Under the pieces are notes generated by a model that ran no database searches, was not told the origin of the DNA, and worked only from the letters and a program-made list of their open reading frames with translations. The position numbers were made by a program, and so were the translations under genes. From Natronorubrum daqingense (lineage in GTDB: Archaea; Halobacteriota; Halobacteria; Halobacteriales; Natrialbaceae), in assembly GCF_001971705.1 (NCBI RefSeq), contig NZ_CP019327.1, forward strand, positions 124,001 through 188,000: a DNA stretch of 64,000 nucleotides. Direction: 5' to 3'. This document shows, one piece after another, positions 1-64,000 of the stretch; positions within the stretch are counted from its first letter, which is position 1; the number at the start of each line of letters is the position of its first letter.

Positions 1-1
1 A

Positions 2-166
2 CCCGGCGACCTGTACGACGAGTACGAACGTCGAGTCGACGATCCAAAGACGAACCGGACGCTACGAAACTATCTGACGAAGATGGTCCACTACGACCTG
101 ATCGAAGCCGTCGGGGAGCGCCGCGGGCGGACGTACCGGGCCGTCGACGACGGCGCGGTCGACTGA
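2..166 (+). CDS. Orc1/Cdc6 replication initiator, C-terminal fragment
   Basis: The window begins inside this gene; only the last 54 codons are present. They encode a basic winged-helix tail, with KTNRTLRNYLTKM followed by YDLIEAVGERRGRTYRAV, which matches the C-terminal winged helix of archaeal Orc1/Cdc6 proteins. In that family the AAA+ ATPase lies upstream and the winged helix contacts origin repeat DNA. I saw no convincing origin-recognition repeats in the sequence after the stop. The family call rests on the tail alone, so another winged-helix protein is possible. Confidence 0.6.
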   Translation, partial: PGDLYDEYERRVDDPKTNRTLRNYLTKMVHYDLIEAVGERRGRTYRAVDDGAVD

Positions 167-371
167 GAGTAGCGGCGGGTTCGCTGGATTTTCCGATTCG
201 AAGGAGGTCGTACGTGTCCGTAGCGCGTTCGCACGCGTCTCGAGTCGCGGCTCTTGTAAGGAGGTCCGGGTCGCGCGTCTGTCCCCGACACTCGAGTTTC
301 GGAACGCGATTCGGCAGGTTCGAATTCGACGCGTTCGACGCTCTACAGGCCAATTTCTCTCATTCGGGTGG

Positions 372-408
372 TTTCGGAATTTCGGAAACGGTGTTCCGAC
401 GCTTATGC
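372..408 (+). promoter_or_regulatory. Promoter and candidate operator of the RadA-like/PolB2 operon
   Basis: A TATA-like element GCTTATGC at 401-408 sits about 28 bp upstream of the ATG at 432, the spacing expected for a leaderless haloarchaeal transcript. Immediately upstream are two abutting copies of TTTCGGAA (372-379 and 380-387). An inverted half-site TTCCGA follows at 394-399, so TCGGAA and TTCCGA form an inverted repeat with a 6-bp spacer. Repressor binding here would block TBP/TFB access. Operator function is inferred from position and symmetry. Confidence 0.5.
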
Positions 409-431
409 GGAACTGGCGCGAGAATTCTGCT

Positions 432-1169
432 ATGCGAACACACGCATTCGAGTTCGGCACTGGAGTAACGCTCCTCGAGGTGCCGTCGCCGCGGTCGACG
501 ATCGGGCACCGACTCGCCTGTGCGAGGCTGGCCGAAATGGCCGGATCTGGCACCGGTGGGAAGAGGGGGAACGCGACGGCGTACTGGATCGACGCGCGAA
601 ATGCGGCCGCACCGCAACTCCTCTCGGAGTGCGCCGCGAGTCCGCACCACCTCGAGCCCCTGCAGATCGCGCGGGCGTTCACCGCCTACCAGCACCACTC
701 GCTAGTTCGAGAGGTCACCCGTCACGTCGACGCGAGTACGGAACTGCTCGTCGCGCCGAACGTCGCCAGCCTCTATCACGACGCGGACCTGTCCGAGTGG
801 GAGCGCGAGGATCTCCTCGCCGCGTCCCTCGAAACGCTCGCCGAACTGGGGCGAGTCCTCGAGTGCCCCGTGCTGGTGACGAGCGCGGTCGACGAACACG
901 CCGACACGATTGCGGCGTACGCGGCGACGAGAATCGAGTGCGTGCGCACCCGCGATGGAATCCGACTCGAGGCCGCGCACTCGGATGGGAAAAGCGACGC
1001 GACCGGCGGTGCGGGCGAGGGTCTCACCATCGACGAGACGGCGGGTTACTGGCACGAGGAGTACTGGCAGACGACGATTCCCTACTGGGTCGAGTGCTAC
1101 GGCGCTGTCGGCGAGGTTCGCTCCGTCGTCGACGCCCACGACCGCGGCCTCCTCGAGGTGACGCCCTGA
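432..1169 (+). CDS. RadA/RecA-like protein with degenerate ATPase motifs (PolB2 operon)
   Basis: This 245-residue protein has the layout of a RadA/RadB-type RecA core. An N-terminal strand (GTGVTLLEVPSP) stands where the P-loop should be. A segment RAFTAYQHHSLVREV resembles the RAFNxxHQ region of RadA, and ELLVAPNVASLY sits at the Walker B strand. The Walker A position reads PSPRSTIGHRL and lacks the GK(S/T) core, so ATP hydrolysis is unlikely. The start at 432 is preferred over the in-frame ATG at 405 because the TATA element lies about 28 bp upstream of 432 and covers 405. Its stop overlaps the next start (TGATG). Such inactivated RecA-like partners accompany PolB2 polymerases in archaea; the comparison with bacterial ImuA is an inference. 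Confidence 0.6.
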   Translation: MRTHAFEFGTGVTLLEVPSPRSTIGHRLACARLAEMAGSGTGGKRGNATAYWIDARNAAAPQLLSECAASPHHLEPLQIARAFTAYQHHSLVREVTRHVDASTELLVAPNVASLYHDADLSEWEREDLLAASLETLAELGRVLECPVLVTSAVDEHADTIAAYAATRIECVRTRDGIRLEAAHSDGKSDATGGAGEGLTIDETAGYWHEEYWQTTIPYWVECYGAVGEVRSVVDAHDRGLLEVTP

Positions 1170-1552
1170 TGGGGCGAACGAACCCGACCTACCGCGACTC
1201 GCTGCGGGCGCTCGAGTCCGAGTGGTCGCCGATGCGACGGGCACTGCGCCGGGAGTACCAGGCGGATTTCGACCGGTTGTTCGATCGGGGTCGCACGTTC
1301 GCCGACGCGGCGGGTTACGCGAATCCGATGGATCCAGAACGCGCGTTCGTGCTCTCGCTGTTGCTCGCCCACGAGGTCGAGATTCGCCGGCTGCGAGGCG
1401 AACTCGAGGAGGTGGAGGGTCGGGTTTCCGATTCGGAGTCGGAGGGACAGGTGCCCGATTCAAAGTCAGTGGATCGGATTTCCGATTCGAACGACGAACC
1501 GGACGCGACGCCCGAGGACAAATCGGACGCGACGCGCGAGGGCCCCGGATGA
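1169..1552 (+). CDS. Small conserved protein between RadA-like and PolB2 genes
   Basis: This 127-residue protein has a basic, helical N-terminal half (residues 1-75, with YRDSLRALESEWSPMRRALR and a predicted helix through ERAFVLSLLLAHEVEIRRLRGEL). The C-terminal half is a low-complexity acidic tail with repeats of the SDSES/PDSKS type. I do not recognise a named domain. Start and stop overlap both neighbours (TGATG upstream, ATGA downstream), so the three proteins are translationally coupled and probably act together. The helical N-terminus could mediate protein contacts in a polymerase complex. The disordered tail suggests the folded part ends near residue 80. Confidence 0.6.
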   Translation: MGRTNPTYRDSLRALESEWSPMRRALRREYQADFDRLFDRGRTFADAAGYANPMDPERAFVLSLLLAHEVEIRRLRGELEEVEGRVSDSESEGQVPDSKSVDRISDSNDEPDATPEDKSDATREGPG

Positions 1553-3876
1553 GTCCCTACACGTTCGAGTTCGCGGACGATTCGGTTCGCGAGTGGACGC
1601 TCACCGAGACGGGGGCGGAGCCGACGCTCGTCGAGGAGTACGCGCCGTCGGTGTTCGTCTCGGGACCCGACGACGCGCTCGCGGACCTCCGTTCGCGCCT
1701 CGAGTCGGACCCGAAGGTGGACGATCTGAGCGTCGAACGCTGGGCGAGGGACCTCCACGAGGTCCACGTCGGCGAGCGAAGCCGGCTGTTGCGCGTCGAC
1801 CTCGAGCGCGTCAGTGACGTTCGCCAACTCGCCCGCGAGATCCGGGGCGTCCACGAGCGCGAGACGCACGCGCCGGGCACGTTTCGGCTGTACGACGTGG
1901 ACCTCGAGCCGGGCTTTCGGTACTGTCTCGACCGCGGGATCGATCCGACGCCGAGCCGGGACCTGCGCGTCCTGCGCATCGAAATCGACGACGCCGCGCT
2001 GGCCGACGGCGACGTCACCGCGATTCGACTCGAGGGTGAGTCCGTCCTCGAGGATGAGCGGAGGCCCGATCGTGATCGTGACGCAGACGACGTGCAAGCG
2101 GTTGGTCGTGGGTCAGACGGTGCGCGAACGGTCGGTAATGTGCCAGACGACGCGCGAGCGACGCTCGAGAACCTCCAGTGGCGACTCGAGCGCGACGACC
2201 CTGACGTGCTCGTCGTCAGCCACGCCGAGTTGGTGCCGTTGCTCTCCCGGCGGGCCGCCGAGGTCGGCCTCGAGTCGTTCGCGCTGGGGCGGCTGCCGGG
2301 GTGGACGAGACTCGCCGGATCGAACACGTACGAGAGCTACGGGCGGGTGGGTCACTCGCCCGCGCGCTATCGAGTACCGGGGCGGGCGATCGTCGACACC
2401 TCGAACAGCTTCCTCTGGCAGCAGTCGGGGCTGGCCGGCCTCGAGTACATGGTCGAGCGGACGGGTCGCCCGCTTCAGGAGGCCGCCTGGGGGAGCATCG
2501 GGACGCTGTTGACCTCGAGGCAGATCCGACTCGCTCGCCGCGAGTGGGACGTCCTCGCGCCACAGAACAAGTGGGAGCCGGAGCGATTTTCCGACGTTCG
2601 CACGCTCCACGCGGCCGACCGCGGCGGGTTCACGTTCGCCCCCGACGTGGGCTTTCACGAGCGCGTTCACGAGATCGACTTCGCCTCGCTGTACCCCCGA
2701 ATCATCTGCGAGTACGGCATCAGTCCGGAAACGGTCGGCTGCGCCCACGAGTCGGACGACACTGCGGCGGACACTCGCCGCGTTCCTGATCTCGGGTACG
2801 AACTCTGTTCGGGCGGCCCGGCCGAGACGCCGTTTCTCCCGTCGGTTCTCGAGCCCTTGCTCGCGGATCGAGCCGACAGAAAACGCCGACTCGCGGACGA
2901 TCCGCCGGAGGCGACGGCGAGTCGCCTTCGAGCCGAATCGGGGGCGATCAAGTGGGTGCTCGTCTCCTGTTTCGGTTATCAGGGCTATCGAAACGCCAAG
3001 TACGGCCGAATCGAGTGCCACGAGGCTATCAACGCCTACGCTCGCGACGTCGCCTTGACGGCCAAGCGTCGACTCGAGGACGGCGGCTGGCGGATCGTTC
3101 ACGGTATCGTCGACAGCCTCTGGGTGACGCCGCGAGAGGGGGTCGACCCGGAGCCACTCGAGTCGGTGATCGCTGACGTGTCGGCCGCGGTCGGTATTCC
3201 GCTCGAACGCGACGGCAGCTACGAGTGGGTCTGTTTCGTCCCGTTGCGCGAGTCGGTTCGTAGCCGAGAGGCGGCGACGGATCGGGGTGGGACGACGGGC
3301 GACGCCGAGACGTCACGCTCGTCCGGTACGGCGGGCGCGCTCACCAGATACTTCGGCAAGCGCGAGTCGGGGTCGTACAAGTTTCGCGGCATCGAGGTGC
3401 GCCAGCGGAGCACGCCGACGTTCGTCGCCGAGAGTCAGCGCGCGTTCGTCGAGGCGCTCGACCGCGAGCGGGACCCAGTTGCCGTCTGTGACGTCCTCTC
3501 CCGTCGATTAGGGATGCTTCGACGCGGCGACGTCGACCCCGGCGACCTCGAGATCACGACCCGCGTCTCGAAGCCGCGCTCGGCGTATCGTCAGCGGACC
3601 CGAACCGTGGGGGCGCTCGAGCGATACGAGCGTCACGGAATCGAGCGCCACCCCGGTCAGTCGGTCCGATACGTCGTAGTCGACGACGAGGCGCGAACTG
3701 TAGATCGCGTTCGCATTCCGGTCGAATCGATCGACGAGTACGATCTCGAGTTCTACGAAGGCAAACTTGTCGAGGCCTGTGAGAGTGTGTTGTCACCGCT
3801 CGGGTGGGATCGAACGCGGATCCGTCGGCACGTTTCTGGTGTGACAGTGACGCGGCTCTCATCATTCCTCGAGTAG
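1549..3876 (+). CDS. polB2: PolB2-type family B DNA polymerase with altered motif C
   Basis: This 775-residue family B polymerase-like protein is shorter than replicative PolB1 and has no clear 3'-5' exonuclease motifs in its N-terminal half. Motif A is intact as DFASLYP, with the metal-binding Asp at residue 377. A motif B-like helix follows (KWVLVSCFGYQGYRNAKYG). Motif C, normally YGDTDS, reads HGIVDS (residues 518-523). The first Asp is lost, but the second, which is the one that coordinates metal with the motif A Asp in family B enzymes, is kept. It may therefore retain some synthesis activity. The ATG at 1549 overlaps the stop of the preceding gene. The RadA-like/small protein/PolB2 arrangement resembles bacterial ImuA-ImuB-DnaE2 translesion cassettes, and a DNA damage role is inferred. 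Confidence 0.8.
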   Translation: MSPYTFEFADDSVREWTLTETGAEPTLVEEYAPSVFVSGPDDALADLRSRLESDPKVDDLSVERWARDLHEVHVGERSRLLRVDLERVSDVRQLAREIRGVHERETHAPGTFRLYDVDLEPGFRYCLDRGIDPTPSRDLRVLRIEIDDAALADGDVTAIRLEGESVLEDERRPDRDRDADDVQAVGRGSDGARTVGNVPDDARATLENLQWRLERDDPDVLVVSHAELVPLLSRRAAEVGLESFALGRLPGWTRLAGSNTYESYGRVGHSPARYRVPGRAIVDTSNSFLWQQSGLAGLEYMVERTGRPLQEAAWGSIGTLLTSRQIRLARREWDVLAPQNKWEPERFSDVRTLHAADRGGFTFAPDVGFHERVHEIDFASLYPRIICEYGISPETVGCAHESDDTAADTRRVPDLGYELCSGGPAETPFLPSVLEPLLADRADRKRRLADDPPEATASRLRAESGAIKWVLVSCFGYQGYRNAKYGRIECHEAINAYARDVALTAKRRLEDGGWRIVHGIVDSLWVTPREGVDPEPLESVIADVSAAVGIPLERDGSYEWVCFVPLRESVRSREAATDRGGTTGDAETSRSSGTAGALTRYFGKRESGSYKFRGIEVRQRSTPTFVAESQRAFVEALDRERDPVAVCDVLSRRLGMLRRGDVDPGDLEITTRVSKPRSAYRQRTRTVGALERYERHGIERHPGQSVRYVVVDDEARTVDRVRIPVESIDEYDLEFYEGKLVEACESVLSPLGWDRTRIRRHVSGVTVTRLSSFLE

Positions 3877-3960
3877 CTGACCATCTCATCGTCTGTTCCG
3901 CAGATGAAACTGTATTATGGCTGTGATAGTGCCTACGAACGGTGATTTCGGGGCACCACA

Positions 3961-3966
3961 TTTATA
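3961..3966 (+). promoter_or_regulatory. TATA box of the kinase/receiver operon
   Basis: TTTATA lies about 35 bp upstream of the ATG at 3999 in a relatively AT-rich stretch. This is compatible with a transcript starting a few bases before the start codon. No strong Shine-Dalgarno sequence is visible. Confidence 0.45.
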
Positions 3967-3998
3967 CTCGCGAGTCGATTTGTGGATAGCAATTGAGT

Positions 3999-6872
3999 AT
4001 GGCAGCGTCCAACCCGCCACCAGGGCAACTTCGATCTCGCATTCGACAACAGGAGGTGGTCGCAGAACTGAGTCAACTCGCGCTCGAGTCGACCGAACTC
4101 GAGTCGCTATTGGCGGCGGCGACCAGTGCCGCTCGGGATACCCTCGATGTCGCGTATTGTGGCGTTCTGGAGTCACGAAACGGGGGCGAAACGATGGTGG
4201 TGAGAGCGGACGAGGGGTGGCGAAACGGTACCGTCGGAACGGCGGTTGGTCCCCTCGACTCGGATACGGTTGTTGGAACCGCCCTCGAGACCGATATGGC
4301 GGTCGTCGTCGAGGATATCGACGCGGCCGACAGCGTGACACAGTCGTCACTCAGCGTCGACCACGACGCCGTCGGTGGGGTCGGCGTCTCGATCGAATCT
4401 GATGGCGATCCGTGGGGTGTGTTCGTCGTGTATACGGCGGAACACCGAGGGTTCGCCGACCACGACGTTGCCTTTCTCGAAGACGTCACGTCTCTGCTCG
4501 CGTCGGCGGTCCAGAACCGTCAACAACACCAGCGTCTCGAGACGGAACTCGAGACGACGGTCGATCGGATCTCGGATGCGGTCGTCGGTCTCGATACGGA
4601 GTGGCAGTTCACGTACGCCAACGATCGGGCTCGAGAACTCCTCGACCGCGAGGACGCGGATTTGCACGGGACGAATTTTTGGGAGGCGTTTCCGGAGGCC
4701 ATCGATTCGACGTTCGGCCAGGAGTACCGGCGGGCGATGGAGAGACAGGAGTCGACGGCGTTCGAAGCGTACTACCCGCCACTCGAGACCTGGTTCGAGG
4801 TCCACGTCTATCCCTCCGAGACGGGACTGTCGATCTACTTTCGAGACATCACCAGCCGCAAGCAGACGGAACGGGAACTACAACGGACCAACCGGACGTT
4901 ACAGCAACTGTACGCGATCACGGCGGATCGAGAGCGGACCTTCGAGGAGAAGGTACAGGAACTCCTCGACATCGGCCGCGAACGACTCGGTCTCGAGGTC
5001 GGGTTCATGGCCGATATCGAACCACAGAACGACCGATTCGAGGTCGTCCACTCGAGCGGGGACGACGAGCGATTGCGGCCGGGGACGGTGACGGAGCTCT
5101 CTGAAACGTACTGTCGAAAGACGGTCGAATCCGACGAGTTGCTCGTGCTCACGAACGCACCCGTACAGGGGTGGGCCGACGACCGCGCCTACGATAGGTG
5201 GGACTTCGACAGCTACCTCGGCAGCAAGATCCACGTCGACGACGAGCTGTTCGGAACGCTGTGCTTTGCCGACGAGGAGCCCCGATCAGACGCGTTTACG
5301 CCCGCCGAACGGGGCTTCGTCGAGTTGCTCACGCAGTGGTTGAGCTACGAACTCGAGCGCCAGCAGCGAAAACGAGAACTCGAGGTGAGCGAACAGCGCT
5401 ACCGTACGCTGATCGAACACTTCCCCAACGGCATGGTCGCGCTGTTCGACGACGACCTCCGATACACGCTCGCCGGAGGCGGGGTGCTCGAGGAGCTCGA
5501 CGTGTCGACCGAGACGCTCGTCGGACAGACGGTCGAGGAGCGATACGAGGGTGAGACGCGCGAGGCGTTCGAATCGAACTTCCGGGCTGCGCTCTCGGGT
5601 GAGCGTCGACGGTTCGAGTACCACCTTCACGGCCGAGAGTGGCTCGCGTACGCGCTCCCGGTCGAAGACGACGACGGAACGGTGTTCGCCGGCATGGTGA
5701 TGGTCCAGGACGTCACCGCCCGCAAGGAACAAGAGGAAAAACTCCGCGAGCGCGAGGCCCACCTCGAGCGATTCAAAGCGTATACCGACGACATTCTGGA
5801 CGCAATCGACGACGTCTTTTACGTCGTCGACGAGGACGGGTCGTTCCAGCGCTGGAACGAGACGCTGTGTCACGTCACGGGGTACTCGGACGAAGAGATC
5901 GCGTCGATGAGTTCGATAGCGCTCTTCGAGCAGGACGATCACGAGCAGATGATCGAAGCGATCGGAACGGCGTTCGAGACCGGGTACGCCCGAACCGAGA
6001 CCAACCTCGTGACGAAATCCGGTGAGACGATCCCCTACGAGTTCATCGCGAGTACGCTCGAGGATCCCACCGGGGAGCCGGTGTTGACCGGCGTCGGGCG
6101 CGACATCTCTAACCGGCGAGCAGACGAGCGACGACGCGAGGTGCTCGTGGGCGAACTCGAGGCGTCGAACGAACGTCTCGAGCAGTTCGCCTACGCCGCC
6201 TCGCACGACTTACAGGAGCCGTTGCGGATGGTCACGAGTTACTTGACGCTCCTCGAGCATCGATATTCCGAGGAACTGGACGAGGACGCAGAAGAGTTCA
6301 TCGAGTACGCGGTCGATGGGGCCTCCCGGATGCAAGAGATGATCGACGGGTTGCTCGCGTACTCGCGAGTCGACACGCAAGGAAATCCGTTCGAAGTCGT
6401 CGACTGTGAGGACATCCTCGAGGACGTGGTGACCGACCTCGAGGTTCGGATCGAGGAAACCGGGGCTGCTATTACCGTCGAGTCACTCCCGTCGGTATAT
6501 GGCGATCCGGGACAGCTTCGGCAAGTGTTTCAAAACTTGCTCGATAATGCACTCACGTACTCCGGTGAGCAATCACCTCAGATAGCTGTGTTCGCCGAAA
6601 GAGACGGTCACGAGTGGCATATTTCAGTTCAAGATCACGGGATTGGGATCGATCCGGACAACGCAGATCGCATCTTTCAGGTGTTCGATCGACTACACAG
6701 CGTCGACGAGTACGCCGGAACTGGAATTGGACTCGCACTCTGTCAGCGCATCGTCGAACGACACGACGGCGACATTCGCGTCGTCTCGGAGCCTGGTGAG
6801 GGTGCGAGGTTTACCGTGACGTTGCCAGCACCGCCGGAAACTGCATCCACGACTACACCTGCAAGCAAATGA
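3999..6872 (+). CDS. Multi-PAS/GAF sensor histidine kinase
   Basis: A 957-residue soluble sensor kinase with no membrane segments. Domains in order: GAF (about 25-165), PAS (186-290), GAF (310-450), PAS (464-577), PAS (597-704), HisKA (722-790) and HATPase_c (830-945). The phosphorylatable His is 736 in AASHDLQEPLRM. The N-box reads NLLDNALTYS from residue 846, and the G-box includes GTGIGLAL. Two GAF and three PAS domains suggest sensing of small ligands, redox state or light. The ATG at 3999 is preferred over the TTG two codons earlier. The 3' end overlaps the next gene by ATGA, so the kinase is coupled to a receiver protein. The signal is unknown. Confidence 0.9.
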   Translation: MAASNPPPGQLRSRIRQQEVVAELSQLALESTELESLLAAATSAARDTLDVAYCGVLESRNGGETMVVRADEGWRNGTVGTAVGPLDSDTVVGTALETDMAVVVEDIDAADSVTQSSLSVDHDAVGGVGVSIESDGDPWGVFVVYTAEHRGFADHDVAFLEDVTSLLASAVQNRQQHQRLETELETTVDRISDAVVGLDTEWQFTYANDRARELLDREDADLHGTNFWEAFPEAIDSTFGQEYRRAMERQESTAFEAYYPPLETWFEVHVYPSETGLSIYFRDITSRKQTERELQRTNRTLQQLYAITADRERTFEEKVQELLDIGRERLGLEVGFMADIEPQNDRFEVVHSSGDDERLRPGTVTELSETYCRKTVESDELLVLTNAPVQGWADDRAYDRWDFDSYLGSKIHVDDELFGTLCFADEEPRSDAFTPAERGFVELLTQWLSYELERQQRKRELEVSEQRYRTLIEHFPNGMVALFDDDLRYTLAGGGVLEELDVSTETLVGQTVEERYEGETREAFESNFRAALSGERRRFEYHLHGREWLAYALPVEDDDGTVFAGMVMVQDVTARKEQEEKLREREAHLERFKAYTDDILDAIDDVFYVVDEDGSFQRWNETLCHVTGYSDEEIASMSSIALFEQDDHEQMIEAIGTAFETGYARTETNLVTKSGETIPYEFIASTLEDPTGEPVLTGVGRDISNRRADERRREVLVGELEASNERLEQFAYAASHDLQEPLRMVTSYLTLLEHRYSEELDEDAEEFIEYAVDGASRMQEMIDGLLAYSRVDTQGNPFEVVDCEDILEDVVTDLEVRIEETGAAITVESLPSVYGDPGQLRQVFQNLLDNALTYSGEQSPQIAVFAERDGHEWHISVQDHGIGIDPDNADRIFQVFDRLHSVDEYAGTGIGLALCQRIVERHDGDIRVVSEPGEGARFTVTLPAPPETASTTTPASK

Positions 6873-7333
6873 CTAATCGCAGACAGTCTTCTCTCGAGTC
6901 AGCACAGATCCTCCTCGTCGAGGACAACCCGGGCGACGTTCGGCTGACCGAAGAAGCGTTCAAACAAGCACAGATCGAGAACGACTTACACGTCGTTCCG
7001 GACGGAACTGAAGCCCTCGACTTTTGTTACCAGCGAAACGAACACGAACACGCGCCGCGACCGGACCTCATCCTGTTGGACCTCAATTTGCCACAAAAAA
7101 GCGGCGAGGCGGTCCTACAGGAACTCAAGACGGATCCGGATCTCCGCTCGATTCCGATCATCGTCTTGACGAGTTCTCGAGCCGAAGCGGACGTGCTCAG
7201 ATCGTACGAACTGCACGCGAACGCGTACCTGACGAAACCGGTCGACCCGGACGAATTCATCGAGACCGTCCACGCATTCGAGCGGTTCTGGTTCTCGGCC
7301 GTTCGGTTGCCACACAACGGAGAGTACTCATGA
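6869..7333 (+). CDS. Stand-alone response regulator receiver (Rcp1-like)
   Basis: This 154-residue protein is a single CheY-type receiver. It has the acidic pocket VEDNPGD, phospho-acceptor Asp71 in LILLDLNLPQKSG, the Thr/Ser switch in VLTSS, and the conserved Lys in AYLTKPVDP. There is no output domain, so it probably passes phosphate on or acts by protein contact. It overlaps the kinase upstream and the next regulator downstream by 4 bp each. The preceding kinase is the obvious phosphodonor. A closely similar single receiver lies at 37.6-38.0 kb. Confidence 0.9.
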   Translation: MTNRRQSSLESAQILLVEDNPGDVRLTEEAFKQAQIENDLHVVPDGTEALDFCYQRNEHEHAPRPDLILLDLNLPQKSGEAVLQELKTDPDLRSIPIIVLTSSRAEADVLRSYELHANAYLTKPVDPDEFIETVHAFERFWFSAVRLPHNGEYS

Positions 7334-9021
7334 GCGACCCATCCACACAGACAGAATCCGACGCCACGACAGAGGCGGCCACGCTAGATGTCCTCCTGAT
7401 CGAGGACAACCCCGGCGACGCACGACTCATCCAGGAGATGCTCCGCGACACTGAAGAACTCGCCCAGCGGGTCAGTTCGGACGAGTCTGCGGGCCGGACA
7501 CCCGAAATCACCCGCGAAACGCGACTCGAGGACGGCCTCGAGACGTTCGAGGAGGGCGATTCGGACGTGGTATTACTCGACTTGAACTTGCCCGACAGCG
7601 GCGGATTGGACACGCTCGAGACCGTTCACGAGGCGAACGAGGAGACACCTATCGTCGTCCTGACCGGCGTTCGAGATCAGCAAGTCGGCGTCGAGGCGAT
7701 CCAACGCGGCGCACAGGACTTCCTCGTCAAAGACGAGGTGACGAGCGAGTTGCTCGTGCGGACGATTCACCACGCGATCGAACGCGCACGACAGGAGCGC
7801 GAACGCCGTCGTCAGCGCGAGCAGTTAGAGGCGCTCAATCTTCTCAATCGAATCGGCCACGACATCACGCACGCCGTCATCCCGACCGAGACGCGCTCGG
7901 AGTTAGAACAGCGCGTCTGTGAACGGCTAGCTGAAGACGACGCCTATCGGTTCGCCTGGATTGGGAGCGTCAACCCGGGGAGTGATCACGTCGTTCCAGC
8001 CGCCGCAGCGGGCGCCGAGGAGGGGTATCTCGATACCGTCGAGATCAGCGTCGACGAGGACGACCCGATCGGACAGGGACCGGCCGGAACGGCGATCAGG
8101 ACCGGACAGGTTCAGGTCGTGAACGATATCGAACGAGACGGCGAGTTCGATCCGTGGAGTGAGGAAGCCCTCGAGCGAGGGTATCGCTCGGTGGCGGCGA
8201 TCCCACTCATTCACGAGGATCTCGTCTACGGCGTGTTAGGTATCTACGCCGAGTCGCCGCGGTCGTTTACCAGCCCGGAGACGACGATCCTCTCCCGGAT
8301 CGGTGACGTGATCGCCCACGCGATTACGGCGATCGAACGCAAGGACGCGCTCGTCAGCAACGCGGTCATCGAACTCGAGTTCCGCATCGAGGAGTTAGCG
8401 GAGCCACTCGTGCAACTGTCGACGGACGAGGAGTGTACGATCGAACTCGAGCAACTGATTCACGGCGACGAGACGCTGCTCGCGTACGGGTCGGCGTCCA
8501 ACGTCGAGCAGGAGACGTTCCAGGAGACGATCGGGGAAACCGAGGGGTTCAGTGAGGTTCGATTCCTCACCGTGCGCCGCGACGAGTTCCAGTTCGAACT
8601 CGTCGCCCCAGCGGCCGTCTCGCTGTTCGAGACGATCGCGACCCACGGCGGGCGCGTTCAGTCGGCGACGATCAACGACGGCGAGTTCCGTTTCGTCGTC
8701 GAACTCCCTCGCGGACGAGACACGCGCCAGATGATCGAACTCATCAACGAGCAACGCGACGACGTCACCTACCTCGCCCAGCGGACCAGCGACCGAAACA
8801 CGCCGAGTGAGTCGGGATCCACGTCGGTTCTCGACGACGACCTCACCGACAAGCAACGTGCTGCACTCGAGACGGCGTACTTCGCGGGCTACTTCGACTG
8901 GCCCCGCGAGAGCACCGGCGAGGAGATTTCCGAGCGACTCGGCATCGCGCCGGCGACGTTCAACCAGCACCTGCGGACGGCAGAACGGAAGTTCTTCGAT
9001 TCGGTCCTCGGTGAGGAGTGA
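7330..9021 (+). CDS. Receiver-GAF-Bat (HTH_10) transcriptional regulator
   Basis: This 563-residue regulator starts with a receiver (about 15-160; VEDNPGD-like pocket, Asp84 in VVLLDLNLPDSGG). The receiver carries an unusual loop of about 20 residues before the phospho-acceptor strand. A GAF domain follows (185-340), then a Bat-type sensory region, and a C-terminal HTH_10 (about 505-560, starting LTDKQRAALETAY). HTH_10 is the DNA-binding domain of the bacterioopsin activator family in haloarchaea. The gene is the third member of a fully overlapping operon, giving a kinase, a phosphotransfer receiver and a DNA-binding output in one transcript. The regulon is unknown. Confidence 0.88.
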   Translation: MSDPSTQTESDATTEAATLDVLLIEDNPGDARLIQEMLRDTEELAQRVSSDESAGRTPEITRETRLEDGLETFEEGDSDVVLLDLNLPDSGGLDTLETVHEANEETPIVVLTGVRDQQVGVEAIQRGAQDFLVKDEVTSELLVRTIHHAIERARQERERRRQREQLEALNLLNRIGHDITHAVIPTETRSELEQRVCERLAEDDAYRFAWIGSVNPGSDHVVPAAAAGAEEGYLDTVEISVDEDDPIGQGPAGTAIRTGQVQVVNDIERDGEFDPWSEEALERGYRSVAAIPLIHEDLVYGVLGIYAESPRSFTSPETTILSRIGDVIAHAITAIERKDALVSNAVIELEFRIEELAEPLVQLSTDEECTIELEQLIHGDETLLAYGSASNVEQETFQETIGETEGFSEVRFLTVRRDEFQFELVAPAAVSLFETIATHGGRVQSATINDGEFRFVVELPRGRDTRQMIELINEQRDDVTYLAQRTSDRNTPSESGSTSVLDDDLTDKQRAALETAYFAGYFDWPRESTGEEISERLGIAPATFNQHLRTAERKFFDSVLGEE

Positions 9022-9030
9022 GCGGGGAAG

Positions 9031-9110
9031 TACTCGGTAGTTCTGTTGAAACACTCCATCGATGACAGATTTTAGCAGTTGTGCTGAGTACACAGCGCGT
9101 ATCTCGCCAC
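9031..9110. repeat. Possible relic of a haloarchaeal insertion-sequence end
   Basis: The stretch starting TCTGTTGAAACACTCC and running through CTGAGTACACAGCGCGTATC resembles, from memory, intergenic sequences that flank haloarchaeal transposons, where GTTTCAACAGA is common. No transposase or target duplication is visible. It lies just before the less GC-rich nuclease gene. Confidence 0.25.
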
Positions 9111-9142
9111 AGGTGAGTTCTGGAGCGAAATTCTGTTACCAC

Positions 9143-10000
9143 TCAGGGATCGAAATCGGCAATGAGTGCGGCGTGGTCGCTGTGTTCGAATGACTCTCGA
9201 TCGTAGAAGCAATCAATCGGGTTCAATTCCTCGGAGGCGATGATGTGGTCAAACCGGCTGTTTCCGAAGCTTTCGTCGAGCGTGTCCACGTCCCCGTACC
9301 CCCATTGATACCGGAACACGTCCACCATTCCTACGTGGCCCAGTCCCTTGAGGATGTTCAGCGCCGCATTTCGCCACCGATCACGGATTTTCGGATCCTT
9401 ATCGTTGATATAGGTGACTACCTGGCCATCGGCCAACTCCGTATCGGGTGAGTTGAAATCACCCGCGAGAATCCGGTGTCGCTCTTCACCGTTGAGAATC
9501 CGCTGGAAGACTGTCTCGAATATTTTAATTTTCTCTTCGCCCTTCATACTCCCTGGGACAGCTCGCACATTCCAGATTTCGATCTCTCCACCCGCGAGCT
9601 CACACGTTGTGACGAGGATCTTCTCGGGGTAGTGTGTGGAAAGATGCTTGCTGTCCTCATTGTCGTACGTTTCATCGAAGAGTTCTAAAGGAGTGTGCTC
9701 GATGCAATCAGCGTCACGGACAGCCGTCAAATTACCGTTCGTATGACCGATGTCATGATGTGGGGGAACCTCACTGTCACGCAATTCGTTTGCCCACGAG
9801 AGTGTGTCTACGACTCCTTCGTATCCTAATTCGTCGGTAACCAGGTTACGGATGAACTCCCGTCTATACTGGTTCACCTCGTTCAACATTAGCAAATCTG
9901 GCTTATTATTCAGATTCTTGAGATATTCAAACTGCGCCGCGATTTCATCCTCTGCTTGGTATGGGAACGCCCCCTTGACGTTCCAGGTGAGTACTCGCAT
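9143..10000 (-). CDS. Endonuclease/exonuclease/phosphatase (EEP) family protein
   Basis: This 285-residue protein has the EEP superfamily signature. It begins MRVLTWNVKG (catalytic Asn7), followed by LLMLNEVNQ (Glu41), a central LAGDFNSPD, and a terminal HSDHAALIADF with the Asp-His pair at 275-276. These residues support metal-dependent phosphodiester cleavage. There is no signal peptide, so it should act in the cytoplasm. The gene is visibly less GC-rich than its neighbours and uses more A/T in third positions. It is isolated on the minus strand with a possible IS-like relic beyond its 3' end, which suggests acquisition. Substrate could be DNA, RNA or a phospholipid head group. Confidence 0.8.
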   Translation of the reverse strand: MRVLTWNVKGAFPYQAEDEIAAQFEYLKNLNNKPDLLMLNEVNQYRREFIRNLVTDELGYEGVVDTLSWANELRDSEVPPHHDIGHTNGNLTAVRDADCIEHTPLELFDETYDNEDSKHLSTHYPEKILVTTCELAGGEIEIWNVRAVPGSMKGEEKIKIFETVFQRILNGEERHRILAGDFNSPDTELADGQVVTYINDKDPKIRDRWRNAALNILKGLGHVGMVDVFRYQWGYGDVDTLDESFGNSRFDHIIASEELNPIDCFYDRESFEHSDHAALIADFDP

Positions 10001-10284
10001 ATGTCACCTGCGTTGGCCGACGACAAATAACCAGATTTTAGAGAGCATTGACGACAGTACCTCTCTTCAATTGCATGGAAGTAGTGAGTTCACGGTGACC
10101 GAGCGCCTAGTTCACTGATACTGATGTAATTGGGGGCCACTGTGTTGTGTATATCCCCTGTATTCAGCAGGCCATACGTATCAGCCGGTATATATTCCAA
10201 TACGTTCGACTTGGACGGTCTGCTGTGAGTCAGTTTCGGGGACACCGCGACCGTCCTGCGGTTTCCCCGGTACAGCAAGCCGTT

Positions 10285-11196
10285 TCAGTTCGTCCAGCGA
10301 CTCAGATACTCCGCGATCCGGTTCGACGACCGACTTCGCTCGAGTCGCCGCTGGAGGCGTCCGCTGCAGTTTTTCGCGAGGATACGGCCGGCGAACGCGC
10401 CGGAGCGTCGCAGATCGCGGGAGTAGAACTCGCCGAGTCGGTGGTCGGGAACGACAGCGGGTTCGAACGTCGGATCTTGCAGGTTCGAGATGCCCGTCGT
10501 CAGGAGATCGACCTGGAGGGTGGCGAGGCGGTCGAAGACGTCCCAGAGCGTGTGACAGTGACTGATCGAGACGTCTTCGTACGCGACGATTTCGCCGCCG
10601 TCGATCGACTCGTCGAGTCGCTGGAGCGTCGAGCCGGCTCGAGTTCTGCCGTCGTGGAAGGCGACCGGCGGCCCCATTCCGCGGTAGCGTCGGATGTCGG
10701 CCGGGTGGAAACTCACGACGCCGTACTCGGGCGCGGTGAGGACGTCGCCACGGATGAGACCGAAGCCGAAGCGAACGACGACGTCGCAGTCGACGGCGAG
10801 ACGGTCGACGATGTCGTCGGGCAATTCGTTCCAGTTGCCGTCGGTCAACGGGGAACAGCGGACGTGTTCTGCGTCGGCGAGGCAGTCGACGTTCTCGATC
10901 GAGTGGCGATGCCATCGTTTCTGATCGTCACCGGCCACTCGACCGAGGGTCCGTTCCGCGAGGACGAACGCCCACGCTCGCTCTCGTTGGGCGATTTTGA
11001 AAAACTGTCGGACGTCATCGAACTCGAGGCGCGACTTTTTGTTCCAGGATTCGGCGTCGTACTCCTCGGTACTCGAGTTGACGACGACCAGCGGAATCGT
11101 CACGTCGGCCTCGCGTCGTACCCGTTCGATCGCACGCACCTGCCACTCGTAGAGAAACGGTTCGGCTAAAATCCCGACTGTCGACGGGCGAGTCAT
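10285..11196 (-). CDS. Formyltransferase-fold protein, possibly a sugar N-formyltransferase
   Basis: This 303-residue protein carries the core of the methionyl-tRNA/GAR formyltransferase fold in its middle third: GVVSFHPADIRRYRGMGP, then DESIDGGEIV. The catalytic His and Asp of the family are present. The Asn usually two residues before the His is Ser (SFHP instead of NxHP). That variation, plus RYRG and long divergent flanks, is more like formyltransferases acting on nucleotide sugars than like Fmt. The ATG at 11196 (MTRPSTVGIL) was chosen over an upstream TTG because the first strand starts there. It stands alone, so the substrate is not indicated by context. Confidence 0.6.
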   Translation of the reverse strand: MTRPSTVGILAEPFLYEWQVRAIERVRREADVTIPLVVVNSSTEEYDAESWNKKSRLEFDDVRQFFKIAQRERAWAFVLAERTLGRVAGDDQKRWHRHSIENVDCLADAEHVRCSPLTDGNWNELPDDIVDRLAVDCDVVVRFGFGLIRGDVLTAPEYGVVSFHPADIRRYRGMGPPVAFHDGRTRAGSTLQRLDESIDGGEIVAYEDVSISHCHTLWDVFDRLATLQVDLLTTGISNLQDPTFEPAVVPDHRLGEFYSRDLRRSGAFAGRILAKNCSGRLQRRLERSRSSNRIAEYLSRWTN

Positions 11197-11394
11197 GTAC
11201 CACGTCCACGCCAATTTCGCCCTTCGTTACGAGCACCATTTGCAGCGACCGTATTCGGTTGAACCGTGATAGTGACGGGTTCATCCCGGTCAATCGCTGA
11301 TTGGCCCGGTATTCGTTCAATTATTCGTCACCGGCCATCTGAGCGGACAGAACGCGTGCGGCGAATCACCGGCTGCAGTGAGTGTGCGGACGCG

Positions 11395-13152
11395 TTATTT
11401 CTCTTCGACGTGTCGAATTTCGGCGGCGATGCCGCGCGTGCTCTCTTTCATCTCCCGACCGAACATCTCCGCGCGGCCGATTCCGAACGCCTTCGGCCCC
11501 TCGACGACGACCTCGTCACCGACGCGGATGTCCTCGTCGGCGTCGACGATGCCGGGTGCGAGGACGCTGCCGTGGGGAACGAAGCCGTCGATCTCGATTC
11601 GTTTCGTCGGGACGTCGCTCGTAACCCAGCGTTTCGCCCCCTCGAGTGTGAACGAAAGCGTCCCGTACTGGGGCACCATCGTCGCCAGTTGCGTCTCCTC
11701 GTCGTTTCGAACCTGAATTTTCGGATACCGACTGGTCGTCTGAATATCCTCGAAGAGGTCGTCGCCGGCACCGTCGCCGAGCAGGTAATCCGCGAGGGCG
11801 CGGACGGTGTTGTGCTCGCGCTCGCGCTTCGAGTACTTCAATTCGCCCGACAGCGCACTCGAGAGGTTCGCGAGCGATTCCTCGTCGGTCGGGTGACCGC
11901 CCTCGGGGACGGTGTAGGTGATCTCGAGGTCGAGTTCGTCTTCGACGCGGCCGACGATGTCGCGATAGCCCTCGCCGGGAACGTGGGCGATGATGTCGGG
12001 GTACTCGTTTCGCTCGAGGTAGCGCTCGAGGACCGCGCTCACGAACTGCTTTTCGTCCTCGGACCAGCGACCCGTGACGACGGTGTCGTAGTGTTGGGCG
12101 GGGTAGGTCGTCTCGAGTTCCTGGGGAACGACGCCGATAGGGCTGGTCATCGAGACGAGGTGGGCGCGCCACTGGATGGCGTCGTGGAACTGGCGGTGGC
12201 TCTGGGACTCGCTGTAGGGTTTGGCCGCCGAGCAAGGGACCAACACGAGCGGATTTTTGAACCGGTTTCGGTAGCGACTCGTCACGCGATCCGCGTAGCG
12301 CTGGATCTCGACGCGACGCAGGGTGTCCTCGGTCGCCGCCGAAATTTCGGCGTCTCGCAAGATTGGGGTTCGCTCCTCGAGGTAGCCCCACTGGGAATCG
12401 AGTTCGCGCATGGCGGCGGTGAGCCACTGGTCCTGACGGGCCTGTCCTTCGACGTAATCGCGGAGTCGTCCGTCGCGAATCCGACGGCGAACGATGGCGA
12501 GTTCGGCCGCGAGCGCGTTGGCGTTGTGTTCGGCGCAGTCCTGTCGAGTGAACTCCTCGCGTGGCTTCTGGCAAGCCGGACACGAGCAGGGCAGTTCCGC
12601 CAAGTCCTCGAGGAAGTAGGCCTCGTCGGTGGTGAGGTATCGACCTTCAGTGCCCTTCACGACGGCTGCGGTTTCGTCGAAGAGATCGACTCCCGCGTAG
12701 GCGAGGAGGGCGACGTTTCGAGGCGTGGCGACGCCGGAGAACAAGAGCGCGGTGTCGGTCGGAATCTCCTCGCGGACGGAGACGACGGCGTCGACGAGCG
12801 CCGCGCCGTGTCCCGTGATCGACTGCACGTCAGAGACGGCGTAGGCGTCGGTCTCTTGGGCCGTCACGTGCTCGCTCGAGACGACGGCGACGCTCGGGTA
12901 GTCGACGTCGGGGTGGTCCACGGCGAACGATTCTTGAACCTCGTCGGCCGTCCCACCGGGGAACGCCCGGTGGGGGAGCACGGTGAGTTGGGAGTCGTCA
13001 CCCGCGGGGACCTCCCGCTCGCCGCTCCAGAGCGAGCCGGCGTCCGCGAGGACGTCGTCGACGAGCGCCGGGGTCGTGACGGGCGACTCGAGGCGGAGTT
13101 CGCCCACTCGAGCGGCCCCGTCGCGCTCGTGGACTTCGAAGTAGTCGGTCAT
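11395..13152 (-). CDS. arcS: Archaeosine synthase ArcS (TgtA2)
   Basis: This 585-residue protein converts preQ0 at position 15 of tRNA to archaeosine, after TgtA has inserted preQ0. It has a TGT-like N-terminal half with a CSCPACQ zinc-type motif. The ArcS signature PCSAAKPYSESQSH lies in the middle and distinguishes it from the transglycosylase. A C-terminal PUA domain follows, beginning about GAKRWVTSDVP and including VVEGPKAFGIGRAEM. The length fits the family. TgtA is encoded 1.1 kb away on the same strand (14258-15733), so the two successive enzymes of the pathway are close together. Confidence 0.93.
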   Translation of the reverse strand: MTDYFEVHERDGAARVGELRLESPVTTPALVDDVLADAGSLWSGEREVPAGDDSQLTVLPHRAFPGGTADEVQESFAVDHPDVDYPSVAVVSSEHVTAQETDAYAVSDVQSITGHGAALVDAVVSVREEIPTDTALLFSGVATPRNVALLAYAGVDLFDETAAVVKGTEGRYLTTDEAYFLEDLAELPCSCPACQKPREEFTRQDCAEHNANALAAELAIVRRRIRDGRLRDYVEGQARQDQWLTAAMRELDSQWGYLEERTPILRDAEISAATEDTLRRVEIQRYADRVTSRYRNRFKNPLVLVPCSAAKPYSESQSHRQFHDAIQWRAHLVSMTSPIGVVPQELETTYPAQHYDTVVTGRWSEDEKQFVSAVLERYLERNEYPDIIAHVPGEGYRDIVGRVEDELDLEITYTVPEGGHPTDEESLANLSSALSGELKYSKREREHNTVRALADYLLGDGAGDDLFEDIQTTSRYPKIQVRNDEETQLATMVPQYGTLSFTLEGAKRWVTSDVPTKRIEIDGFVPHGSVLAPGIVDADEDIRVGDEVVVEGPKAFGIGRAEMFGREMKESTRGIAAEIRHVEEK

Positions 13153-13231
13153 ACTCGATTATGGCGGGGGCGCGCGAAAGAGGCTGTCGATAGCGATCAT
13201 CGGGAGGAGGGAACATCCAGGCAGCGACGAA

Positions 13232-13594
13232 TCAAGCGCGGCGCTCGAAGGTCGCCGTCGCGGAGGTGTGTCCGCGGTTGAACGAGAGGATCGTGACTTC
13301 GATTACGTCGCCGACCGAGAGGCCGTCGGGAATGTTCTCGACGAAGACGACGAATCCCTGGACCTTGCAGACGGCCTGTCGCTCGCCCGTGTGGTGTTCA
13401 GTAAACTCCTGGACGGCGACGTCGTGGCTGTCACCGATTTCGACTGGCGCTTCACGTTGTTGAGCGTCTCGATGACGTTCGTACGATTGCTGTCGATCCG
13501 ACGAGTCGCTCCCCCCACGTACTCGGTTCACGAGCCACGAACCGAACAACACGGTGATGAGGAGGCCGAAAGCGAGCGACGTTACCTCGAACAT
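13232..13594 (-). CDS. Membrane-anchored TRAM domain protein
   Basis: This 120-residue protein has a single N-terminal membrane segment (about residues 5-23), a charged linker, and a C-terminal TRAM domain (about 60-118; VCKVQGFVVFVENIPDGLSV followed by VTILSFNRGHTSATATF). TRAM is a small beta-barrel that binds RNA, found in tRNA-modifying enzymes and as an RNA-chaperone-like fold in archaea. It lies 79 bp upstream of arcS on the same strand and could be co-transcribed. The membrane anchor is unusual for TRAM proteins and suggests RNA handling at the membrane. Its function is unproven. Confidence 0.8.
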   Translation of the reverse strand: MFEVTSLAFGLLITVLFGSWLVNRVRGGSDSSDRQQSYERHRDAQQREAPVEIGDSHDVAVQEFTEHHTGERQAVCKVQGFVVFVENIPDGLSVGDVIEVTILSFNRGHTSATATFERRA

Positions 13595-13781
13595 AGTCGA
13601 TGCAGGTGTCGCGGTCGTCTTTGCTGTTTCTGATCTCCGACGGATTCGACCGTATTGGAACCAATTCAGAAACGCCCGTCTGTTCTTAATACGATCACAA
13701 CATTCGGGCGCCCTCTGAATGCCTGATCAATCATAACACACGGCCACTACATTTTTCCCTTCCCAAACGTTGGGGTGAAGC

Positions 13782-14114
13782 GTGAGCGATCTATCTATCG
13801 GTTCGGCTGAGAACGGCCTCGATGAATCCGTGAGCATCGCGGTCGTTACAGCGGTCGCGGACCGACGGGAAGTCCCCGTAACCGAACTCCCACCACTGTA
13901 CGAGTGGATCGATCCGGATTCGCTGGACGCCCTGTTCGAACCGACCCGGCGACACGGTTCCCGTTCCGGCTCCCTTGAGTTCGACTACGACGGACACGAC
14001 ATCGTCGTCGAGGTCGAGAACGGCCTCGAGATTACGATCGACGGGACGGCGGCTCCCGAACCGATATCAGCGTCGAGGTACGGGTTCTCCGACGACTCGT
14101 CCTCGAGCGTGTAG
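13782..14114 (+). CDS. HalOD1 domain protein
   Basis: This 110-residue protein matches the halobacterial output domain HalOD1. It has SIAVVTAVADRREVPVTELP, then PLYEWIDPDSLDALF, and a beta hairpin with FDYDGHDIVVEV. Such proteins are common single-domain products in haloarchaea, thought to act in signal output, with no established biochemical role. The GTG start is supported by an AT-rich ATTTTTCC element about 30 bp upstream. A small inverted repeat CCCAA-ACG-TTGGG (13762-13774) sits just ahead of the start and could be a regulator site. Confidence 0.82.
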   Translation: MSDLSIGSAENGLDESVSIAVVTAVADRREVPVTELPPLYEWIDPDSLDALFEPTRRHGSRSGSLEFDYDGHDIVVEVENGLEITIDGTAAPEPISASRYGFSDDSSSSV

Positions 14115-14257
14115 CGGCTGACGGGCCGTCGAGAGACCGAAATGGATCGATTCGTGTCGGTCACCGTTCGAACGATTTCGTCGCTATTTGTCGCTCTGTA
14201 TCCGTCACATGTTCTCCGAAAACGTGTTGTGAGCGGCGCTATTCGCCGTGAGCGATG

Positions 14258-15733
14258 CTACTCGGCGTCCAGATCGACTCGCTCGACCGCCTCCGGCACG
14301 CGCTCGAGGACACCCGCTGGCCAGCCCCGATGGCCCAACGTGATCGCCGCGTCAGGATTGGCCTCTACGAGTCGGCTGACGCCCTCGGCTGCGGCCTCGA
14401 GGGCCGCGCGATCCGTTCGATCCGGCACTTCCGCGGTGAGCGGATAGCTCTTCGAGAGCGCCCGCGGGAAGGGGCCAAACGGCGGTTGGACGCGCCAGGA
14501 GTCGTCGAACTCGTCGGTCCGTGCGGAATTTCCTTCCGTGAGAAACAGCGAGTCGGGCACGGAGAGGCGCTCGAGACGTCGGTGGTGGCGAACGACTTCT
14601 GGCCGCCGGGCGCTCTCGTGGGAGGTGTAGAAGAACGCGCCCTTGGAGACGGGGTCGCTTTGCTCGAGTTGGTCGGCGTGATCGAGCAGCGTTCGGTAGC
14701 CGTCGAGCATCGTCGGGTGGGCGCGAGCGCGTTGCTCGACGAGTTCGAGGAGGTTCCCCGCGCGAATAGCTTGCTTGATTCGGCGGATCTCTTCGAAGGT
14801 GACGTGGAGGTTGTGCGCGCCGAGTTCCGTTTCCCGCGCGTCGTCGTCCAGCGCGCGCAGTTCCTCGGGAGAGTGCTCGGTACAGATGGGACACGAACAG
14901 GGCAGATACTCGAGGTCCTCGAGGTGGCGAGTGCCACGAACCGTCAGGTAGCGATCGTCGCGGGCGTAGAGCGCGTAGGCCGCGGAGTCGAAGAGGTCAC
15001 AGCCCATCGCGACGCCGAGGGCGAACATCATCGGATGGCCGGCACCGAAGAGGTGGACCGGTGCGTCAGCGCCGAGACCGCGTTTGGCTCCCGCGACGGC
15101 GTCGACCATGTCGTCGTAGCGGTAGTCGTTCATCAGCGGGACGACCGCACCGACGGGAAACACGTCCAGATTCGTCGCGTCGGCGTGGCGGCCCGCCCGC
15201 TCGCGCAGATCCGGGTACGTCGAGCCCTGGACGGGTGCGCTGACGAGCATGTCCCCAGTGTCGACGGTTTCGGCCAACTCGAGGCGCTCCTGGGTCGTCT
15301 CGAGTTCGTCCTCGGCGCGCTCGCGAGGGACGTCCGGCGGGGTCGGGATGTCGACCGGCGTCGCGATGTCCGAGCCGATTTCGTGCTGGAACTCGAGGAT
15401 CTCTTCGGTCGTGACGTCGATCTCACCGTACTCGGAGAGTTGGAACGAGCCCGAGTCGGTCATGATCGCGCCGGGGAAGTCGAGCAGGTCGTGGAGGCCG
15501 TCCTCGAGGGCCTCCTCGCGGACGTCTTCGGTCCCGTGGATGATATACGAGTTCGTGATGAGGATTTCGGCGCCGAACTCCGTGGCCAGTCGACGGGGGG
15601 CGATCGTGTCCAGATTCGGGTTGATTACCGGCAACAGCGCCGGCGTCTCGACGGTAACGTCTGCTCGCGGAACGGTCAACTCGCCGATTCGCCCACCGGC
15701 GTCCGTGTCCCGGACTTCGAAGCACTCGCGCAT
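14258..15733 (-). CDS. tgtA: tRNA-guanine(15) transglycosylase TgtA
   Basis: This 491-residue archaeal TGT exchanges guanine-15 in the D-loop of tRNA for preQ0, the first step of archaeosine formation. The TIM-barrel half contains IMTDSGSFQ (active-site Asp), [14 protein letters not shown], and a further conserved strand around [13 protein letters not shown]. The zinc site is [15 protein letters not shown] with a His about 20 residues on (GAHNLH). The start was placed at 15733 ([11 protein letters not shown]), as the family begins with this strand and the extra upstream codons are not conserved in character. The PUA-type RNA-binding region is carried mainly by the separate ArcS. Confidence 0.93.
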
Positions 15734-16024
15734 CGAACGTGGGTTGGGCCGTCCGACGTAAGTCAGTGAAGGTTTCGACCGGGACGTGTCGACCGCCTGT
15801 TTTCTCCCCCTCTCGAGGACGATGCTGAGCAAACAAAACCATCCGTTACGACGCCAGAATCGCATGATATCGGCGAGTGCAGGCACAACTACAAACCACG
15901 TCTACCGGGGGGTGGTATTTTGCGAGCGAGAACGCTCGTTCACTCGAGGGAGTGAATCAGCGATTAGCGACCGTTACACGAGTGCAAAGTGCGACTTTCG
16001 CCGCGATAATCTCGTAACAGTCGG
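15734..16024. other. Intergenic region with two adjacent hairpins
   Basis: No gene is supported between tgtA and the first acidic surface protein. The stretch has two back-to-back perfect hairpins: CGAGCG-AGAA-CGCTCG at 15923-15938 and TTCACTC-GAGG-GAGTGAA at 15939-15956. It is markedly more AT-rich towards its right end, as expected of a promoter zone. The hairpins may be regulator sites or act in the 5' region of one of the divergent transcripts. Confidence 0.4.
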
Positions 16025-16036
16025 CTCGTTTTAGCC
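16025..16036 (+). promoter_or_regulatory. Promoter element of acidic surface protein 1
   Basis: CTCGTTTTAGCC, with a TATA-like TTTTAG, lies 38 bp upstream of the ATG. The identical 12-mer is found 37 bp upstream of the paralogous gene at 17738, so the two genes probably share regulation. Confidence 0.5.
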
Positions 16037-16062
16037 CGTGAGATGCCGATAGCACCGGACGC

Positions 16063-17562
16063 ATGGATTCACGATCGCAGAAACTCGGTGTCGTATTCAT
16101 CGCGCTGATGGTTGCTCTCTCGGGGGGTCCTGCCCTCGCGGGTGCGTCAACAAGTGCGACTGACGATGCCGGCGACATGAGCGCAACGATTCAAGATACG
16201 GACGTTGAGACACTCGAGCTCGATGATGCCACCGTCGAAGACGCGACGATCGAAGAGCTGAACGTCGAGAACTTCGACGCTGACACGACCGAACTCGAAG
16301 AGGAACTCGACGGCGCTGACGACGAGAACGGCGCCGACGACGCTGAGAACAACGACGAGGAAGAAACTGCCGCAGTTGTCCAGGACGACGAGGAAGCCGA
16401 GGACGATGAGGCTGAAGACGAAGCTGACGACGAGGCGGAAAACGGTGAGGAAGTCACGATCTCCGACATCCAACTCGAGCAACTCGAGCTACAGGATGTC
16501 TCCATCGAGGACCTCGAACTCGACGAAGAAGACGAGGACGCTGACGACGCAGACGATGCGGAGGCTGACGACGAGAACGGCGCTGACGACGCTGATGAGA
16601 ACGACAACAACGAGGAAGAAACTGCCGCAGTCGTCCAAGACGACGAGAACGACGCAGACGACGAGGAAGCGGACGACGAAGACGCTGACGATGAAGACGC
16701 TGCAAACGGACAGGATCTGATCGACGAGGACGCTAGCGAGGTCACCGTCGAAGAGCTCACCATCGAGACGATGGACGTCGAGACGCTGACCATCGACGAG
16801 CTAACCGTCGGTGACGAAGCTGACGACGAGGAGGCTGACGACGATGACGCCGACGATGCGGACGCTGACGACGAGAACGGCGCCGACGACGCTGACGACG
16901 AGAACGACGAAGCGGAAACTGACGCCGCCGTCCAAGACGACGAGAACGACGAAATGGACGACGAGGAAGCGGACGATGAGGATGCTGACGAGGACGCTGA
17001 CGACGAAGACGCTAACGGCGAAACCGAAGACCTCGGTCAGCTCACCATCGAGCAGTTCGACGTCGACGAGATTACCATCGACTCGATGACCGTCGACGAA
17101 GCCAACGAAGAGGAGGCTGACGACGCAGACGACGACGCTGATGCGGACGCTGACGCCGACGACAACGGTGCTGACGACGCCGACGAGAACGACGAAGAAG
17201 AAACTGCCGCAGCCATTCAGGACGACGAGGACGACGACGCTGAGGCAGACGCTCCTGACGAAGACGACGCAAACGACGAGGACGCTGACGATGAAGATGC
17301 TGACGAAGAGACCGTCACGCAAGCCTCTGCATCCACGATCGACATCGGTGACGCGAGCGCAGACTCGATCACGCTCGCCGACGCAAGCGAACTCGAGGAA
17401 GCGGACGATGAAGACGCTGACGACGAGGAGGCTGACGATGCAGACGACGAAGACGCTGACGAAGACGACAACGGACTCCTCAACGGTGACGACGAGGACG
17501 AGGACACCGAGGATGACGAGGAAGACGACAACGGACTGCTCCCGAGCGCGTTCCTGAGCTAA
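16063..17562 (+). CDS. Secreted acidic protein with five pentapeptide-like modules (paralogue 1)
   Basis: This 499-residue protein has an N-terminal signal peptide (about 1-27, hydrophobic core VVFIALMVALSGGPALAG). Five short modules of about 25 residues follow (48-72, 131-155, 227-251, 324-348, about 420-445). Each is made of five consecutive quasi-pentapeptides with a hydrophobic residue at positions 1 and 4, for example VETLE-LDDAT-VEDAT-IEELN. They are joined by Asp/Glu-rich linkers containing a recurring punctuation such as TAAVVQDDE or DAAVQDDE. No C-terminal sorting signal or membrane helix is visible; it ends LLPSAFLS, so it is probably released or held by charge. The linkers could bind Ca, Mg or K. 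The next gene has the same five modules in the same order. Function unknown. Confidence 0.85.
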   Translation: MDSRSQKLGVVFIALMVALSGGPALAGASTSATDDAGDMSATIQDTDVETLELDDATVEDATIEELNVENFDADTTELEEELDGADDENGADDAENNDEEETAAVVQDDEEAEDDEAEDEADDEAENGEEVTISDIQLEQLELQDVSIEDLELDEEDEDADDADDAEADDENGADDADENDNNEEETAAVVQDDENDADDEEADDEDADDEDAANGQDLIDEDASEVTVEELTIETMDVETLTIDELTVGDEADDEEADDDDADDADADDENGADDADDENDEAETDAAVQDDENDEMDDEEADDEDADEDADDEDANGETEDLGQLTIEQFDVDEITIDSMTVDEANEEEADDADDDADADADADDNGADDADENDEEETAAAIQDDEDDDAEADAPDEDDANDEDADDEDADEETVTQASASTIDIGDASADSITLADASELEEADDEDADDEEADDADDEDADEDDNGLLNGDDEDEDTEDDEEDDNGLLPSAFLS

Positions 17563-17700
17563 TCCGGACGTTCCTCCACACTTTTCTTCGCACTACCGAC
17601 GCTCGAGCGCCCGCTCAGTCCGCATCTGGTAGATCGATGAACGGCGGATTAGCGCGCCAGCACGCGTGCTAACCGTCTATTTCTTCGAGAGAACGGTCGC

Positions 17701-17712
17701 CTCGTTTTAGCC
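17701..17712 (+). promoter_or_regulatory. Promoter element of acidic surface protein 2
   Basis: CTCGTTTTAGCC lies 37 bp upstream of the ATG at 17738 and is identical to the element before the paralogue. The intervening leader sequences differ, so the 12-mer appears selectively conserved. Confidence 0.5.
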
Positions 17713-17737
17713 GCGTGCTCCGCTTCGCCGGGAGTGT

Positions 17738-18856
17738 ATGACGTCACGATCGCAGCAACTCGGTGTCGTATTCGTCGCGCTGATGGTCGCACTCTCTGGG
17801 GGACCGGCCCTCGCGGGCGCGTCGACCGGGGCGAGTGCCGACGCCGGAGCGACCGGAGAGACGAGCGCGACGCTCGAGAACGTTCAGATCGATTCGCTCG
17901 ACCTCGCCGACGCGACGGTCGAGGACGCGACGATTCAGGAGTTGACCGTCGAGAACTTCGACGTGGACGACGAGATCGAGGAGGAACTCGAGGAGAACGA
18001 CGACGCTGGGAACGGAGACGCCGAGGAGAACGGAGCCGAACAAACCGCGTCGATCGTCCAGGAAGACGACGAGACCGAGGAGGACACCGCCGACGGCGAG
18101 CAGGTGACAATCTCGAACATCGCGTTCGAGCAACTCGAACTCGAGGACGTCTCGATCGAGGATCTCGATCTCGAGGAAGCAGACGAAACGGATGCGGACG
18201 AAGCGGACGAGGAGAACGCAGACGACGCAGCCGACGGCAACGGCGAGGACGCCGACGAGGAGACCGAAGAGGAGGAACTGATCGACGAGAACGCGACGGA
18301 AGTCACCGTCCAACAGCTTACGATCGAATCTATGGCCGTCGAGCAACTGACGGTCGACGATCTGACCGTCGAGGACGACGGCATCATCGATCAGATCGGC
18401 GACTTCTTCGACGACATCATCGGCGACGACAACGGTGACAACGACGACGCACAGACCGGCGCGGCCGTTCAAGACGAAGACGAGGATGTCGACGACCCCG
18501 CCGCCGAAGACGTCGACAACGGCGACGACCCGACCGAGGATATCGACGTCCTCACGATCGAACAGTTCGACGTCGACAGCATCTCGATCGACTCGATGAC
18601 GGTCGAGTCGCTCGAGGAAGACGCGGAGTCGAACGACAACGGTGAGAACGAGGCCGAGGACGACGATGCCGCCGAGGACGGCGACATCGTCTCACAGGCG
18701 GCCGCGACCTCGATGTCTATCGACACCGTCACTGCCGACAGCGTGACGCTCGGGGAGGCGAGCGACCTCGAGGACGCGACCGACGACGCAGCCGACGGAA
18801 ACGACGAGGCTGACGAGCAAGACGAAGACGCTGGCGACGACGACAGCGACGAGTAG
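17738..18856 (+). CDS. Secreted acidic protein with five pentapeptide-like modules (paralogue 2)
   Basis: This 372-residue tandem paralogue of the preceding gene has a nearly identical signal peptide (SRSQQLGVVFVALMVALSGG). The same five modules occur in order: VQIDSLDLADATVEDATIQE, VTISNIAFEQLELEDVSIED, VTVQQLTIESMAVEQLTVDD, VLTIEQFDVDSISIDSMTVE, and a shorter SIDTVTADSVTLGEA. The linkers are much shorter and less repetitive, though they keep punctuations such as TASIVQEDDE and TGAAVQDEDE. The modules are conserved while the linkers drift in length, which marks the modules as the functional units. It ends in an acidic tail without an anchor. Confidence 0.85.
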   Translation: MTSRSQQLGVVFVALMVALSGGPALAGASTGASADAGATGETSATLENVQIDSLDLADATVEDATIQELTVENFDVDDEIEEELEENDDAGNGDAEENGAEQTASIVQEDDETEEDTADGEQVTISNIAFEQLELEDVSIEDLDLEEADETDADEADEENADDAADGNGEDADEETEEEELIDENATEVTVQQLTIESMAVEQLTVDDLTVEDDGIIDQIGDFFDDIIGDDNGDNDDAQTGAAVQDEDEDVDDPAAEDVDNGDDPTEDIDVLTIEQFDVDSISIDSMTVESLEEDAESNDNGENEAEDDDAAEDGDIVSQAAATSMSIDTVTADSVTLGEASDLEDATDDAADGNDEADEQDEDAGDDDSDE

Positions 18857-18885
18857 TCTCGGGTATCCGATTCACCGTTTGGGTT

Positions 18886-19440
18886 TCAGTTTTCAGCTTC
18901 GAAGAGCCGGTAGTACGACAGCGCGAGCACCAGTCGTCCGTCGCGGACGTCTCCCTCGCGGACGGCCTCGAGCGCGTCCGATTCGCTCCAGTGAGTCACG
19001 CGGATGCTCTCGTTGTGATCGAGTCGCTGTTCGGCCGTCGGTCGACAGCCGGTGGCGACGAAGACGTGGAGGACCGAATCGGCGAGCCCGTTCGCCGGTT
19101 CGACGGTTACCAGCGACTCGAGCGAGTCCGCTTCGTGGCCCGTCTCTTCGGCGAGTTCGCGCCGGGCGGCCGCCTCGAGGGAGTCGTCGTCGGGTTCGGT
19201 CCCACCGACGGGGATGCCCCGGTTGACTCGAGAGACGGCCTGTCGCCACTCGTCGATGCAGACGATGTCTCCGTCGGGGGTAAAGGGGAGGATGCAGACG
19301 CTCGGCGGTTCGGAGACGTAATCGAACTCGGTTTCGGTGCCGTCGGGCAACTGAACGGACTCGTTAACGACGTCGAACCCCGGACAGGAGTAGGCTACCT
19401 GTTGGCTCGTCGTCACCCAAGAGAGCGGATCGTTCGTCAT
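18886..19440 (-). CDS. NUDIX hydrolase, ADP-ribose pyrophosphatase-like
   Basis: This 184-residue protein carries a Nudix box in GTEPDDDSLEAAARRELAEE followed by TGHEAD. The RELAEETG core is intact, but the first Glu of the consensus is Asp. Upstream sequence with IVCIDEWRQAVSRVNRGIPV resembles the ADP-ribose/nucleotide-sugar group of Nudix enzymes (EQYRxxV...ELPAG). It would hydrolyse a nucleoside diphosphate linked to another group. The start at 19440 (MTNDPLSW) fits the domain. It converges with the acidic protein gene, leaving only about 30 bp between stops. Confidence 0.82.
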   Translation of the reverse strand: MTNDPLSWVTTSQQVAYSCPGFDVVNESVQLPDGTETEFDYVSEPPSVCILPFTPDGDIVCIDEWRQAVSRVNRGIPVGGTEPDDDSLEAAARRELAEETGHEADSLESLVTVEPANGLADSVLHVFVATGCRPTAEQRLDHNESIRVTHWSESDALEAVREGDVRDGRLVLALSYYRLFEAEN

Positions 19441-19617
19441 ATCGGCCCGTACGCCGGTCTCTGCAAAAAACGCGCTGTCTCGGCGTCGCTCTCGAGCGAC
19501 GAGACGCACCGTCTCCGCCCGTCGGCCCTATGTCCTGCGTTCTGATTTGCCGAGCGCTCGTACCTGCTCTATAACAAAGCCACAGATCGGTGAACGTCGT
19601 CATTCAGAGGGTGATCC

Positions 19618-19893
19618 ATGGATCAGCTCACAGGCTTCCAACGAGACTTGCTGTACGTAATCGCCGGTAAAGACCGTCCGTCCGGACAGGAGATACTCGA
19701 CGACGTCAATCGCTATATTGACCAACCGGTCACGCACGGCCGGCTGTATCCAAATCTCGACACCTTAGTCGAGAAGGAACTCGTCGAGAAAGGCCAACTC
19801 GATCGGCGGACGAACTACTACGCATTGACCCCGAAAGGGAGACGCACCCTACAGCGCCGTCAGGAGTGGGTCGACCAGTACGTCGACGTCTAA
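19618..19893 (+). CDS. PadR family transcriptional regulator
   Basis: This 91-residue winged-helix protein of PadR type has LTGFQRDLLYVIAGKDRPSG, then QPVTHGRLYPNLDTLVEKEL (recognition helix region) and a wing with TNYYALTPKGRRTL. The GRLYPNLDTLxxKELV signature is typical of the PadR/DUF24-like group in haloarchaea. It lacks the long C-terminal dimerisation helices of larger PadR proteins. The downstream intergenic region contains a 28-bp tandem repeat. No effector gene is adjacent, so targets are unknown. Confidence 0.88.
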   Translation: MDQLTGFQRDLLYVIAGKDRPSGQEILDDVNRYIDQPVTHGRLYPNLDTLVEKELVEKGQLDRRTNYYALTPKGRRTLQRRQEWVDQYVDV

Positions 19894-19993
19894 CACCTCC
19901 TGACTGCTCTTCACGGCCGATCCAACCATCCCGAGAGCCGTGGCCTCACACTGTTACTCCGGTCCATTGTCTCCGCGGAGACGTGTCTGCAAT

Positions 19994-20105
19994 TTCTGCG
20001 GATAGTCGTCTCGCAACTGCTTTCTGCGGATAGTCGTCTCACAACTGCTTTCTGCGGATAGTCGTCTCACAACTGCTTTCTGCGGATAGTCGTCTCACAA
20101 CTGCT
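19994..20105. repeat. Four tandem copies of a 28-bp repeat
   Basis: The unit begins TTCTGCGGATAGTCGTCTCA and ends CAACTGCT. Copies begin at 19994, 20022, 20050 and 20078 with no spacer. The first copy has G instead of A at one position (TCGCAAC versus TCACAAC) and the other three are identical, indicating recent expansion. It lies between the PadR gene and the 3' end of the DUF4397 gene, outside any coding sequence. Confidence 0.95.
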
Positions 20106-20164
20106 CACCGGTGCGTTGACGTGAAAAAACGAGGCGGGTGGATGGCGCGTGAGCCTACACGAGG

Positions 20165-21502
20165 TTAGTCGTCGGCCGGCACCGGCTCTTCTTCCTCGTC
20201 GGCTGGGTCGTCTTCGTCGGCATAGTCGTCCTCGGGTTCGTCTTCGAGATCGTCCTCAGGGTCGGTTTCTGGATCGGTCTCGGGATCGTCCTCGAGTTCT
20301 TCGTCGTCGAACTCGTCTTCTGGCTCGTCGTCCTCGAGGTCGTCTTCGTCGTCGTCGACTTCGTCCTCGTCCGGCTCAGCTTCCTCCGGTTCACCGTCGA
20401 CGTCCTCTTCGCCGCCGTCGACGGCAACCCGCATCTCGAACGGTCGGTCGCCTTCTGCGGTCGCACCGTCGCCGTCTCCCTCTTCGAAGTAGCCGATAAC
20501 GTACACCGTGTACGCGGTTCCTTCCTCGAGGTCGGCTTCGGCGGCGGCGAGTGGGTCTTCCTGTGCGATGACGCCACCGAAGTCCTCCTCGTCGTCGCCC
20601 TGGAGGTCGTCGTCGCCCGATTCGAAGAGCTGGATCGTCCGGGAGCCGGAGTCGATCGGCGCGTATCCCGGTGGCTCGGCGTAGGCGACGTTTTCGAAGA
20701 TGGTGTACCCGTCTTCTTCCTCCGCGACGTCCAGTTCGGGCGAGTTCGGCGAGGCGTTGAAGACGCGAAGCTGGGACTCCTCTTCGACGTCGTCGGGGCC
20801 TGCGTCGTAGAGCATCCGAACTTCGAACTCACCGTCGTCGGTGATCTCGTCCTCGAGGTCGTCGTCTTCGTCCTCGAGGTCGTCGTCTTCGTCTTCGAGG
20901 TCGTCGTCATCCTCGAGGTCGTCATCGGGGTCGTCCTCGAGATCATCGTCGAGGTCGTCTTCGGGGTCGTCTTCTACGTCGTCCTCGAGGTCATCTTCAG
21001 GCTCCGCTTCGGGCTCGTCCGCCGGGTCGTCGTCAGCGTCGTAGTCGTCGTCTTCACCGTAGTCGTCATCGTCGTCGTACTCGTCTTCGTCCTCCTGAAT
21101 CGACGAGCCGGTTTCAGCCGTTTCGTCGCCGTACTCGCCGATCGCAGCGACCGTATAGTAGTCCGTGTCGACCGTGATGGAGTCCTCGTAGATCGGGTCC
21201 TCGTCGCCGGCCTCCGTTATCGTCATCGTGTACGTACCGGGGGCGATGTCGAGGTACGGCGAGAGTTCGTCGTAGCCGACGTCCGAGAGAACCTGCTGAT
21301 TGGCGATGTAGACGTCGACGTCGGGTGCGTCCGGCGAGAAGTGCCCGACGCGAATCGCGCCCACTCCGCCGTCGTCTTCATCGTCTTCGTCGTCTACGTC
21401 GTCTACGTCGTCTTCTTGGATGGCCAGAGCCGTTCCAGTCAGTGCCGACCCTGCGCCAGCGACACCGATTGCCTTGATTGTCGTTCGTCGTGATAGCGTC
21501 AT
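20165..21502 (-). CDS. Secreted DUF4397 protein with long acidic linkers
   Basis: This 445-residue protein has a twin-arginine-type signal (SRRTTIK then a hydrophobic stretch to ALA, about residue 27). A DUF4397 domain follows directly, with IRVGHFSPDAPDVDVYIANQ and a carboxy part YTMTITEAGDEDP. A second, DUF4397-like segment (about 225-360; LRVFNASPNSPELDVAEEED, GTAYTVYVIGYF) follows an Asp/Glu linker of about 80 residues, and the protein ends in another acidic tail of about 75 residues. DUF4397 proteins are extracellular immunoglobulin-like surface proteins. The linker contains TGSSIQEDEDE, close to the TGAAVQDEDED punctuation of the two acidic paralogues nearby. No membrane anchor is seen. 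Confidence 0.85.
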   Translation of the reverse strand: MTLSRRTTIKAIGVAGAGSALTGTALAIQEDDVDDVDDEDDEDDGGVGAIRVGHFSPDAPDVDVYIANQQVLSDVGYDELSPYLDIAPGTYTMTITEAGDEDPIYEDSITVDTDYYTVAAIGEYGDETAETGSSIQEDEDEYDDDDDYGEDDDYDADDDPADEPEAEPEDDLEDDVEDDPEDDLDDDLEDDPDDDLEDDDDLEDEDDDLEDEDDDLEDEITDDGEFEVRMLYDAGPDDVEEESQLRVFNASPNSPELDVAEEEDGYTIFENVAYAEPPGYAPIDSGSRTIQLFESGDDDLQGDDEEDFGGVIAQEDPLAAAEADLEEGTAYTVYVIGYFEEGDGDGATAEGDRPFEMRVAVDGGEEDVDGEPEEAEPDEDEVDDDEDDLEDDEPEDEFDDEELEDDPETDPETDPEDDLEDEPEDDYADEDDPADEEEEPVPADD

Positions 21503-21657
21503 ACTACGATACAGAATGGTGAGCGAAATCGGGAAAAACCGGTTAGTCAGTTAGCCTGATTGTCGCTTCGTTTACTCGGTCAAACGCTGTGTAGAGTGTC
21601 CGTAACTGATCGAACGGCTTTCCTACACACGAGTATCGTCACCGAACACCGCTGCCC

Positions 21658-22425
21658 TTACCCATCTTCGCCCAGAGACACCTGTGACAGATCTGCCTCG
21701 AGTCCCCTGACATGTTCGTTAAACGCATCGACGAACGCCCCGACGTCGTCGGCGAGTCGGCGTACTTCGGGGGCCGAGGGCGGACTGTACTGCGAGATGA
21801 GGTACGTTCCGTCCGAGCCGCCGACCCGGAGGTACGAGACCGCCCCCTCGTCCCACTTGAGTTCCCAACGTGTGCCCGAAACCGTCGTCGCGTACGTGCC
21901 GTAGTCGCCCTCGTAGCGATAGAGTTCGCTCGCCATCGCGTTTCCGACCTCGCGAATCCGTTCGACGATCCGGTCGCGTTCGGCGACTAGCTCCGCCGTC
22001 GACTCGATTTCCGGAAACTCGTCGGGAACGTCCTCGAGGAGTCCGTCGAACGAGCGCACGTACTCGTTGTACGCCGCGACGAACGCGCCGTAGTCGGTCA
22101 TCGCCGTCTCGAGCGGTTCGGGCTCCGGCGGCTGCTTGCTCGAGACGACGTACGTCTCCGCGCCCGATTTGGGGTCGAATCGAAGGTACTGCACGTCGCC
22201 CGCGTCGTACTTGAGCGTCCACGACCCGGCGTCGGTGTCGAACGTCTCCTGGCCGTAGTCGCCGCCCTGTAACACGGCGAGTTCCCGCGCGATCTCGCCG
22301 GCGTGTGCTCGGACGCGTGCGGCCAGTTCATCGCGTCGCTGGGCGATGTCGTCCATCCCGTCGACGGCCGTCTCGAGTCCGTCAGTTCCGCCGATTTCGT
22401 CGCTCCCCTCGGTCCCGTTGGTCAT
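21658..22425 (-). CDS. Uncharacterised protein with an internal duplication
   Basis: This 255-residue protein contains two copies of a domain of about 110 residues. The first runs through ELAVLQGGDYGQETFDTDAG, WTLKYDAGDVQYLRF and YGAFVAAYNEYVRSFDGLL. The second has ELYRYEGDYGTYATTVSGTR, WELKWDEGAVSYLRV and VGAFVDAFNEHVRGLEADL. Each copy has a helix, a beta sheet, then a helix. There is no signal peptide or membrane segment. The start at 22425 (MTNGTEG) was chosen over upstream options because the extra codons are out of character. I do not recognise the family. The upstream gene (22521-23000) lies on the same strand and shares phrases such as WRFEWRPDSQRV, so the two may be related single and double forms. 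Confidence 0.65.
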   Translation of the reverse strand: MTNGTEGSDEIGGTDGLETAVDGMDDIAQRRDELAARVRAHAGEIARELAVLQGGDYGQETFDTDAGSWTLKYDAGDVQYLRFDPKSGAETYVVSSKQPPEPEPLETAMTDYGAFVAAYNEYVRSFDGLLEDVPDEFPEIESTAELVAERDRIVERIREVGNAMASELYRYEGDYGTYATTVSGTRWELKWDEGAVSYLRVGGSDGTYLISQYSPPSAPEVRRLADDVGAFVDAFNEHVRGLEADLSQVSLGEDG

Positions 22426-22520
22426 TGTTCGAGTGAGGGACTCGAGGGCGATACCCCTTGCGTCTCGGGAATTGAGAAACACCCACCCGACGCGGTGGAG
22501 GCGAGCGAACAAGCCGATAG

Positions 22521-23000
22521 CTACAGCGCGGCCTGACCGGCGATCGATTCGGTCGCCTCGAGCACTCGCCCGCGTTCGCGTTCAGCTTCGACGTACATCT
22601 CGAGGAGTTCACGGCCGATCAACTCGAGTTCGGGGACGGTCGCTTTCTCCCAGGTCCCGTCGTCGCGACGTTCGACGCGCTGGCTGTCTGGTCGCCACTC
22701 GAATCGCCAGTTCTGTCCCCGGATCACGACCGCTGGATCGTCGTTTCGCGCCCACGTCACGTGATCGAGCCGGTCGTCTCCGCCCTCGTTCTCGTCCGCT
22801 TCCCCGACCTCGAGATCGTCGAGAAGTTGCTCGAGAAAGGCGTCCGTATACTGAATCGTGCCGTCGTAGGAGTCGACTAGCACGTCGTGAAACACCGACT
22901 CGAAGGGCAACTCGTACTGATTGGCGAACAGGGAGACGTTCACGGGATAGCTCAGCAACCGCGACCGCGAGCGGTACTCGGCGGGCGGAAGGTGTGGCAT
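22521..23000 (-). CDS. Uncharacterised single-domain protein related to its downstream neighbour
   Basis: This 159-residue protein starts MPHLPPAEYR. It contains ESVFHDVLVDSYDGTIQYTD, then AVVIRGQNWRFEWRPDSQ and a C-terminal helix LIGRELLEMYVEAERERGRV. The WRFEWRPDS segment followed by a terminal helix resembles the strand-helix end of the duplicated protein 95 bp downstream (WELKWDEGAV...). The relation is inferred by eye. It has no signal peptide or transmembrane segment. The two genes probably form an operon. Confidence 0.6.
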   Translation of the reverse strand: MPHLPPAEYRSRSRLLSYPVNVSLFANQYELPFESVFHDVLVDSYDGTIQYTDAFLEQLLDDLEVGEADENEGGDDRLDHVTWARNDDPAVVIRGQNWRFEWRPDSQRVERRDDGTWEKATVPELELIGRELLEMYVEAERERGRVLEATESIAGQAAL

Positions 23001-23084
23001 ATGGACATCGACGAGGAAGACCCAGTGGAAGTAGGGTGACTCTGTGTCGGCAATTCACGCCTGACTGTCGTCGGAGAACGACTC

Positions 23085-23402
23085 TCAGTCGACGAACGTA
23101 TCCTGTCTCTGGTACCAGTTGAGCAGCGTTGTCACGCCGTCGGTGACGACGTTTCGCTGGTCCAACCCACCGTCGACGAGTCCGTTGGCGAGATTCACGT
23201 ACACGAAATCCTCGAAGTGATCGAAATCCCGGTCGAAGTTGACGTACCAAGGGGTCCACGGATTAGCCGTAAACGCCGTCGTTTCGTACCCCCTCTCCGA
23301 AAACCGTCGTGGCAGCGTCCGTCGCGAACGCATGTGCTGTCGGATGCGTTCCGTGTAACACCGACGGAGTTCTGGCGATAACTGCGCGCTACCCGTTCTC
23401 AC
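23085..23402 (-). pseudogene. Sulfatase-family gene fragment
   Basis: These 105 codons contain FSERGYETTAFTANPWTPWY and then VNFDRDFDHFEDF, a close match to the region of haloarchaeal sulfatase/alkaline-phosphatase fold enzymes that follows the catalytic Cys/Ser segment. The N-terminal active site and the C-terminal half are absent; a complete sulfatase has 450 residues or more. It abuts the 3' end of the polysaccharide deacetylase gene, overlapping by 4 bp. It is therefore probably a relic of a surface-polysaccharide gene cluster and not a functional enzyme. Confidence 0.6.
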
Positions 23403-24739
23403 TCGTCGTCGACGACAGACTCGGTCTCGAGATCGGTGACAGCTCCGACCTCGAGATCACCGTCGTCGACGTACTCTTCGAGACGTTCCATCGTCTCTTC
23501 GAAGCGCTCGAGCGCGTCCTCGTCCTCGAGTGAGCCGTAGGCGAAGACGGTGACGCCGCCGAGTTCTTCCGTTCGTTCCAGATATTCCTCGGCATCCTCG
23601 ACGGCCGGATCGAACACGCGCGGGTAGCGGGTCGGATCGACGACCGCTCCCTGAACGGGGTCGCCGCTGGCGAACGCGAGGTCGACGGTGTCCGCGACGG
23701 CCTCGAGTGACGCGGTGTCGTAGCGGCCGTTCGGATACGAGACGGAGGCCGCGCCGTCCTCGTAGCCCTCGTCTTCGAGCCACTCCTGGGCGTCCTCGAG
23801 TTGCTCCGTTAGGTCGTCCGCGTCGATTTCGTCGAACGTCTCTCCGGTTTCACCGTGGCTGGCAACCGTCCATCCGGCGTCGTCGAACTCCTCGAGGTCT
23901 TCTTCCGTGAGGAAATCGCCGTCTTCCTCGTCATCATCATCGTCATCGTCGTCGTCATCATCATCATCGTCATCGTCGTCGTCATCATCATCGTCATCAT
24001 CGTCGTCCTCGAGAATCAGTTCCGTCGGGACGAACACCGTCGCCGGATAGTCGTACTCCTCGAGAATCGAGAATCCCTCCTCGTAGATCGATTCGTGAGC
24101 GCCGTCGAACTGGAGCAAGATCACGCCGTCGTCGACTCTCGGAAGAATATGCAGGTCGTCGATCAGGAGTTCGGCTGTCGAGTCGTCGGTGAAAATCGCG
24201 ATGTGGATCGCGGTAATTCGCTCGAGGTCGACGGTCGTATCCACGCTCGAGATGCCGAAGTGACACCGCCTGAGATCCTCGCTCTCGTGAACCGTCGCGC
24301 GAAATTCGATACTGTTGTTGTCCTCGTCGAACAGCTGAATCCTCGGCGTCACCGTCTCGGATGTCGCGACGGCTATCCCGAGGTTCACCGCCGAGCAATC
24401 GATCGGTTCCGAGAGTTCGCGGACGATTCGGACCTGTTCGTGGTGGTCTCTGGCCTCGAGCAAGACAGATTGTTCGCCGGCGACGACCTCGTCTTCGACA
24501 GCCGTCATCGCGCCGTCGATCACCTCCCAGGCGTCGAGGTCATCGAAATCGTCGATCGTCCCCCGTTCGTCGGGTCCCTCGAGTCCGGACGGCTCGTCCT
24601 CGCTCGAGTCGTCCACCCCCTCGGTGCTCGCCGATTCGTCTGCCTCTCCGTCGTCCTCGTCGTCGCCGAATCCGACGCAGCCGGCTGCGGTCACCATCGC
24701 CGCACCGGTCGCTGCCCCGAGGTACGCCCGTCGGTTCAT
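23399..24739 (-). CDS. Polysaccharide deacetylase lipoprotein with a poly-Asp insertion
   Basis: This 446-residue protein starts MNRRAYLGAATG and has a lipobox-like TAAGC (Cys21), so it is probably a Tat-exported lipoprotein. A jelly-roll-like N-terminal domain (about 60-205) is followed by a NodB-type deacetylase domain with LLQFDGAHESIYEEGFSILE, YPATVFVPTE, WTVASHGETGETFDEI and a late SYPNGRYD. The expected metal-binding Asp-Asp and His motifs are only partly recognisable (QFDGAH, SHGETG), so activity is uncertain. Residues 245-270 are 26 consecutive Asp, placed directly after the VFVPTELILE strand inside the catalytic domain. Its 3' end overlaps a sulfatase relic. Confidence 0.8.
   Translation of the reverse strand: MNRRAYLGAATGAAMVTAAGCVGFGDDEDDGEADESASTEGVDDSSEDEPSGLEGPDERGTIDDFDDLDAWEVIDGAMTAVEDEVVAGEQSVLLEARDHHEQVRIVRELSEPIDCSAVNLGIAVATSETVTPRIQLFDEDNNSIEFRATVHESEDLRRCHFGISSVDTTVDLERITAIHIAIFTDDSTAELLIDDLHILPRVDDGVILLQFDGAHESIYEEGFSILEEYDYPATVFVPTELILEDDDDDDDDDDDDDDDDDDDDDDDDDDEEDGDFLTEEDLEEFDDAGWTVASHGETGETFDEIDADDLTEQLEDAQEWLEDEGYEDGAASVSYPNGRYDTASLEAVADTVDLAFASGDPVQGAVVDPTRYPRVFDPAVEDAEEYLERTEELGGVTVFAYGSLEDEDALERFEETMERLEEYVDDGDLEVGAVTDLETESVVDDE
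23930..24007. repeat. GAY-codon microsatellite encoding 26 Asp
   Basis: An uninterrupted run of 26 trinucleotides, all GTC or ATC on the plus strand (GAC/GAT codons on the coding strand), inside the deacetylase gene. Purine/pyrimidine strand asymmetry is complete apart from the A/G and T/C alternation. Slippage would change the number of Asp without a frameshift. Confidence 0.9.
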
Positions 24740-24844
24740 GCCCGTCGGTTCGAACCGGCGAAGGGTTGTTATGTGCGAAATACACGTCTCTCGAGACGGC
24801 CGAACTCCGGGACGGGGATGCGCGTACTGTCGGAGGAAAGCACG

Positions 24845-25216
24845 CTATTCGTCGTCTTCGGTATCGTCACCCTCGCCCTCGTCACCCTCGTCCCCGTCAT
24901 CGTCGTCATCGTCGATATCCTCGTCTCCGACGTCGCCTTCGATCTCGTCGTCGTCCTCATCCTCGCCGTTTCCGGCGATATCCTCGTCCTCGTCCGCTTC
25001 ATCTTCGTCTTCGTCCTCGTCCTCGTCTTCTCGTTCCTGGCCGTTGCCCGTCCCTTCCTCCGCCGAGGGATCCTCGTCCTCTTCGGGACCGGCCGGTTCC
25101 TCGGGATCTTCCTCTTCTTCCTGTCCCGGGCCGCCACAGCCGGCGAGCAGCGCCGTCGACGCCGCAGCGCCGGTCAACTGGAGTAGCCGTCGCCGTGATC
25201 GTTGGTCTCGAGTCAT
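24845..25216 (-). CDS. Small, extremely acidic lipoprotein
   Basis: This 123-residue protein has a Tat/lipoprotein signal (SRRRLLQLTGAAASTALLAG then Cys). The rest is almost entirely Asp, Glu, Gly and Pro, ending DDTEDDE. No folded domain is visible. The mature part would be a disordered polyanion anchored by lipid at the outer membrane face. The start at 25216 is set by the signal peptide. It lies upstream of the poly-Asp deacetylase on the same strand and belongs to the acidic surface-protein island of 16-25 kb. Confidence 0.75.
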   Translation of the reverse strand: MTRDQRSRRRLLQLTGAAASTALLAGCGGPGQEEEEDPEEPAGPEEDEDPSAEEGTGNGQEREDEDEDEDEDEADEDEDIAGNGEDEDDDEIEGDVGDEDIDDDDDDGDEGDEGEGDDTEDDE

Positions 25217-25378
25217 TACCAATGCGATAGCCTCGAGCGCTGAAAAGCCACCAGCCGACACTCGCGTGGTCGATTCGCTCGCACGGGCGGACCGTAGGTC
25301 GATGCGACTCGCGCCCGTCCTCGAGGAACCTCCCCATGTAGGCACCACAACAAAACCGTGGCTCGGTGAACTGATCCT

Positions 25379-25786
25379 ATGGCATCCGTTCCCGACGCCT
25401 TCCAAGACCTCTTCGAGAAGCGAACGATCGCCCACGTCGCAACCGTCGGCGACGAACAGACACCACACGTTACTCCGGTCTGGGTCGACTACGACGCCGA
25501 GGACGAACGAATACTGGTCAACACCGAGCGAGCGCGCCGGAAGGTCCAAAATATCGAGGACGACCCAGCCGTGGGCGTCAGCATGACCGATCCGGACAAC
25601 CCCTATCGCCGACTCTCCGTCATGGGCGAAGTCGACGAGCTCACCACCGACGGCGCTCGCGAACACATCGACGAACTTGCTCGCCGCTACACCGACGCGG
25701 ACGAGTACCAGATGCCCATCGAAAGCGAACGCGTCATCCTACGTATCCGCATCGACGAAGTCGTCGACGCACAGGACTCGAGTTGA
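25379..25786 (+). CDS. Pyridoxamine 5'-phosphate oxidase-fold, probable F420/FMN-binding protein
   Basis: This 135-residue split-barrel protein has FEKRTIAHVATVGDEQTPHV, then TPVWVDYD, RKVQNIEDDPAVGVSM and RRLSVMGEVDEL. The pattern is that of PPOX-class flavin/deazaflavin-binding proteins in haloarchaea and actinobacteria, which reduce small substrates using F420H2 or FMN. It is monocistronic and diverges from the acidic lipoprotein gene. The substrate cannot be told from context. Confidence 0.85.
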   Translation: MASVPDAFQDLFEKRTIAHVATVGDEQTPHVTPVWVDYDAEDERILVNTERARRKVQNIEDDPAVGVSMTDPDNPYRRLSVMGEVDELTTDGAREHIDELARRYTDADEYQMPIESERVILRIRIDEVVDAQDSS

Positions 25787-25812
25787 GGGCGACGGAAGAT
25801 TTAATTCGCCGA

Positions 25813-26409
25813 TCAAAATGTCTCGTACCCGTCCGTATCCAGATAGTGATGCGCTACCGTAATTGCCTGATCGGCGTGTAACAGCGACGGCCCCAGTCGA
25901 AGCCGCCGGTCGACGACGTCCTCGAGCAACCCGACTTCCTTGTCGGTGAAATTCTGGTGATCCGAGAGGACGAAGATGGGGTCCTCGAGTGCTTCGACGT
26001 CTCCGACCGACTCCCCGTCCTCGTGCAGTTGCACGACGGTGCCGTCGTCCGCGAGTTCCTCGAGCGTCGCCTCGAATCCGCGACGATAGACTTCGATTCC
26101 GGGACTCGGTTCTGCGGGAAGTGCGCCGATAGCTTCCTCGCGGTGCTCGAGGGCGTTTCGAACCAGGGCGGCCGTGCTTCGTTCGTCCGGGTTCAGCCGA
26201 CGAAGCTCGCTGCCGTCGAAGGTGATGGTGAGTTCGTCCTGGACGACGAGGTGGGTGCGAACGTCTTCGCGAATACCGTGTGAGGTGACGAACGAGGCGG
26301 TAATCGATCGACAGAGGGCGTCTAAGCGACCGGCACCGCCCGCGAGGTCGTCGAGCGAGAAGTCGGCGTCGGTCGGAACCTCGTGACCGATGCATACGAA
26401 CTGGCGCAT
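25813..26409 (-). CDS. trmY: tRNA (pseudouridine(54)-N1)-methyltransferase TrmY
   Basis: This 198-residue SPOUT-class methyltransferase corresponds to the DUF358/TrmY family. It starts MRQFVCIGHEVPTDADFSLD and has RLDALCRSITASFVTSHGIR, TFDGSELRRLNPDERSTAAL, and the SAM-knot segment DPIFVLSDHQNFTDKE. It methylates N1 of pseudouridine-54 in the T-loop, giving m1-pseudouridine in archaeal tRNA. Pus10, which makes the pseudouridine, is encoded 2.3 kb away (28753-30120). The length fits the family. Confidence 0.92.
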   Translation of the reverse strand: MRQFVCIGHEVPTDADFSLDDLAGGAGRLDALCRSITASFVTSHGIREDVRTHLVVQDELTITFDGSELRRLNPDERSTAALVRNALEHREEAIGALPAEPSPGIEVYRRGFEATLEELADDGTVVQLHEDGESVGDVEALEDPIFVLSDHQNFTDKEVGLLEDVVDRRLRLGPSLLHADQAITVAHHYLDTDGYETF

Positions 26410-26590
26410 ACTCGCAGGTGAGCGGCCGATGGGATAGCCTCCACGATTCGACCCGCCGGGATGGTTCGAGTACAGCCGGACTCGACGAACAGTTTACCAC
26501 GCCGAAATCAGCCCGCAGCGACGTTCACACCGAATTGGCTGGCATAGGCATGGCCAACCGTTTCAGGTGTCTCGAGGGTGGTATACGGAC

Positions 26591-26764
26591 ATGGCAAAAT
26601 CTCAGTCGTCACCCGCGAAAGGCGATGACTCAGGAGTCCTTGCGCACCTCGACGGCAGAGCGTGCCCCTACTGCGAGTCGGGAACGCTCGAGGAAGGTGT
26701 CTACAAGGACAATCGCGCGGTGATCTGCACCGATTGCGAGACGCCACACGCACAGTTGTGGTGA
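26591..26764 (+). CDS. Small zinc-finger protein (HVO_A0556-like)
   Basis: This 57-residue protein has a single treble-clef-like zinc ribbon: CPYCESGTLEEGVYKDNRAV followed by ICTDCETPHAQLW. The CxxC...CxxC spacing, GxYKxNxAVxCxxCxTPxAQxW pattern and small size match a group of haloarchaeal one-domain zinc finger proteins. The ATG at 26591 fits the conserved start better than the upstream in-frame ATG. A regulatory or RNA-related role is likely but unproven. Confidence 0.75.
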   Translation: MAKSQSSPAKGDDSGVLAHLDGRACPYCESGTLEEGVYKDNRAVICTDCETPHAQLW

Positions 26765-26825
26765 GAGGCGCGGCGAAGAAACCCCGAGTAGCGAACGCAG
26801 GCGGCGACGAACCGCGAATCGCGAC

Positions 26826-27017
26826 TTACGGTTGCGAATCCGGGTACTCGTGTCCGACGATCAGCGCGAGCGCGTGGACCGAGAGGAGGCCAACGAGGAC
26901 CAAGAACGCGCCTGCCGAATCGATTCCGGCGAGGAAAACCGGCAGGTAGGCGACCGGCAAGAGCGTGCCGAGCCAGAATCCTGCGGCAGTGATTGCGTAA
27001 TTCAGGTGGCGGCTCAT
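26826..27017 (-). CDS. Small two-helix membrane protein
   Basis: This 63-residue protein starts MSRHLNYAITAAGFWLG and has two hydrophobic helices (about 8-28 and 36-55). It ends in a short charged tail, GHEYPDSQP. It lies 4 bp downstream of a DUF7511-like gene on the same strand, so the two are almost certainly co-translated. I do not recognise a domain. The pair may form a small membrane-associated complex. Confidence 0.65.
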   Translation of the reverse strand: MSRHLNYAITAAGFWLGTLLPVAYLPVFLAGIDSAGAFLVLVGLLSVHALALIVGHEYPDSQP

Positions 27018-27021
27018 TGTA

Positions 27022-27210
27022 TTAACGCATCGACTCGAGCGAGACGAACGAATCCGCTTGGGCCGTGATCCAGGTGGTTGAGAGGATGTCGTCACTCGCG
27101 TCTCGTGGGAAGATCGCACACTCGTCGGGGGCGTCATCGTTCTCGACCGTGACGTAATCGAGCGTCGTCGGTTCGCTATCGGCGTGGTGTGAGTCGGCAT
27201 TCGTGTTCAT
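27022..27210 (-). CDS. DUF7511-like small haloarchaeal protein
   Basis: This 62-residue protein has DYVTVENDDAPDECAIFPRD followed by ILSTTWITA and SFVSLESMR. The PDEC-x-IFP, (T/S)xWITA and SFVxLExMR elements are the pattern of a family widespread in haloarchaea (DUF7511, from memory). These proteins are short, soluble and of unknown function. It is the first gene of a two-gene unit with the small membrane protein downstream, with only 4 bp between them. Confidence 0.7.
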   Translation of the reverse strand: MNTNADSHHADSEPTTLDYVTVENDDAPDECAIFPRDASDDILSTTWITAQADSFVSLESMR

Positions 27211-27497
27211 CGGTGACAGGCGATCGTGGAATCGCGCTACCTGCAGCTAACGCCGAATACCCTATTGTTATCGACCTGCTAATACGCTGAACGGTGTCGG
27301 TAGCGTTCATTTCCGTTCGAGTTTAGCCCGGTTATTCATACTGCCGTGAACGAAATCGTCTCGTGGGTGTACGCCGCGATTACGGTATTTCCAGTGTGCG
27401 CCAGCGGCGAACCTATCCGTGTACGTGAGTATTGTAACCGTTTACACGACCCGATTTCGACGAAAGTGGGATCGATTCGAATGAAGTCTGAACCGAG

Positions 27498-28601
27498 TTA
27501 CTCCATCGACGGACGGGCACCGAGCGTGAGCGACTCCGTCGCCTCCGTTCCGTCTCGCAAGAGGCCAATTTCGATCGTATCGCCGGGACTTCGCTGTAGT
27601 TCGAGGTACCTCGAGAGGGCGTGCTGGTCGGGAATCTCCTCGCCGTCGATTTCCTGGATCACGTCGCCGCCAATCGGCAGTGGCTCGCCTCGCCTGCTGA
27701 TCGACGCTGGCTCGAGGACGCCGTCTGCCGGTTCGCCGTCTACGACGTCGACGACCATGACGCCCGCGGCTTCCTCGAGGTCGTTTTCGTCCGCAATCTG
27801 GCGGTCGACGGTGGCGAGTTCGATTCCCAGATACGGGTGCTCGTATTCGCCCGTCTCGATGATCGACGGGACGACGCGGCTCGTGATGGCCGCCGAGATG
27901 GCGAAGCCGATGTTGTCCCCGCCGCCGGCGTTGATGACGCCGACGACGTTCCCGTCGAGGTCGACGAGCGGACCGCCACTGTTGCCCGGGTTGACCGCGG
28001 CGTCGGTCTGAACCACGTTCGAGTGCGAAAAGTCGCGCTCGGCCGTCTCGAGCGTTCGATCGACGCCGCTGACGATCCCTTCCGTCATCGTTCCCTCGAG
28101 TCCGAGCGGGTTACCGATCGCGAGCACCTGCTGGCCGACGACGGGGTACTCCTCGGAGAGCGAGAGCGGCGAGGACTCCTCCGGGACGTGGTGGGCCTCG
28201 AGTACGGCCAGGTCGCTGTAGGCGTCGGCACCGACGACGGTCGTGCTGGTCCAGTCGCCGTTGATGTATTGGAGGTCGACTTCGGTGCCGTCTGCGATCA
28301 CGTGTTCGTTCGTGACGAGGTGCGTGTCGTCGATGAGGAAGCCGGAGCCCTGTCCCTCGCCGTCGCTACCGAGACCGGTATCGATGCCCGAGACCCGGAC
28401 CTGCGTCACCGAGTCGATGACGTCCTCGTAAATATCGGTGTAAACCGAGCCGTCGGCGACGTTGTCCGGGTCGTACGTGTTCGACGAGCCTCCCTCCATG
28501 GTGTTCTCCGAACGGGGTTCGGCACAGCCGGCGAGGACACCGGCCGCTGCCGTTCCGGCGAGCGTGAGCACCCCTCGCCGATTCAGTGTGAAGTCGTTCA
28601 T
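27498..28601 (-). CDS. HtrA/DegP-like serine protease, Tat lipoprotein
   Basis: This 367-residue protein has a Tat-type lipoprotein signal (NRRGVLTLAGTAAAG, lipobox LAGC near residue 26). A trypsin-like domain follows with the catalytic triad His in LVTNEHVIADG, Asp in AYSDLAVLEA and Ser in AVNPGNSGGPL. One C-terminal PDZ domain follows (about 265-360; GVMVVDVVDGEPADG, GDVIQEIDGEEI). It would degrade or refold damaged proteins outside the cell membrane. The start at 28601 is set by the signal peptide. It stands alone, divergent from pus10. Confidence 0.9.
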   Translation of the reverse strand: MNDFTLNRRGVLTLAGTAAAGVLAGCAEPRSENTMEGGSSNTYDPDNVADGSVYTDIYEDVIDSVTQVRVSGIDTGLGSDGEGQGSGFLIDDTHLVTNEHVIADGTEVDLQYINGDWTSTTVVGADAYSDLAVLEAHHVPEESSPLSLSEEYPVVGQQVLAIGNPLGLEGTMTEGIVSGVDRTLETAERDFSHSNVVQTDAAVNPGNSGGPLVDLDGNVVGVINAGGGDNIGFAISAAITSRVVPSIIETGEYEHPYLGIELATVDRQIADENDLEEAAGVMVVDVVDGEPADGVLEPASISRRGEPLPIGGDVIQEIDGEEIPDQHALSRYLELQRSPGDTIEIGLLRDGTEATESLTLGARPSME

Positions 28602-28752
28602 ACTGGTGAGGTAGGAGGCGACCCATTTGAACCTCCGGACTCTCGAGTGTTGACACGACGCCACAATCGATCGATTCGAACGCGCGGCTCCGCGGTGGAT
28701 TCGGCCCGCCAAAGGGAAAACGTGTTACCCGCGGCCGCCCGTTTGCTGTCAT

Positions 28753-30120
28753 ATGATCACGGAAGACGCCCGCGCGTTACTCGAGACGGGCCCCGTTTGT
28801 GACTCCTGTCTGGGGCGGCCCTTCGCCGAGCGAAGCTTCGGCCTGACGAACGACGAGCGCGGCCGCGCGCTGCGAACGACCATCGCGCTGGCCGACGACG
28901 AGGACTACGACCCGACCGAACCGGCCGAGTGTTGGGTCTGTGAGGGATACAGCGGCACCTACGACGCCCTCGCCGAAACGATCGTCGACGCCCTCGCCGA
29001 CGTCGAGTTCGACACCTATCAGGTCGGGACGCGGGTGCCCCCACTCGTCGAAGAGAACGATCGACTCCTGCGCGAGGACGCCGGCCTCGAGCCCGACGCC
29101 GGCGAAGCGATGAAACGCGACGTCAACCGCGAAGTGGGCCGTCGCGTCGGCGAGAAGACGGGAACCGACGTGGACTTCGACCGCCCCGACGTGCTCGCCG
29201 TCGTCGACCTCGAGGGGTTCGACCCGCTCGAGGCCCTCGAGTCGGGGTCCATCACGAGCCACGCAGTCGACGTACAGGTCAACGCCGCGTTCGTCTACGG
29301 CCGCTACCGGAAACTCGAGCGAGACATCCCCCAGACGGAGTGGCCGTGTAGAGAGTGTGGCGGCAGCGGAATCCAACTCGCCGACAGCGGCGAAGAACCC
29401 TGTGACTACTGTGGTGGATCCGGCTACATGTACGACACCAGCGTCGAACAGGTCGTCCGTCCGCACGTCGTCGACGCACTCGAGGGCGACGAGGGGACCT
29501 TCCACGGCGCGGGTCGCGAGGACGTCGACGCCCGCATGCTCGAGGAGGGCCGGCCGTTCGTCCTCGAAGTGACGCGGCCGCGGACGCGCGAGACGGACGT
29601 CGACGCCCTCGAACGCGAGATCAACGAGGCCGCCGCGGGGGCCGTCGAAGTCGAAGGGCTCCGTCTCGCGACCTACGACATGGTCGAACGCGTCAAGGAA
29701 CACGACGCGAGCAAACACTATCGCGCGGACGTCGAGTTCGGCGACTCGGTCGACGAAGACGCCTTCGAGGCCGCACTCGAGGAACTCACCGGGACGACCG
29801 TCGACCAGGACACGCCCCAGCGCGTCGACCATCGGCGCGCAGCCCTCACGCGCGAGCGAACCGTCTACGAGATGGACGGCGAGTTACTCGAGCCCACTCG
29901 AGCCGAGGTCCGCATCCACGGCGAGGGCGGCCTCTACGTGAAAGAACTGGTTAGCAGCGACGAGGGCCGAACCGTGCCGAGTCTGGCCGGCTTGCTCGAG
30001 ACAGCGGCCGAGGTGACGGCACTCGACGTGACGGGCGTGCAGGGCGAGGACGAGCCGTTCGAACTGGAGGCGTTCTTCCGCGACGAAATCGGCACATCAG
30101 ACGATAGTATCGACTCTTAG
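28753..30120 (+). CDS. pus10: tRNA pseudouridine synthase Pus10
   Basis: This 455-residue enzyme makes pseudouridine-54 (and in archaea often 55) in the T-loop of tRNA. The N-terminal THUMP-type region contains CDSCLGRPFAERSFG and CWVC, the Pus10 zinc site. The catalytic Asp lies in GREDVDARML, followed by RPFVLEVTRPR. A second pair of CxxC motifs in the middle (CRECGGSG and, about 20 residues on, CDYCGGSGY) forms a DnaJ-like zinc knuckle. It works upstream of TrmY, encoded nearby. A family-typical length. Confidence 0.92.
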   Translation: MITEDARALLETGPVCDSCLGRPFAERSFGLTNDERGRALRTTIALADDEDYDPTEPAECWVCEGYSGTYDALAETIVDALADVEFDTYQVGTRVPPLVEENDRLLREDAGLEPDAGEAMKRDVNREVGRRVGEKTGTDVDFDRPDVLAVVDLEGFDPLEALESGSITSHAVDVQVNAAFVYGRYRKLERDIPQTEWPCRECGGSGIQLADSGEEPCDYCGGSGYMYDTSVEQVVRPHVVDALEGDEGTFHGAGREDVDARMLEEGRPFVLEVTRPRTRETDVDALEREINEAAAGAVEVEGLRLATYDMVERVKEHDASKHYRADVEFGDSVDEDAFEAALEELTGTTVDQDTPQRVDHRRAALTRERTVYEMDGELLEPTRAEVRIHGEGGLYVKELVSSDEGRTVPSLAGLLETAAEVTALDVTGVQGEDEPFELEAFFRDEIGTSDDSIDS

Positions 30121-30249
30121 TCCGTTTCGAGGCGATCTCGTGTCCGTTGCACGTAGCAGTTCTCTTCCCAACTTCGTTTTGCAGCGATCGAATCGAGCAG
30201 TGCAATCGTTTTCGTCGTCATACGATGTGTCTGCAATTACGCCTGTCAG

Positions 30250-30549
30250 TTACAAGTCAGCGATTTCGTCGATATACTCGTCGTTGAGTTGTTCTTTGAG
30301 CACACGCAAATTGGCGGCTTCCTCACGACCGACGAGTTCAGTCAACTGATTGGATGTGATTTCATCGTCGTAATAGGCTGCGGCAATTTCCTGCTCGAGT
30401 TCGTCGTCGTGCGCTGCTTCACGAAGGTACTCTCTCAGTGCAGTGACGAGGATCTCAGTTCGATTCGAACCGAAAACCGTTGCGAGTGTATCCGCTCGAT
30501 CGACGAGTTGATGCGGTGCTTGAAACTCCACTCGCTTTTTCTCCCTCAT
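30250..30549 (-). CDS. Ribbon-helix-helix DNA-binding protein, antitoxin-like
   Basis: This 99-residue protein has an N-terminal ribbon-helix-helix: a beta strand KRVEFQAPHQLVDRAD, then helices with TVFGSNRTEILVTALREYLR. The C-terminal half is helical and acidic. The layout is that of solitary or antitoxin RHH proteins in haloarchaea. No intact toxin is encoded next to it; the 130 bp downstream holds only a 34-codon reading frame. It lies just before rnhB on the opposite strand and is less GC-rich than its neighbours. Confidence 0.7.
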   Translation of the reverse strand: MREKKRVEFQAPHQLVDRADTLATVFGSNRTEILVTALREYLREAAHDDELEQEIAAAYYDDEITSNQLTELVGREEAANLRVLKEQLNDEYIDEIADL

Positions 30550-30631
30550 TTTGTGTCCATTGCACAGCCGTCACCATAGTTGTCGTGCGAACAACGCAAC
30601 GATTTAGCAGGTAGCCTCAGATGCTCGTCGT

Positions 30632-31339
30632 ATGCAATTCGGCGTCGACGAAGCCGGGAAGGGGCCCGCCCTCGGCTCGATGTTCGCCGCGGCCGTCTCG
30701 CTCGAGGACCCCGCGACGCTGCCCGGGGGCATCGCGGACTCGAAGCGACTCGCACCCGAGCGACGCGAGGAACTGGCGTCGACGCTTCGCGAGGACGAGC
30801 GAATCCGCGTCGGCGTCGCCGAGATCACGCCGGCGAGGATCGACGACCCGGAGACGGACATGAACTCCCTCGCGGTCGCGGCTCACGCCAACGCCATCGT
30901 CGCGGCTCACGACGAACTCGCGGCCGACGCACTCGAGTCGACGCCGATTTCGGGACTCTGTGACGCCTGCGACACCGACGCGTCGCGGTTCGCTCGGCGC
31001 GTGGCGGACGCCTGTTCCGACGCGGCTGCCGCCGCCGACGCTGACTCCTCGCTCCTCGCACACCTCGAGGTCGACGCTCGTCACGGGGCCGACGACGAGT
31101 CGCCGCTCGTCGGCGCAGCCAGCATCGTCGCGAAAGTCGAACGGGACGCCCACGTCGCCGCGCTCGCCGAGGAGTACGGCCAGATTGGCAGCGGCTATCC
31201 AAGCGATCCGACGACGCGGGAATTTCTCGCGTCCTACGTCGGCGAACGCGGCGAACTGCCGCCGTGCGCTCGCGAGTCCTGGTCGACCTGCGAGACGGTA
31301 CTCGCGGAGTCCCAGCAGACGGGCCTCGAGCAGTTTTGA
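30632..31339 (+). CDS. rnhB: Ribonuclease HII
   Basis: This 235-residue enzyme cleaves the RNA of RNA-DNA hybrids and single ribonucleotides in DNA. The active site begins FGVDEAGKGPALG (Asp6, Glu7). Further conserved acidic residues lie in IADSKRLAPERR and LEVDARHGADDE, followed by GAASIVAKVERD. The central segment from about residue 95 to 145, with many Ala and Asp, is the usual haloarchaeal insertion. It is monocistronic and followed at 31461 by a cation exchanger with its own promoter. Confidence 0.93.
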   Translation: MQFGVDEAGKGPALGSMFAAAVSLEDPATLPGGIADSKRLAPERREELASTLREDERIRVGVAEITPARIDDPETDMNSLAVAAHANAIVAAHDELAADALESTPISGLCDACDTDASRFARRVADACSDAAAAADADSSLLAHLEVDARHGADDESPLVGAASIVAKVERDAHVAALAEEYGQIGSGYPSDPTTREFLASYVGERGELPPCARESWSTCETVLAESQQTGLEQF

Positions 31340-31429
31340 CGCGTTCTCCCAGTCTGTTTCACCCCGCCACCGACGCGCAGATTCGGTCTGAACCCCCGCC
31401 GTCGACGCGCAGACTTGGCCGGCATCCTA

Positions 31430-31435
31430 TTTATA
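31430..31435 (+). promoter_or_regulatory. TATA box of the cation exchanger gene
   Basis: TTTATA is centred about 28 bp upstream of the GTG at 31461. This spacing supports GTG as the start of a leaderless transcript. Confidence 0.6.
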
Positions 31436-31460
31436 CGCACACGCGGTGCACGAGTGAATC

Positions 31461-32471
31461 GTGTTCGACGTGCTCGTCTACCTCGGTCTCGCAACCCTCG
31501 CAACGGCCGTCCTCTGGCGGGGGAGCCGGTGGCTCGAGGCGTCCGCGGACCAACTCGCGGTGGGCTACGGCGTCCCAGCCGTGGTGCAGGGAGCGGTCAT
31601 CGCCGCCGTGGGATCGAGCATGCCGGAACTGGTGAGCGTCATCGTCGCCACGCTGCGCCACGGCGCGTTCGAACTCGGTGTCGGCGCGATCGTCGGCTCT
31701 GCGGTGTTCAATCTGCTCGTCATCCCCGCTGCGTCGGTGCTGGTCGGCGACGGGGGGATGGCGACGAACCGAGATCTGGTGTACAAAGAATCGCTGTTCT
31801 ACATGCTCGCCGTCGCGTCGCTCCTGTTGACGTTCTCGCTCGCGGTGATTTACTATCCACTCGAGGGCGAGGGTCTTCAGGGGGCTGTCACCCGCCCGCT
31901 CGCGTTGTTCCCGCTGGTGTTGTACGGTCTCTACGTCTTCACGCAGGTGCTCGACGCCGCGGAGCACGAAGGCGTGGGCGACGCGACGGTCGATATTGGT
32001 CGTGCTTGGCTCTGGTTCGGTCTCGGGTTAGTAGTCATCATCGTCGGCGTCGAGGGACTCGTTCTGGCCGCGCTCGGACTCGGTGACGCCTTCGGAACCC
32101 CCGCCTTCCTCTGGGGGATGACCATCGTCGCCGCGGGCTCGAGCCTTCCCGACGCGTTCGTCAGCATCGTGGCCGCCCGATCGGGACGGGCGTCGGTCAG
32201 CCTCGCGAACGTGCTCGGAAGCAACGTCTTCGACCTGCTCGTGGCCATCCCGGTCGGCGTCCTCGTCGCCGGGACGCTTTCGATCACGTTCGCCCACATC
32301 GTGCCGATGATGGCCTTCCTGATCCTCGCGACGATCGTCTTCTTCACCATCGTTCGCACCGAAATGCGACTGACCGTCCCCGAAGCGTGGACCCTGCTCG
32401 CGCTCTACGGCGTCTTCGTCGTCTGGCTGATCCTCGAGAGCGTCGGGCTCTCGGACGTCGTCCCGACCTGA
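31461..32471 (+). CDS. Ca2+/cation antiporter (CaCA family)
   Basis: This 336-residue membrane protein has about ten hydrophobic segments and two alpha-repeats: AVGSSMPELVSVIVATLRHG with GAIVGSAVFNLL, and AAGSSLPDAFVSIVAARSGR with NVLGSNVFDLLVAIP. These are the ion-binding motifs of Na+/Ca2+ and Ca2+/H+ exchangers, oriented in opposite directions across the membrane. The family exports Ca2+ using the Na+ or H+ gradient. The second repeat has Asp for the usual Glu, as is common in the family. The GTG start is supported by the TATA box 28 bp upstream. Confidence 0.88.
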   Translation: MFDVLVYLGLATLATAVLWRGSRWLEASADQLAVGYGVPAVVQGAVIAAVGSSMPELVSVIVATLRHGAFELGVGAIVGSAVFNLLVIPAASVLVGDGGMATNRDLVYKESLFYMLAVASLLLTFSLAVIYYPLEGEGLQGAVTRPLALFPLVLYGLYVFTQVLDAAEHEGVGDATVDIGRAWLWFGLGLVVIIVGVEGLVLAALGLGDAFGTPAFLWGMTIVAAGSSLPDAFVSIVAARSGRASVSLANVLGSNVFDLLVAIPVGVLVAGTLSITFAHIVPMMAFLILATIVFFTIVRTEMRLTVPEAWTLLALYGVFVVWLILESVGLSDVVPT

Positions 32472-32551
32472 GCGACGCTCGCGACGAGTGGGTTCGTACT
32501 GGAAATGCCGAAACGACACGCAGAAACCGGACTCGAACTCGAACTCGAGCG

Positions 32552-34177
32552 TTACTTGTCCGTCATCAGCCGCTGGAGGATGTCCCCGTAGGCCGGACGG
32601 GTGATGAGGACGCCGATCAGGACGCCGAGGATGGTGATGATCGCGAACCCTTGGAGGTCGCCGAGGCTCATGACGGCCAGCGGCGACATGGCGATGATCG
32701 TCGTCGCCGCGGCGGCCCCGATGATCCAGAACGCTTTGCGGAAGCGGGATTCGAACACCCGCTGGGAGCTGACATCGCCCTCGTCCATCACCTCGTCGGC
32801 GATGATGATGAGGTCGTCCACCCCCGTCCCGACGACGGCGATGAACCCGGCAACGTGCGAGAGATCCAGCGGCATGCGTATCAGCGCCGCGAACCCGAGG
32901 AGGATGACCACCTCCGCCATCGCGGTGAGGATCATCGGCGTCGCGACCCGCACGTCGCGATAGCGCAGGAAGACCATCCCGCTGACGGTCAACACCGAGA
33001 GTCCGCCGATGAGCAGCGAGTAGAGCTTGAACTGATCGGCGAGTGCGGGCGACAGCGAGTACGTTTGTTCCTCGCTGAAGTCGAGTGGGGCGGGCATCGC
33101 ACCGGCTTGCAGACTCACGGAGAGTCCCTGTGCCTGCTGTTGGTTCTGGGCCCCCATCTGGAAGGATGGGTCGGATGCCCATTCACCCTGGTTCATGTTG
33201 TTGCCTAACTCTGGACCCATGCTGTGAGCGTCGATGGGCTCACCGTCGACGACCGTGAGCAGACAGTACTGCTCGTCGCTGTGATCGAAGTCGACGGTGT
33301 CTCCGTCGGGCTCGAGCGAGCACATCTGCTGTCCTTCGTCGGTGAACCCGAGGTCGTTCAGATCCTCCTGAAAGTCGGGTGCGGCGTTACTGTCGACTTC
33401 GACCGGAACGTCGTATCCGCTCCCGCGCTCGGAGGGTTCCGGCGGATCGACGGTCGCGATGTCGTCACCCTCGAGTACCGTCTGATTCGCCTGACCGTCG
33501 TCGTCTGGGTAGTAGGCGACGACCTCGACGATGCCACGATCCGAGAGCAACTCTCGGAGTTCGTCGGGGTCCATGTCCGGTACTTCGGTGACGACGTAGT
33601 GCTCGCCGCCGACCTGTTCGGATTCGTAGGTGTCGCCGCCGGAGAGGCCGGCTTCGTTGATCATCGACCCGATCGTGTCGACCATCTGAGCGCGCGTCTG
33701 ATCCGAGACGCCGTCGCGAACGTCATCGTCGGGATCGACTTCGTGACCTGTCTCGTCGCTCAGGACCGCGGCGAACTCCTCTTCGGTCACCTCGTCGGTG
33801 AACACCTCCGCGTGGACGTTCCCGCTGTCGTCGTGATCGACGCTCGCGTTCCCCGTGTCGAGGTCGAGTTCCTCGTAGAGGGCGGACTCGATTTCGGTGA
33901 GCCGTTCCCTGTCGACGGATCCTTCCTCCTCGTCCGTCGCGTCAGTCTCGATGTCCTCGGCGACCATCCCGACGACTGGGGCACTAATACGCGTGCCGCC
34001 GTCTAAGCCGAGTCCGTACTCGAGGTTCGTCGGATTGTCGTCGATACTCTCGTCGTCGACGTAGCTGTCGTCGGCCATGATCCCGCCAGGGATGAAGAGG
34101 GCGACGAGGGCGACGCTAACGAAGACGAGCAACAAGATGAGTCGCCAGTACTCGAGGATGAAGCGTTTCGGCCCCAT
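32552..34177 (-). CDS. secD: Protein translocase subunit SecD
   Basis: This 541-residue SecD forms with SecF the proton-driven accessory complex of the Sec translocon. There is an N-terminal membrane segment (about 10-30), the motif LGLDGGTRI, a large acidic extracytoplasmic domain, and five C-terminal membrane segments beginning around LYSLLIGGLSVLTVSGMVFL, with the RND-type motif GTGVDDLIIIADEVMDEG. It is downstream of secF with a one-base overlap (TAATG), so the two are translationally coupled. The strongly acidic periplasmic-equivalent domain is an adaptation to high salt. Confidence 0.93.
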   Translation of the reverse strand: MGPKRFILEYWRLILLLVFVSVALVALFIPGGIMADDSYVDDESIDDNPTNLEYGLGLDGGTRISAPVVGMVAEDIETDATDEEEGSVDRERLTEIESALYEELDLDTGNASVDHDDSGNVHAEVFTDEVTEEEFAAVLSDETGHEVDPDDDVRDGVSDQTRAQMVDTIGSMINEAGLSGGDTYESEQVGGEHYVVTEVPDMDPDELRELLSDRGIVEVVAYYPDDDGQANQTVLEGDDIATVDPPEPSERGSGYDVPVEVDSNAAPDFQEDLNDLGFTDEGQQMCSLEPDGDTVDFDHSDEQYCLLTVVDGEPIDAHSMGPELGNNMNQGEWASDPSFQMGAQNQQQAQGLSVSLQAGAMPAPLDFSEEQTYSLSPALADQFKLYSLLIGGLSVLTVSGMVFLRYRDVRVATPMILTAMAEVVILLGFAALIRMPLDLSHVAGFIAVVGTGVDDLIIIADEVMDEGDVSSQRVFESRFRKAFWIIGAAAATTIIAMSPLAVMSLGDLQGFAIITILGVLIGVLITRPAYGDILQRLMTDK

Positions 34178-35061
34178 TAGGATCTCACCCCCTCGAATTT
34201 GTACCAGCGAAGGAGACTCAGATTGAGCATGTACGTGTTCATGAGGTCGGCTGCGAGACCGACGAAGAGGATGATTCCGATCGAGGCGAGCAACTCGACG
34301 CCGAAGAGCCAGGCGGAGACCCCCATGACGAGCATCGCGGCCATCGAGGTCACCGTCATCGTGACGCCAGTTTGCATCGCTCGGTTGGTACTCTCGTAGA
34401 ACTCACCCTGTCGGCGCAGAATGTGGTTGTTCAACAGAATATCCGAGTCGACCGAATATCCGATCAACATCAACAGTGCGGCGACGGTCCCGAGCGAGAG
34501 CGAGATTCCCGTTACCGCCATGAACGCGAGCGGGATCATGATGTCTGAAAACGCCGACAGCACGATCGCGATCGACGGAACGAACGTCCGAAAGAGCAAG
34601 AACGCGATGACGCTCATCCCGAGAAAGGCGACGGCGATGCCCAACAATGCCGTCTGTTGGGTCTGTTCGCCGAAGCTCTCGGAGACCGTCGACTCGAGTT
34701 GGACGACGTCCGCGTCACCGTCTTGTTCCAGGTTTGACTCGGCTTGCTCGGTCAACGACTCGAGATCGGTCGTGGTGAACTGCACGATGTACTGGTTCTC
34801 CGTCTCCGGGGCCGTCACCTCCTGTACCGACTCGGGCTCCTCGTCGAACGCCTGCTCGATCTCTTCTTCCGAAGAGGTCGTCTGCACGGTCAGTTCGGAC
34901 CCGCCAGCGAAGTCCATGCCGAGCTGAACGGGTGCGCCCGTCGCGAGAAACGAACCGGTGAGAACGAGCAGTGCAACCGCGAGAACCGCGAGCGGCACTG
35001 CCGCGAGTTGGCGGTTGCTGTACCGGGTGTAGTCGAACTCCGGTACGTCGAAATTCGCCAT
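34177..35061 (-). CDS. secF: Protein translocase subunit SecF
   Basis: This 294-residue SecF has six predicted membrane segments. It has the SecF motif MDFAGGSELTVQT after the first and the conserved GYSVDSDILLNNHILRRQGE with ...MTVTSMAAMLVMG in the RND-like core. It precedes secD in the same transcript. The start at 35061 (MANFDVPEFDY) is the typical family start. A DUF5812-like gene lies 79 bp upstream on the same strand. Confidence 0.93.
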   Translation of the reverse strand: MANFDVPEFDYTRYSNRQLAAVPLAVLAVALLVLTGSFLATGAPVQLGMDFAGGSELTVQTTSSEEEIEQAFDEEPESVQEVTAPETENQYIVQFTTTDLESLTEQAESNLEQDGDADVVQLESTVSESFGEQTQQTALLGIAVAFLGMSVIAFLLFRTFVPSIAIVLSAFSDIMIPLAFMAVTGISLSLGTVAALLMLIGYSVDSDILLNNHILRRQGEFYESTNRAMQTGVTMTVTSMAAMLVMGVSAWLFGVELLASIGIILFVGLAADLMNTYMLNLSLLRWYKFEGVRS

Positions 35062-35140
35062 GTGTCCAACCTCTGGCAGTCCGGAAAAGTAAGCCTTCCC
35101 AATTTGTATACCACGTTTTCCGACCAATCCGGACGAGCGC

Positions 35141-35614
35141 TCAATCGGGCAAATATCGAACGCTCAAAACGCCGCCGCCCACATCGCGACGAACTTCGAC
35201 GCGAACCGCCTCGAGTCGGGCCGCACGCGCGACGGTCTCCTCGTCCTCGAGAACGTCCGTTGCCGCCGCCTCGACGTCCTCCTCGGGTACTCGGAAGACG
35301 TGGATTTCACCCGTTCCAGCCCGTTCTTCCTGAATCAACTCGCCGATATCTGCGTCAGCAGCGAGTTCCTTCGCGTGTTGGGTCGGCTCGAGGTCGCTGT
35401 CGACCAATTCGATCGAGCGCCGGTCGTCGACCTCGACGACCTGCCACGTCACCTCGAGTGGCGGGTCGGGCGCGACAGTCGCCTCGAGCACGTCGTGGAC
35501 CTCGAGGCCTGGGTTCGACGCGAGCGTGTGTACCTGTGCAGTCTCCACGTCACGAACGACAGCCGAGTCGGATTCGGCGTGCGTGACGACGAAGGTACCC
35601 GTCGTTTCGGTCAT
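35141..35614 (-). CDS. DUF5812-like haloarchaeal protein
   Basis: This 157-residue protein has a small beta-barrel-like N-terminal half (TGTFVVTHAESDSAVVRDVE, VHDVLEATVAPDPPLEVTWQ). The C-terminal half is charged and helical, with a strand at the end (LSVRYLPD). It corresponds to a haloarchaeal family (DUF5812, from memory) frequently found next to secF. The position suggests a role in secretion, but that is inference. No signal peptide or membrane segment. Confidence 0.75.
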   Translation of the reverse strand: MTETTGTFVVTHAESDSAVVRDVETAQVHTLASNPGLEVHDVLEATVAPDPPLEVTWQVVEVDDRRSIELVDSDLEPTQHAKELAADADIGELIQEERAGTGEIHVFRVPEEDVEAAATDVLEDEETVARAARLEAVRVEVRRDVGGGVLSVRYLPD

Positions 35615-35815
35615 AGGAGTTCATACGGGCAGGCTCGGTTTCCGCGTTTCGGCTTGTCTCGAGAGATTCACCGTCACGTAGCGGTTTGGACGCTGTCTCC
35701 GGACGAGTTCCGGTATTCTCCTCACCACACCATCATTCACTCAGTTAATCAAAACCCATCGGTGCGTGAAAATGGGGCGAGTCTAACAGTGCCTATCCCC
35801 TATATACTCCTGTAG

Positions 35816-36121
35816 ATGACCCAAGTTCACGACAATTTATTCGAAGTGTTATCGAATGTACAGCGACGGCGAATATTATTCACGCTCGTCGAAGGATCCG
35901 AGACGGTCAATCTGGATTCTCCGCCAGACTCGTTCGATGAGCGAACCAGGTCGACAATCGAACAACAACACGTTCATCTTCCTAAATTAGCGGACTACGG
36001 ATTTATCGAGTGGCACGAACGAGACCGCCTCGTCGAAAAAGGACCGAGATTCGACGAAATCGAACCGCTGTTGCAGTATCTGCTGTCCCAGCAAGACTCG
36101 TTGTTGCTTGAGCGCGTATAG
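35816..36121 (+). CDS. DUF7344-type winged-helix regulator
   Basis: This 101-residue protein has the haloarchaeal winged-helix pattern: LFEVLSNVQRRRILFTLVEG at the N-terminus, IEQQHVHLPKLADYGFIEWH as recognition helix and wing, and a C-terminal helix LLQYLLSQQDSLLLERV. It resembles short regulators now assigned to DUF7344. The gene is AT-rich relative to its surroundings. A TATATA sequence lies only 15 bp upstream, closer than expected for a leaderless start here. The next 570 bp hold no convincing gene. Confidence 0.75.
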   Translation: MTQVHDNLFEVLSNVQRRRILFTLVEGSETVNLDSPPDSFDERTRSTIEQQHVHLPKLADYGFIEWHERDRLVEKGPRFDEIEPLLQYLLSQQDSLLLERV

Positions 36122-36692
36122 GAGCAAATTCACGATTTCAGGCCCATTATACCCACGTTCACTACGCCCAGTATCCGACTGAATCGATCGATACTCTCGT
36201 ACTCGAAGCGAGTCCACACGACGTTCGAGTACTCGAGGAAGCGTTCGAACTGACAGCGATACCCACCGAGACGAGACGCTACCATGCCTCGAGTGGGATC
36301 GCGATATCGTTCGCTGTTAGGACGCCCACGTGAGTACCCCTCTGACGAAACCGACGGGTCTGGATACGTTCCGGTTGCTCGTCGAGTCGATTTCACACGG
36401 TTGGCTCACCCAAGCACATCTCCTGTCGTCGTCGTTGTCGTTCAGATGTCACTACACGTTCGTGTTCGGTACGCTTTCTCCGTTAGCAGATGATCGAGTA
36501 ATATTTGGCAGGCCCCAATATGGTTGGGCCAAACGAGGCCTGCCACTTCTTCCTACTGAGTGTGTACTCAAGTACCTTGTGTGATAATCTGGGTGAAAAG
36601 TACACTTTTCCGGTCTAACGCGCTTGAACTCGCTGCTATTGCGTGTTATCCGAACACGAATTCTTTTCCATCCGCGCGCCCTACTCTGGATG
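36122..36692. other. Gene-poor, AT-richer region with decayed coding traces
   Basis: No intact gene is supported. A plus-strand frame at about 36112-36318 reads YPTESIDTLVLEASPHDVRV and then LEEAFELTAIPTETRRYHAS. This looks protein-like but has no start of its own and may be a degraded remnant. An inverted repeat lies at 36507-36544, and the 10-mer TGGTTGGGCC occurs at 36521-36530 and again at 36711-36720, ending at the ATG of the next gene. The pattern suggests a decayed insertion. Confidence 0.4.
36507..36544. repeat. 8-bp inverted repeat
   Basis: GGCAGGCC at 36507-36514 and GGCCTGCC at 36537-36544 are perfect inverted repeats separated by 22 bp. It could be a transposon-end remnant, a terminator-like stem or a regulator site. 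Confidence 0.5.
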
Positions 36693-36706
36693 TTCGGATA
36701 TCCGAA
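36693..36706. promoter_or_regulatory. Palindromic operator candidate upstream of the TrmB-like gene
   Basis: TTCGGATATCCGAA is a perfect 14-bp palindrome centred 21 bp upstream of the ATG at 36721, overlapping where TBP should bind. A related half-site TTATCCGAA is present about 55 bp further upstream. Position and symmetry suggest autoregulation. Confidence 0.55.
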
Positions 36707-36720
36707 TTCGTGGTTGGGCC

Positions 36721-37533
36721 ATGACACAGAACGAAACAACAACAGAAGCGATCAGTCTGCTGCAGGACCTCGGACTCCAGGAGTATGAGGCGCGCTGTTT
36801 TATCGCATTGAATAAACTCCCCATGGGGACGGCAAAAGAGATTCACGAAATCTCCGACGTTCCCCGGACGAGAGTGTACGATGCGATTCGCGTCCTCGAG
36901 TCCCAAGGGTTAGTCGAAGTGCAACACTCGAGTCCACAGCAGTATCGCGCAGTGAATATCACCGAAGCGACGCAGATCCTTCGCCAAAAGTACAACGAGC
37001 GGATCGATACGCTCGAGACGTACCTCGAGAATACGGACGTCGAAACGTCCGACGACGACGACCAGGTACAGGAAATCTGGTCGCTGACCGGACACGAAGC
37101 AATCGAATCTCGAACCCTCCAACTGATCGACGAGGCGGAGACCGAAATCGTCCTTCTGGTCGTCGACGAATCGGTCCTCTCGGAAGCGCTCCACGCTCAT
37201 ATCGAGCAAGCCACGACTCGAGAGCCCTCGATCGTTCTCGGTGGGAAGACGGACGCAATTACAGATGCGCTCGAAACACAACTACCGTCGAGTCGTGTCT
37301 TCGAAACTGGACTCGAGTGGCTCACCGGACCTGAACAAGACAGCGAGGTTGCGATCAGTCGAATTTTGCTCGTCGATCGCGAGACGCTCTTGATCGGGTC
37401 GTACTATCCGAATTCTGGTACCGACCGCCAAGAACAGGCTGTTTTCGCAAAAGGCCTCCAGAATGGGGTCGTGGTATTGCTTCGGCGATTGGTGACGGCA
37501 GGGTTAGCCACAATCGAAGATCCCGGAAAATAG
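36721..37533 (+). CDS. TrmB-like transcriptional regulator
   Basis: This 270-residue protein has a TrmB-type winged helix (about 10-85; SLLQDLGLQEYEARCFIALN, KEIHEISDVPRTRVYDAIRV, LESQGLVEVQ), then a short coiled coil (IDTLETYLEN). The C-terminal domain resembles the phospholipase D-like fold (HxxxE-type segments, ETEIVLLVVDESVLSEALHA, AISRILLVDRETLLIGSYYP) in place of the sugar-binding TrmB C-domain. Such proteins in haloarchaea respond to unknown ligands. The start was placed at 36721 since the domain begins there. A palindrome overlaps the promoter. Confidence 0.82.
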   Translation: MTQNETTTEAISLLQDLGLQEYEARCFIALNKLPMGTAKEIHEISDVPRTRVYDAIRVLESQGLVEVQHSSPQQYRAVNITEATQILRQKYNERIDTLETYLENTDVETSDDDDQVQEIWSLTGHEAIESRTLQLIDEAETEIVLLVVDESVLSEALHAHIEQATTREPSIVLGGKTDAITDALETQLPSSRVFETGLEWLTGPEQDSEVAISRILLVDRETLLIGSYYPNSGTDRQEQAVFAKGLQNGVVVLLRRLVTAGLATIEDPGK

Positions 37534-37576
37534 CGTCGACGTGTTCTCCGACCTCCGTGACGGTTCTGTCGTCGAC

Positions 37577-38029
37577 TCATGACGGTTCGGGCGGATGCCG
37601 CGCCGAGTCGATCCAGAAGTCCTCGATTGCCTGCGCCAGCGTATCGAACTCGTCGGGACTGTCGGGTTTCGTCAGATACGCGTTCGCTGCCCGGTCGTAG
37701 CTCTTGATGATGTCTTCATCCGTCTCCGAACTCGAGAGAACCAACACTGGTGGCGGCGGATACTCGAGTTGTTCGCTCAAAATCTCGAGGACTTTGAAGC
37801 CGTCGACGCGTGGCAGGTTCAAGTCGAGTAACACCAGATCGGGATTGGTACTTTTGTTGTCCGTTTCACAGACGTCGAAGTACCTCGTGGCCTCCTCGCC
37901 GTTCGTGACGGTGTGAAACTCGATCTCACTCTGGATCGCTTTGAACGCCTCCTGGGTCAGGCGAATGTCGCCGGGATTGTCCTCGACGAGCAAGATGTCG
38001 ATTGGCTCGGTAGGCTTGTGGCTGCTCAT
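37577..38029 (-). CDS. Stand-alone response regulator receiver (Rcp1-like)
   Basis: This 150-residue single-domain receiver has ILLVEDNPGDIRLTQEAF, phospho-acceptor Asp69 in LVLLDLNLPRVDGF, the switch Ser in VLSSSETDE and Lys in AYLTKPDSP. It closely resembles the receiver at 6869-7333 (both have LxQEAFK-type helices and ILL(V)EDNPGD), so the two are paralogues. An ATG 27 bp upstream (38056) is an alternative start. No kinase gene is adjacent. Confidence 0.88.
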   Translation of the reverse strand: MSSHKPTEPIDILLVEDNPGDIRLTQEAFKAIQSEIEFHTVTNGEEATRYFDVCETDNKSTNPDLVLLDLNLPRVDGFKVLEILSEQLEYPPPPVLVLSSSETDEDIIKSYDRAANAYLTKPDSPDEFDTLAQAIEDFWIDSARHPPEPS

Positions 38030-38208
38030 TGTGCTTGTCTCTTCTATCGGTGTCATCCGTGTAAGGGTAGTCCCTACACATGTTGTGGCACGCTACGGTT
38101 GGCAAGCATCTGTCGACGATCGTTGTCTGTTACTGGTACGACACTACGAGTTGAATAGACGATACCGATCACGGAACGCCTTTACCCCTCGCGGTCGCCT
38201 GCTCGCGT

Positions 38209-39510
38209 ATGAACGTCGATATCGGGAACGCGCTCGCCTCGGTCGCCTCACCCGGCGTCTCGAGGGAGTCACTCGAGCGCCTCGACGACCAGGTCGGAGA
38301 CGCTCACGAGCGAATCGAGCGGGGGATGGCCGACGCAGAACACGGCTACGAAGCCCTGAACCTGCCACAGCGGACCGATCCAACGGAGATCAGGGCAGCC
38401 GTCGAACCCGTCGCAGACGCCGAGACCCTGCTCACGATCGGGATCGGCGGCAGTGCACTCGGTGCAGCGACGATCACGGACGCCCTCGCCGCCGAGAGCG
38501 ACACGGAAGCCATCTATCTCGACAACGTCGATCCGGCGTGGATCTCCCAGCTCCTCGAGAACCGCTCGCTCGAGAACACGGCGATCAACGTGGTCTCGCG
38601 CTCGGGAACGACCGCCGAGACGCTGGCGAACTTTCTGGTCGTTCGAGACGCCTTCGAGTCGGCGGGCGTCGACTGGACCGACCGAACCATCGTGACGACC
38701 GGCGAATCGGGTCCTCTCCGAAATCTCTCCGACCGTCACGATCTTCCCTCGTTGCAGGTTCCCGACGGCGTCCCCGGACGGTTCTCGGCACTGTCCGCCG
38801 TCGGCCTCGTCGCGGCGGCAGTCTGTGAGCACGACCTCGAGGCGCTGTTAGACGGCGCCGCAGCCGAAGCCGAGACGCTCTCCGGTTCGCTGTTCGAGTG
38901 TCCGGCCTACGCCTACGGCGCGACGGCATACGCCCTCGACCAGCGCGGTGCGGGAATCAACGCGATGGTTCCCTACGCCGAATCGCTCGAGACCTACGCC
39001 GAGTGGTTCGCCCAGCTGTGGGCCGAGAGCCTCGGCAAGGACGACCTCGGGCAAACGCCGGTGCGCGCGCTCGGCGTCACCGACCAGCACTCCCAACTCC
39101 AGCTCTACCGTGCCGGGCCCCGGGACAAACTCGTCACGTTCGTCTCGCCGGGAGAGCTCGCTGATCGCCCGATTCCCGACACTGGCGTCGACGAACTGGC
39201 CTACCTCGGCGACTCCACGCTCGCGGACCTGCTCGAGGCCGAATTCGAGGCCACCGAAGCCAGCCTCGCCGCTGCCGGTCGACCGAATGTCAGAGTCGAA
39301 CTCGAGGGCGTCGACGAGTACGAACTCGGCGGGTTGCTCTACGGCATGGAGGCGGCCTGCGTGCTCGCGGGCGAACTCTACGCCGTGAACACGTTCGAAC
39401 AGCCCGCCGTCGAGTGGGCGAAGAAGGCGACTCGAGGGCTCCTCGGCGGCGGCGACTTCGAGGAAGCCGACGCCGTCGCCGAGAAGACGGAGCTACGGAT
39501 CGAACGATAA
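38209..39510 (+). CDS. pgi: Glucose-6-phosphate isomerase
   Basis: This 433-residue enzyme interconverts glucose-6-phosphate and fructose-6-phosphate, serving gluconeogenesis and sugar nucleotide supply in haloarchaea. It has the SIS-type phosphate site TIGIGGSALGAATITDAL, the VVSRSGTTAETLANF loop, and a C-terminal helix with EQPAVEWAKKATRGLLGG. Catalytic Glu and His lie in the QSLGKDDLGQTPVRALG region and near it. The length and motifs fit the PGI family proper, not the archaeal cupin type. Confidence 0.93.
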   Translation: MNVDIGNALASVASPGVSRESLERLDDQVGDAHERIERGMADAEHGYEALNLPQRTDPTEIRAAVEPVADAETLLTIGIGGSALGAATITDALAAESDTEAIYLDNVDPAWISQLLENRSLENTAINVVSRSGTTAETLANFLVVRDAFESAGVDWTDRTIVTTGESGPLRNLSDRHDLPSLQVPDGVPGRFSALSAVGLVAAAVCEHDLEALLDGAAAEAETLSGSLFECPAYAYGATAYALDQRGAGINAMVPYAESLETYAEWFAQLWAESLGKDDLGQTPVRALGVTDQHSQLQLYRAGPRDKLVTFVSPGELADRPIPDTGVDELAYLGDSTLADLLEAEFEATEASLAAAGRPNVRVELEGVDEYELGGLLYGMEAACVLAGELYAVNTFEQPAVEWAKKATRGLLGGGDFEEADAVAEKTELRIER

Positions 39511-39626
39511 CGGATCGGTCGTCACCTTTTCGCTGACTGCTCGTTGGCCCCTCGAGTGCCTCGTCTCAGCCCCTCAGTTCTGCGTCAATTCGATTCGCCT
39601 TTGGGTCCGCACTCGAAAGTCCACGT

Positions 39627-40742
39627 ATGAGCGATTCCGTTCGGCGCGTCGACGACGGTGGCCCGGCGTCCGCAGCCGCCGTTTCGTCGCTGGGAGCCGT
39701 TCTCTCGGCCGTTACCCTCGGTTTCCTCTTTCTCTCACTCACTCGCGGACCCGAGAGTGCGGTGATCTGGGGTGGGGCAGTTGGCGCACTCGTGGCGACC
39801 GGTGCCTTTCTCGCCAGTCGGTACGGCCTCCTCGAGCGAGCCGTCGCGGGTCCTATCGGCGCTGGCTCGAGCCTGCTGGTCGTCGCGCTCTCGGCCTTCG
39901 CGATCATGCAGGGGACGCTCGGCTCGGTCGTCCTCCCCGGCCTCGAGTGGTCGGTCTCGTCGCTGTTCGCGGCGTTTTTCGTCGGCGCAGGGGTCGTCGG
40001 TGTCGGCGTCGCCGAGTACGCCCATCTTTCGGGCCGTGAACTGGTCGACCGACTGACCCTGACGGTCGAGATGATCGCACTCGCCGTCGTCGGGCTCTTT
40101 GGAATGTCCATCGCGTACCTCTTTCTCGAGTTGCCGGTCATGCTCGCCGTCGGCGAACCCACGGCGACACAGCAGATGACCCTCGAGTACCTCTCGACCG
40201 GCGTCGGACTCGGTGCCGTCGCCGCCGGCTACCTCGCTTATCGCGAGCACGACTGGTCGTTCATCGACCTCGAGTGGCCGACGCGCTGGACGGTCGCCTG
40301 GATCGTCGTCGGCTCTCTCCTCATTATCGGCGTGAACATCGGCGCCTCCTCGTTGATGACGTTCGCCGGTATCGAAGGCTCCGAGCACTCGCTGACACAG
40401 GACATTCTCGAGAACCCGTCATTGCTGGTGATCATCGTCCCGGCGATGGTGTTGATCGTCGGGCCGTTCGAAGAACTCCTCTATCGAAACGTCGTTCAGA
40501 AGTCCCTCTACAGCACGTTTTCGCGGACGGGCGCGGTCGTCGTCGCGAGCGTCGTGTTCACGCTGGTTCACATCATCGCGTACGCGACCGCGGGTGCTGG
40601 AGAAATACTCGCGAGTCTGTCGTTACTCTTCGTGCTCTCGCTGATCCTGGGTGGGCTCTACGCGCGGACGGAGAACCTCCTGGTTCCGGCGCTCGCACAC
40701 GGCTGTTACAACGCCGTCGTCGTCTCGTTCGTCGTCTTGTGA
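39627..40742 (+). CDS. CPBP family intramembrane metalloprotease
   Basis: This 371-residue polytopic membrane protein has about ten hydrophobic segments. The CPBP/Abi (CAAX protease) signature is in the C-terminal third: GPFEELLYRNVVQKSL (EExxxR), FTLVHIIAY and VPALAHGCYNAVVV, which supply the Glu and His metal ligands. Such proteins cleave membrane substrates or peptides; some confer bacteriocin immunity. It is divergent from, and 15 bp before the stop of, the nob1 gene. No obvious substrate gene is adjacent. Confidence 0.87.
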   Translation: MSDSVRRVDDGGPASAAAVSSLGAVLSAVTLGFLFLSLTRGPESAVIWGGAVGALVATGAFLASRYGLLERAVAGPIGAGSSLLVVALSAFAIMQGTLGSVVLPGLEWSVSSLFAAFFVGAGVVGVGVAEYAHLSGRELVDRLTLTVEMIALAVVGLFGMSIAYLFLELPVMLAVGEPTATQQMTLEYLSTGVGLGAVAAGYLAYREHDWSFIDLEWPTRWTVAWIVVGSLLIIGVNIGASSLMTFAGIEGSEHSLTQDILENPSLLVIIVPAMVLIVGPFEELLYRNVVQKSLYSTFSRTGAVVVASVVFTLVHIIAYATAGAGEILASLSLLFVLSLILGGLYARTENLLVPALAHGCYNAVVVSFVVL

Positions 40743-40757
40743 GAAGACGAAGGCCCC

Positions 40758-41216
40758 TTACGACGGATTCTTACGGGCCAGTTCCGAGCCACAGATCGGA
40801 CAGCGATCTTTCTGTTCGTCGAACTCGCGACCACAGCCCTGACACTGATAGTGCCAGTGACGTTGCTCTTCGATGCCATCACGAGCAATCACTTCGACGG
40901 CGACGTTGAGTTTCTCGGCGACGTTTTGCATCGCGTAGTCGTCGGTGACGAGCGTTCCGTCGAGTTCGAAACTCGCCGCGACGAGGCGAATGTCGGTGTC
41001 CGAAAGCACGTCGAGGTCGCCGGACTCTTTGGCCGCTCGGCGGACCTTTTCGGTGGTATCCTCGTTCGGAATGTGAATGTGCATCCCTGAGCCTTCCATC
41101 GCGTCGAATCGGTAGGCGCTCTCGTCCTCGAGTTCCTCGCGGACGAGCGGGATCGTTGCAGTCTGTTCTGTCGTGTGGAAGTCGTGGATAAACGCCGAGG
41201 AGTCGAGAATGTACAT
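40758..41216 (-). CDS. nob1: Endonuclease Nob1 (PIN domain and zinc ribbon)
   Basis: This 152-residue protein is the archaeal Nob1, which makes the 3' end of 16S rRNA. The PIN domain begins MYILDSSAFIHDF with the first acidic residue. Further acidic positions lie in PLVREELEDE, LSDTDIRLVA and LVTDDYAM. A C-terminal zinc ribbon is CQGCGREFDEQKDRCPICGS. The start at 41216 is chosen by the PIN strand. It follows a PRC-barrel gene by 4 bp and lies opposite aIF5B. Confidence 0.92.
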   Translation of the reverse strand: MYILDSSAFIHDFHTTEQTATIPLVREELEDESAYRFDAMEGSGMHIHIPNEDTTEKVRRAAKESGDLDVLSDTDIRLVAASFELDGTLVTDDYAMQNVAEKLNVAVEVIARDGIEEQRHWHYQCQGCGREFDEQKDRCPICGSELARKNPS

Positions 41217-41220
41217 ACCG

Positions 41221-41466
41221 TTATCGCTGGACCACAATGTAATCTTTAACCGCTTGGACACGACTCACGGGGACGAGGAACCGACCCTCATCGTCGCGAC
41301 TGAAGTCGATCGACCGAACGGGGAGTTCTTCGTCGGGTTCGATGACGAGATCGTTCAGTTGTCCGGACTTGAGGTCCATCGTGATGTTGTAGAGCAATCC
41401 CAGTTCAGTTCCGTCAGACCCCATGACGGACTTCCCCGAGAGATTCTCAGCGAGTATATCGCTCAT
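41221..41466 (-). CDS. PRC-barrel domain protein
   Basis: This 81-residue protein is a single PRC barrel, with LSGKSVMGSDGTELGLLYNI, DLKSGQLNDLVIEPD and GRFLVPVSRVQAVKDYIVV. PRC barrels occur in the RimM 16S rRNA-processing factor and in photosynthetic reaction centre H subunits. The 4-bp spacing to nob1 and proximity to aIF5B suggest a role in small-subunit maturation. PRC-barrel/Nob1 pairing appears common in haloarchaea. The start at 41466 is the first ATG of the domain. Confidence 0.88.
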   Translation of the reverse strand: MSDILAENLSGKSVMGSDGTELGLLYNITMDLKSGQLNDLVIEPDEELPVRSIDFSRDDEGRFLVPVSRVQAVKDYIVVQR

Positions 41467-41648
41467 GTGTACCAGTATTTACCTAGTCGGTATTAAAAAT
41501 CACGGGGTTGGTGGGGTGTCCTCACAGGTGGGTCGTCTCTCACACGGGCGCTTCACTACCGCTCGAGGAGCGACTCGAGGGTCGATGACGATGGGTTTAA
41601 CTACCGCTCTCCCGACGCGTTAGATAAGACCTTCTCGGGTGGTTCACC

Positions 41649-43448
41649 ATGTCGAATACGGATACGCGCGACCCAACATCTCTCAGAACACCGATCGTCG
41701 CCGTCCTCGGACACGTCGATCACGGCAAGACCAGTCTCCTCGACAAAATCCGTGGCTCTGCGGTTATCGAGGGCGAAGCAGGAGCGATCACCCAGCACAT
41801 CGGCGCAACAGCCGTCCCGCTGGACATCATCTCTTCGATTGCAGGTGATCTCGTCGACCCCGACGACTTCGACCTGCCCGGCCTCCTCTTTATCGACACG
41901 CCGGGGCATCACTCCTTCACGACGCTTCGCTCTCGCGGCGGTGCCCTCGCCGACATCGCCATTCTCGTCGTCGACGTCAACGACGGCTTTCAGCCACAGA
42001 CACTCGAGGCCCTCGAGATCCTCAAACGCTCCCAGACACCGTTTATCGTCGCGGCGAACAAGATCGATACCGTTCCGGGTTGGAACGCGACCGAGGACGC
42101 GCCGATCACCGAGACGTACGAGTCCCAGTCGGATCGCGTTCGCTCTCGCCTCGACGAGAGCCTCTACGAGATCATCGGCAACCTCAGTGACGAGGACCTC
42201 TCTGCGGACCTGTACTGGCGGGTCCAGAACTTCCAACGCAACGTCGGTGTCGTCCCCGTCTCCGCGATGACCGGCGAGGGCGTCCCCGACCTCCTGACGG
42301 TGATGATGGGACTTTCCCAACGGTACATGAAAGAGGAGATGGAGATCGACGTCGCCGGCCCCGGCGTCGGGACCGTCCTTGAGGTCAAAGAGGAGAAAGG
42401 CTTCGGAACGACCATCGACACTGTCCTCTACGACGGAACGATTCAGGACGACGATACGCTCGTCGTCGGTGGCCAAAACGATCCGATCGTCACCGATGTC
42501 CGGGCCTTGCTCCAGCCCCGTCCGCTCGCGGAAATCCGAACCGAGAGTCGGTTCGAAAAGGTCGAATCGGTCTCGGCGGCGACGGGGATCAAAGTTGCCG
42601 CACCCGACCTTGCAGACGCCATGGCCGGCGCACCAGTCCGCGTCGTCCGTGATCGTCCACTCGAGGAGGTCGTCGACGAAGTCGAAGCCGAACTCGCGGA
42701 TATCGCCGTCGATACCGACGAACAGGGCGTCGTCGTCAAAGCCGACACGCTCGGTAGCCTCGAGGCCATGGCCGACGCACTCGAGGAGACCGAACTTCCC
42801 ATCGTCCGCGCGGAAGTCGGTGATGTCGCACCGCGGGACGTGTCGGTCGCCTCCACCGCTGAAGATCAGAAACAGCAAGTCATCCTCGGCTTCAACGTCG
42901 ACGTGCTCGGTGATGCCGACCAGCGCGCCGAGAACGACGACGTGCGGATTTTCACGGACGACGTGATCTACCAACTCATCGAGGAGTACGAGGAGTTCGT
43001 CGACGAACTCGAGCGCGCACAACAAGATACCATTCTGGAGAACATCGTGCGACCGGCACGATTCCGCATCCTGCCGGATCACACCTTCCGTCAGAACGAC
43101 CCCGCCGTCGTCGGCGTCGAGGTGAACTCGGGAACCGTCCAGAACAACGCGAACGTCGTCAAATACGAGAACAACGAGCCAGAACGCGTCGGCCAGGTCA
43201 AAGGCATTCAAGAACAGGGCGAGGACGTCGACGAGGCCCGCGCCGGAAACCGCGTCTCGGTCGCTATCGACGGCCCCACCGTCGGCCGCCAGATCGAAGA
43301 AGACGACGAACTCTGGATCGAAATCCCCGAAAAACACGCCAAGATCTTAGAACAGGAACTGACCAGCGAGATCCCCGGCGACGAACTCGAGGCGCTGAAC
43401 ATGTACCTCGACAAACAGCGCAGTCGCGACCCCTTCTGGGGCAAGTAA
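41649..43448 (+). CDS. infB: Translation initiation factor aIF5B
   Basis: This 599-residue GTPase promotes ribosomal subunit joining. G1 is GHVDHGKTSLLDKI, G3 is DTPGHHSF and G4 is NKID. Domain II (about 235-330) and the C-terminal domains III-IV follow, ending with the subunit-joining helix ELEALNMYLDKQRSRDPFWG. There is no intein, although this gene carries one in some archaea. It is divergent from the PRC-barrel/nob1 unit with 182 bp between starts. Linkage to nob1 fits the role of its eukaryotic counterpart in late small-subunit maturation. Confidence 0.95.
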   Translation: MSNTDTRDPTSLRTPIVAVLGHVDHGKTSLLDKIRGSAVIEGEAGAITQHIGATAVPLDIISSIAGDLVDPDDFDLPGLLFIDTPGHHSFTTLRSRGGALADIAILVVDVNDGFQPQTLEALEILKRSQTPFIVAANKIDTVPGWNATEDAPITETYESQSDRVRSRLDESLYEIIGNLSDEDLSADLYWRVQNFQRNVGVVPVSAMTGEGVPDLLTVMMGLSQRYMKEEMEIDVAGPGVGTVLEVKEEKGFGTTIDTVLYDGTIQDDDTLVVGGQNDPIVTDVRALLQPRPLAEIRTESRFEKVESVSAATGIKVAAPDLADAMAGAPVRVVRDRPLEEVVDEVEAELADIAVDTDEQGVVVKADTLGSLEAMADALEETELPIVRAEVGDVAPRDVSVASTAEDQKQQVILGFNVDVLGDADQRAENDDVRIFTDDVIYQLIEEYEEFVDELERAQQDTILENIVRPARFRILPDHTFRQNDPAVVGVEVNSGTVQNNANVVKYENNEPERVGQVKGIQEQGEDVDEARAGNRVSVAIDGPTVGRQIEEDDELWIEIPEKHAKILEQELTSEIPGDELEALNMYLDKQRSRDPFWGK

Positions 43449-43676
43449 GGATCGTCTTCGACCGGATTGACGCGTCTCAATTCGAATTTGCGTGACTTTC
43501 GTTCGATGCTAGCTCGATAGCGGCGCATACTTTCGAGTTGAACAATTGAGCCTATTCGAAACGATAGTCGGCATACTGTCTCCGTATTGTACTATTCGTG
43601 ACGAACACATAATTGATCTATACGATAACCGGACGATCCAAAAGAATCATAGGTGCCACCGAAATGGGCTCGAGCA

Positions 43677-44789
43677 ATGGCCAATCGAATCTACAGTCTG
43701 GATTCGATGCGGATCGTCGCGATGGTGTTCGTCGTCGCGATTCACACGAACCTCTTCAGGGGCCTCGGCGCGTACGGAAACGTCGCGAACTTCGTGATCG
43801 ATTCGGCTGGGCGATTCGTCGTTCCGTTTTTCTTCATGACCTCGGGGTACCTCTTCGCGCTCAAAACGGTGAATCGAGACCCCAAGACCTACTTGATCAA
43901 CCGAGTGGTGACTATCACCTCCCTTTACGTGTTCGGTCTGTTGCTCGCCGCGCCGGTGTTTCTGGCCGGCGCTGCCCTCGAGACGGGGATAAACAACCCG
44001 TACGTCGCGAGCGTTCTCCTCACTGAATTTGCGGGGTTTATCTCGCCGACCGGATTGCTCTACTACGGAGACTCGGTGTCCGTCATTCTGTGGTTCCTCC
44101 CGGCGCTGGCGTTCTCTCTGGCGTTCGTCTACAGTTTCGTTCGAGCGGGCAAGACCGCGTATCTCCTTCCCGTTTCGATCGTGTTGCACGCTATCGGGCT
44201 CTTGGGGGCGAGCTACACGATGTTCGTCGATATTCCATTCGAGGTGCGAGACGCCGTATTCTTCGGGTTCTTCTACACGAGTCTCGGATACGTCATCTAC
44301 TCGCAGGGGTTGACTCCGCGTCGAGATCACAGCACGACCTACCTCGGGTTGACCGTGCTGTTCACCGCCGTTCACGTCGGCGAACGATACGTGCTCGGAT
44401 ACGTGCTCACGGGTGAGACGATCACACAGGAGGTGTACGTCTCGAGCTATACGATCGGCACCGCGTTGGCCACGTTCTTCTTGTTTATGTACCTCCTCTC
44501 GCGACCGAACCTAGGAAAGGGAACGCCGGTACCGTCGTGGGGGACGTACGCCGTCGGCATTTACGTCGTTCATCCGGCCGTGTTGTACCCACTCGAGCGC
44601 TTCGATGAGGTCCTCCGAGTGCTCGGATACGATATTGGTAATACGCTCGCGTGGCACCTCCTCCTGCTCTGGGCGACGTTCTTCGGCGCGTTGCTCATCT
44701 ACCTCGTCGCACAAAAAATCGGAGCGCTCGAGCGAAATCGGTTACGTCTTCCACGAATTCGTCGGATTCGAAAGTTCGGGTCGAATTGA
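43677..44789 (+). CDS. Membrane-bound O-acyltransferase (acyltransferase_3 family)
   Basis: This 370-residue polytopic protein of about ten segments begins YSLDSMRIVAMVFVVAIHTN, the typical start of the acyltransferase_3 family with the catalytic His in HTN. Further motifs are FVVPFFFMTSGYLFA and GIYVVHPAVLYPLERF. Family members transfer acyl groups, often acetyl, to cell-surface polysaccharides. The start at 43677 (MANRIYSLD) matches this conserved beginning. The upstream 228 bp are AT-rich and hold the promoter. Substrate unknown. Confidence 0.87.
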   Translation: MANRIYSLDSMRIVAMVFVVAIHTNLFRGLGAYGNVANFVIDSAGRFVVPFFFMTSGYLFALKTVNRDPKTYLINRVVTITSLYVFGLLLAAPVFLAGAALETGINNPYVASVLLTEFAGFISPTGLLYYGDSVSVILWFLPALAFSLAFVYSFVRAGKTAYLLPVSIVLHAIGLLGASYTMFVDIPFEVRDAVFFGFFYTSLGYVIYSQGLTPRRDHSTTYLGLTVLFTAVHVGERYVLGYVLTGETITQEVYVSSYTIGTALATFFLFMYLLSRPNLGKGTPVPSWGTYAVGIYVVHPAVLYPLERFDEVLRVLGYDIGNTLAWHLLLLWATFFGALLIYLVAQKIGALERNRLRLPRIRRIRKFGSN

Positions 44790-44863
44790 ACGATACAGCC
44801 TATATCCACTTTTGCGCTCGTAATCGACGTTCGAGCATCAAACAGGTGCTAAAACAAGTAAGC

Positions 44864-44870
44864 TTTTACA
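44864..44870 (+). promoter_or_regulatory. TATA box of the DUF6159 membrane protein gene
   Basis: TTTTACA within AAGCTTTTACATTTC lies about 26 bp upstream of the ATG at 44893, as for a leaderless gene. Confidence 0.5.
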
Positions 44871-44892
44871 TTTCATTGGGTGAAACTTATTC

Positions 44893-45849
44893 ATGGCTGC
44901 TCAATTATCCCTCCGGGACCGGGTTCGAATGGGGGTCGCTATCACGCGCGGGTCGTTTCGCACGCTTCGACAACGGAAGTGGTTGTTCGTCTTTCCGATC
45001 TTGTACGGCCTCACGTGGGTCATCGGTCTCGGTCTCATCCTCGGTGGGATTTTCGTCGCATTAATCGCCGCGGGATACGCGCTCGCAGCACTCGAGTCGT
45101 TCGTGTCTCTCCCCGAAGGCACGGCAGACGACGTGGCGATGGCAGTGTTGTTCGCCTCGTCCGCGGTGTTCTTGTTCATCACGTCCTCCGTCGCGACGTT
45201 TTTTAGCGCCGCACTGGTCCATTCCGTCGGGAACATCTTCACAGACGAACAGACGGGAGTCCGCGACGGACTCGCGGGGGCGTGGAGTGCGAAACGAACG
45301 ATTCTCGCGTGGGGTGGCGTCGGTGCGGTCGTCGGACTGGTTATTCGGATCCTCGAGAACCGGACCGGACGTGGCTCCCGGTTCGTTCAATCTACGCTCG
45401 GATTCGCGTGGTCTGCGATGACGTTTTTCATCGTCCCCGTGATCGTCTTTCAAGCAGGTGGTCTCCGCGAGTCAGTTCGAAACAGTCTCGAGATATTCCG
45501 TCAGACCTGGGGCGAGGCAGCCGTGATCAACCTCGGAGTCGGACTCGTGATGTTTCCGTTGATCGCGATCATTGGGTTCGCCGGGATCGGTGCGCCGGCG
45601 CTCTTGCTCGAGGAACCGGGAACCGTGCTCACGATTACGGCTGTACCAACGCTCGTCCTCGTCGGAATCGCACTGGCGACGTATCAGGCTGCAACCGGCG
45701 TCGCGAAAACGGCGCTGTACTACCACGCAACCGGGAAGCCCTTGCCCGAAGAATTCGGCGACATCGATCCAACTGAATTCGTTTCGCAATCGGTAGATGA
45801 CGACCGCCACTCACCAGAGCCATCACCGCAGCAATCCGACGGAGTCTAA
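44893..45849 (+). CDS. DUF6159-like polytopic membrane protein
   Basis: This 318-residue protein has about seven hydrophobic segments. A cytoplasmic basic N-terminus SFRTLRQRKWLFVFPILYGL precedes them, and a charged tail ends the protein. FSAALVHSV, FVVPVIVFQAGG-like (FFIVPVIVFQAGGLRESVRN) and AATGVAKTALYYHATGKPLP match DUF6159-type proteins. The function is unknown. A TATA element lies 26 bp upstream of the start. It is followed by DUF4870 on the opposite strand (convergent). Confidence 0.8.
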   Translation: MAAQLSLRDRVRMGVAITRGSFRTLRQRKWLFVFPILYGLTWVIGLGLILGGIFVALIAAGYALAALESFVSLPEGTADDVAMAVLFASSAVFLFITSSVATFFSAALVHSVGNIFTDEQTGVRDGLAGAWSAKRTILAWGGVGAVVGLVIRILENRTGRGSRFVQSTLGFAWSAMTFFIVPVIVFQAGGLRESVRNSLEIFRQTWGEAAVINLGVGLVMFPLIAIIGFAGIGAPALLLEEPGTVLTITAVPTLVLVGIALATYQAATGVAKTALYYHATGKPLPEEFGDIDPTEFVSQSVDDDRHSPEPSPQQSDGV

Positions 45850-45904
45850 CCTCGTTTCTTCTCGCTTCTCCTCGATACTCGAGTAAAAACACGATGACGG
45901 CAGT

Positions 45905-46282
45905 TCAGAGTATCTTCGGTGCGAGCGGATACTCCCAGGCGGTGTCGCCGCTTGCTTTGATCGTTGCCCACACGCAAAACGCGATGTCTATGACAAACAG
46001 GAGGAAGATCACCAACACGGCGACCGAGGTGATCGTTCCAGAGACCGATTGCAATCCGATTCCGACGAGGAACGCCAGGGCGAACGATGCGAAGAAGAAG
46101 AGTTGCCAGTTGAGTGCATTTTGTGCGTTTGCTTCGGTGTATTCGCTGCTCGAGAGCAGATAAACCACTCCTGCCCCGATAAATCCGAAGACCAGTCCGA
46201 TTATGTGGACGAGGACTCCCATGACAGTTCTTTCGTTCGACTGTGCATCGCTCGCGGACGGGTTGGTAGTTGGTGTTGCCAT
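45905..46282 (-). CDS. DUF4870 membrane protein
   Basis: This 125-residue protein has four hydrophobic segments with GVLVHIIGLVFGFIGAGVVY and YTEANAQNALNWQLFFFASF. These are hallmarks of the DUF4870/TMEM-like family (HxxG...HAxxALNWQL). No enzymatic role is known. Upstream (46283-46539) is a strongly AT-rich stretch with ATATACATATAG that probably holds its promoter. It converges on the DUF6159 gene, with 55 bp between stops. Confidence 0.85.
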   Translation of the reverse strand: MATPTTNPSASDAQSNERTVMGVLVHIIGLVFGFIGAGVVYLLSSSEYTEANAQNALNWQLFFFASFALAFLVGIGLQSVSGTITSVAVLVIFLLFVIDIAFCVWATIKASGDTAWEYPLAPKIL

Positions 46283-46539
46283 CGTTCAATTCACGGATTA
46301 GTGTAATATACATATAGTTTTTGTGGAGAATTTAATGTGTTCGAACAGAGCCCTCTGTGTGCCAGTCTCTACACTCTCTGAACGAGTGGATCGGCGGAAC
46401 TCAGATATCGGTATCCACAAACCACGTTCAGACTCGGTCGCGATTTCGATGCGAACGACGCACACCTGCGAGCGTCTATCGTTGGAAACCGAGCTAGAAC
46501 CGATTGAGCGGAGAGGAACGGGGTCGCGTTCGTCGTGAC

Positions 46540-46920
46540 TCAGCCCTCGGTTCGTGACTCGAGGCGGAGACGCGCTTCACCTTCGAGTTCGGTAAGTGCC
46601 GACACGTCCTCGAGTCGTGCGACGACGGACACCGGTGTGGCGGCGCGTGGTTCGTCGGTTTCACTGGCGGGAGTCGGGCCCCAGAACAAACACAGTTTGT
46701 CGCCCGCCGGCCAGTAGGCGAGTGCACCCTCGGGAACGACTTCTCGAGCGCTTTCCGGCGGTACGTCGAGTGCGACGTCGATATAGAGCTCGTCGCCCCA
46801 GCGGACGGCATCGCCACCGACGGGGAGTACGCACTCGAGTGCAGCCTGCGTTTTCGGCGCGTCGCCGGTCCAGGTCGCCTCGAGGGCGTGATCGTCGACG
46901 AAGACGGTGAGGTCGGCCAT
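46540..46920 (-). CDS. Cyclophilin-like fold protein
   Basis: This 126-residue protein has the all-beta pattern of the cyclophilin-like family typified by TM1367: ALEATWTGDAPKTQAALECV, WGDELYIDVALDVPPE, GALAYWPAGDKLCLFWGPTP and AATPVSVVARLEDV. Unlike true cyclophilins it lacks the Arg and Phe/Trp peptidyl-prolyl isomerase residues in recognisable form. The family is common in archaea and of unknown function. It stands alone on the minus strand, 80 bp upstream of a membrane protein gene stop. Confidence 0.78.
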   Translation of the reverse strand: MADLTVFVDDHALEATWTGDAPKTQAALECVLPVGGDAVRWGDELYIDVALDVPPESAREVVPEGALAYWPAGDKLCLFWGPTPASETDEPRAATPVSVVARLEDVSALTELEGEARLRLESRTEG

Positions 46921-47000
46921 ACGCTGTGCCAGACGCCGTCGATACTTCAGTGTCCGTGGTGTGTTGGGTCCGTTGGCAACGATACCGAGGTCTACTGGTT

Positions 47001-47909
47001 CTATTGGCGCGGCGCGTCGATCTCGCGTGAGCGAACGCGTTCGACCCTCTCGAGTGCGCCCTCGGGGTCGTCGATCGCGTCGCGGTCACAGCGAACGTCG
47101 AACCAGCGGTTGCGCTCGATGACGAGTTCCTCGTCGGTCAGCTCGATCGTGCCAATTCGGTCCCACGGAATCAGCTTAGAGTTGAATCGATCGACGACGA
47201 GGCCGGCGTCGTATGCCTGAAGCGTGGCCCCGCCCCATCGAGAGTCGGCTTCCGGCTGTTCGAAGGCCCCCCACTCGCGGCGCTGTCCGACCCACAACAA
47301 GAGGAGAATCGAGCCATAACCGAGAAGGCGCGCCCCGGACCCCCCCTCCGAAAACGCTGCCTGGAGACCAGCGAGTACGAACAAGACGCCGGAACCGACG
47401 ATCGCGATACTCCAGCCAGGACCGTCGAATCGTGTGGTCTGCCAGGTCCACTCGACAGTCGGCTCGCCAGTTACCGCTGCAATGAATCGGTTGCGAGTCA
47501 TCTGGGAGAGGCCAATCGCGATCGCGACCGTAATTATCGCGAATCCGGCCGCGGTCGCGGCGAGTTGCGGAGAGAGGGTGATCTGTACCAGCCACGCAGC
47601 GAGTGGCACGGCCGCGAACGCTACCGCTGGGAGGTACCAGAGCGACCGCCGGAGGCGGTTCTGGCCGAGTCGTTCGGGGACGCCCTCAAGTCGATTCCCG
47701 AAGACGAGGGTTACGAGTAAGACGCCGGTAACCGTGCTTGGTGCGGTTGCGAGGAGCGTCGCCGTCGAGGCGTCAACGGCAATCCCACCGATCGTCGCGA
47801 ATCCGGCGACGACGAGGCCGAGGTAGAAGCCGATACCGACCTTGAAACCGAGGTCGATACCGTTGCTCCCGGCGGGTTTGGGGACGGACTGTCGCTCGCG
47901 GGAGAGCAT
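47001..47909 (-). CDS. Membrane protein with a C-terminal PH-like domain
   Basis: This 302-residue protein has about eight hydrophobic segments in its first 200 residues (for example GFYLGLVVAGFATIGGIAV, LAATAAGFAIITVAIAIGL, ILLLLWVGQRREWG). The C-terminal domain of about 80 residues has ATLQAYDAGLVVDRFNSKLI and PWDRIGTIELTDEELVIERN, the pattern of bacterial PH-like domains. PH-like domains at membranes often bind lipid or protein. No signal peptide is apparent. I do not recognise a named family and it has no partner gene. Confidence 0.6.
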   Translation of the reverse strand: MLSRERQSVPKPAGSNGIDLGFKVGIGFYLGLVVAGFATIGGIAVDASTATLLATAPSTVTGVLLVTLVFGNRLEGVPERLGQNRLRRSLWYLPAVAFAAVPLAAWLVQITLSPQLAATAAGFAIITVAIAIGLSQMTRNRFIAAVTGEPTVEWTWQTTRFDGPGWSIAIVGSGVLFVLAGLQAAFSEGGSGARLLGYGSILLLLWVGQRREWGAFEQPEADSRWGGATLQAYDAGLVVDRFNSKLIPWDRIGTIELTDEELVIERNRWFDVRCDRDAIDDPEGALERVERVRSREIDAPRQ

Positions 47910-48085
47910 CTACCGGAACGATGTGACACTGTTACTAAACGATTCTGTCTGCTATCGTTCATCTCGGTGTTGATCGAGCGAACGCCGCCGTCGTCTGCGA
48001 GCAGTCGTGTCGGTCGACCGAGATCGGTCACGAACGACTTCGAACCCCAGCAAGGATTAACACGCTGTTCGTGGTGACTCGTCGC

Positions 48086-48436
48086 ATGTTCGCACGCTTA
48101 ACCCAGTACAAACACGAGGAGGTCCAGTTCGACGACAACCGGACGACCGGCGAGTCCCAAACCGAGGACTCGGTCAATCCGGACGCGGAGGACTACTTCG
48201 GCACCGAGATGGACGAACTGGGCGTCGAGACGTGGGAGACTGTCGAATACGAGGACGATCCGATCCAGCGACGCTCAATCACGGTCGACGGCGTCACTGC
48301 CATCTCCGTCTCGCAAGAGTCGATCGATGCGGACGAACAGGACCTCCCCGGGCGGCCGATCCAGTTGCACGTGGGTGCGGGAACGACGACCCTCGAGCAC
48401 GCCGAAATCGTGGAAGTTCAGGACGAAACCCCGTAG
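48086..48436 (+). CDS. Uncharacterised acidic protein
   Basis: This 116-residue protein begins MFARLTQYKHEEVQFDDNRT. It has a charged central part with DAEDYFGTEMDELGVETWET and a C-terminal beta region ITVDGVTAISVSQESIDADE then PIQLHVGAGTTTLEHAEIVE. It has no membrane segment or cysteine and is not assigned to a family. The ATG at 48086 is preferred to an in-frame GTG five codons upstream. It lies 128 bp before pyrG on the same strand. Confidence 0.6.
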   Translation: MFARLTQYKHEEVQFDDNRTTGESQTEDSVNPDAEDYFGTEMDELGVETWETVEYEDDPIQRRSITVDGVTAISVSQESIDADEQDLPGRPIQLHVGAGTTTLEHAEIVEVQDETP

Positions 48437-48563
48437 CCGCCCGAGAGCCCGGAGGCCTTGCCGCCACTAAATCGCGCGTTACGCCTCGAGTCGAGAGTGC
48501 TAGTCCGTCCCGGTGGCGAACCAGTCCCGAAATCGTTTTCAACCGCTCACGCGGACACTCGGT

Positions 48564-50252
48564 ATGCCGACGGAATCGGACACTCATTATGACCCTTCCC
48601 TGGGGAACAAGTTCATCTTCGTCACCGGCGGCGTGATGTCGGGACTCGGCAAGGGGATCACGGCCGCGAGCACCGGCCGACTCCTCAAAACGGCCGGGTT
48701 CGACGTGACTGCCGTGAAGATCGACCCGTATCTCAACGTCGACGCGGGGACGATGAATCCGTACCAACACGGAGAGGTGTACGTCCTCGAGGACGGCGGC
48801 GAGGTCGACCTCGATCTGGGGAACTACGAGCGCTTCCTCGATATCGACATGACCTCGGACCACAACATCACCACCGGGAAGACGTACCAACACGTCATCG
48901 AGAAGGAGCGTGCGGGCGACTATCTCGGGAAAACCGTCCAGATCATCCCACACATCACCGACGACATCAAGCGGCGGATTCGGGAAGCCGCCGAGGGCAC
49001 CGACGTCTGTCTCATCGAAGTCGGTGGCACCGTCGGTGACATCGAGGGGATGCCCTACCTCGAGGCCTTACGCCAGTTCGCTCACGAGGAACCCGAGGAG
49101 AACGTCCTCTTCACGCACGTCACGCTCGTCCCGTACTCGAAAAACGGCGAGCAGAAGACGAAACCGACCCAACACTCCGTCAAGGAGGTCCGTTCGATCG
49201 GTCTCCAGCCGGACATCATCGTCGGCCGCTGCGAGGATCGACTCGACCCCGAGACGAAAGAGAAGATTGCGCTGTTCTGTGACATCCCGACCGACGCGGT
49301 GTTCTCGAACCCCGACGTCGAGGACGTCTATCACGTCCCGTTGATGGTCGAAGAGGAAGGACTCGACCAGTACGTCTTAGAGCACTTCGGACTCGCCGAC
49401 GAAGCGCTGGCGACCGGCGAGCGGACGAACGACTGGCGCGAGATCGTCACGACCGAGAAAGACGGGAACGTGGATGTCGCACTCGTCGGAAAGTACGACC
49501 TCGAGGACGCCTACATGTCCATCCACGAGTCGCTGAAACACGCCGGCTTCGAGGTCGGTGTCGACGTGAACGTCCACTGGGTGGCCGCCGATGAACTGGC
49601 CGACGGCCACGACGGCCAACTCGAGGGAATGGAGGGCGTTATCGTCCCCGGCGGCTTCGGCATGCGCGGCTCGGAGGGCAAAATCGAGGCCGTTCGCTAC
49701 GCCCGCGAGAACGACGTTCCGTTCCTCGGGCTCTGTCTCGGCTTTCAGATGGCCGTCGTCGAGTACGCCCGGAACGTGCTGGGACTCGAGGGCGCACACT
49801 CCGCTGAAATGGTCGAGGATACGCCACATCCGATCATCGACATTCTGCCCGAACAGTACGAAGTCGAGGACATGGGCGGGACGATGCGACTCGGCGAGCA
49901 CACGACCGTGATCGAACCCGAGACGCTCGCCTACGACCTCTACGACGACACGTCCTGTACGGAGCGCCACCGCCACCGATACGAGGTCAATCCGGAGTAC
50001 TTCGATGACTTCGAGGACGAACCGCTGACGTTCTCGGGAACGGCAGGAAACCGAATGGAGATCCTCGAACTCGAGGATCACCCCTACTTCCTCGGGACGC
50101 AGTTCCACCCCGAGTACACGTCCCGACCCGGCCAGCCGAGTCCGCCGTTCCTCGGCCTCGTCGAGGCGATTGCCGGAGACGGGAACGGGACAAACGCGGC
50201 GGACGCGGACCGCGACTCGACGACCGATGCGGAAACGGAGGTTACTCACTGA
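48564..50252 (+). CDS. pyrG: CTP synthase
   Basis: This 562-residue enzyme aminates UTP to CTP with glutamine. The amidoligase domain has [20 protein letters not shown] (P-loop), [20 protein letters not shown] and [17 protein letters not shown]. The glutaminase domain has [19 protein letters not shown] (catalytic Cys) and the FHPEYTSRP His/Glu pair. The ATG at 48564 is placed where the family starts, and an upstream TTG-initiated form is less likely. The stop overlaps the start of the GMP synthase subunit (TGATG), so two glutamine-linked nucleotide steps are coupled. Confidence 0.96.
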
Positions 50253-51169
50253 TGGTAGAAACAGACACGTTCGTTCCAGAGGCAGTTGCAGAGATCGGCG
50301 ACGAAATCGGCGACTCGAACGCCGTCATCGCGCTTTCGGGCGGTGTCGACTCCTCGGTCGCCGCCGCACTCGCGTACGAATCGATCGGGGACCAGCTTAC
50401 TCCGGTCTACGTCGATACCGGATTGATGCGCAAAGGCGAGACCGACCAGATCCGCGAGACGTTCGACTACATGGAGTCGCTGCGGATCGTCGACGCGAAA
50501 GATCGGTTCCTCGAGGCCCTCGCCGGCGTCACGGACCCCGAGGAGAAACGACACATCATCGGCGAGCAGTTCATCCGGGAGTTCGAGCGCGAGGCGACTG
50601 AGGCCGACGCTGACTACCTCGTCCAGGGGACGATCTATCCCGACCGAATCGAGAGCGAGGGGGGAATCAAGTCCCACCACAACGTCGGCGGCCTCCCCGA
50701 CGTCGTCGATTTCGACGGCATCGTCGAACCCGTCCGCGACCTCTACAAGGACGAAGTTCGCGAGGTCGCACGCCACCTCGGCCTCGACGAAATCGTCGCC
50801 GAGCGGATGCCGTTCCCCGGCCCCGGCCTCGCCGTGCGCGTCATCGGCGAAGTCACCGACGAGAAACTCGAGGTCGCGCGCCACGCCTGTCACGTCGTCG
50901 AGGACGAACTCGAGGAGTACGAGCCGTGGCAAGCCCTCGCCGCCGTGATCGGGAAGGCGACCGGTGTCAAAGGTGACAATCGGGTTCACGGCTGGGTCGT
51001 CTCCGTTCGCTCGGTCGACTCCCGTGATGGCATGACCGCCCGTGCTCAGGAAATCGACTGGCAGACCCTCCAGCGGATCCAGTCGCGTATCACCGGCGAG
51101 AACGAAACCGTCGCTCGCGTCGTCTACGACGTGACGCACAAGCCACCGGCGACGATCGAGTACGAATGA
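50252..51169 (+). CDS. guaAB: GMP synthase ATP pyrophosphatase subunit
   Basis: This 305-residue protein is the ATP-PPase subunit of the two-subunit archaeal GMP synthase, converting XMP to GMP with ammonia from a separate glutaminase. The PP-loop is [42 protein letters not shown] and the C-terminal dimerisation domain ending [16 protein letters not shown]-like ([17 protein letters not shown]) are family-typical. The glutaminase (guaAA) is not in the window. It overlaps pyrG by one base and the next gene by four (ATGA). Confidence 0.95.
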
Positions 51170-51495
51170 CGGAACTGAACGCGATCGTCGTCGGTCCCGA
51201 CGAGGACGAGATCACGCCCGCGCTCGAGGCCGAAGGAGCTAGCGTCACCCGCCTCAATGGCGTGGTAACCCGGCCCGTGCTCGAGGAAGCTGGCATCGTC
51301 GAGGCCGATCTGTACGTGCTGACGGATATCGGGCAGGCGACGACGATTCCGATCGTCTGTGATCTCACGGACGACGTTCGGACGGTCGTCTACGCTCGCA
51401 GAACCGTTCCGGAGTTCGTCAAGGGCCAACTGGACATCGCGATCGATCCGAAGCTGATGGACGCCTCGCTCGTCGCCGAGGAACTGACCGACTAA
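51166..51495 (+). CDS. DUF7126-like small Rossmann-type protein
   Basis: This 109-residue protein starts [20 protein letters not shown]. It has an alpha/beta pattern with [20 protein letters not shown] and [20 protein letters not shown], resembling a single NAD-binding TrkA-N-like half-domain, but no GxGxxG loop is present. It overlaps guaAB by ATGA and is the last gene of the pyrG operon. The family (DUF7126, from memory) is haloarchaeal and often sits behind guaAB. It might regulate nucleotide synthesis, which is inference only. Confidence 0.8.
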
Positions 51496-51504
51496 CGTCG
51501 GCGC

Positions 51505-51520
51505 TGTCGCTCTTTTTCAC
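51505..51520 (+). terminator. T-run terminator of the pyrG-guaAB operon
   Basis: Ten bases beyond the last stop codon the sequence reads CGCTCTTTTTCACGAGCG, a pyrimidine run with five consecutive T flanked by CGCTC/GAGCG. Poly-T tracts of this sort terminate archaeal transcription. Confidence 0.5.
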
Positions 51521-51599
51521 GAGCGGTACGGACGCATATCGCACACGCGACGGACAGTGAAACGGAAACCAATCACGATACCTGAAATGTAATCGATCT

Positions 51600-51890
51600 C
51601 GAACGGAGATTTAGCCGAATAAAACTGGGCTAAATTCGGTGGAATCCGGTGTAAGACACTGCTACCATCGCCCCGGTTGAAGTGCAAGCCGCTGATTGGA
51701 TGAGATGGAGGTCGACGGGCAGACCCCACCAAGGCATTATGCCTATTCCCGTGACTTCCAGCAACCCCACCACAGCACCCTTCCCCACCATTGCCACACC
51801 GTTTTCTAACTGACACGGGCTCTTGCACCAGTCCGTGTCGGCTACGGTAGGCAATTTCGAGGCGCGTCAACCCGACGCGCTTCTTTACTG
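51600..51890 (-). other. Gene-free region with a cluster of stable hairpins
   Basis: Between 51496 and 52019 no protein gene is convincing. The segment has several perfect hairpins: TTTAGCC/GGCTAAA (51610-51634), AGGCA-TTA-TGCCT (51732-51744), GACACGG/CCGTGTC with a 14-nt loop (51812-51839), and GCGCGTC-AACCC-GACGCGC (51862-51880). GC content is lower than in flanking genes. It may be a structured non-coding RNA or a relic of an IS200/IS605-like end. The strand is uncertain. The reading frames that cross it are repetitive and lack family features. Confidence 0.4.
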
Positions 51891-52019
51891 GGTTTCTACG
51901 CACATCGACACTGCACTCGTCAGTGGCTCGTCTCCGTTCTGAATAGCCACATCAAAAGCGACTCCTTCTATTGGCTAATCGGTCGCCGCTTCCGCGAGAC
52001 GCATCGACTGCGCCGTCGA

Positions 52020-52883
52020 CTAGTCGCCTGCGTCGCTGAGTCGCTCCAATACCGGAATCTCCTCGAGTCGCTGCGCCGAGAGGATATCCCAGTCGATTCC
52101 AGACGGCTGCTCGGCACCGTCCGGTCGAATCGTTCGCTCGGGCGTGACGATCAGGTCCATCGAGACGTCGTGATCGCCGATCGAAACCGCGTCGTCGACT
52201 AGCTGTCGTTCGTGTACCGTTGTCGCGACCGTGGTCGTCTCGTCGACGAGGCCGAATTCGGCCAACAGCGCGTACTCGAGGTCGCTGTAGCCCTCGCCTT
52301 TGCCGATTCGACCGCCCTCGACGGACTCGTGGCTAGCGCTGCGTGTCGTCTCCGCCGAGTTGTGATCCACGCTCACTGCCACGCTGCCGGAAACGATCAG
52401 GTCAATTTCTGGGACCGCTTCGGGACCGACTTGTTCGCCGTGTTTCGACGACCCCGAAACCGTCGTGGCCGCGTCGTAGTCCTCGAGTTCGTCTGGGTCT
52501 AGTTTCAGGAAACACCGCTCGTCGGCGAGTCGGGGAACGGCCATGTAAACCGTCTTCCCGGCTTTCAGCGCGCGGCGTCGAACCGGGAGCTGTGGTGCGT
52601 CGGGGTTGGCTTTGATCGTCGATGCGTCTCGCCACGCCTGCTGTTGTGCGAGTCGCTCCGCTGCCTCGTCCGCACCGTCGAAGTTCGGAATCCGACCGTG
52701 GGGCGGAAACGGGAATCTGGCCGTTCCGCTCTCCTCGAGGTCGTCCCAGACGCGTTCGCGAATCGATTTCTTGTCGGTCGGTTCCACCGGCTCAGTCGAC
52801 GGCGTCTCAGTGTCGTCCATCGTTGCCTCGGTTTCGTCCGTGGTTGCCTCGGTCTCGTCCGTATTCGGGTCTGTCTCGTCCAT
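52020..52883 (-). CDS. 5-formyltetrahydrofolate cyclo-ligase
   Basis: This 287-residue enzyme converts 5-formyl-THF to 5,10-methenyl-THF with ATP. It has the family layout: RERVWDDLEESGTARFPFPP, YMAVPRLADERCFLKLDPDE and the ATP-binding GRIGKGEGYSDLEYALLAEF. An N-terminal extension of about 40 residues contains the repeat TDETEAT three times and is likely disordered. The start was placed at 52883 (MDETDPN). moaB lies 19 bp upstream on the same strand, so the two are an operon. Methenyl-THF is the precursor of the formyl donor used by PurNH. Confidence 0.82.
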   Translation of the reverse strand: MDETDPNTDETEATTDETEATMDDTETPSTEPVEPTDKKSIRERVWDDLEESGTARFPFPPHGRIPNFDGADEAAERLAQQQAWRDASTIKANPDAPQLPVRRRALKAGKTVYMAVPRLADERCFLKLDPDELEDYDAATTVSGSSKHGEQVGPEAVPEIDLIVSGSVAVSVDHNSAETTRSASHESVEGGRIGKGEGYSDLEYALLAEFGLVDETTTVATTVHERQLVDDAVSIGDHDVSMDLIVTPERTIRPDGAEQPSGIDWDILSAQRLEEIPVLERLSDAGD

Positions 52884-52902
52884 CTTGCTGACCTCCGTTC
52901 TG

Positions 52903-53562
52903 TTAGTGCTCTCCGTTCTCGTGGTCGGTCGTTTCCGCGTCGGCGTCGGCAGTGTCGACTGCACCGTTTGCGTCCGCGTCCTCGTCGTCACTCGTCCACC
53001 GCGTTTCCTCGAGTTCCTCGCGTGCGAGGCTGACGAGATGGGTCACTTCGGGGAGGAGAATCTCCTCGGCTCCGAGGCGGGCCGCGTCTTCGTTTCCAGG
53101 CAGACAGAAGACCGGAACGCCGTCGGCAACGCCCGCGAGCGGCCGTGCAGCGATCACTCGAGTCCCGACGTTGTCGAACGAGAGGCTGGTAAAGACATCT
53201 GCGAACGCGGGGAGTTCCTTCCCGAGAAGCGGTCGGATCGCTTCGATGGCGATATCGTCGGGTTCGACGCTCGTCGCACCGGCCGTAACGACGATCTCGA
53301 CGTCGTCACGGTCGATCAATCGAGAGACGGTGCCCTGGACGCGATCGAGATCGGCACCGACGTGCTCTCGCGTCGCCACCTCGTGTCCACCTTTCTTGAG
53401 CGCCGTTACGATCGCACCGCCAGCGGCGTCGGACTCGAGCGTTCGGTCGGTCGAAATCGTCACGACACCGGCACAGAGTTGCGGACCGTCTGCGTTCTCG
53501 GCGTCGCGTGTTCCGCGTCCGTGCTCGCTCTCCTCACGTCGACTCGAGTCCGAATCGGCCAT
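52903..53562 (-). CDS. moaB: Molybdopterin biosynthesis protein MoaB/MogA
   Basis: This 219-residue protein has the MogA/MoaB fold with GVVTISTDRTLESDAAGGAI, VEIVVTAGATSVEPDDIAIE and GVPVFCLPGNEDAARLGAEE, including the (T)GGTG-equivalent loop TAGAT. It adenylylates molybdopterin before metal insertion. N- and C-terminal tails (residues 1-35 and 190-219) are acidic and likely disordered. The start at 53562 (MADSDSS) is chosen over upstream codons. It precedes MthfS on the same strand. Confidence 0.85.
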   Translation of the reverse strand: MADSDSSRREESEHGRGTRDAENADGPQLCAGVVTISTDRTLESDAAGGAIVTALKKGGHEVATREHVGADLDRVQGTVSRLIDRDDVEIVVTAGATSVEPDDIAIEAIRPLLGKELPAFADVFTSLSFDNVGTRVIAARPLAGVADGVPVFCLPGNEDAARLGAEEILLPEVTHLVSLAREELEETRWTSDDEDADANGAVDTADADAETTDHENGEH

Positions 53563-53665
53563 GAACGTGGTTCGACGGGCCAGCGGGTAAAACCTGCTCA
53601 CTGGAAGATTCGATTCGGAGATGGAGCCCAACTGTTATGGACGGCGTTTCCGTCTGTGTACGCGT

Positions 53666-54691
53666 ATGCAGGCAGTCACAATCACCGAACACGGCGACAC
53701 CGATGTCATCGACTACGGGGACCATCCTGACCCCGAAATCGGCCGCACCGACGTGCTGGTCGACGTGAAAGCGGCGGCGCTCAATCACCTCGACATCTGG
53801 ACGCGACGCGGAATGCCCGGACTGGACCTCGAGATGCCCCACATTCCGGGCAGCGACGGCGCGGGAATCGTCGAGGAGGTCGGCGAGGACGTCACTCGAT
53901 TCGAGGCGGGCGACCGCGTCGCCCTCTCGGCTGGCTGTGGCGACCTGCGGATGGACGATCCGACGCTCGACCCCCACTACTACATCATCGGCGAGCACGT
54001 GCCCGGCATTCACGCCGAGTACGCCGCGATTCCCGAGGAGAACCTGATTCCCGTTCCCGACCACGTCGACTGGACCGTCGCCGGCTCGAGTTGTCTCGTC
54101 TTCCAGACGGCCTGGCGCATGCTGATCGAACGTGCCGACCTCGAGGCCGGCGAGAAAGTGCTCGTCCTCGGAGCCAGCGGCGGCGTCGGCCACGCGGCGC
54201 TTCAGATCGCCGACCACGCGGGCGCGGAAGTGTACGCGACGGGCAGCACCGAGGAGAAACTCGAGTACGCGAAAGAACACGGCGCTGATCACGTCTGTAA
54301 TTACGAGGAGGAGAACTTCGCGGAGTGGGTACAAGCGGAGACCGACGGCCGCGGGGTCGACGTCGTCGTCGAGCACGTCGGCGAACCAACGTGGCAGGAC
54401 TCGATTGCGAGCCTGACGAAGGGCGGGCGACTCGTCACCTGCGGCGGCACCGCCGGCGGTGCTCCCGAAACGGACATTCCGCGGATCTTCTGGAACCAAC
54501 TCGAGATCATCGGGTCGACGATGGCGACGCCCGATCAGGTCGACGACGTGATGGAACTCGTCTGGGATGGAACGTTCGAGCCCGCGATTCGCGAGGAGTT
54601 GCCGATGAGCGAATCCGCGCGCGCCCACGAGATCATCGAAAATCGGGAAGGCTTCGGCAAGGTCGTCGTCCGGCCGGATAGCGAGCTCTAG
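53666..54691 (+). CDS. MDR-family oxidoreductase (zinc ligands not conserved)
   Basis: This 341-residue medium-chain dehydrogenase/reductase has the GroES-like half with HIPGSDGAGIVEEVGEDVTR and the NAD(P)-binding GASGGVGHAALQIADHAGAE. The catalytic-zinc Cys of alcohol dehydrogenases is replaced (ALNHLDIWTRRG). The structural-zinc quartet is absent, so it is closer to quinone oxidoreductase/zeta-crystallin type. The TATA-like segment and the start at 53666 (MQAVTITEHG) suit the family. It diverges from moaB with 103 bp between. The substrate is unknown. Confidence 0.85.
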   Translation: MQAVTITEHGDTDVIDYGDHPDPEIGRTDVLVDVKAAALNHLDIWTRRGMPGLDLEMPHIPGSDGAGIVEEVGEDVTRFEAGDRVALSAGCGDLRMDDPTLDPHYYIIGEHVPGIHAEYAAIPEENLIPVPDHVDWTVAGSSCLVFQTAWRMLIERADLEAGEKVLVLGASGGVGHAALQIADHAGAEVYATGSTEEKLEYAKEHGADHVCNYEEENFAEWVQAETDGRGVDVVVEHVGEPTWQDSIASLTKGGRLVTCGGTAGGAPETDIPRIFWNQLEIIGSTMATPDQVDDVMELVWDGTFEPAIREELPMSESARAHEIIENREGFGKVVVRPDSEL

Positions 54692-54723
54692 GCTCGACGA
54701 CGAGTTCGATTCGTCTCGGAACC

Positions 54724-55068
54724 GTGAGGGCTTTCACCACGGACTCGAAACACTCGAGCGTGAGTTCGAGCGACGACGGCGGCTACGTACACGACCCGGG
54801 CGCGTTCGACGAGGACGGAACGCGAGCAGCGTCGGCTGAGGACGACGACTGGGTTCGGAATCCGGATCATCCCGAGGCGGCCGACCGGGAATTCGACTGG
54901 CGAGGGTGGACCGTCGTCGGCATGATCGTCCTCGCGTTTATCGTCGCCCCGGTGGCGATCACGTTCTGGCCGCCGGGCGTCGGCTATCGCTTCGCACTCT
55001 TGACCTTGCCACTGTTCCCGGCGTTTTTCCTCGCCGTCACCGCAGTGTGGGCGACGACGCGTCCGTAA
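54724..55068 (+). CDS. Small two-helix membrane protein with an acidic N-terminus
   Basis: This 114-residue protein begins with a GTG codon. It has an acidic, probably disordered N-terminal half (to about residue 56) and two membrane helices (about 60-82, WTVVGMIVLAFIVAPVAITF, and 88-110, FALLTLPLFPAFFLAVTAVW). No domain is recognised. Codon use looks normal. It follows the oxidoreductase by 32 bp on the same strand and might be co-transcribed. Confidence 0.6.
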   Translation: MRAFTTDSKHSSVSSSDDGGYVHDPGAFDEDGTRAASAEDDDWVRNPDHPEAADREFDWRGWTVVGMIVLAFIVAPVAITFWPPGVGYRFALLTLPLFPAFFLAVTAVWATTRP

Positions 55069-55087
55069 TCGAACGAAAAACAGCCCG

Positions 55088-55417
55088 TTATTGGGGTGGC
55101 GATTCACGCGACTCGAGGCGAGTTTCGAGTCGGTCGACGACGGCCGATCCGTGGACGGTATCGTCTTCCGGAGTGTCCACACGCGCGAGGTACGACGTCA
55201 GTCGGTCGACGAGCGTCTGGGCCTGATAAGCGGTGAAAACTGTCGTCTCACCGGCCGCTTCGAGCGTCTCGAGTGCCTCGAGCGTCCACTCGGCAGGTGA
55301 TTCGCCGTCGTCGATCGCCCCGTCGATTTCGCTCGCGAGGACACTGTGGACGACCCATTGTTCGTCTCTGGAGAGCGTCACTTCGTGCGTTTCTGTTTCC
55401 GGTTGTGGAGAACTCAT
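55088..55417 (-). CDS. Uncharacterised helical haloarchaeal protein
   Basis: This 109-residue soluble protein is acidic and helical, with SRDEQWVVHSVLASEIDGAI, ALETLEAAGETTVFTAYQAQ and TLVDRLTSYLARVDTPEDD. The SRDExWVVHxxL and FTAxQAxxL pattern recurs in a family of haloarchaeal hypothetical proteins (perhaps DUF7853, from memory). It has no cofactor motifs. It converges on the small membrane protein gene, with 19 bp between stops. Confidence 0.65.
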   Translation of the reverse strand: MSSPQPETETHEVTLSRDEQWVVHSVLASEIDGAIDDGESPAEWTLEALETLEAAGETTVFTAYQAQTLVDRLTSYLARVDTPEDDTVHGSAVVDRLETRLESRESPPQ

Positions 55418-55543
55418 TACGTCACACGGACCGATTTCGTCGGCCCTTGGGCGACGCTACGAACGGCGTTGTAATAAACCTTGTCGCATGTTACCATGCG
55501 TTGCTTGCCGGAGTCGGGTGATTCGCCGCGGTCGCCGACCCGA

Positions 55544-56113
55544 TCACTCGTCGCGAACGTCTCGTCGCATCGCGATTTCGAACCACGGACAGAGCCTGAG
55601 CTGACGATACCACGACGGATTGGCGTGGAGTCGCTCGTACGGAACCCACATGAGACCTGCAACTTCCTCCTCGTTCGGCTCGAGCGTTCGATCCGTGAGG
55701 GTGAGTTTCAACACCGCACAGACTTCGTGTTCGACGCCGGCGTCCTCGAAGTAGCGTTTGTACTCGAAGCGGTCGGTAACTCGCAGGTCGTCGTACTGCT
55801 CGGGCGCGATTCCCAGTTCGTCCTCGAGTCGTTCTCGAGTGGCTTCTTCCTGACTCTGGCCCTCGACTGGGTGGGAGGCGACGGTTCCGTCCCAGTACGT
55901 CCCCCAGAGGCGTTTCTCGGGCGCTCGTTGGGCGAGCAGGACGTTTCCGTCGCCGTCGAACACGAGCGAGGTAAACGCCCGGTGGCGAACGCCGTCGCCG
56001 GTGTGGGCCTCGAGTCGGTTGACCGTCTCGAGTGCGGTGTCTTCTGGGTCGACGGCGATTACGTCCTGGTTCGCGTTTTCGTGTGGGCGTTCGTCGCCCG
56101 GTGGTGTGGTCAT
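55544..56113 (-). CDS. idi: Isopentenyl-diphosphate isomerase, type I
   Basis: This 189-residue Nudix-fold isomerase interconverts IPP and DMAPP, the start of haloarchaeal lipid and carotenoid synthesis. It has NRLEAHTGDGVRHRAFTSLV (metal-binding His), RLWGTYWDGTVASHPVEGQS, a Nudix-like EEATRERLEDELG, and HEVCAVLKL with the catalytic Glu. The Cys that protonates/deprotonates the substrate in the bacterial enzyme (W-TNSVC-GHP) is Ala79 here (WDGTVASHP). Haloarchaeal homologues appear to share this change. Context upstream is a decayed-looking reading frame. Confidence 0.9.
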   Translation of the reverse strand: MTTPPGDERPHENANQDVIAVDPEDTALETVNRLEAHTGDGVRHRAFTSLVFDGDGNVLLAQRAPEKRLWGTYWDGTVASHPVEGQSQEEATRERLEDELGIAPEQYDDLRVTDRFEYKRYFEDAGVEHEVCAVLKLTLTDRTLEPNEEEVAGLMWVPYERLHANPSWYRQLRLCPWFEIAMRRDVRDE

Positions 56114-56120
56114 ATTCGCA

Positions 56121-56390
56121 TCATTCTGGAGCGGTGTGAAACCAGTGTCGTCTCTTTACGAGTGACTGGTACTTCTCACGGTCGAACGGTACTTGTTCAC
56201 ACGATTCCTCGGCCGAAAACACTGTTTCAGGGGAGTAATCTTCCCGTACGTCGTCGCGTTCGATACACGTGCAGTTGTTCGCGTCGGTGACCGTCCGATA
56301 ATCAATCGTTTTCGAGCGCTGATAATGGCGTGTTACTGGATCCCACGTACGTGACTGATACGGACGGTTGTGCTCGCTGATGTGTGTCTG
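56121..56390 (-). pseudogene. Possible remnant of a small Cys-containing protein upstream of idi
   Basis: A reading frame on the idi strand ends 7 bp before the idi start. It reads RTWDPVTRHYQRSKTIDYRT, ANNCTCIERDDVREDYSPET and CEQVPFDREKYQSLVKRRHW, ending HTAPE. It looks protein-like, with a CxC motif and balanced charges. There is no ATG in the frame. The only upstream GTG (56456) would overlap the start of the divergent gene. It could be a decayed gene or a real gene with an unusual start. I do not know its family. Confidence 0.35.
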
Positions 56391-56444
56391 TAGGCTAAAA
56401 TAACTTAACCCGCTTCTGCCCGGAGAGAACTCGATAGAGAACAG

Positions 56445-57563
56445 ATGGCCCAGCACGCTAGTGGAAGTACACACTCGAATCGGGACGAAACGACTGGGAG
56501 AACCGTCCAGACGATGACGGACGACCAATCGGGCCTGACGGTAGACGTCATCGACACGGTGGTGATGAAAGATCGGTCCCGATGGAACGACCTCGTCGAG
56601 CGCTCCGAACTCGGAACGGTGTTCCATCGCTACGAGTGGCTCGAGGCCGTCGAAAACGCGCTCGAGTATCCGGCCAGACACATCGTGGTCGAGAAGGATA
56701 CGAATCCAATCGGTCTCTTTCCGAATTTCGTCGCTGAGATACCGAAAACACCGTTTTACCGACTCACGTCGATCTATCCCGGATTCGGTGGCCCCTTGAT
56801 GACGACCGACGTCACCGAGTCGCTCTCGACCGTCCTCGACGTGGTCCCCCAACTCTGTGATAACCGAACGATCGTCCACGAGATCAGGGCCTGCAACACG
56901 AATTTCCTCCGATACAACGACTTCCTCGAGGCGGAGGGCTACGACTCGAGTCGCGTCGGCGGCCGCTTCGTCGTGAATCTCGAGAAGGGATACGACACGA
57001 TTTTCGAGGAGATGGACAGCTCCAAGCGGCGGGCGATCAGACGTGGCCGAGAAACCGACCACGAAATCGTCGAGGCTGAACTTTCACAGGTCAATCTGGA
57101 GCGATTCTACGAGAAGTACAAACAGCACATGAAAAGCGTCGGCGGCATCGTCTATCCCTTCGAGTTCTTCGAGGAACTCTCCGCGATGGAGGATCGGATT
57201 TTACTGTTAATGCTTTACGTCGAGGGCGAGTACGCCGGCGGCTTCCTCGAACTACTCAACGACGAACAGGACGTCGTCCACGGCTTCTTCGCCGGCGTCC
57301 CCTCGGAGTCCTTCCAGTATCACGCCTCGGAGTTGCTCTACGACTACTTGTTCCAGTGGGCCATCGACGAGGGCTACGAGAAGTACGACTTCGGCGGCGG
57401 CGGTGCGGATTTCGAAGACGGCGCGTTCCAGTTCAAAGAGGAGTTCGGCGGCGAACTCGTCCCGAACATCTACTGGGAACGGGGCACTGGACCGACCTGG
57501 AAACTCGTCGAAACCGGGAGATCGCTGTACAACCGATACAACCGGGAGACGGACTCGAGTTGA
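56445..57563 (+). CDS. FemAB-like GNAT acyltransferase
   Basis: This 372-residue protein has two GNAT folds in tandem as in FemAB/lipid II:glycine transferase relatives. In the first, GTVFHRYEWLEAVENALEYP and YRLTSIYPGFGGP; in the second, MDSSKRRAIRRGRETDHEIV, EGEYAGGFLELLNDEQDVVH and ASELLYDYLFQWAIDEGYEK with YDFGGGGADFEDGAF. In archaea there is no murein, so members probably modify surface glycans or proteins. An alternative ATG is at 56514. The stop TGA at 57561-57563 lies inside a 52-bp tandem duplication. Confidence 0.8.
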   Translation: MAQHASGSTHSNRDETTGRTVQTMTDDQSGLTVDVIDTVVMKDRSRWNDLVERSELGTVFHRYEWLEAVENALEYPARHIVVEKDTNPIGLFPNFVAEIPKTPFYRLTSIYPGFGGPLMTTDVTESLSTVLDVVPQLCDNRTIVHEIRACNTNFLRYNDFLEAEGYDSSRVGGRFVVNLEKGYDTIFEEMDSSKRRAIRRGRETDHEIVEAELSQVNLERFYEKYKQHMKSVGGIVYPFEFFEELSAMEDRILLLMLYVEGEYAGGFLELLNDEQDVVHGFFAGVPSESFQYHASELLYDYLFQWAIDEGYEKYDFGGGGADFEDGAFQFKEEFGGELVPNIYWERGTGPTWKLVETGRSLYNRYNRETDSS

Positions 57564-57666
57564 AACTCGGCTACGGAACGAGTGGCTCCACGAACGCCGG
57601 CCTCACCCGAGTTGAAACTCGGCTACGGAACGAGTGGCTCCACGAACGCCGGCCTCACCCGAGTTG
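57556..57666. repeat. 52-bp tandem duplication at a convergent gene junction
   Basis: Two complete copies of a 52-bp unit (57556-57607 and 57608-57659) that begin CGAGTTGAAACTCGG and end CCGGCCTCACC are identical. A partial third (CGAGTTG) follows at 57660-57666. Each full copy starts with the inverted repeat CGAGTT-GA-AACTCG. The unit contains the stop codon of the FemAB-like gene at its left edge, and the second copy covers the stop codon of the Lrp gene. Confidence 0.9.
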
Positions 57667-58068
57667 TTTCTCGAGGATCAGTCGCGTTTTCGTGCTCACG
57701 ACCTCCTCTTGATCGCGGGCTTTGGTGATCAGGTCGTTGACTCCGCGCGTGTCCGCCGCGTCGACGACGAGCACGATGTCCTGTTCCCCCGAAACCATCC
57801 AGACGAGGTCGACTTCCTCCCACTCGGCCATCCGCTCGGAGACGGCTTTCGTGTCGACGTCGACTGCCACGCTGATCTCGAGCATCGCCTGGACGTTGCC
57901 CGTCCGCGTGGTAATCGTAAAGCGTTCGATGACGCCGTCGTCCATCATCCCTTCGACGCGGTTGCGGACAGTCCCCTCGCTCGTTCCGACCTCGTCGGCG
58001 ATCTCGGTGTACGGCGTTCGCGCGTCCCGCCGGAGCATATCGAGGATCTGTCGGTCCAGATCGTCCAT
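57655..58068 (-). CDS. Lrp/AsnC family transcriptional regulator
   Basis: This 137-residue regulator has an N-terminal helix-turn-helix (LDRQILDMLRRDARTPYTEI, then ADEVGTSEGTVRNRVEGM) and a C-terminal RAM ligand-binding domain (ISVAVDVDTKAVSERMAEWE, VSGEQDIVLVVDAADTRGVN). It forms dimers or octamers that sense amino acids or related metabolites. It is divergent from carA with a perfect inverted repeat in the 102-bp gap, so control of carbamoyl phosphate synthesis is likely. Its 3' end carries a copy of the 52-bp repeat. Confidence 0.9.
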   Translation of the reverse strand: MDDLDRQILDMLRRDARTPYTEIADEVGTSEGTVRNRVEGMMDDGVIERFTITTRTGNVQAMLEISVAVDVDTKAVSERMAEWEEVDLVWMVSGEQDIVLVVDAADTRGVNDLITKARDQEEVVSTKTRLILEKQLG

Positions 58069-58104
58069 GGAGATGCGAACCTACGAGCGACCCCCACTTA
58101 CCGA

Positions 58105-58119
58105 TTACGAATTTCGTAA
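58105..58119. promoter_or_regulatory. Inverted repeat between lrp and carA, candidate Lrp operator
   Basis: TTACGAA-T-TTCGTAA is a perfect 7-1-7 inverted repeat lying in the 102-bp gap between the divergent starts (lrp 58068, carA 58171). It is 37 bp from the lrp ATG and 52 bp from the carA ATG, just upstream of the carA TATA. Lrp-family sites of about 15 bp with this symmetry are common. Confidence 0.6.
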
Positions 58120-58138
58120 CTCAGCTTCGAAGACAACA

Positions 58139-58144
58139 CTTATG
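58139..58144 (+). promoter_or_regulatory. TATA-like element of carA
   Basis: CTTATG within CACTTATGATG is centred about 30 bp upstream of the carA ATG at 58171. Confidence 0.45.
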
Positions 58145-58170
58145 ATGGTCGATCCAATACGTAGATCGTA

Positions 58171-59247
58171 ATGACAGCTGCCTACGTTGCACTGGAGGGT
58201 GGCCACGTACTCGAGGCGCGTGGTCGTGCTCCGGGAACGGCTCGTGGCGAACTCGTTTTCACGACGGCGTACACTGGATACGAAGAAAGTCTCACCGATC
58301 CATCCTACGAGGAGCAGATCCTGGCCTTCTCGTACCCACTGATCGGTAACTACGGCGTCCGAGAGGAACGATTCGAGTCCGACCGCGTCCACCCACGAGC
58401 CGTCCTCGCGAAGGAACTCACCGAGGACGTCGCCGACTGGCTCGCGAGCGAGGGCGTTCCGGCAGTCGACCGTCTCGACACCCGAGACGTCGTCACCGAC
58501 ATCCGCGACAGCGGCGCGATGAAGTGCGGAATCGCCGTCGGTGAGGACGTCACCGAGGAGGACGCACTCGCCGAACTCGAGGCCTGTAAGGCCATGAGCG
58601 AGCACACGGAGATCGGCGAACAGGTCAGCGTCGACGAGCAGACGACCTACGGCGCGGACAACGACGGCGAGACCGTCGCACTGGTCGACTGCGGTGCGAA
58701 GGGATCGATCGTCGACTCGCTGCTCGCCCGCAACGCGACGGTTCACGTCCTCCCACACGACGCGAGCGCCCACGACGTCGACGCACTCGAGCCGGACATT
58801 CTGTTCATCTCGAACGGCCCCGGCGACCCGGCGAACTACGAGCACGCGATCGATCTCGTCCAAGCGTTCGCCGAGGACACGCCCGTCGCCGGCATCTGCC
58901 TCGGCCAGCAGATCGTCGCCGAAGCCCTCGGCGGCGCCACCGAGAAGATGACCTTCGGCCACCGCGGCGTCAACCAACCCGTCCTCGACTTAGAGTCCGG
59001 ACAGGTCGTCATGACGACCCAGAACCACGGCTACACCGTCGCCGAACCAGGTGACCACCTCGAGGTCACCCAGATCAACGTCAACGACGACACGCCGGAA
59101 GGCCTCGACGGCGTCGACTACGACATCATCACGCGCCAGTACCACCCCGAAGCCAACCCCGGCCCGGAGGACACCCTCGACTTCTTCGACGACGTCCTCG
59201 CGATGGCCGACGCTCGAGCGACGACTGCCGTTCCCGCCGACGACTAA
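58171..59247 (+). CDS. carA: Carbamoyl-phosphate synthase small subunit
   Basis: This 358-residue glutaminase subunit supplies ammonia for carbamoyl phosphate, which feeds pyrimidine and arginine synthesis. The N-terminal domain has GELVFTTAYTGYEESLTDPS and the C-terminal class I amidotransferase has GICLGQQIVAEALGG (catalytic Cys), NHGYTV, and QYHPEANPGP (His, Glu). The carB large subunit is not adjacent; downstream lies a convergent flavoprotein gene. Regulation by the neighbouring Lrp is inferred from the operator candidate. Confidence 0.94.
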   Translation: MTAAYVALEGGHVLEARGRAPGTARGELVFTTAYTGYEESLTDPSYEEQILAFSYPLIGNYGVREERFESDRVHPRAVLAKELTEDVADWLASEGVPAVDRLDTRDVVTDIRDSGAMKCGIAVGEDVTEEDALAELEACKAMSEHTEIGEQVSVDEQTTYGADNDGETVALVDCGAKGSIVDSLLARNATVHVLPHDASAHDVDALEPDILFISNGPGDPANYEHAIDLVQAFAEDTPVAGICLGQQIVAEALGGATEKMTFGHRGVNQPVLDLESGQVVMTTQNHGYTVAEPGDHLEVTQINVNDDTPEGLDGVDYDIITRQYHPEANPGPEDTLDFFDDVLAMADARATTAVPADD

Positions 59248-59371
59248 CTGCGGTTTCGTCTCTCGTAATTTCCGTTCTCTCTTCCCGTGGCGGGTCACTC
59301 TCGAGATGTCCGTCGTTCGTATCGATGCGACTAGTTCCGGTCGTGGGCTTGCAGCACGCAGCGATCGCCTC

Positions 59372-60292
59372 TTAGGTGGACTCTGCCGACGACTCGAGGG
59401 ACGTGGCGTACTCGTGTATGGCGTCGTCGTCGACGGTCTCGAGCAGAATGTCGTCGTCGAGCGTTTGCGCGAGTCGTCGCTGACCGCGTTCGGCTCGGTC
59501 GGCTGCTACCGCTGGTTCGACGTGTGCGTCGACGTGTTCGGTGGCGTACGCTTCGGCGAGTCGTTCGACGGTCGCGGGCTCGAGGTCGTCGGGAGCATCC
59601 TGTTCGAAGCGAGCGATCCACCGGTCCGCGCTGGCCCACTCCTCTCGCAGGTCGGTGGTCCGTCGGACCCAATCGTATCGCGTCGCGAACCAACTCCAGT
59701 ACCCCTCCGCACGACGCACGTCGTGGAGGATGGTACGCGCGACCGTCGCGCCGTGGCCGGCTGCGACGATCGCCTGATCGCCACGGCCGGCGAGCGGGCC
59801 AGCAACGTAGAGGCCGTCGATCGGCGCCCGTCCGTCGTCGTCCAGACAGCTCGGATCGAACCGCTGGCTGGTTTCTCCGCCGTGCTCTTGGGCGACGAAC
59901 AGCGGGTCGTCGCTATCGAGCCCGCGAAGATAGTCGGCACCGTGCTTCGTCGCGGCGAGTACGAACCGTGCCGTGATCGCCTCACCCGTCTGTGGCTCGA
60001 TTCGGAACCCACCGTCGGTCGACACGGTCACCGCCTCGACGAGATCACGTCGCATCCGACAGCCAGACTGGATCGCGTGATCGTGCGCCAACTCGAGAAA
60101 CGTCTCGACGTCGATTCCGCAGGGAAAACCCAGGTAGTTCTCGAGGGACGCACAGCGTCGCAACGATGAGGGGCCGCGATCGAAGATGACCGTCTCGAAC
60201 TCGTCTCGAGCGGTAAAGACGCCGGCAGCACAGCCGGTCGGACCGCCACCGACGATGGCGACATCCGCGTCGAAGGTGGGAGTCTCACTCAT
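59372..60292 (-). CDS. FAD-dependent thioredoxin-reductase-like oxidoreductase
   Basis: This 306-residue flavoprotein starts with a dinucleotide-binding motif, ADVAIVGGGPTGCAAGVFTA, and has DGLYVAGPLAGRGDQAIVAA, the second FAD motif of thioredoxin-reductase-like enzymes. The redox CxxC pair of thioredoxin reductase is absent. A C-terminal extension of about 100 residues is charged and helical. Its ATG overlaps the stop of the iron-type binding protein gene (ATGA), so both are under the same iron-box promoter. A role as a ferric-chelate reductase is inferred from that context. Confidence 0.8.
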   Translation of the reverse strand: MSETPTFDADVAIVGGGPTGCAAGVFTARDEFETVIFDRGPSSLRRCASLENYLGFPCGIDVETFLELAHDHAIQSGCRMRRDLVEAVTVSTDGGFRIEPQTGEAITARFVLAATKHGADYLRGLDSDDPLFVAQEHGGETSQRFDPSCLDDDGRAPIDGLYVAGPLAGRGDQAIVAAGHGATVARTILHDVRRAEGYWSWFATRYDWVRRTTDLREEWASADRWIARFEQDAPDDLEPATVERLAEAYATEHVDAHVEPAVAADRAERGQRRLAQTLDDDILLETVDDDAIHEYATSLESSAEST

Positions 60293-61473
60293 AATGACCC
60301 GGTGACAATGTTCGCGACGCGCTGGCGGTCGAACAACTGTTCGTCGGTCGGAATCTCGGGATAGGGCTCGGCAGTCGTGTGGCCGGGCCACTCGCCGAAA
60401 TGGTCGGGATAGAGTTGTTTCGCGGTCATCTCGAGTTGGAAGAGGTTCATGATCGGTCCTTGATAGCGCATCCCGCCGGCGACGACGCGGTCGTCTTGGA
60501 CCGCGCTCAAGTCGCTGCCGATGGGATGGTCCGCGAGTCGTTCGCGAACACTCTCGATGGAGTAGTCCGGTGTGATCCCCCACAGATGGAGGATGACGTC
60601 TGGATCGGCCTCGGCCATCGCTTCGTAGTCGAGGACGCCCCAATCGTCAGACCACTCGAACGTCTCGAGGGCGTCGCGTGCCCCAAGTGGACGCGTGTCC
60701 GCTTGCCAGAAGCCGGACTCGTTGAGGTGGTACGTGTAGAACTCCTCGCCTTCGAGGGTGACTCGCGCGGCGGTCGGTCGGTCGTTCTCGGGCGGGAGCG
60801 TCGACTCGATGTGCGATCGAAGGTCGTCGTACACGTCCTCGAGGGCTTCGTAGCGTTCGCGTTCTCGAAACACTGCGGCGACCCGCTCGAAGAGTTCCCA
60901 GAGCGTGTAGTACTCGTAGTCGTCGGTGTAGGCCTCCGCCGGCTCGCTGTGGACCCCGCTGTGGAAGTTGCCGATCCACGGCCCGATCGTTTCGGCGATC
61001 TCGTCGAGGTCGGCCTCCTCCCAGTCGCCTCCGGTCGTCAGCACGTAGGACGGATCGAGGAAGTGGACGTCGCTGTCGAGTTCGTAGAGTTCTTCCTCGA
61101 CGAGTCCCTGCTCGAGCGGATTCGACAGCCCCTCCCACTCGAGGTCGACCCCCTCGAGGTGGTCGTAGAACGCGTCCATCGTTGACCCCGCCATGTCGGG
61201 AGAAAAAAGGGTGTTCGCCGCCTCGCCGTGACCGAGGGCGACCATCATATCTGCGTACTGTGGGAACGTGACGAAGACGTTCTCCGGTACGGCGTCGAAC
61301 GTTACCTCCCCAACGGGGGCCATCGACACCGTATACGGGTCGGTGTCACCGGTTTCGTCCGACGCCTCGCGTTCGCTTCCGCTGATACAGCCAGCGACGG
61401 CCACGCTACCGACCGCTGCACTCGTCGCGAGAACCGCTCGTCTAGTTTGTCCGTCTACGCCTGCAGGTTCCAT
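60289..61473 (-). CDS. Iron-siderophore-type ABC substrate-binding lipoprotein
   Basis: This 394-residue protein has a Tat lipoprotein signal (TRRAVLATSAAVGSVAVAG then Cys). The remainder matches FepB/BtuF-type class III binding proteins, with FVTFPQYADMMVALGHGEAA, DVILHLWGITPDYSIESVRE and GGMRYQGPIMNLFQLEMTAK. It would capture iron chelates at the cell surface for an ABC importer; no permease or ATPase gene is adjacent. Two DtxR/IdeR-like boxes flank its TATA region, and the downstream flavoprotein gene overlaps by ATGA. Confidence 0.88.
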   Translation of the reverse strand: MEPAGVDGQTRRAVLATSAAVGSVAVAGCISGSEREASDETGDTDPYTVSMAPVGEVTFDAVPENVFVTFPQYADMMVALGHGEAANTLFSPDMAGSTMDAFYDHLEGVDLEWEGLSNPLEQGLVEEELYELDSDVHFLDPSYVLTTGGDWEEADLDEIAETIGPWIGNFHSGVHSEPAEAYTDDYEYYTLWELFERVAAVFRERERYEALEDVYDDLRSHIESTLPPENDRPTAARVTLEGEEFYTYHLNESGFWQADTRPLGARDALETFEWSDDWGVLDYEAMAEADPDVILHLWGITPDYSIESVRERLADHPIGSDLSAVQDDRVVAGGMRYQGPIMNLFQLEMTAKQLYPDHFGEWPGHTTAEPYPEIPTDEQLFDRQRVANIVTGSL

Positions 61474-61476
61474 GGG

Positions 61477-61526
61477 TTTAGGCTGGCCTAAAACATTAAA
61501 AGTGATTCTATTTAGGGCGGCCTAAA
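61477..61526 (-). promoter_or_regulatory. Two DtxR/IdeR-like iron boxes around the promoter
   Basis: TTTAGGCTGGCCTAAA at 61477-61492 is a perfect palindrome starting 4 bp before the ATG. TTTAGGGCGGCCTAAA at 61511-61526 is a near-perfect second copy. Centres are 34 bp apart, with the TATA-like TTTTAATG (minus strand) between. The pattern matches the TTAGGyTrrCCTAA class bound by DtxR-family metal repressors, including those of haloarchaea. Confidence 0.8.
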
Positions 61527-61577
61527 AACTAGCCTGGCACGCTCGCTCGAGAGCGAAGCGATTGACGAACGCGGGTG

Positions 61578-61619
61578 CTACTCGTGTCTGAACGGCCGCT
61601 GGCCCGTAAACGCGGCATC
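61578..61619 (-). pseudogene. Duplicated C-terminal tail of PurH
   Basis: The minus strand reads DAAFTGQRPFRHE and a TAG stop. The intact PurNH gene 206 bp upstream ends AMAFTGQRSFRHD and a TAA stop. The nucleotide match covers about 30 bases with few differences. The fragment is not part of a longer open PurH frame. Confidence 0.6.
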
Positions 61620-61825
61620 CACCTTTTTCCGCTCGGGTTCACTCCCACCGGTCGCTCACCCTCGCGCAAAAATCTGTCTGGCGAGAGCATAGCTCTCGCT
61701 GACCTTCGCTCACTCCGTTCGCAAAGAGGCCAAAAAGTTGCTCACTCACTTCGTTCACGGCTCGCTATGGCTCCCCGTTCACGTTTCCGCGGCGCGTTGG
61801 GCCGCGCACCGTTCGTTCGTAGGAG
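61620..61825. repeat. Haloarchaeal-type intergenic repeat between two PurH tails
   Basis: No gene is supported. The segment has GAGTGAGC/GCTCACTC-rich sequence and a perfect hairpin GCGAGAGC-ATA-GCTCTCGC (61681-61699). A CAAAAAG tract lies near the middle. Similar boilerplate sequence is frequent between haloarchaeal genes. Confidence 0.5.
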
Positions 61826-63463
61826 TTAATCGTGACGGAACGACCGCTGACCCGTAAACGCCATCGCAATATCGTGTTCGTTCGCCGCCTCGATCACGTC
61901 GTCGTCGTTGACCGACCCGCCGGGCTGGACGACCGCCTCGATACCGGCCTTCGCAGCCTCTTCGATGCCGTCCGGGAACGGGAAGAACGCGTCCGAGGCC
62001 ATGACCGCACCCTCGGCGTCCTTGCCTTCTGCATGCTCGTCCGCTTTCATCGCCGCGAGGCGAACTGCGTCGACTCGAGAGACCTGTCCCATCCCGACGC
62101 CGACCGTCTCCGTGCCGTCTGCGAAGAGGATGCCGTTCGATTTCACGTGTTTGAGCGTCTGCCAGGCGAAGACCATCGACTCGAGTTCCTCGTCGCTTGG
62201 CTCGCGCTCGGTGACGACCTCGAGGTCGTCGACCGAGATTGTCTGGAGGTCCCGTTCTTGCACGAGCCGGCCGCCGACGAGTGGTTTCTCGGTAAAGCGC
62301 TCCGTGGACTCACCCAACGCTCCGACGTCGAGCACGCGAAGATTGTCCTTCTCGAAGAGCACCTCGAGGGCGTCGTCCGTATAGCCCGGCGCGACGACGA
62401 CCTCCTTGAACGAGTCAATCACTTGCTCGGCGGTCTCGGCGTCGCACTCCCGATTGAGCGCGACAATGCCGCCGAAGGCGCTCATCGGGTCCGTCGAGAG
62501 GGCCTTCTCGTAGGCCTTGGCAAGCGAATCCGCCGTGGCACAGCCTGCGGGGTTAGTATGTTTGATGACCGCGGCGGCTGGTTCGTCGAACTCCTTGATC
62601 AGGTCGAGCGCACCGTCGGCGTCGTTGTAGTTGTTGTAGCTCAGGGCCTTCGCGCCCTCGTTCAGCTGGTCGGCGTGGACGACGCTAGCCTCGTCGGTGG
62701 TGTAGTCGGCGTAGACGGCGGCGTCTTGGTGTGGATTTTCTCCGTAGCGGAGGGTATCGACGCGATCGCTCGAGGAGAGTCGGCGAGCGGGAAGCCCGTC
62801 GTGATCGTCGCTGTCGGTACTCGCGATGTCCGACTCGACGCGCGCCTCACCCGCCTCGAGATCGATGTCCACTGCGTCCTCAGAAAACCACTTCACCGCA
62901 CGCGGGTACGCGCGGAACTCGCCCTCGTAGAGGACTCGCTCTTTTAGACCGTCCACGTCGTCACCCTCGTAGACCGGGATCGGTTCCTGCGTGACGATCG
63001 GACCGCCGTCGACCTCGCTCTCGAGGACCGCGCCGTCTTCGTCCGTCGCGTCGGTCACGACGTGGACCGTACAGCCCGTGACCGAGACGTTCGCCTCGAG
63101 CGCGTCGCCCCAGGCGTCCATGCCGGGGAAGGCGGGCAGCAGGGAGGGGTGAACGTTCAGGGTCGTCGGGGCCTCGGAAAGGAAGGTATCCGAGAGGATC
63201 CGCATGTAGCCGTCGAGGCAGACGAGGTCAAAGTCGTACCCCGAGAGAGCCTCGAGGACGGCTTCCTCGTGGGTCGCTCGATCCATCCCGTCCTCGAGCG
63301 GGACGACTTCGGTCGGAATATCGCGCTCGGCGGCGGCCTCGAGCACCGGCGCGTCTTCGTCGTTCGTGAGGACGACGGCGAGGTCGGCTCCTCCCGGTCG
63401 TCGGTCGGCGATGTTCAACAGGTTGCGCCCTCGGTTGCCGGCCATCCCGGCGATTCGCGTCAT
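61826..63463 (-). CDS. purH: PurN-PurH fusion: GAR and AICAR transformylases
   Basis: This 545-residue protein joins two formyl-THF-dependent steps of IMP synthesis. Residues 1-190 are PurN: MTRIAGMAGNRGRNLLNIAD, LVCLDGYMRILSDTFL, NVHPSLLPAFPG (Asn-x-His) and VTDATDEDGAVLE (Asp). Residues 205-545 are the AICAR transformylase half of PurH: DTLRYGENPHQDAAVYADY, IKHTNPAGCATADSLAKAYE, SAFGGIVALN, and the tail AFTGQRSFRHD. The IMP cyclohydrolase domain usual in PurH is missing, so another enzyme must close the ring. The start is at 63463. It is divergent from purB. Confidence 0.92.
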   Translation of the reverse strand: MTRIAGMAGNRGRNLLNIADRRPGGADLAVVLTNDEDAPVLEAAAERDIPTEVVPLEDGMDRATHEEAVLEALSGYDFDLVCLDGYMRILSDTFLSEAPTTLNVHPSLLPAFPGMDAWGDALEANVSVTGCTVHVVTDATDEDGAVLESEVDGGPIVTQEPIPVYEGDDVDGLKERVLYEGEFRAYPRAVKWFSEDAVDIDLEAGEARVESDIASTDSDDHDGLPARRLSSSDRVDTLRYGENPHQDAAVYADYTTDEASVVHADQLNEGAKALSYNNYNDADGALDLIKEFDEPAAAVIKHTNPAGCATADSLAKAYEKALSTDPMSAFGGIVALNRECDAETAEQVIDSFKEVVVAPGYTDDALEVLFEKDNLRVLDVGALGESTERFTEKPLVGGRLVQERDLQTISVDDLEVVTEREPSDEELESMVFAWQTLKHVKSNGILFADGTETVGVGMGQVSRVDAVRLAAMKADEHAEGKDAEGAVMASDAFFPFPDGIEEAAKAGIEAVVQPGGSVNDDDVIEAANEHDIAMAFTGQRSFRHD

Positions 63464-63640
63464 ATGCAGATGCCCGCCCGCGAAGGGCAAAGTGGTTGCG
63501 GTCTCGTTGACTGAAGTATGCACAAACGTGTATCTCTGCGGCAGTATTTCCGACGACGGTGCTCGAGATATGCACGCTCGTGGCCCTGTACGGGGGCGAC
63601 TTCGATACGCTTTTGCACCGCCTGGGGAAAGCATTCCAAC

Positions 63641-64000
63641 ATGACCGAAACCGACGCCCTGTACGCCGTTTCGCCGCTGGACGGCCGCTACGGCAGCCGG
63701 ACTGCGCCGCTGTCGCCGTACGTCAGCGAGGCCGCGCTCATGCGTGCACGCGTCCGCGTCGAAGTCGAGTACCTGTTCGCACTCGCCGACCTCGAGGCGA
63801 CGCCACTCGAAATCGACGCCGACGAACGCGACCAGCTTCGAGGCTTGTACGAACACTTCGCGGAGGAAGACGCCCGACTCATCAAGACGCTCGAGACGGA
63901 GGGCTACGCCGAGTTCGAAGCGACCAATCACGACGTCAAAGCCGTCGAGTACTTCGTCCGCCACCGGCTGTCCGAGGACAGCGACGCCTCGGCGTGGATC
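63641..64000 (+). CDS. purB: Adenylosuccinate lyase, N-terminal part
   Basis: The last 120 codons of the window start this gene and run off its end. MTETDALYAVSPLDGRYGSR, TAPLSPYVSEAALMRARVRV, EYLFALADLEAT and EATNHDVKAVEYF are typical of PurB, with the NHDVKAVEYF motif near the active site. It cleaves SAICAR and adenylosuccinate. The PurNH gene lies divergently 177 bp away, so the two IMP-pathway genes share a promoter region. Confidence 0.93.
   Translation, partial: MTETDALYAVSPLDGRYGSRTAPLSPYVSEAALMRARVRVEVEYLFALADLEATPLEIDADERDQLRGLYEHFAEEDARLIKTLETEGYAEFEATNHDVKAVEYFVRHRLSEDSDASAWI

Follow-up and report, generated by a model that had tools for sequence, protein, structure and literature searches.

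The window, a stretch of 64,000 nucleotides from the haloarchaeon Natronorubrum daqingense, contains two adjacent genes whose products alternate short, regularly patterned modules with long acidic linkers. This raises the question of whether the modules are separate beads on a polyanionic string, as proposed in an earlier note made from the sequence alone, or parts of a single folded structure. That note had placed both genes correctly, with coordinates agreeing with those of the open reading frames P0001 and P0002 (Table 1).

Table 1. Features of the locus (positions counted from the first letter of the window)
Feature	Position	Strand	Remarks
tRNA-guanine transglycosylase-like genes	11395..15886	-	two genes adjoining the family site
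Promoter element AACAGTCGGCTCGTTTTAGCC	16016..16036	+	before P0001; TATA-like box ~33 bases before ATG
P0001	16063..17562	+	P1-type paralogue, ORF of 499 aa
P0001 signal peptide, Sec-type	16063..16146	+	residues 1 to ~28, ...ALSGGPALAGA; predicted from sequence
P0001 M1	16180..16284	+	residues 40-74, ~7 quasi-pentapeptides
P0001 M2	16450..16527	+	residues 130-155, 5 units
P0001 M3	16738..16815	+	residues 226-251, 5 units
P0001 M4	17038..17100	+	residues 326-346, 4-5 units
P0001 M5	17311..17403	+	residues 417-447, 4-5 less regular units
Promoter element, second copy AACGGTCGCCTCGTTTTAGCC	17692..17712	+	before P0002
P0002	17738..18856	+	P2-type paralogue, ORF of 372 aa
P0002 signal peptide	17738..17821	+	predicted from sequence
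P0002 M1	17864..17968	+	residues 43-77; AlphaFold2 strand 55-76
P0002 M2	18101..18178	+	residues 122-147; AlphaFold2 strand 128-146
P0002 M3	18299..18382	+	residues 188-215; AlphaFold2 strand 188-211
Amphipathic helix (IIDQIGDFFDDII)	18383..18421	+	conserved, immediately after P0002 M3
P0002 M4	18545..18619	+	residues 270-294; AlphaFold2 strand 266-294
P0002 M5	18686..18778	+	residues 317-347; AlphaFold2 strand 316-338
PadR-like regulator	19618..19893	+	small; 80-100% identity among loci
DUF4397 protein	20165..21502	-	TAT-type secreted, long D/E-rich linkers
Predicted lipoprotein	23399..24739	-	polysaccharide deacetylase domain (PF01522, E=3e-11)

Two acidic proteins with signal peptides

Judged from their signal peptides, the proteins of this family would be secreted; that of P0001 lacks a lipobox cysteine and is highly conserved across the family. 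In both proteins lysine, arginine and histidine are absent from residue 29 onward and there is no cysteine at any position, with computed charges of about -241 for P0001 (at pH 7) and about -137 for P0002. Lysine and arginine are likewise missing from M1 onward in 49 of 72 family members. Because these residues are almost absent, trypsin-based proteomics would miss the proteins, a blind spot in which a possibly abundant surface protein could have been overlooked. A calcium-binding identity of the RTX or EF-hand kind was considered and rejected, as the RTX motif (GGxGxD) occurs in neither protein and the EF-hand pattern (PS00018) has a single isolated match in P0001 and none in P0002. Elsewhere in the window, the predicted lipoprotein with the polysaccharide deacetylase domain contains more than 25 consecutive aspartates.

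Five fixed modules with a five-residue period

Module models built from 18 relatives bear out the view that both paralogues carry five modules with a shared order. In an all-against-all comparison of the modules of P0001 with those of P0002, the same-numbered pair always ranked top (scores of 119, 94, 87, 74 and 77, against a best off-diagonal score of 53), with identities of 48-73%. That each module of P0001 matches its same-numbered counterpart best points to duplication of the whole gene rather than independent origin of the repeats. The exact M1-M5 order is retained in 72 of 94 relatives, most of the others showing extra or missing matches, and module length is near-constant among these 72. 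On the estimates from aligned modules of nine pairs (dN/dS 0.04-0.37), the modules are under purifying selection.

In a midpoint-rooted tree of the modules, its topology read without branch supports, the P1-type copies, without a helix after M3, separate from the P2-type copies, which carry one; hence the duplication is probably old. There are two exceptions: one helix-negative copy (L083) groups with the P2-type copies, and the long, divergent copies of Natrialba form their own branch. The latter, from alkaliphilic Natrialba and a relative (L051, L086, L094 and L096), are very long P1-like proteins of 687-815 aa; extra M4-like modules occur in some of them and a Cys-Cys stretch in one. M4 is matched more than once in L051 and L094, as the addition of coils would allow.

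The lag-5 autocorrelation of hydrophobicity reaches 0.91 in P0001 (z 9.7) and 0.76 in P0002 (z 8.6), values matched by none of 1000 shuffles. The earlier description of hydrophobic residues at positions 1 and 4 captured this pattern in a shifted register: they occupy positions 1 and 3 of a V-x-I-x-x unit (frequencies of 0.99/0/0.99/0/0.01 in M1), the previous count having started from the second hydrophobic. Similarly, five quasi-pentapeptides per module is accurate for M2 and M3, while M1 has about seven, and M4 and M5 have four to five, those of M5 being less regular.

Pfam and NCBIfam scans returned no significant match over the modules, leaving the family without a model, a PDB sequence search with a 48-row profile found no matches, and no paper on the family appeared in the literature searched. 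These searches uphold the statement that no described family accounts for the proteins, and an adhesin match, which would have spoken against it, did not appear. Scattered matches to aspartyl protease, RodZ_C, choice-of-anchor D and others, each in one or two members, were judged to be chance. The only recurring match to a repeat fold is to Pentapeptide_4, at sub-threshold scores of 13.5 and 15.3 against the Pfam curated cut-off of 38 bits (best E of 0.022 in Natrialbaceae and 0.004 in the Halorussus/Halostella set).

Predicted structure: coils of one solenoid likelier than beads

The AlphaFold2 model of P0002, computed at an alignment depth of 48 sequences, has a pTM of 0.51; 10-residue blocks within the modules reach pLDDT 81-91 and most linkers fall below 50. 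DSSP assigns strand or bridge across nearly all of M2-M5. M1 attains only 60-81, as against up to 91 in M3-M5, and a second model, of a more compact Haladaptatus relative, is weaker (pTM 0.45, module pLDDT mostly 60-78). The modules are hence predicted, with moderate confidence, to be all-beta and separated by disordered linkers, rather than to be disordered themselves, and this, together with the period-5 hydrophobicity, supports the previous likening of the repeat to a pentapeptide or beta-solenoid repeat. It has to be asked whether the mature protein could instead be an intrinsically disordered polyanion throughout, with a composition-driven pentapeptide pattern that folds weakly or on a partner. 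The negative charge of both proteins, their lack of any basic residue past the signal peptide, the low values for M1 and the weak Haladaptatus model would all suit such a reading; however, we regard it as very unlikely in light of the position-specific conservation, the low dN/dS and the high pLDDT of M3-M5.

As isolated solenoid turns would be left without hydrogen-bond partners, we infer from the model that the modules of P0002 pack on one another. Three observations make coils of one solenoid likelier than the beads of the earlier note. The modules keep their identity, order and number; almost every module residue is paired in beta structure in the model; and M1, M2 and M3 are almost contiguous in Halorussus and Haladaptatus, where only ~7-20 residues separate them. 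An alternative route to satisfying the edges of open-ended turns would be for modules of different molecules to stack, each serving as a bead pairing between chains, to give a fibre or gel of an extracellular matrix. Each module could be set free by linkers of such length, and many genomes have two copies, so that the paralogues could co-assemble. Nevertheless, we consider a fibre unlikely, given that distinct modules in fixed places are what would be expected of specific neighbours within one chain and that the single-chain model already pairs them.

A Foldseek search of the PDB with the P0002 model gave no significant match (best E 0.6, TM ~0.05, rmsd 12-19 A), even though the list at E<=10 consists mostly of right-handed beta-helices, among them entries for AlbG, a pentapeptide-repeat protein, and for SV2A; the Haladaptatus model likewise yielded no fold match. 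The failure of the P0002 model to superpose on known helices could reflect either an irregular model or coils stacked out of sequence order.

The helix after M3 is present in P2-type and most single-copy members and absent from the P1-type; in the P0002 model it is short and of low confidence, and it is possibly a cap or a membrane contact. Additionally, a loose motif detects a short hydrophobic C-terminal tail in 37 of 85 members, which is absent from P0002. No recognised C-terminal anchor was found in family members, but the tail and the helix together could anchor the protein.

Linkers vary in length and chemistry

In contrast to the modules, the four linkers range from 18 to 190 residues among the 72 members with the exact module order (55/70/74/70 residues in P0001 and 44/40/54/22 in P0002). 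Their chemistry also varies, such that the polyanionic string does not hold as a trait of the family: linkers are strongly acidic in most soda-lake relatives, whereas the same linkers are rich in N-x-S/T sequons in neutral halophiles. The median number of sequons per 100 residues of protein is 6.95 in 24 proteins from neutral halophiles and 0.22 in 38 from alkaliphiles, the organisms having been sorted by us into pH classes on the general character of their genera, even though asparagine content is only modestly apart (7.7% vs 5.7%). The Mann-Whitney p of 3e-11 overstates this contrast because the proteins are not phylogenetically independent; the contrast recurs within Natrialba and within Halobiforma. 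Sequon density is 4-8 times that of shuffled sequences in most sequon-rich members, while sequons are not in excess in P0001 and P0002. Natronoglomus is an exception to the trend, at 2.3 per 100.

As the two paralogues of one organism mostly agree in linker chemistry, it tracks the organism rather than the paralogue. The host and nearly all of the relatives sampled have an AglB-type transferase, so loss of the enzyme does not explain the scarcity of sequons. The sequon-rich linkers of neutral-brine species would be N-glycosylated. Cytosolic neighbour genes show no such shift between neutral and alkaliphilic organisms. However, the secreted DUF4397 neighbour displays a weaker one (3 vs 10 proteins), with N-x-S/T-rich linkers in its orthologue from Haloterrigena salina (L079), in parallel to the family; accordingly, the shift may be a general trait of secreted haloarchaeal proteins.

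Distribution, genomic context and control

The family is present in 29 of 37 genomes sampled from the Natrialbaceae, to which the host belongs, and in 31 of 61 genomes overall. Named genera of Natrialbaceae that have it include Natronorubrum, Natronococcus, Natrinema, Haloterrigena, Halopiger and Natrialba, among others, with further members in Halorussus, Halostella and Haladaptatus. In a class-wide sample at least 98 of 391 genomes match, a lower bound in that this search missed genomes found in the 61-genome search. A phylum-wide search returned nothing convincing outside the class, the weak matches in four genomes (E 5e-4 to 5e-7) lying in open frames of 52-80 residues, and searches of plasmids and viral contigs found no relatives. 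Within the reach of these searches, the family is therefore restricted to Halobacteria. Its outlying forms include short secreted relatives of 241-345 aa (L143-L149), mostly from Halorussus, in which the pentapeptide-like repeats are nearly contiguous and long acidic linkers are lacking; these may show the ancestral solenoid and likewise speak for coils of one solenoid.

The site is conserved in Natrialbaceae and comprises tgtA, one or two family genes, a NUDIX gene on the opposite strand, a PadR-like gene and often a DUF4397 gene. The tRNA-guanine transglycosylase-like pair, which we take to be tgtA and its second paralogue, is kept in the neighbourhood in most Natrialbaceae examined. All 33 detected pairs of family genes lie on the same strand. 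In Natrinema zhouii the copies are apart, one adjoining tgtA and the other NUDIX-PadR, which suggests that a rearrangement split the pair.

A TATA-like box lies 28-45 bases upstream of 73 of 85 family genes, nearly always at -33 or -34, and the transcripts are probably leaderless or short-leader. In an alignment of 66 promoters, AAC, TC and TTTTAG do not vary, and most of AACAGTCGGCTCGTTTTAGCC is conserved. A 19-base pattern occurs 15 times in 37 genomes, every time just before a family gene, which points to dedicated control; the PadR-like protein is a possible candidate for the regulator. A one-mismatch match lies at G000:C1:2859698. A third genomic match of the short pattern falls inside an open reading frame, presumably for an acyl-CoA dehydrogenase, and was rejected as chance.

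Such a dedicated promoter element might befit a surface protein that binds a specific ligand or has a regulatory role, comparable to an adhesin or to YjbI, in which the linkers serve only for solubility in brine. Some relatives from other haloarchaeal families (L106, L154, L155 and L161) end in a CARDB-like domain, detected in L106 just below the cut-off (PF07705, E=2.6e-4) and judged by eye in the other three, and secreted pentapeptide-repeat proteins can regulate the envelope (PMC12864828). However, the members from Natrialbaceae have no enzyme or adhesin domain, and the genes flanking the site on both sides are on the opposite strand, leaving the family genes without an operon partner; we hold this explanation to be decidedly unlikely.

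A proposed hydrated coat on a conserved core

The explanation that we prefer, to which we assign an even chance of being right, is that the five modules are coils of one pentapeptide-like beta-solenoid whose disordered loops form a hydrated coat, the proteins making up an extracellular polyanion or glycoprotein layer. Each module would be a separate piece of about 1 to 1 3/4 turns, and these pieces, which add up to some six coils or 25 pentapeptides, would stack within one molecule. Projecting from the solenoid as disordered loops, the long linkers would surround a small core with a large, highly charged and hydrated coat. In most soda-lake species this coat would be strongly acidic; in neutral-brine species it would carry N-glycans. 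At the cell surface or close to it, the mature protein would most likely act as a layer that binds water and cations. An extracellular location and coat function are suggested by the signal peptide, the absence of a lipobox cysteine and of a recognised C-terminal anchor, the negative charge, and the variable loops on a conserved core. A more specific version is put forward tentatively: a solenoid cut between coils by loops of up to 190 residues within one molecule, possibly stacked out of order, with the loops rebuilt as acidic or N-glycosylated upon each move between soda and neutral brine.

The proteins would represent an undescribed, widely conserved family of secreted haloarchaeal proteins. 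It would offer natural tests of how charge and N-glycans stand in for one another across pH on a scaffold that stays the same, and of how well a solenoid tolerates insertions between its coils.

Comparison with known systems

Pentapeptide repeat proteins (PF00805/PF13599), which form a right-handed quadrilateral beta-helix, share with the family the five-residue period and the inward hydrophobics at i-2 and i; unlike them, the family has Ile/Val at i, linkers of 18-190 residues and the make-up of a secreted polyanion. Their published definition calls for at least eight contiguous repeats and a consensus with Leu/Phe at i (PMC8145042). When tested as (A/C/S/V/T/L/I)(D/N/S/K/E/I/R)(L/F)(S/T/R/E/Q/K/V/D)(G/D/E/N/R/Q/K), this consensus is fully matched by 10.4% of 1091 family pentapeptides, in which residue i is Ile in 34%, Val in 27% and Leu/Phe in 22%, and the longest contiguous run is that of M1, with about seven units as compared with 4-5 elsewhere. 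By that definition these are not pentapeptide repeat proteins, although the modules probably work structurally like them. Insertion between coils has a precedent in Rfr23, a pentapeptide-repeat protein that accommodates one of 24 residues (PMC8145042). In the Knotted Solenoid of Brevundimonas, a beta-solenoid related to pentapeptide repeats, a linker of ~25 residues allows coils to stack in an order other than that of the sequence (PMC13123833). Going by its description, the long linkers of the present family would permit such stacking too, albeit in a different domain of life.

YjbI of Caulobacter provides a case of a secreted quadrilateral beta-helix working at the cell surface; it differs in its conserved cysteine pairs and Gram-negative outer-membrane setting, and polyanionic linkers are not described for it. 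Similar in the proposed role is halomucin (Hmu1) of Haloquadratum walsbyi, for which a water-holding coat has been proposed (PMC1544339). Compared by description, it too is secreted, acidic and haloarchaeal, with possible glycosylation sites, traits that are seen here in the signal peptide, the charge and the sequons of the neutral-halophile relatives. However, Hmu1 has 9159 residues and mucin-like domains, and pentapeptide-like modules are not described there.

Follow-up and report, generated by a model that had tools for sequence, protein, structure and literature searches.

Most of what is understood of haloarchaeal RNA biology comes from Haloferax and Halobacterium. In bacteria, C-rich small RNAs (e.g. 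those with RsaE-type UCCC motifs) bind G-rich ribosome-binding sites. Intergenic sRNAs, sRNA132 among them, are described for Haloferax volcanii (PMC6560208), and a halite community study mentions 22 conserved itsRNAs of Halobacteria with no assigned function (PMC7002113). A literature search, with supplements and subscription papers outside its scope, found no report of the RNA considered here. In the 64 000-nucleotide stretch of Natronorubrum daqingense DNA that we analysed (the window), 525 bases between two convergent genes assigned with Pfam, DUF7126 (PF23443; 51166–51495, + strand) and 5-FTHF cyclo-ligase (PF01812; 52020–52991, − strand), contain a candidate RNA gene. There is little doubt that this locus is an RNA gene, and the best explanation is that it is probably an independent noncoding RNA gene, occupying roughly 51590–51890 of the + strand and functioning by the mechanism proposed below. 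This prediction draws on family conservation, covariation and the minimum free energy (MFE) of folding, with the 5′ end predicted near 51591 and the 3′ end after the last hairpin.

DUF7126 is preceded on the + strand by genes that we take from their translations to be pyrG (48513–50252) and a guaA-type gene (50252–51169), and a presumed MoaB-like gene runs on the − strand, like the cyclo-ligase gene. In 16 of 21 relatives, including families without the RNA, the stretch fetched with DUF7126 also held the guaA-type gene. The literature search found no paper naming DUF7126. The original prediction described at least four perfect hairpins in 280 bp, in a region without a convincing gene, lower in GC than its neighbours and preceded by a T-run, and this description held up well. 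A TTTTT run (51513–51517) lies 3′ of the DUF7126 stop, the GC content of the RNA region is 0.52–0.58 versus mostly 0.60–0.69 in the adjoining genes, and the two − strand ORFs spanning the region matched no Pfam family. The hairpins are present, and the + strand of 51590–51890 folds with an MFE of −112 kcal/mol, where shuffled sequences average −87.4 (s.d. 5.0; z −4.93), with none of 100 shuffles as low; for the − strand, z was −2.06 and 3 of 100 shuffles were as low. The first hairpin read on the sequence, ATTTAGCC/GGCTAAAT (51609–51616/51628–51635), is private to the window lineage, being found in 1 of 91 aligned homologues and shared by a 97% identical relative (L002) that was excluded as redundant. 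The other window hairpins are conserved helices in homologues.

A blastn search with the intergenic region gave a single match per genome in 54 genomes out of 100 (window genome included), corresponding to 54 of 61 Natrialbaceae and 0 of 39 others. A covariance model built from these 54 sequences, applied with a threshold of E ≤ 0.001, detected the RNA in 115 of 125 Natrialbaceae genomes and 26 of 29 genera, nearly always as a single copy, as in the window genome. Across 292 genomes sampled from the class, matches at this threshold were confined to 68 of the 74 listed family genomes; none of the approximately 218 sampled haloarchaea outside the family (292 minus 74) reached it, the best E value there being 0.002. 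Weak matches outside the family were put down to chance, since the four that were checked (G219, G098, G343 and G171) are not beside DUF7126. Plasmids yielded no match to the RNA, and neither did viral contigs when searched with an exact pattern. Loci were fetched for 114 of the 115 model-positive genomes, leaving out G163 (contig edge); L087 (G035) was scored and not aligned. The 113 located homologues were reduced to 92 by dropping L086, which contains an N, and removing sequences more than 96% identical; omission of the truncated L121 left 91 for later counts. In L086 (G134, contig 14), part of the RNA recurs at about 1860–2003, joined via an adapter-like stretch, to our eye resembling a Nextera adapter, and the N; this second match is more likely an error of assembly than a true duplication.

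One genus (g9) accounts for six of the ten model-negative family genomes. A search with filters off revealed, 300-odd nt downstream of DUF7126 in four of these six, a divergent copy in which the P1 stem (see below) is altered on both sides to GGAGACCACG/CGTGGTCTCC. These copies (L092–L095) carry a longer apical domain on P1, and a hairpin (CTGGATATC..CCAG) occupies the place of the CCACCACAG segment found elsewhere, an arrangement that is possibly an intermediate form. No RNA was found downstream of DUF7126 in two g9, two g6 and one g4 genome, and the second g4 genome, which is about half complete, has no DUF7126 match. The two g6 genomes and two of the six g9 genomes thus show that the RNA is not universal in the family.

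Covariance analysis of homologues had been suggested as a check by the original prediction, and it revealed two strongly covarying helices. We used an alignment of 92 homologues plus the four divergent g9 copies (A2, 96 rows), fitted to the covariance model, so that its counts lean towards the modelled structure: the 18 modelled pairs are standard in 98.2% of cells, and pairing drops to 40–58% when the partner is slid by 1–3 columns. Two-sided changes were observed in 72 cells of A2 compared to 10.4 on shuffling; 0 of 500 shuffles reached 72, a count that is no probability because the rows are related. A MAFFT alignment built without structure recovered both helices, and 8 of the 18 pairs showed two-sided changes there. 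Covarying helices across homologues of this kind are one mark of a conserved structured ncRNA gene, another being a discrete transcript.

The first helix, P1, is a 13-bp stem with one bulge in the window (+ strand; 5′ strand TGGAGGTCGACGGG, 51706–51719; 3′ strand CCCGTGACTTCCA, 51748–51760). It is near-invariant, with 99.4% of cells paired and two-sided changes at 2 of 11 pairs, and it encloses a modestly conserved apical hairpin, AGGCA/TGCCT (51732–51736/51740–51744, + strand). The second, H3 (GACACGG/CCGTGTC; 51812–51818/51833–51839, + strand), was read on the sequence and is backed by covariation, with two-sided changes at 7 of 7 pairs and 96.1% of cells paired. Hairpin H4 (GAGGCGCGTC/GACGCGCTTC; 51859–51868/51874–51883, + strand), which includes one G-U and is followed by TTT (span 51859–51886), covaries too, with A-U in place of G-C at several pairs. 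Perfect hairpins of at least 7 bp were present in the H4 search span, which includes H3, in 70 of 91 sequences versus 46 of 273 control segments, and TTT lay within 25 nt of the hairpin in only 28 of those 70. The end of H4 is the probable 3′ end of the RNA. As for the strand, 91 of 96 sequences have G-U at one P1 pair, and a second pair is mixed (G-U 58, G-C 26, A-U 11); read on the − strand these G-U cells would be C/A mismatches, which identifies the + strand as that of the RNA. The 5′ part gave no well-supported covarying structure, and its hairpins are weak in the consensus. An extra helix between TTGCC, at the end of the C-rich strand, and GGCAA, after H3, looked suggestive in the window and was not significant in the family (64 of 1000 shuffles).

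Between P1 and H3 lies a C-rich strand, GCAACCCCACCACAGCACCCTTCCCCACCATTGCC (51761–51795, + strand), which is near-invariant and mostly unpaired. Many of its columns were invariant in the 54-sequence set, and across 91 sequences its mean unpaired probability is 0.70 versus 0.05 for the P1 5′ strand. We tentatively propose this strand as the active part of the predicted RNA, acting in trans. A one-mismatch target search with its 14-nt core gave no surplus over the reversed control. The C run inside it is 2–6 nt long in 81 of 83 motif-matching sequences, and the length of the P1 span varies likewise, neither following a triplet rule; the region is therefore not coding. A small protein gene might still be suspected, as certain frames run without a stop in many sequences (one of them in as many as 62 of 91), but this reflects the rarity of stops in GC-rich DNA, and the absence of a Pfam match and the compensatory changes add to the case for regarding such a gene as exceedingly improbable. 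Sequence comparison thus establishes a conserved + strand structure, a near-invariant C-rich strand, a near-constant locus and no conserved coding frame.

Conservation of a single copy across a family is typical of housekeeping and guide RNAs, so a known RNA of this kind (RNase P, SRP, box C/D or box H/ACA) could conceivably have been missed by Rfam. The only genome matches to archaeal SRP RNA (RF01857; C1:675507–675818) and archaeal RNase P RNA (RF00373; C1:3206482–3206932) lie elsewhere, however, and Rfam 15 gave no match above the gathering threshold in the window and none at E ≤ 10 in the RNA region. Box C/D guide RNAs carry a C box (RUGAUGA) and a D box (CUGA), and RTGATGA...CTGA occurred in 0 of 91 sequences on either strand; box H/ACA guides, which combine a hairpin bearing a guide pocket with an ACA tail, were addressed through the Rfam scan. 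When four segments of the RNA were compared with 16S and 23S+ITS, 11 to 47 of 60 shuffles paired equally well or better, and the complement of the C-rich strand in 16S or 23S rRNA was no better than shuffles. A known RNA in disguise is, on this evidence, very unlikely.

In 110 of the 113 loci (52/54 in the first set, 58/59 in the second), DUF7126 precedes the RNA on the same strand, and the convergent cyclo-ligase gene was found in 104, with no such gene found downstream within the fetched stretch in the other nine. This setting between convergent genes, together with the terminal hairpin, could mean that the region is a cis-acting 3′ UTR or terminator region common to the two genes, with no trans function, and incomplete termination past DUF7126 could let read-through in. 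Among the DUF7126 exceptions, L121 is a contig end. In G049, DUF7126 lies 1.7 kb further up and a TnpB gene (PF07282; L021, 112–1161, − strand; L201) sits between it and the RNA, while in G020 the RNA is present with no DUF7126 within 8.9 kb upstream. The RNA is therefore not an obligatory UTR, and these two genomes, along with the nine loci where cyclo-ligase was not found, indicate that it is retained even where a neighbour has been displaced or was not found. The conservation of an unpaired C-rich strand also goes beyond the needs of a terminator, and a purely cis-acting role is unlikely.

The insertion in G049 is the only TnpB gene that we met. The original prediction had offered two possibilities, a structured RNA made as an independent transcript or an IS605-like end with associated RNA. 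The first gains from the covariation, the strand-specific G-U pairs, the presence in 115 of 125 genomes and the persistence where a neighbour is absent or displaced, and stands for what is still a predicted transcript; the second is not supported. Hairpin richness would suit an IS200/IS605 end, but no TnpA or TnpB gene adjoins the RNA in the window, where its neighbours are DUF7126 and 5-FTHF cyclo-ligase. Nor is there a sign of mobility, with one copy in the window genome, a single match in nearly every family genome, a vertical and syntenic distribution and no plasmid or viral-contig match, and we give this explanation practically no weight.

The 5′ segment has a different character. Its length hardly changes between the first conserved TRAAC (near 51591) and P1, and this part includes five degenerate repeats (about TTRAATYCGG; 51620–51668, + strand), phased at 10.5 nt and almost indel-free across the family. 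The A-frequency in the segment has a period of 10.5 nt, with a power reached by 0 of 2000 column permutations, and within-sequence identity is 0.40 at lags 10–11 and 0.39 at 21, versus about 0.18–0.25 at most other lags. A GTTSAAGT box (51676–51684, + strand) stands exactly 30 nt before P1 in 90 of 91 sequences and is retained in the divergent g9 copies. Since 10.5 is the pitch of B-DNA, the repeats are read as a DNA-binding array, and there is close to an even chance that they act on the DNA side in this putative role; they may instead act at the RNA level. The exact period and fixed spacing could be taken further, with the whole locus being mainly a DNA element (a protein-binding or bent-DNA site for a regulator or for chromosome organization) and the RNA secondary. 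This would leave the downstream covariation and the G-U wobbles unexplained, and a survey of 41 genomes found the array pattern nowhere else, although only 10 of these matched at such stringency, once each and all at the RNA locus. We consider a mainly DNA-level element improbable.

A promoter can be predicted just upstream. The haloarchaeal promoter consensus is CGAAA/TTWT (PMC4983044), and the window has a BRE-like TGAAA at 51558–51562 (+ strand), supported by an offset signal in homologues: of 92 homologues, 12 have NRAAA 150 nt before P1 and 13 have it 149 nt before, with at most 4 at other offsets from −175 to −91. TTWT/TTAY follows 11–12 nt later, at −138/−137, in 9 and 7 of the 92, and also reaches 9 at −99, so the TATA-like second signal is weak. 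In the window the TGAAA is correctly placed but the TATA box is weak, while TTAT is present in several relatives; no more than about a quarter of sequences show a clear promoter signal.

For an independent noncoding RNA gene, the following mechanism can be proposed. The gene, inherited vertically in Natrialbaceae, would be transcribed on the + strand over approximately 51590–51890 from its own promoter, with the 10.5-nt repeats binding a regulator on one DNA face and thereby controlling RNA synthesis, and the last hairpin would end or protect the transcript. The C-rich strand, held between P1 and the two 3′ hairpins, would meet one conserved partner, either an RNA-binding protein or G-rich stretches of target mRNAs, and the RNA would therefore act in trans, as an RNP scaffold or a base-pairing regulator. 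A bolder version, which we regard as speculative and rather doubtful, is that of a family-defining Natrialbaceae RNP whose C-rich strand docks one important partner and whose promoter lies under a helically phased operator, making it a lineage-specific global regulator without counterpart in the model haloarchaea. With more than 90% of the family's 125 genomes retaining it, the RNA stands out as a strong candidate for an important function; it also offers a ready target for deletion and pull-down, and the covariance model can be rebuilt from the loci for annotation.

Among known systems, the predicted RNA resembles archaeal SRP RNA and RNase P RNA in being a single-copy structured RNA of similar size, but both of these are present elsewhere in the genome and neither matches the RNA locus. 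The likeness to C-rich bacterial sRNAs lies in an unpaired, conserved C-rich strand between hairpins; it is an analogy of working, and the present RNA is archaeal and longer, with no target found. Like the itsRNAs described in PMC7002113, it is intergenic and conserved with no assigned function; on this comparison by description, it may or may not be one of those 22. It shares with Haloferax volcanii sRNA132 (PMC6560208) the character of a haloarchaeal intergenic noncoding RNA gene for which action in trans is proposed, as we propose it here. It differs from sRNA132 in being approximately 300 nt long and family-wide, at a near-constant locus, with a covarying structure and no member found outside Natrialbaceae.
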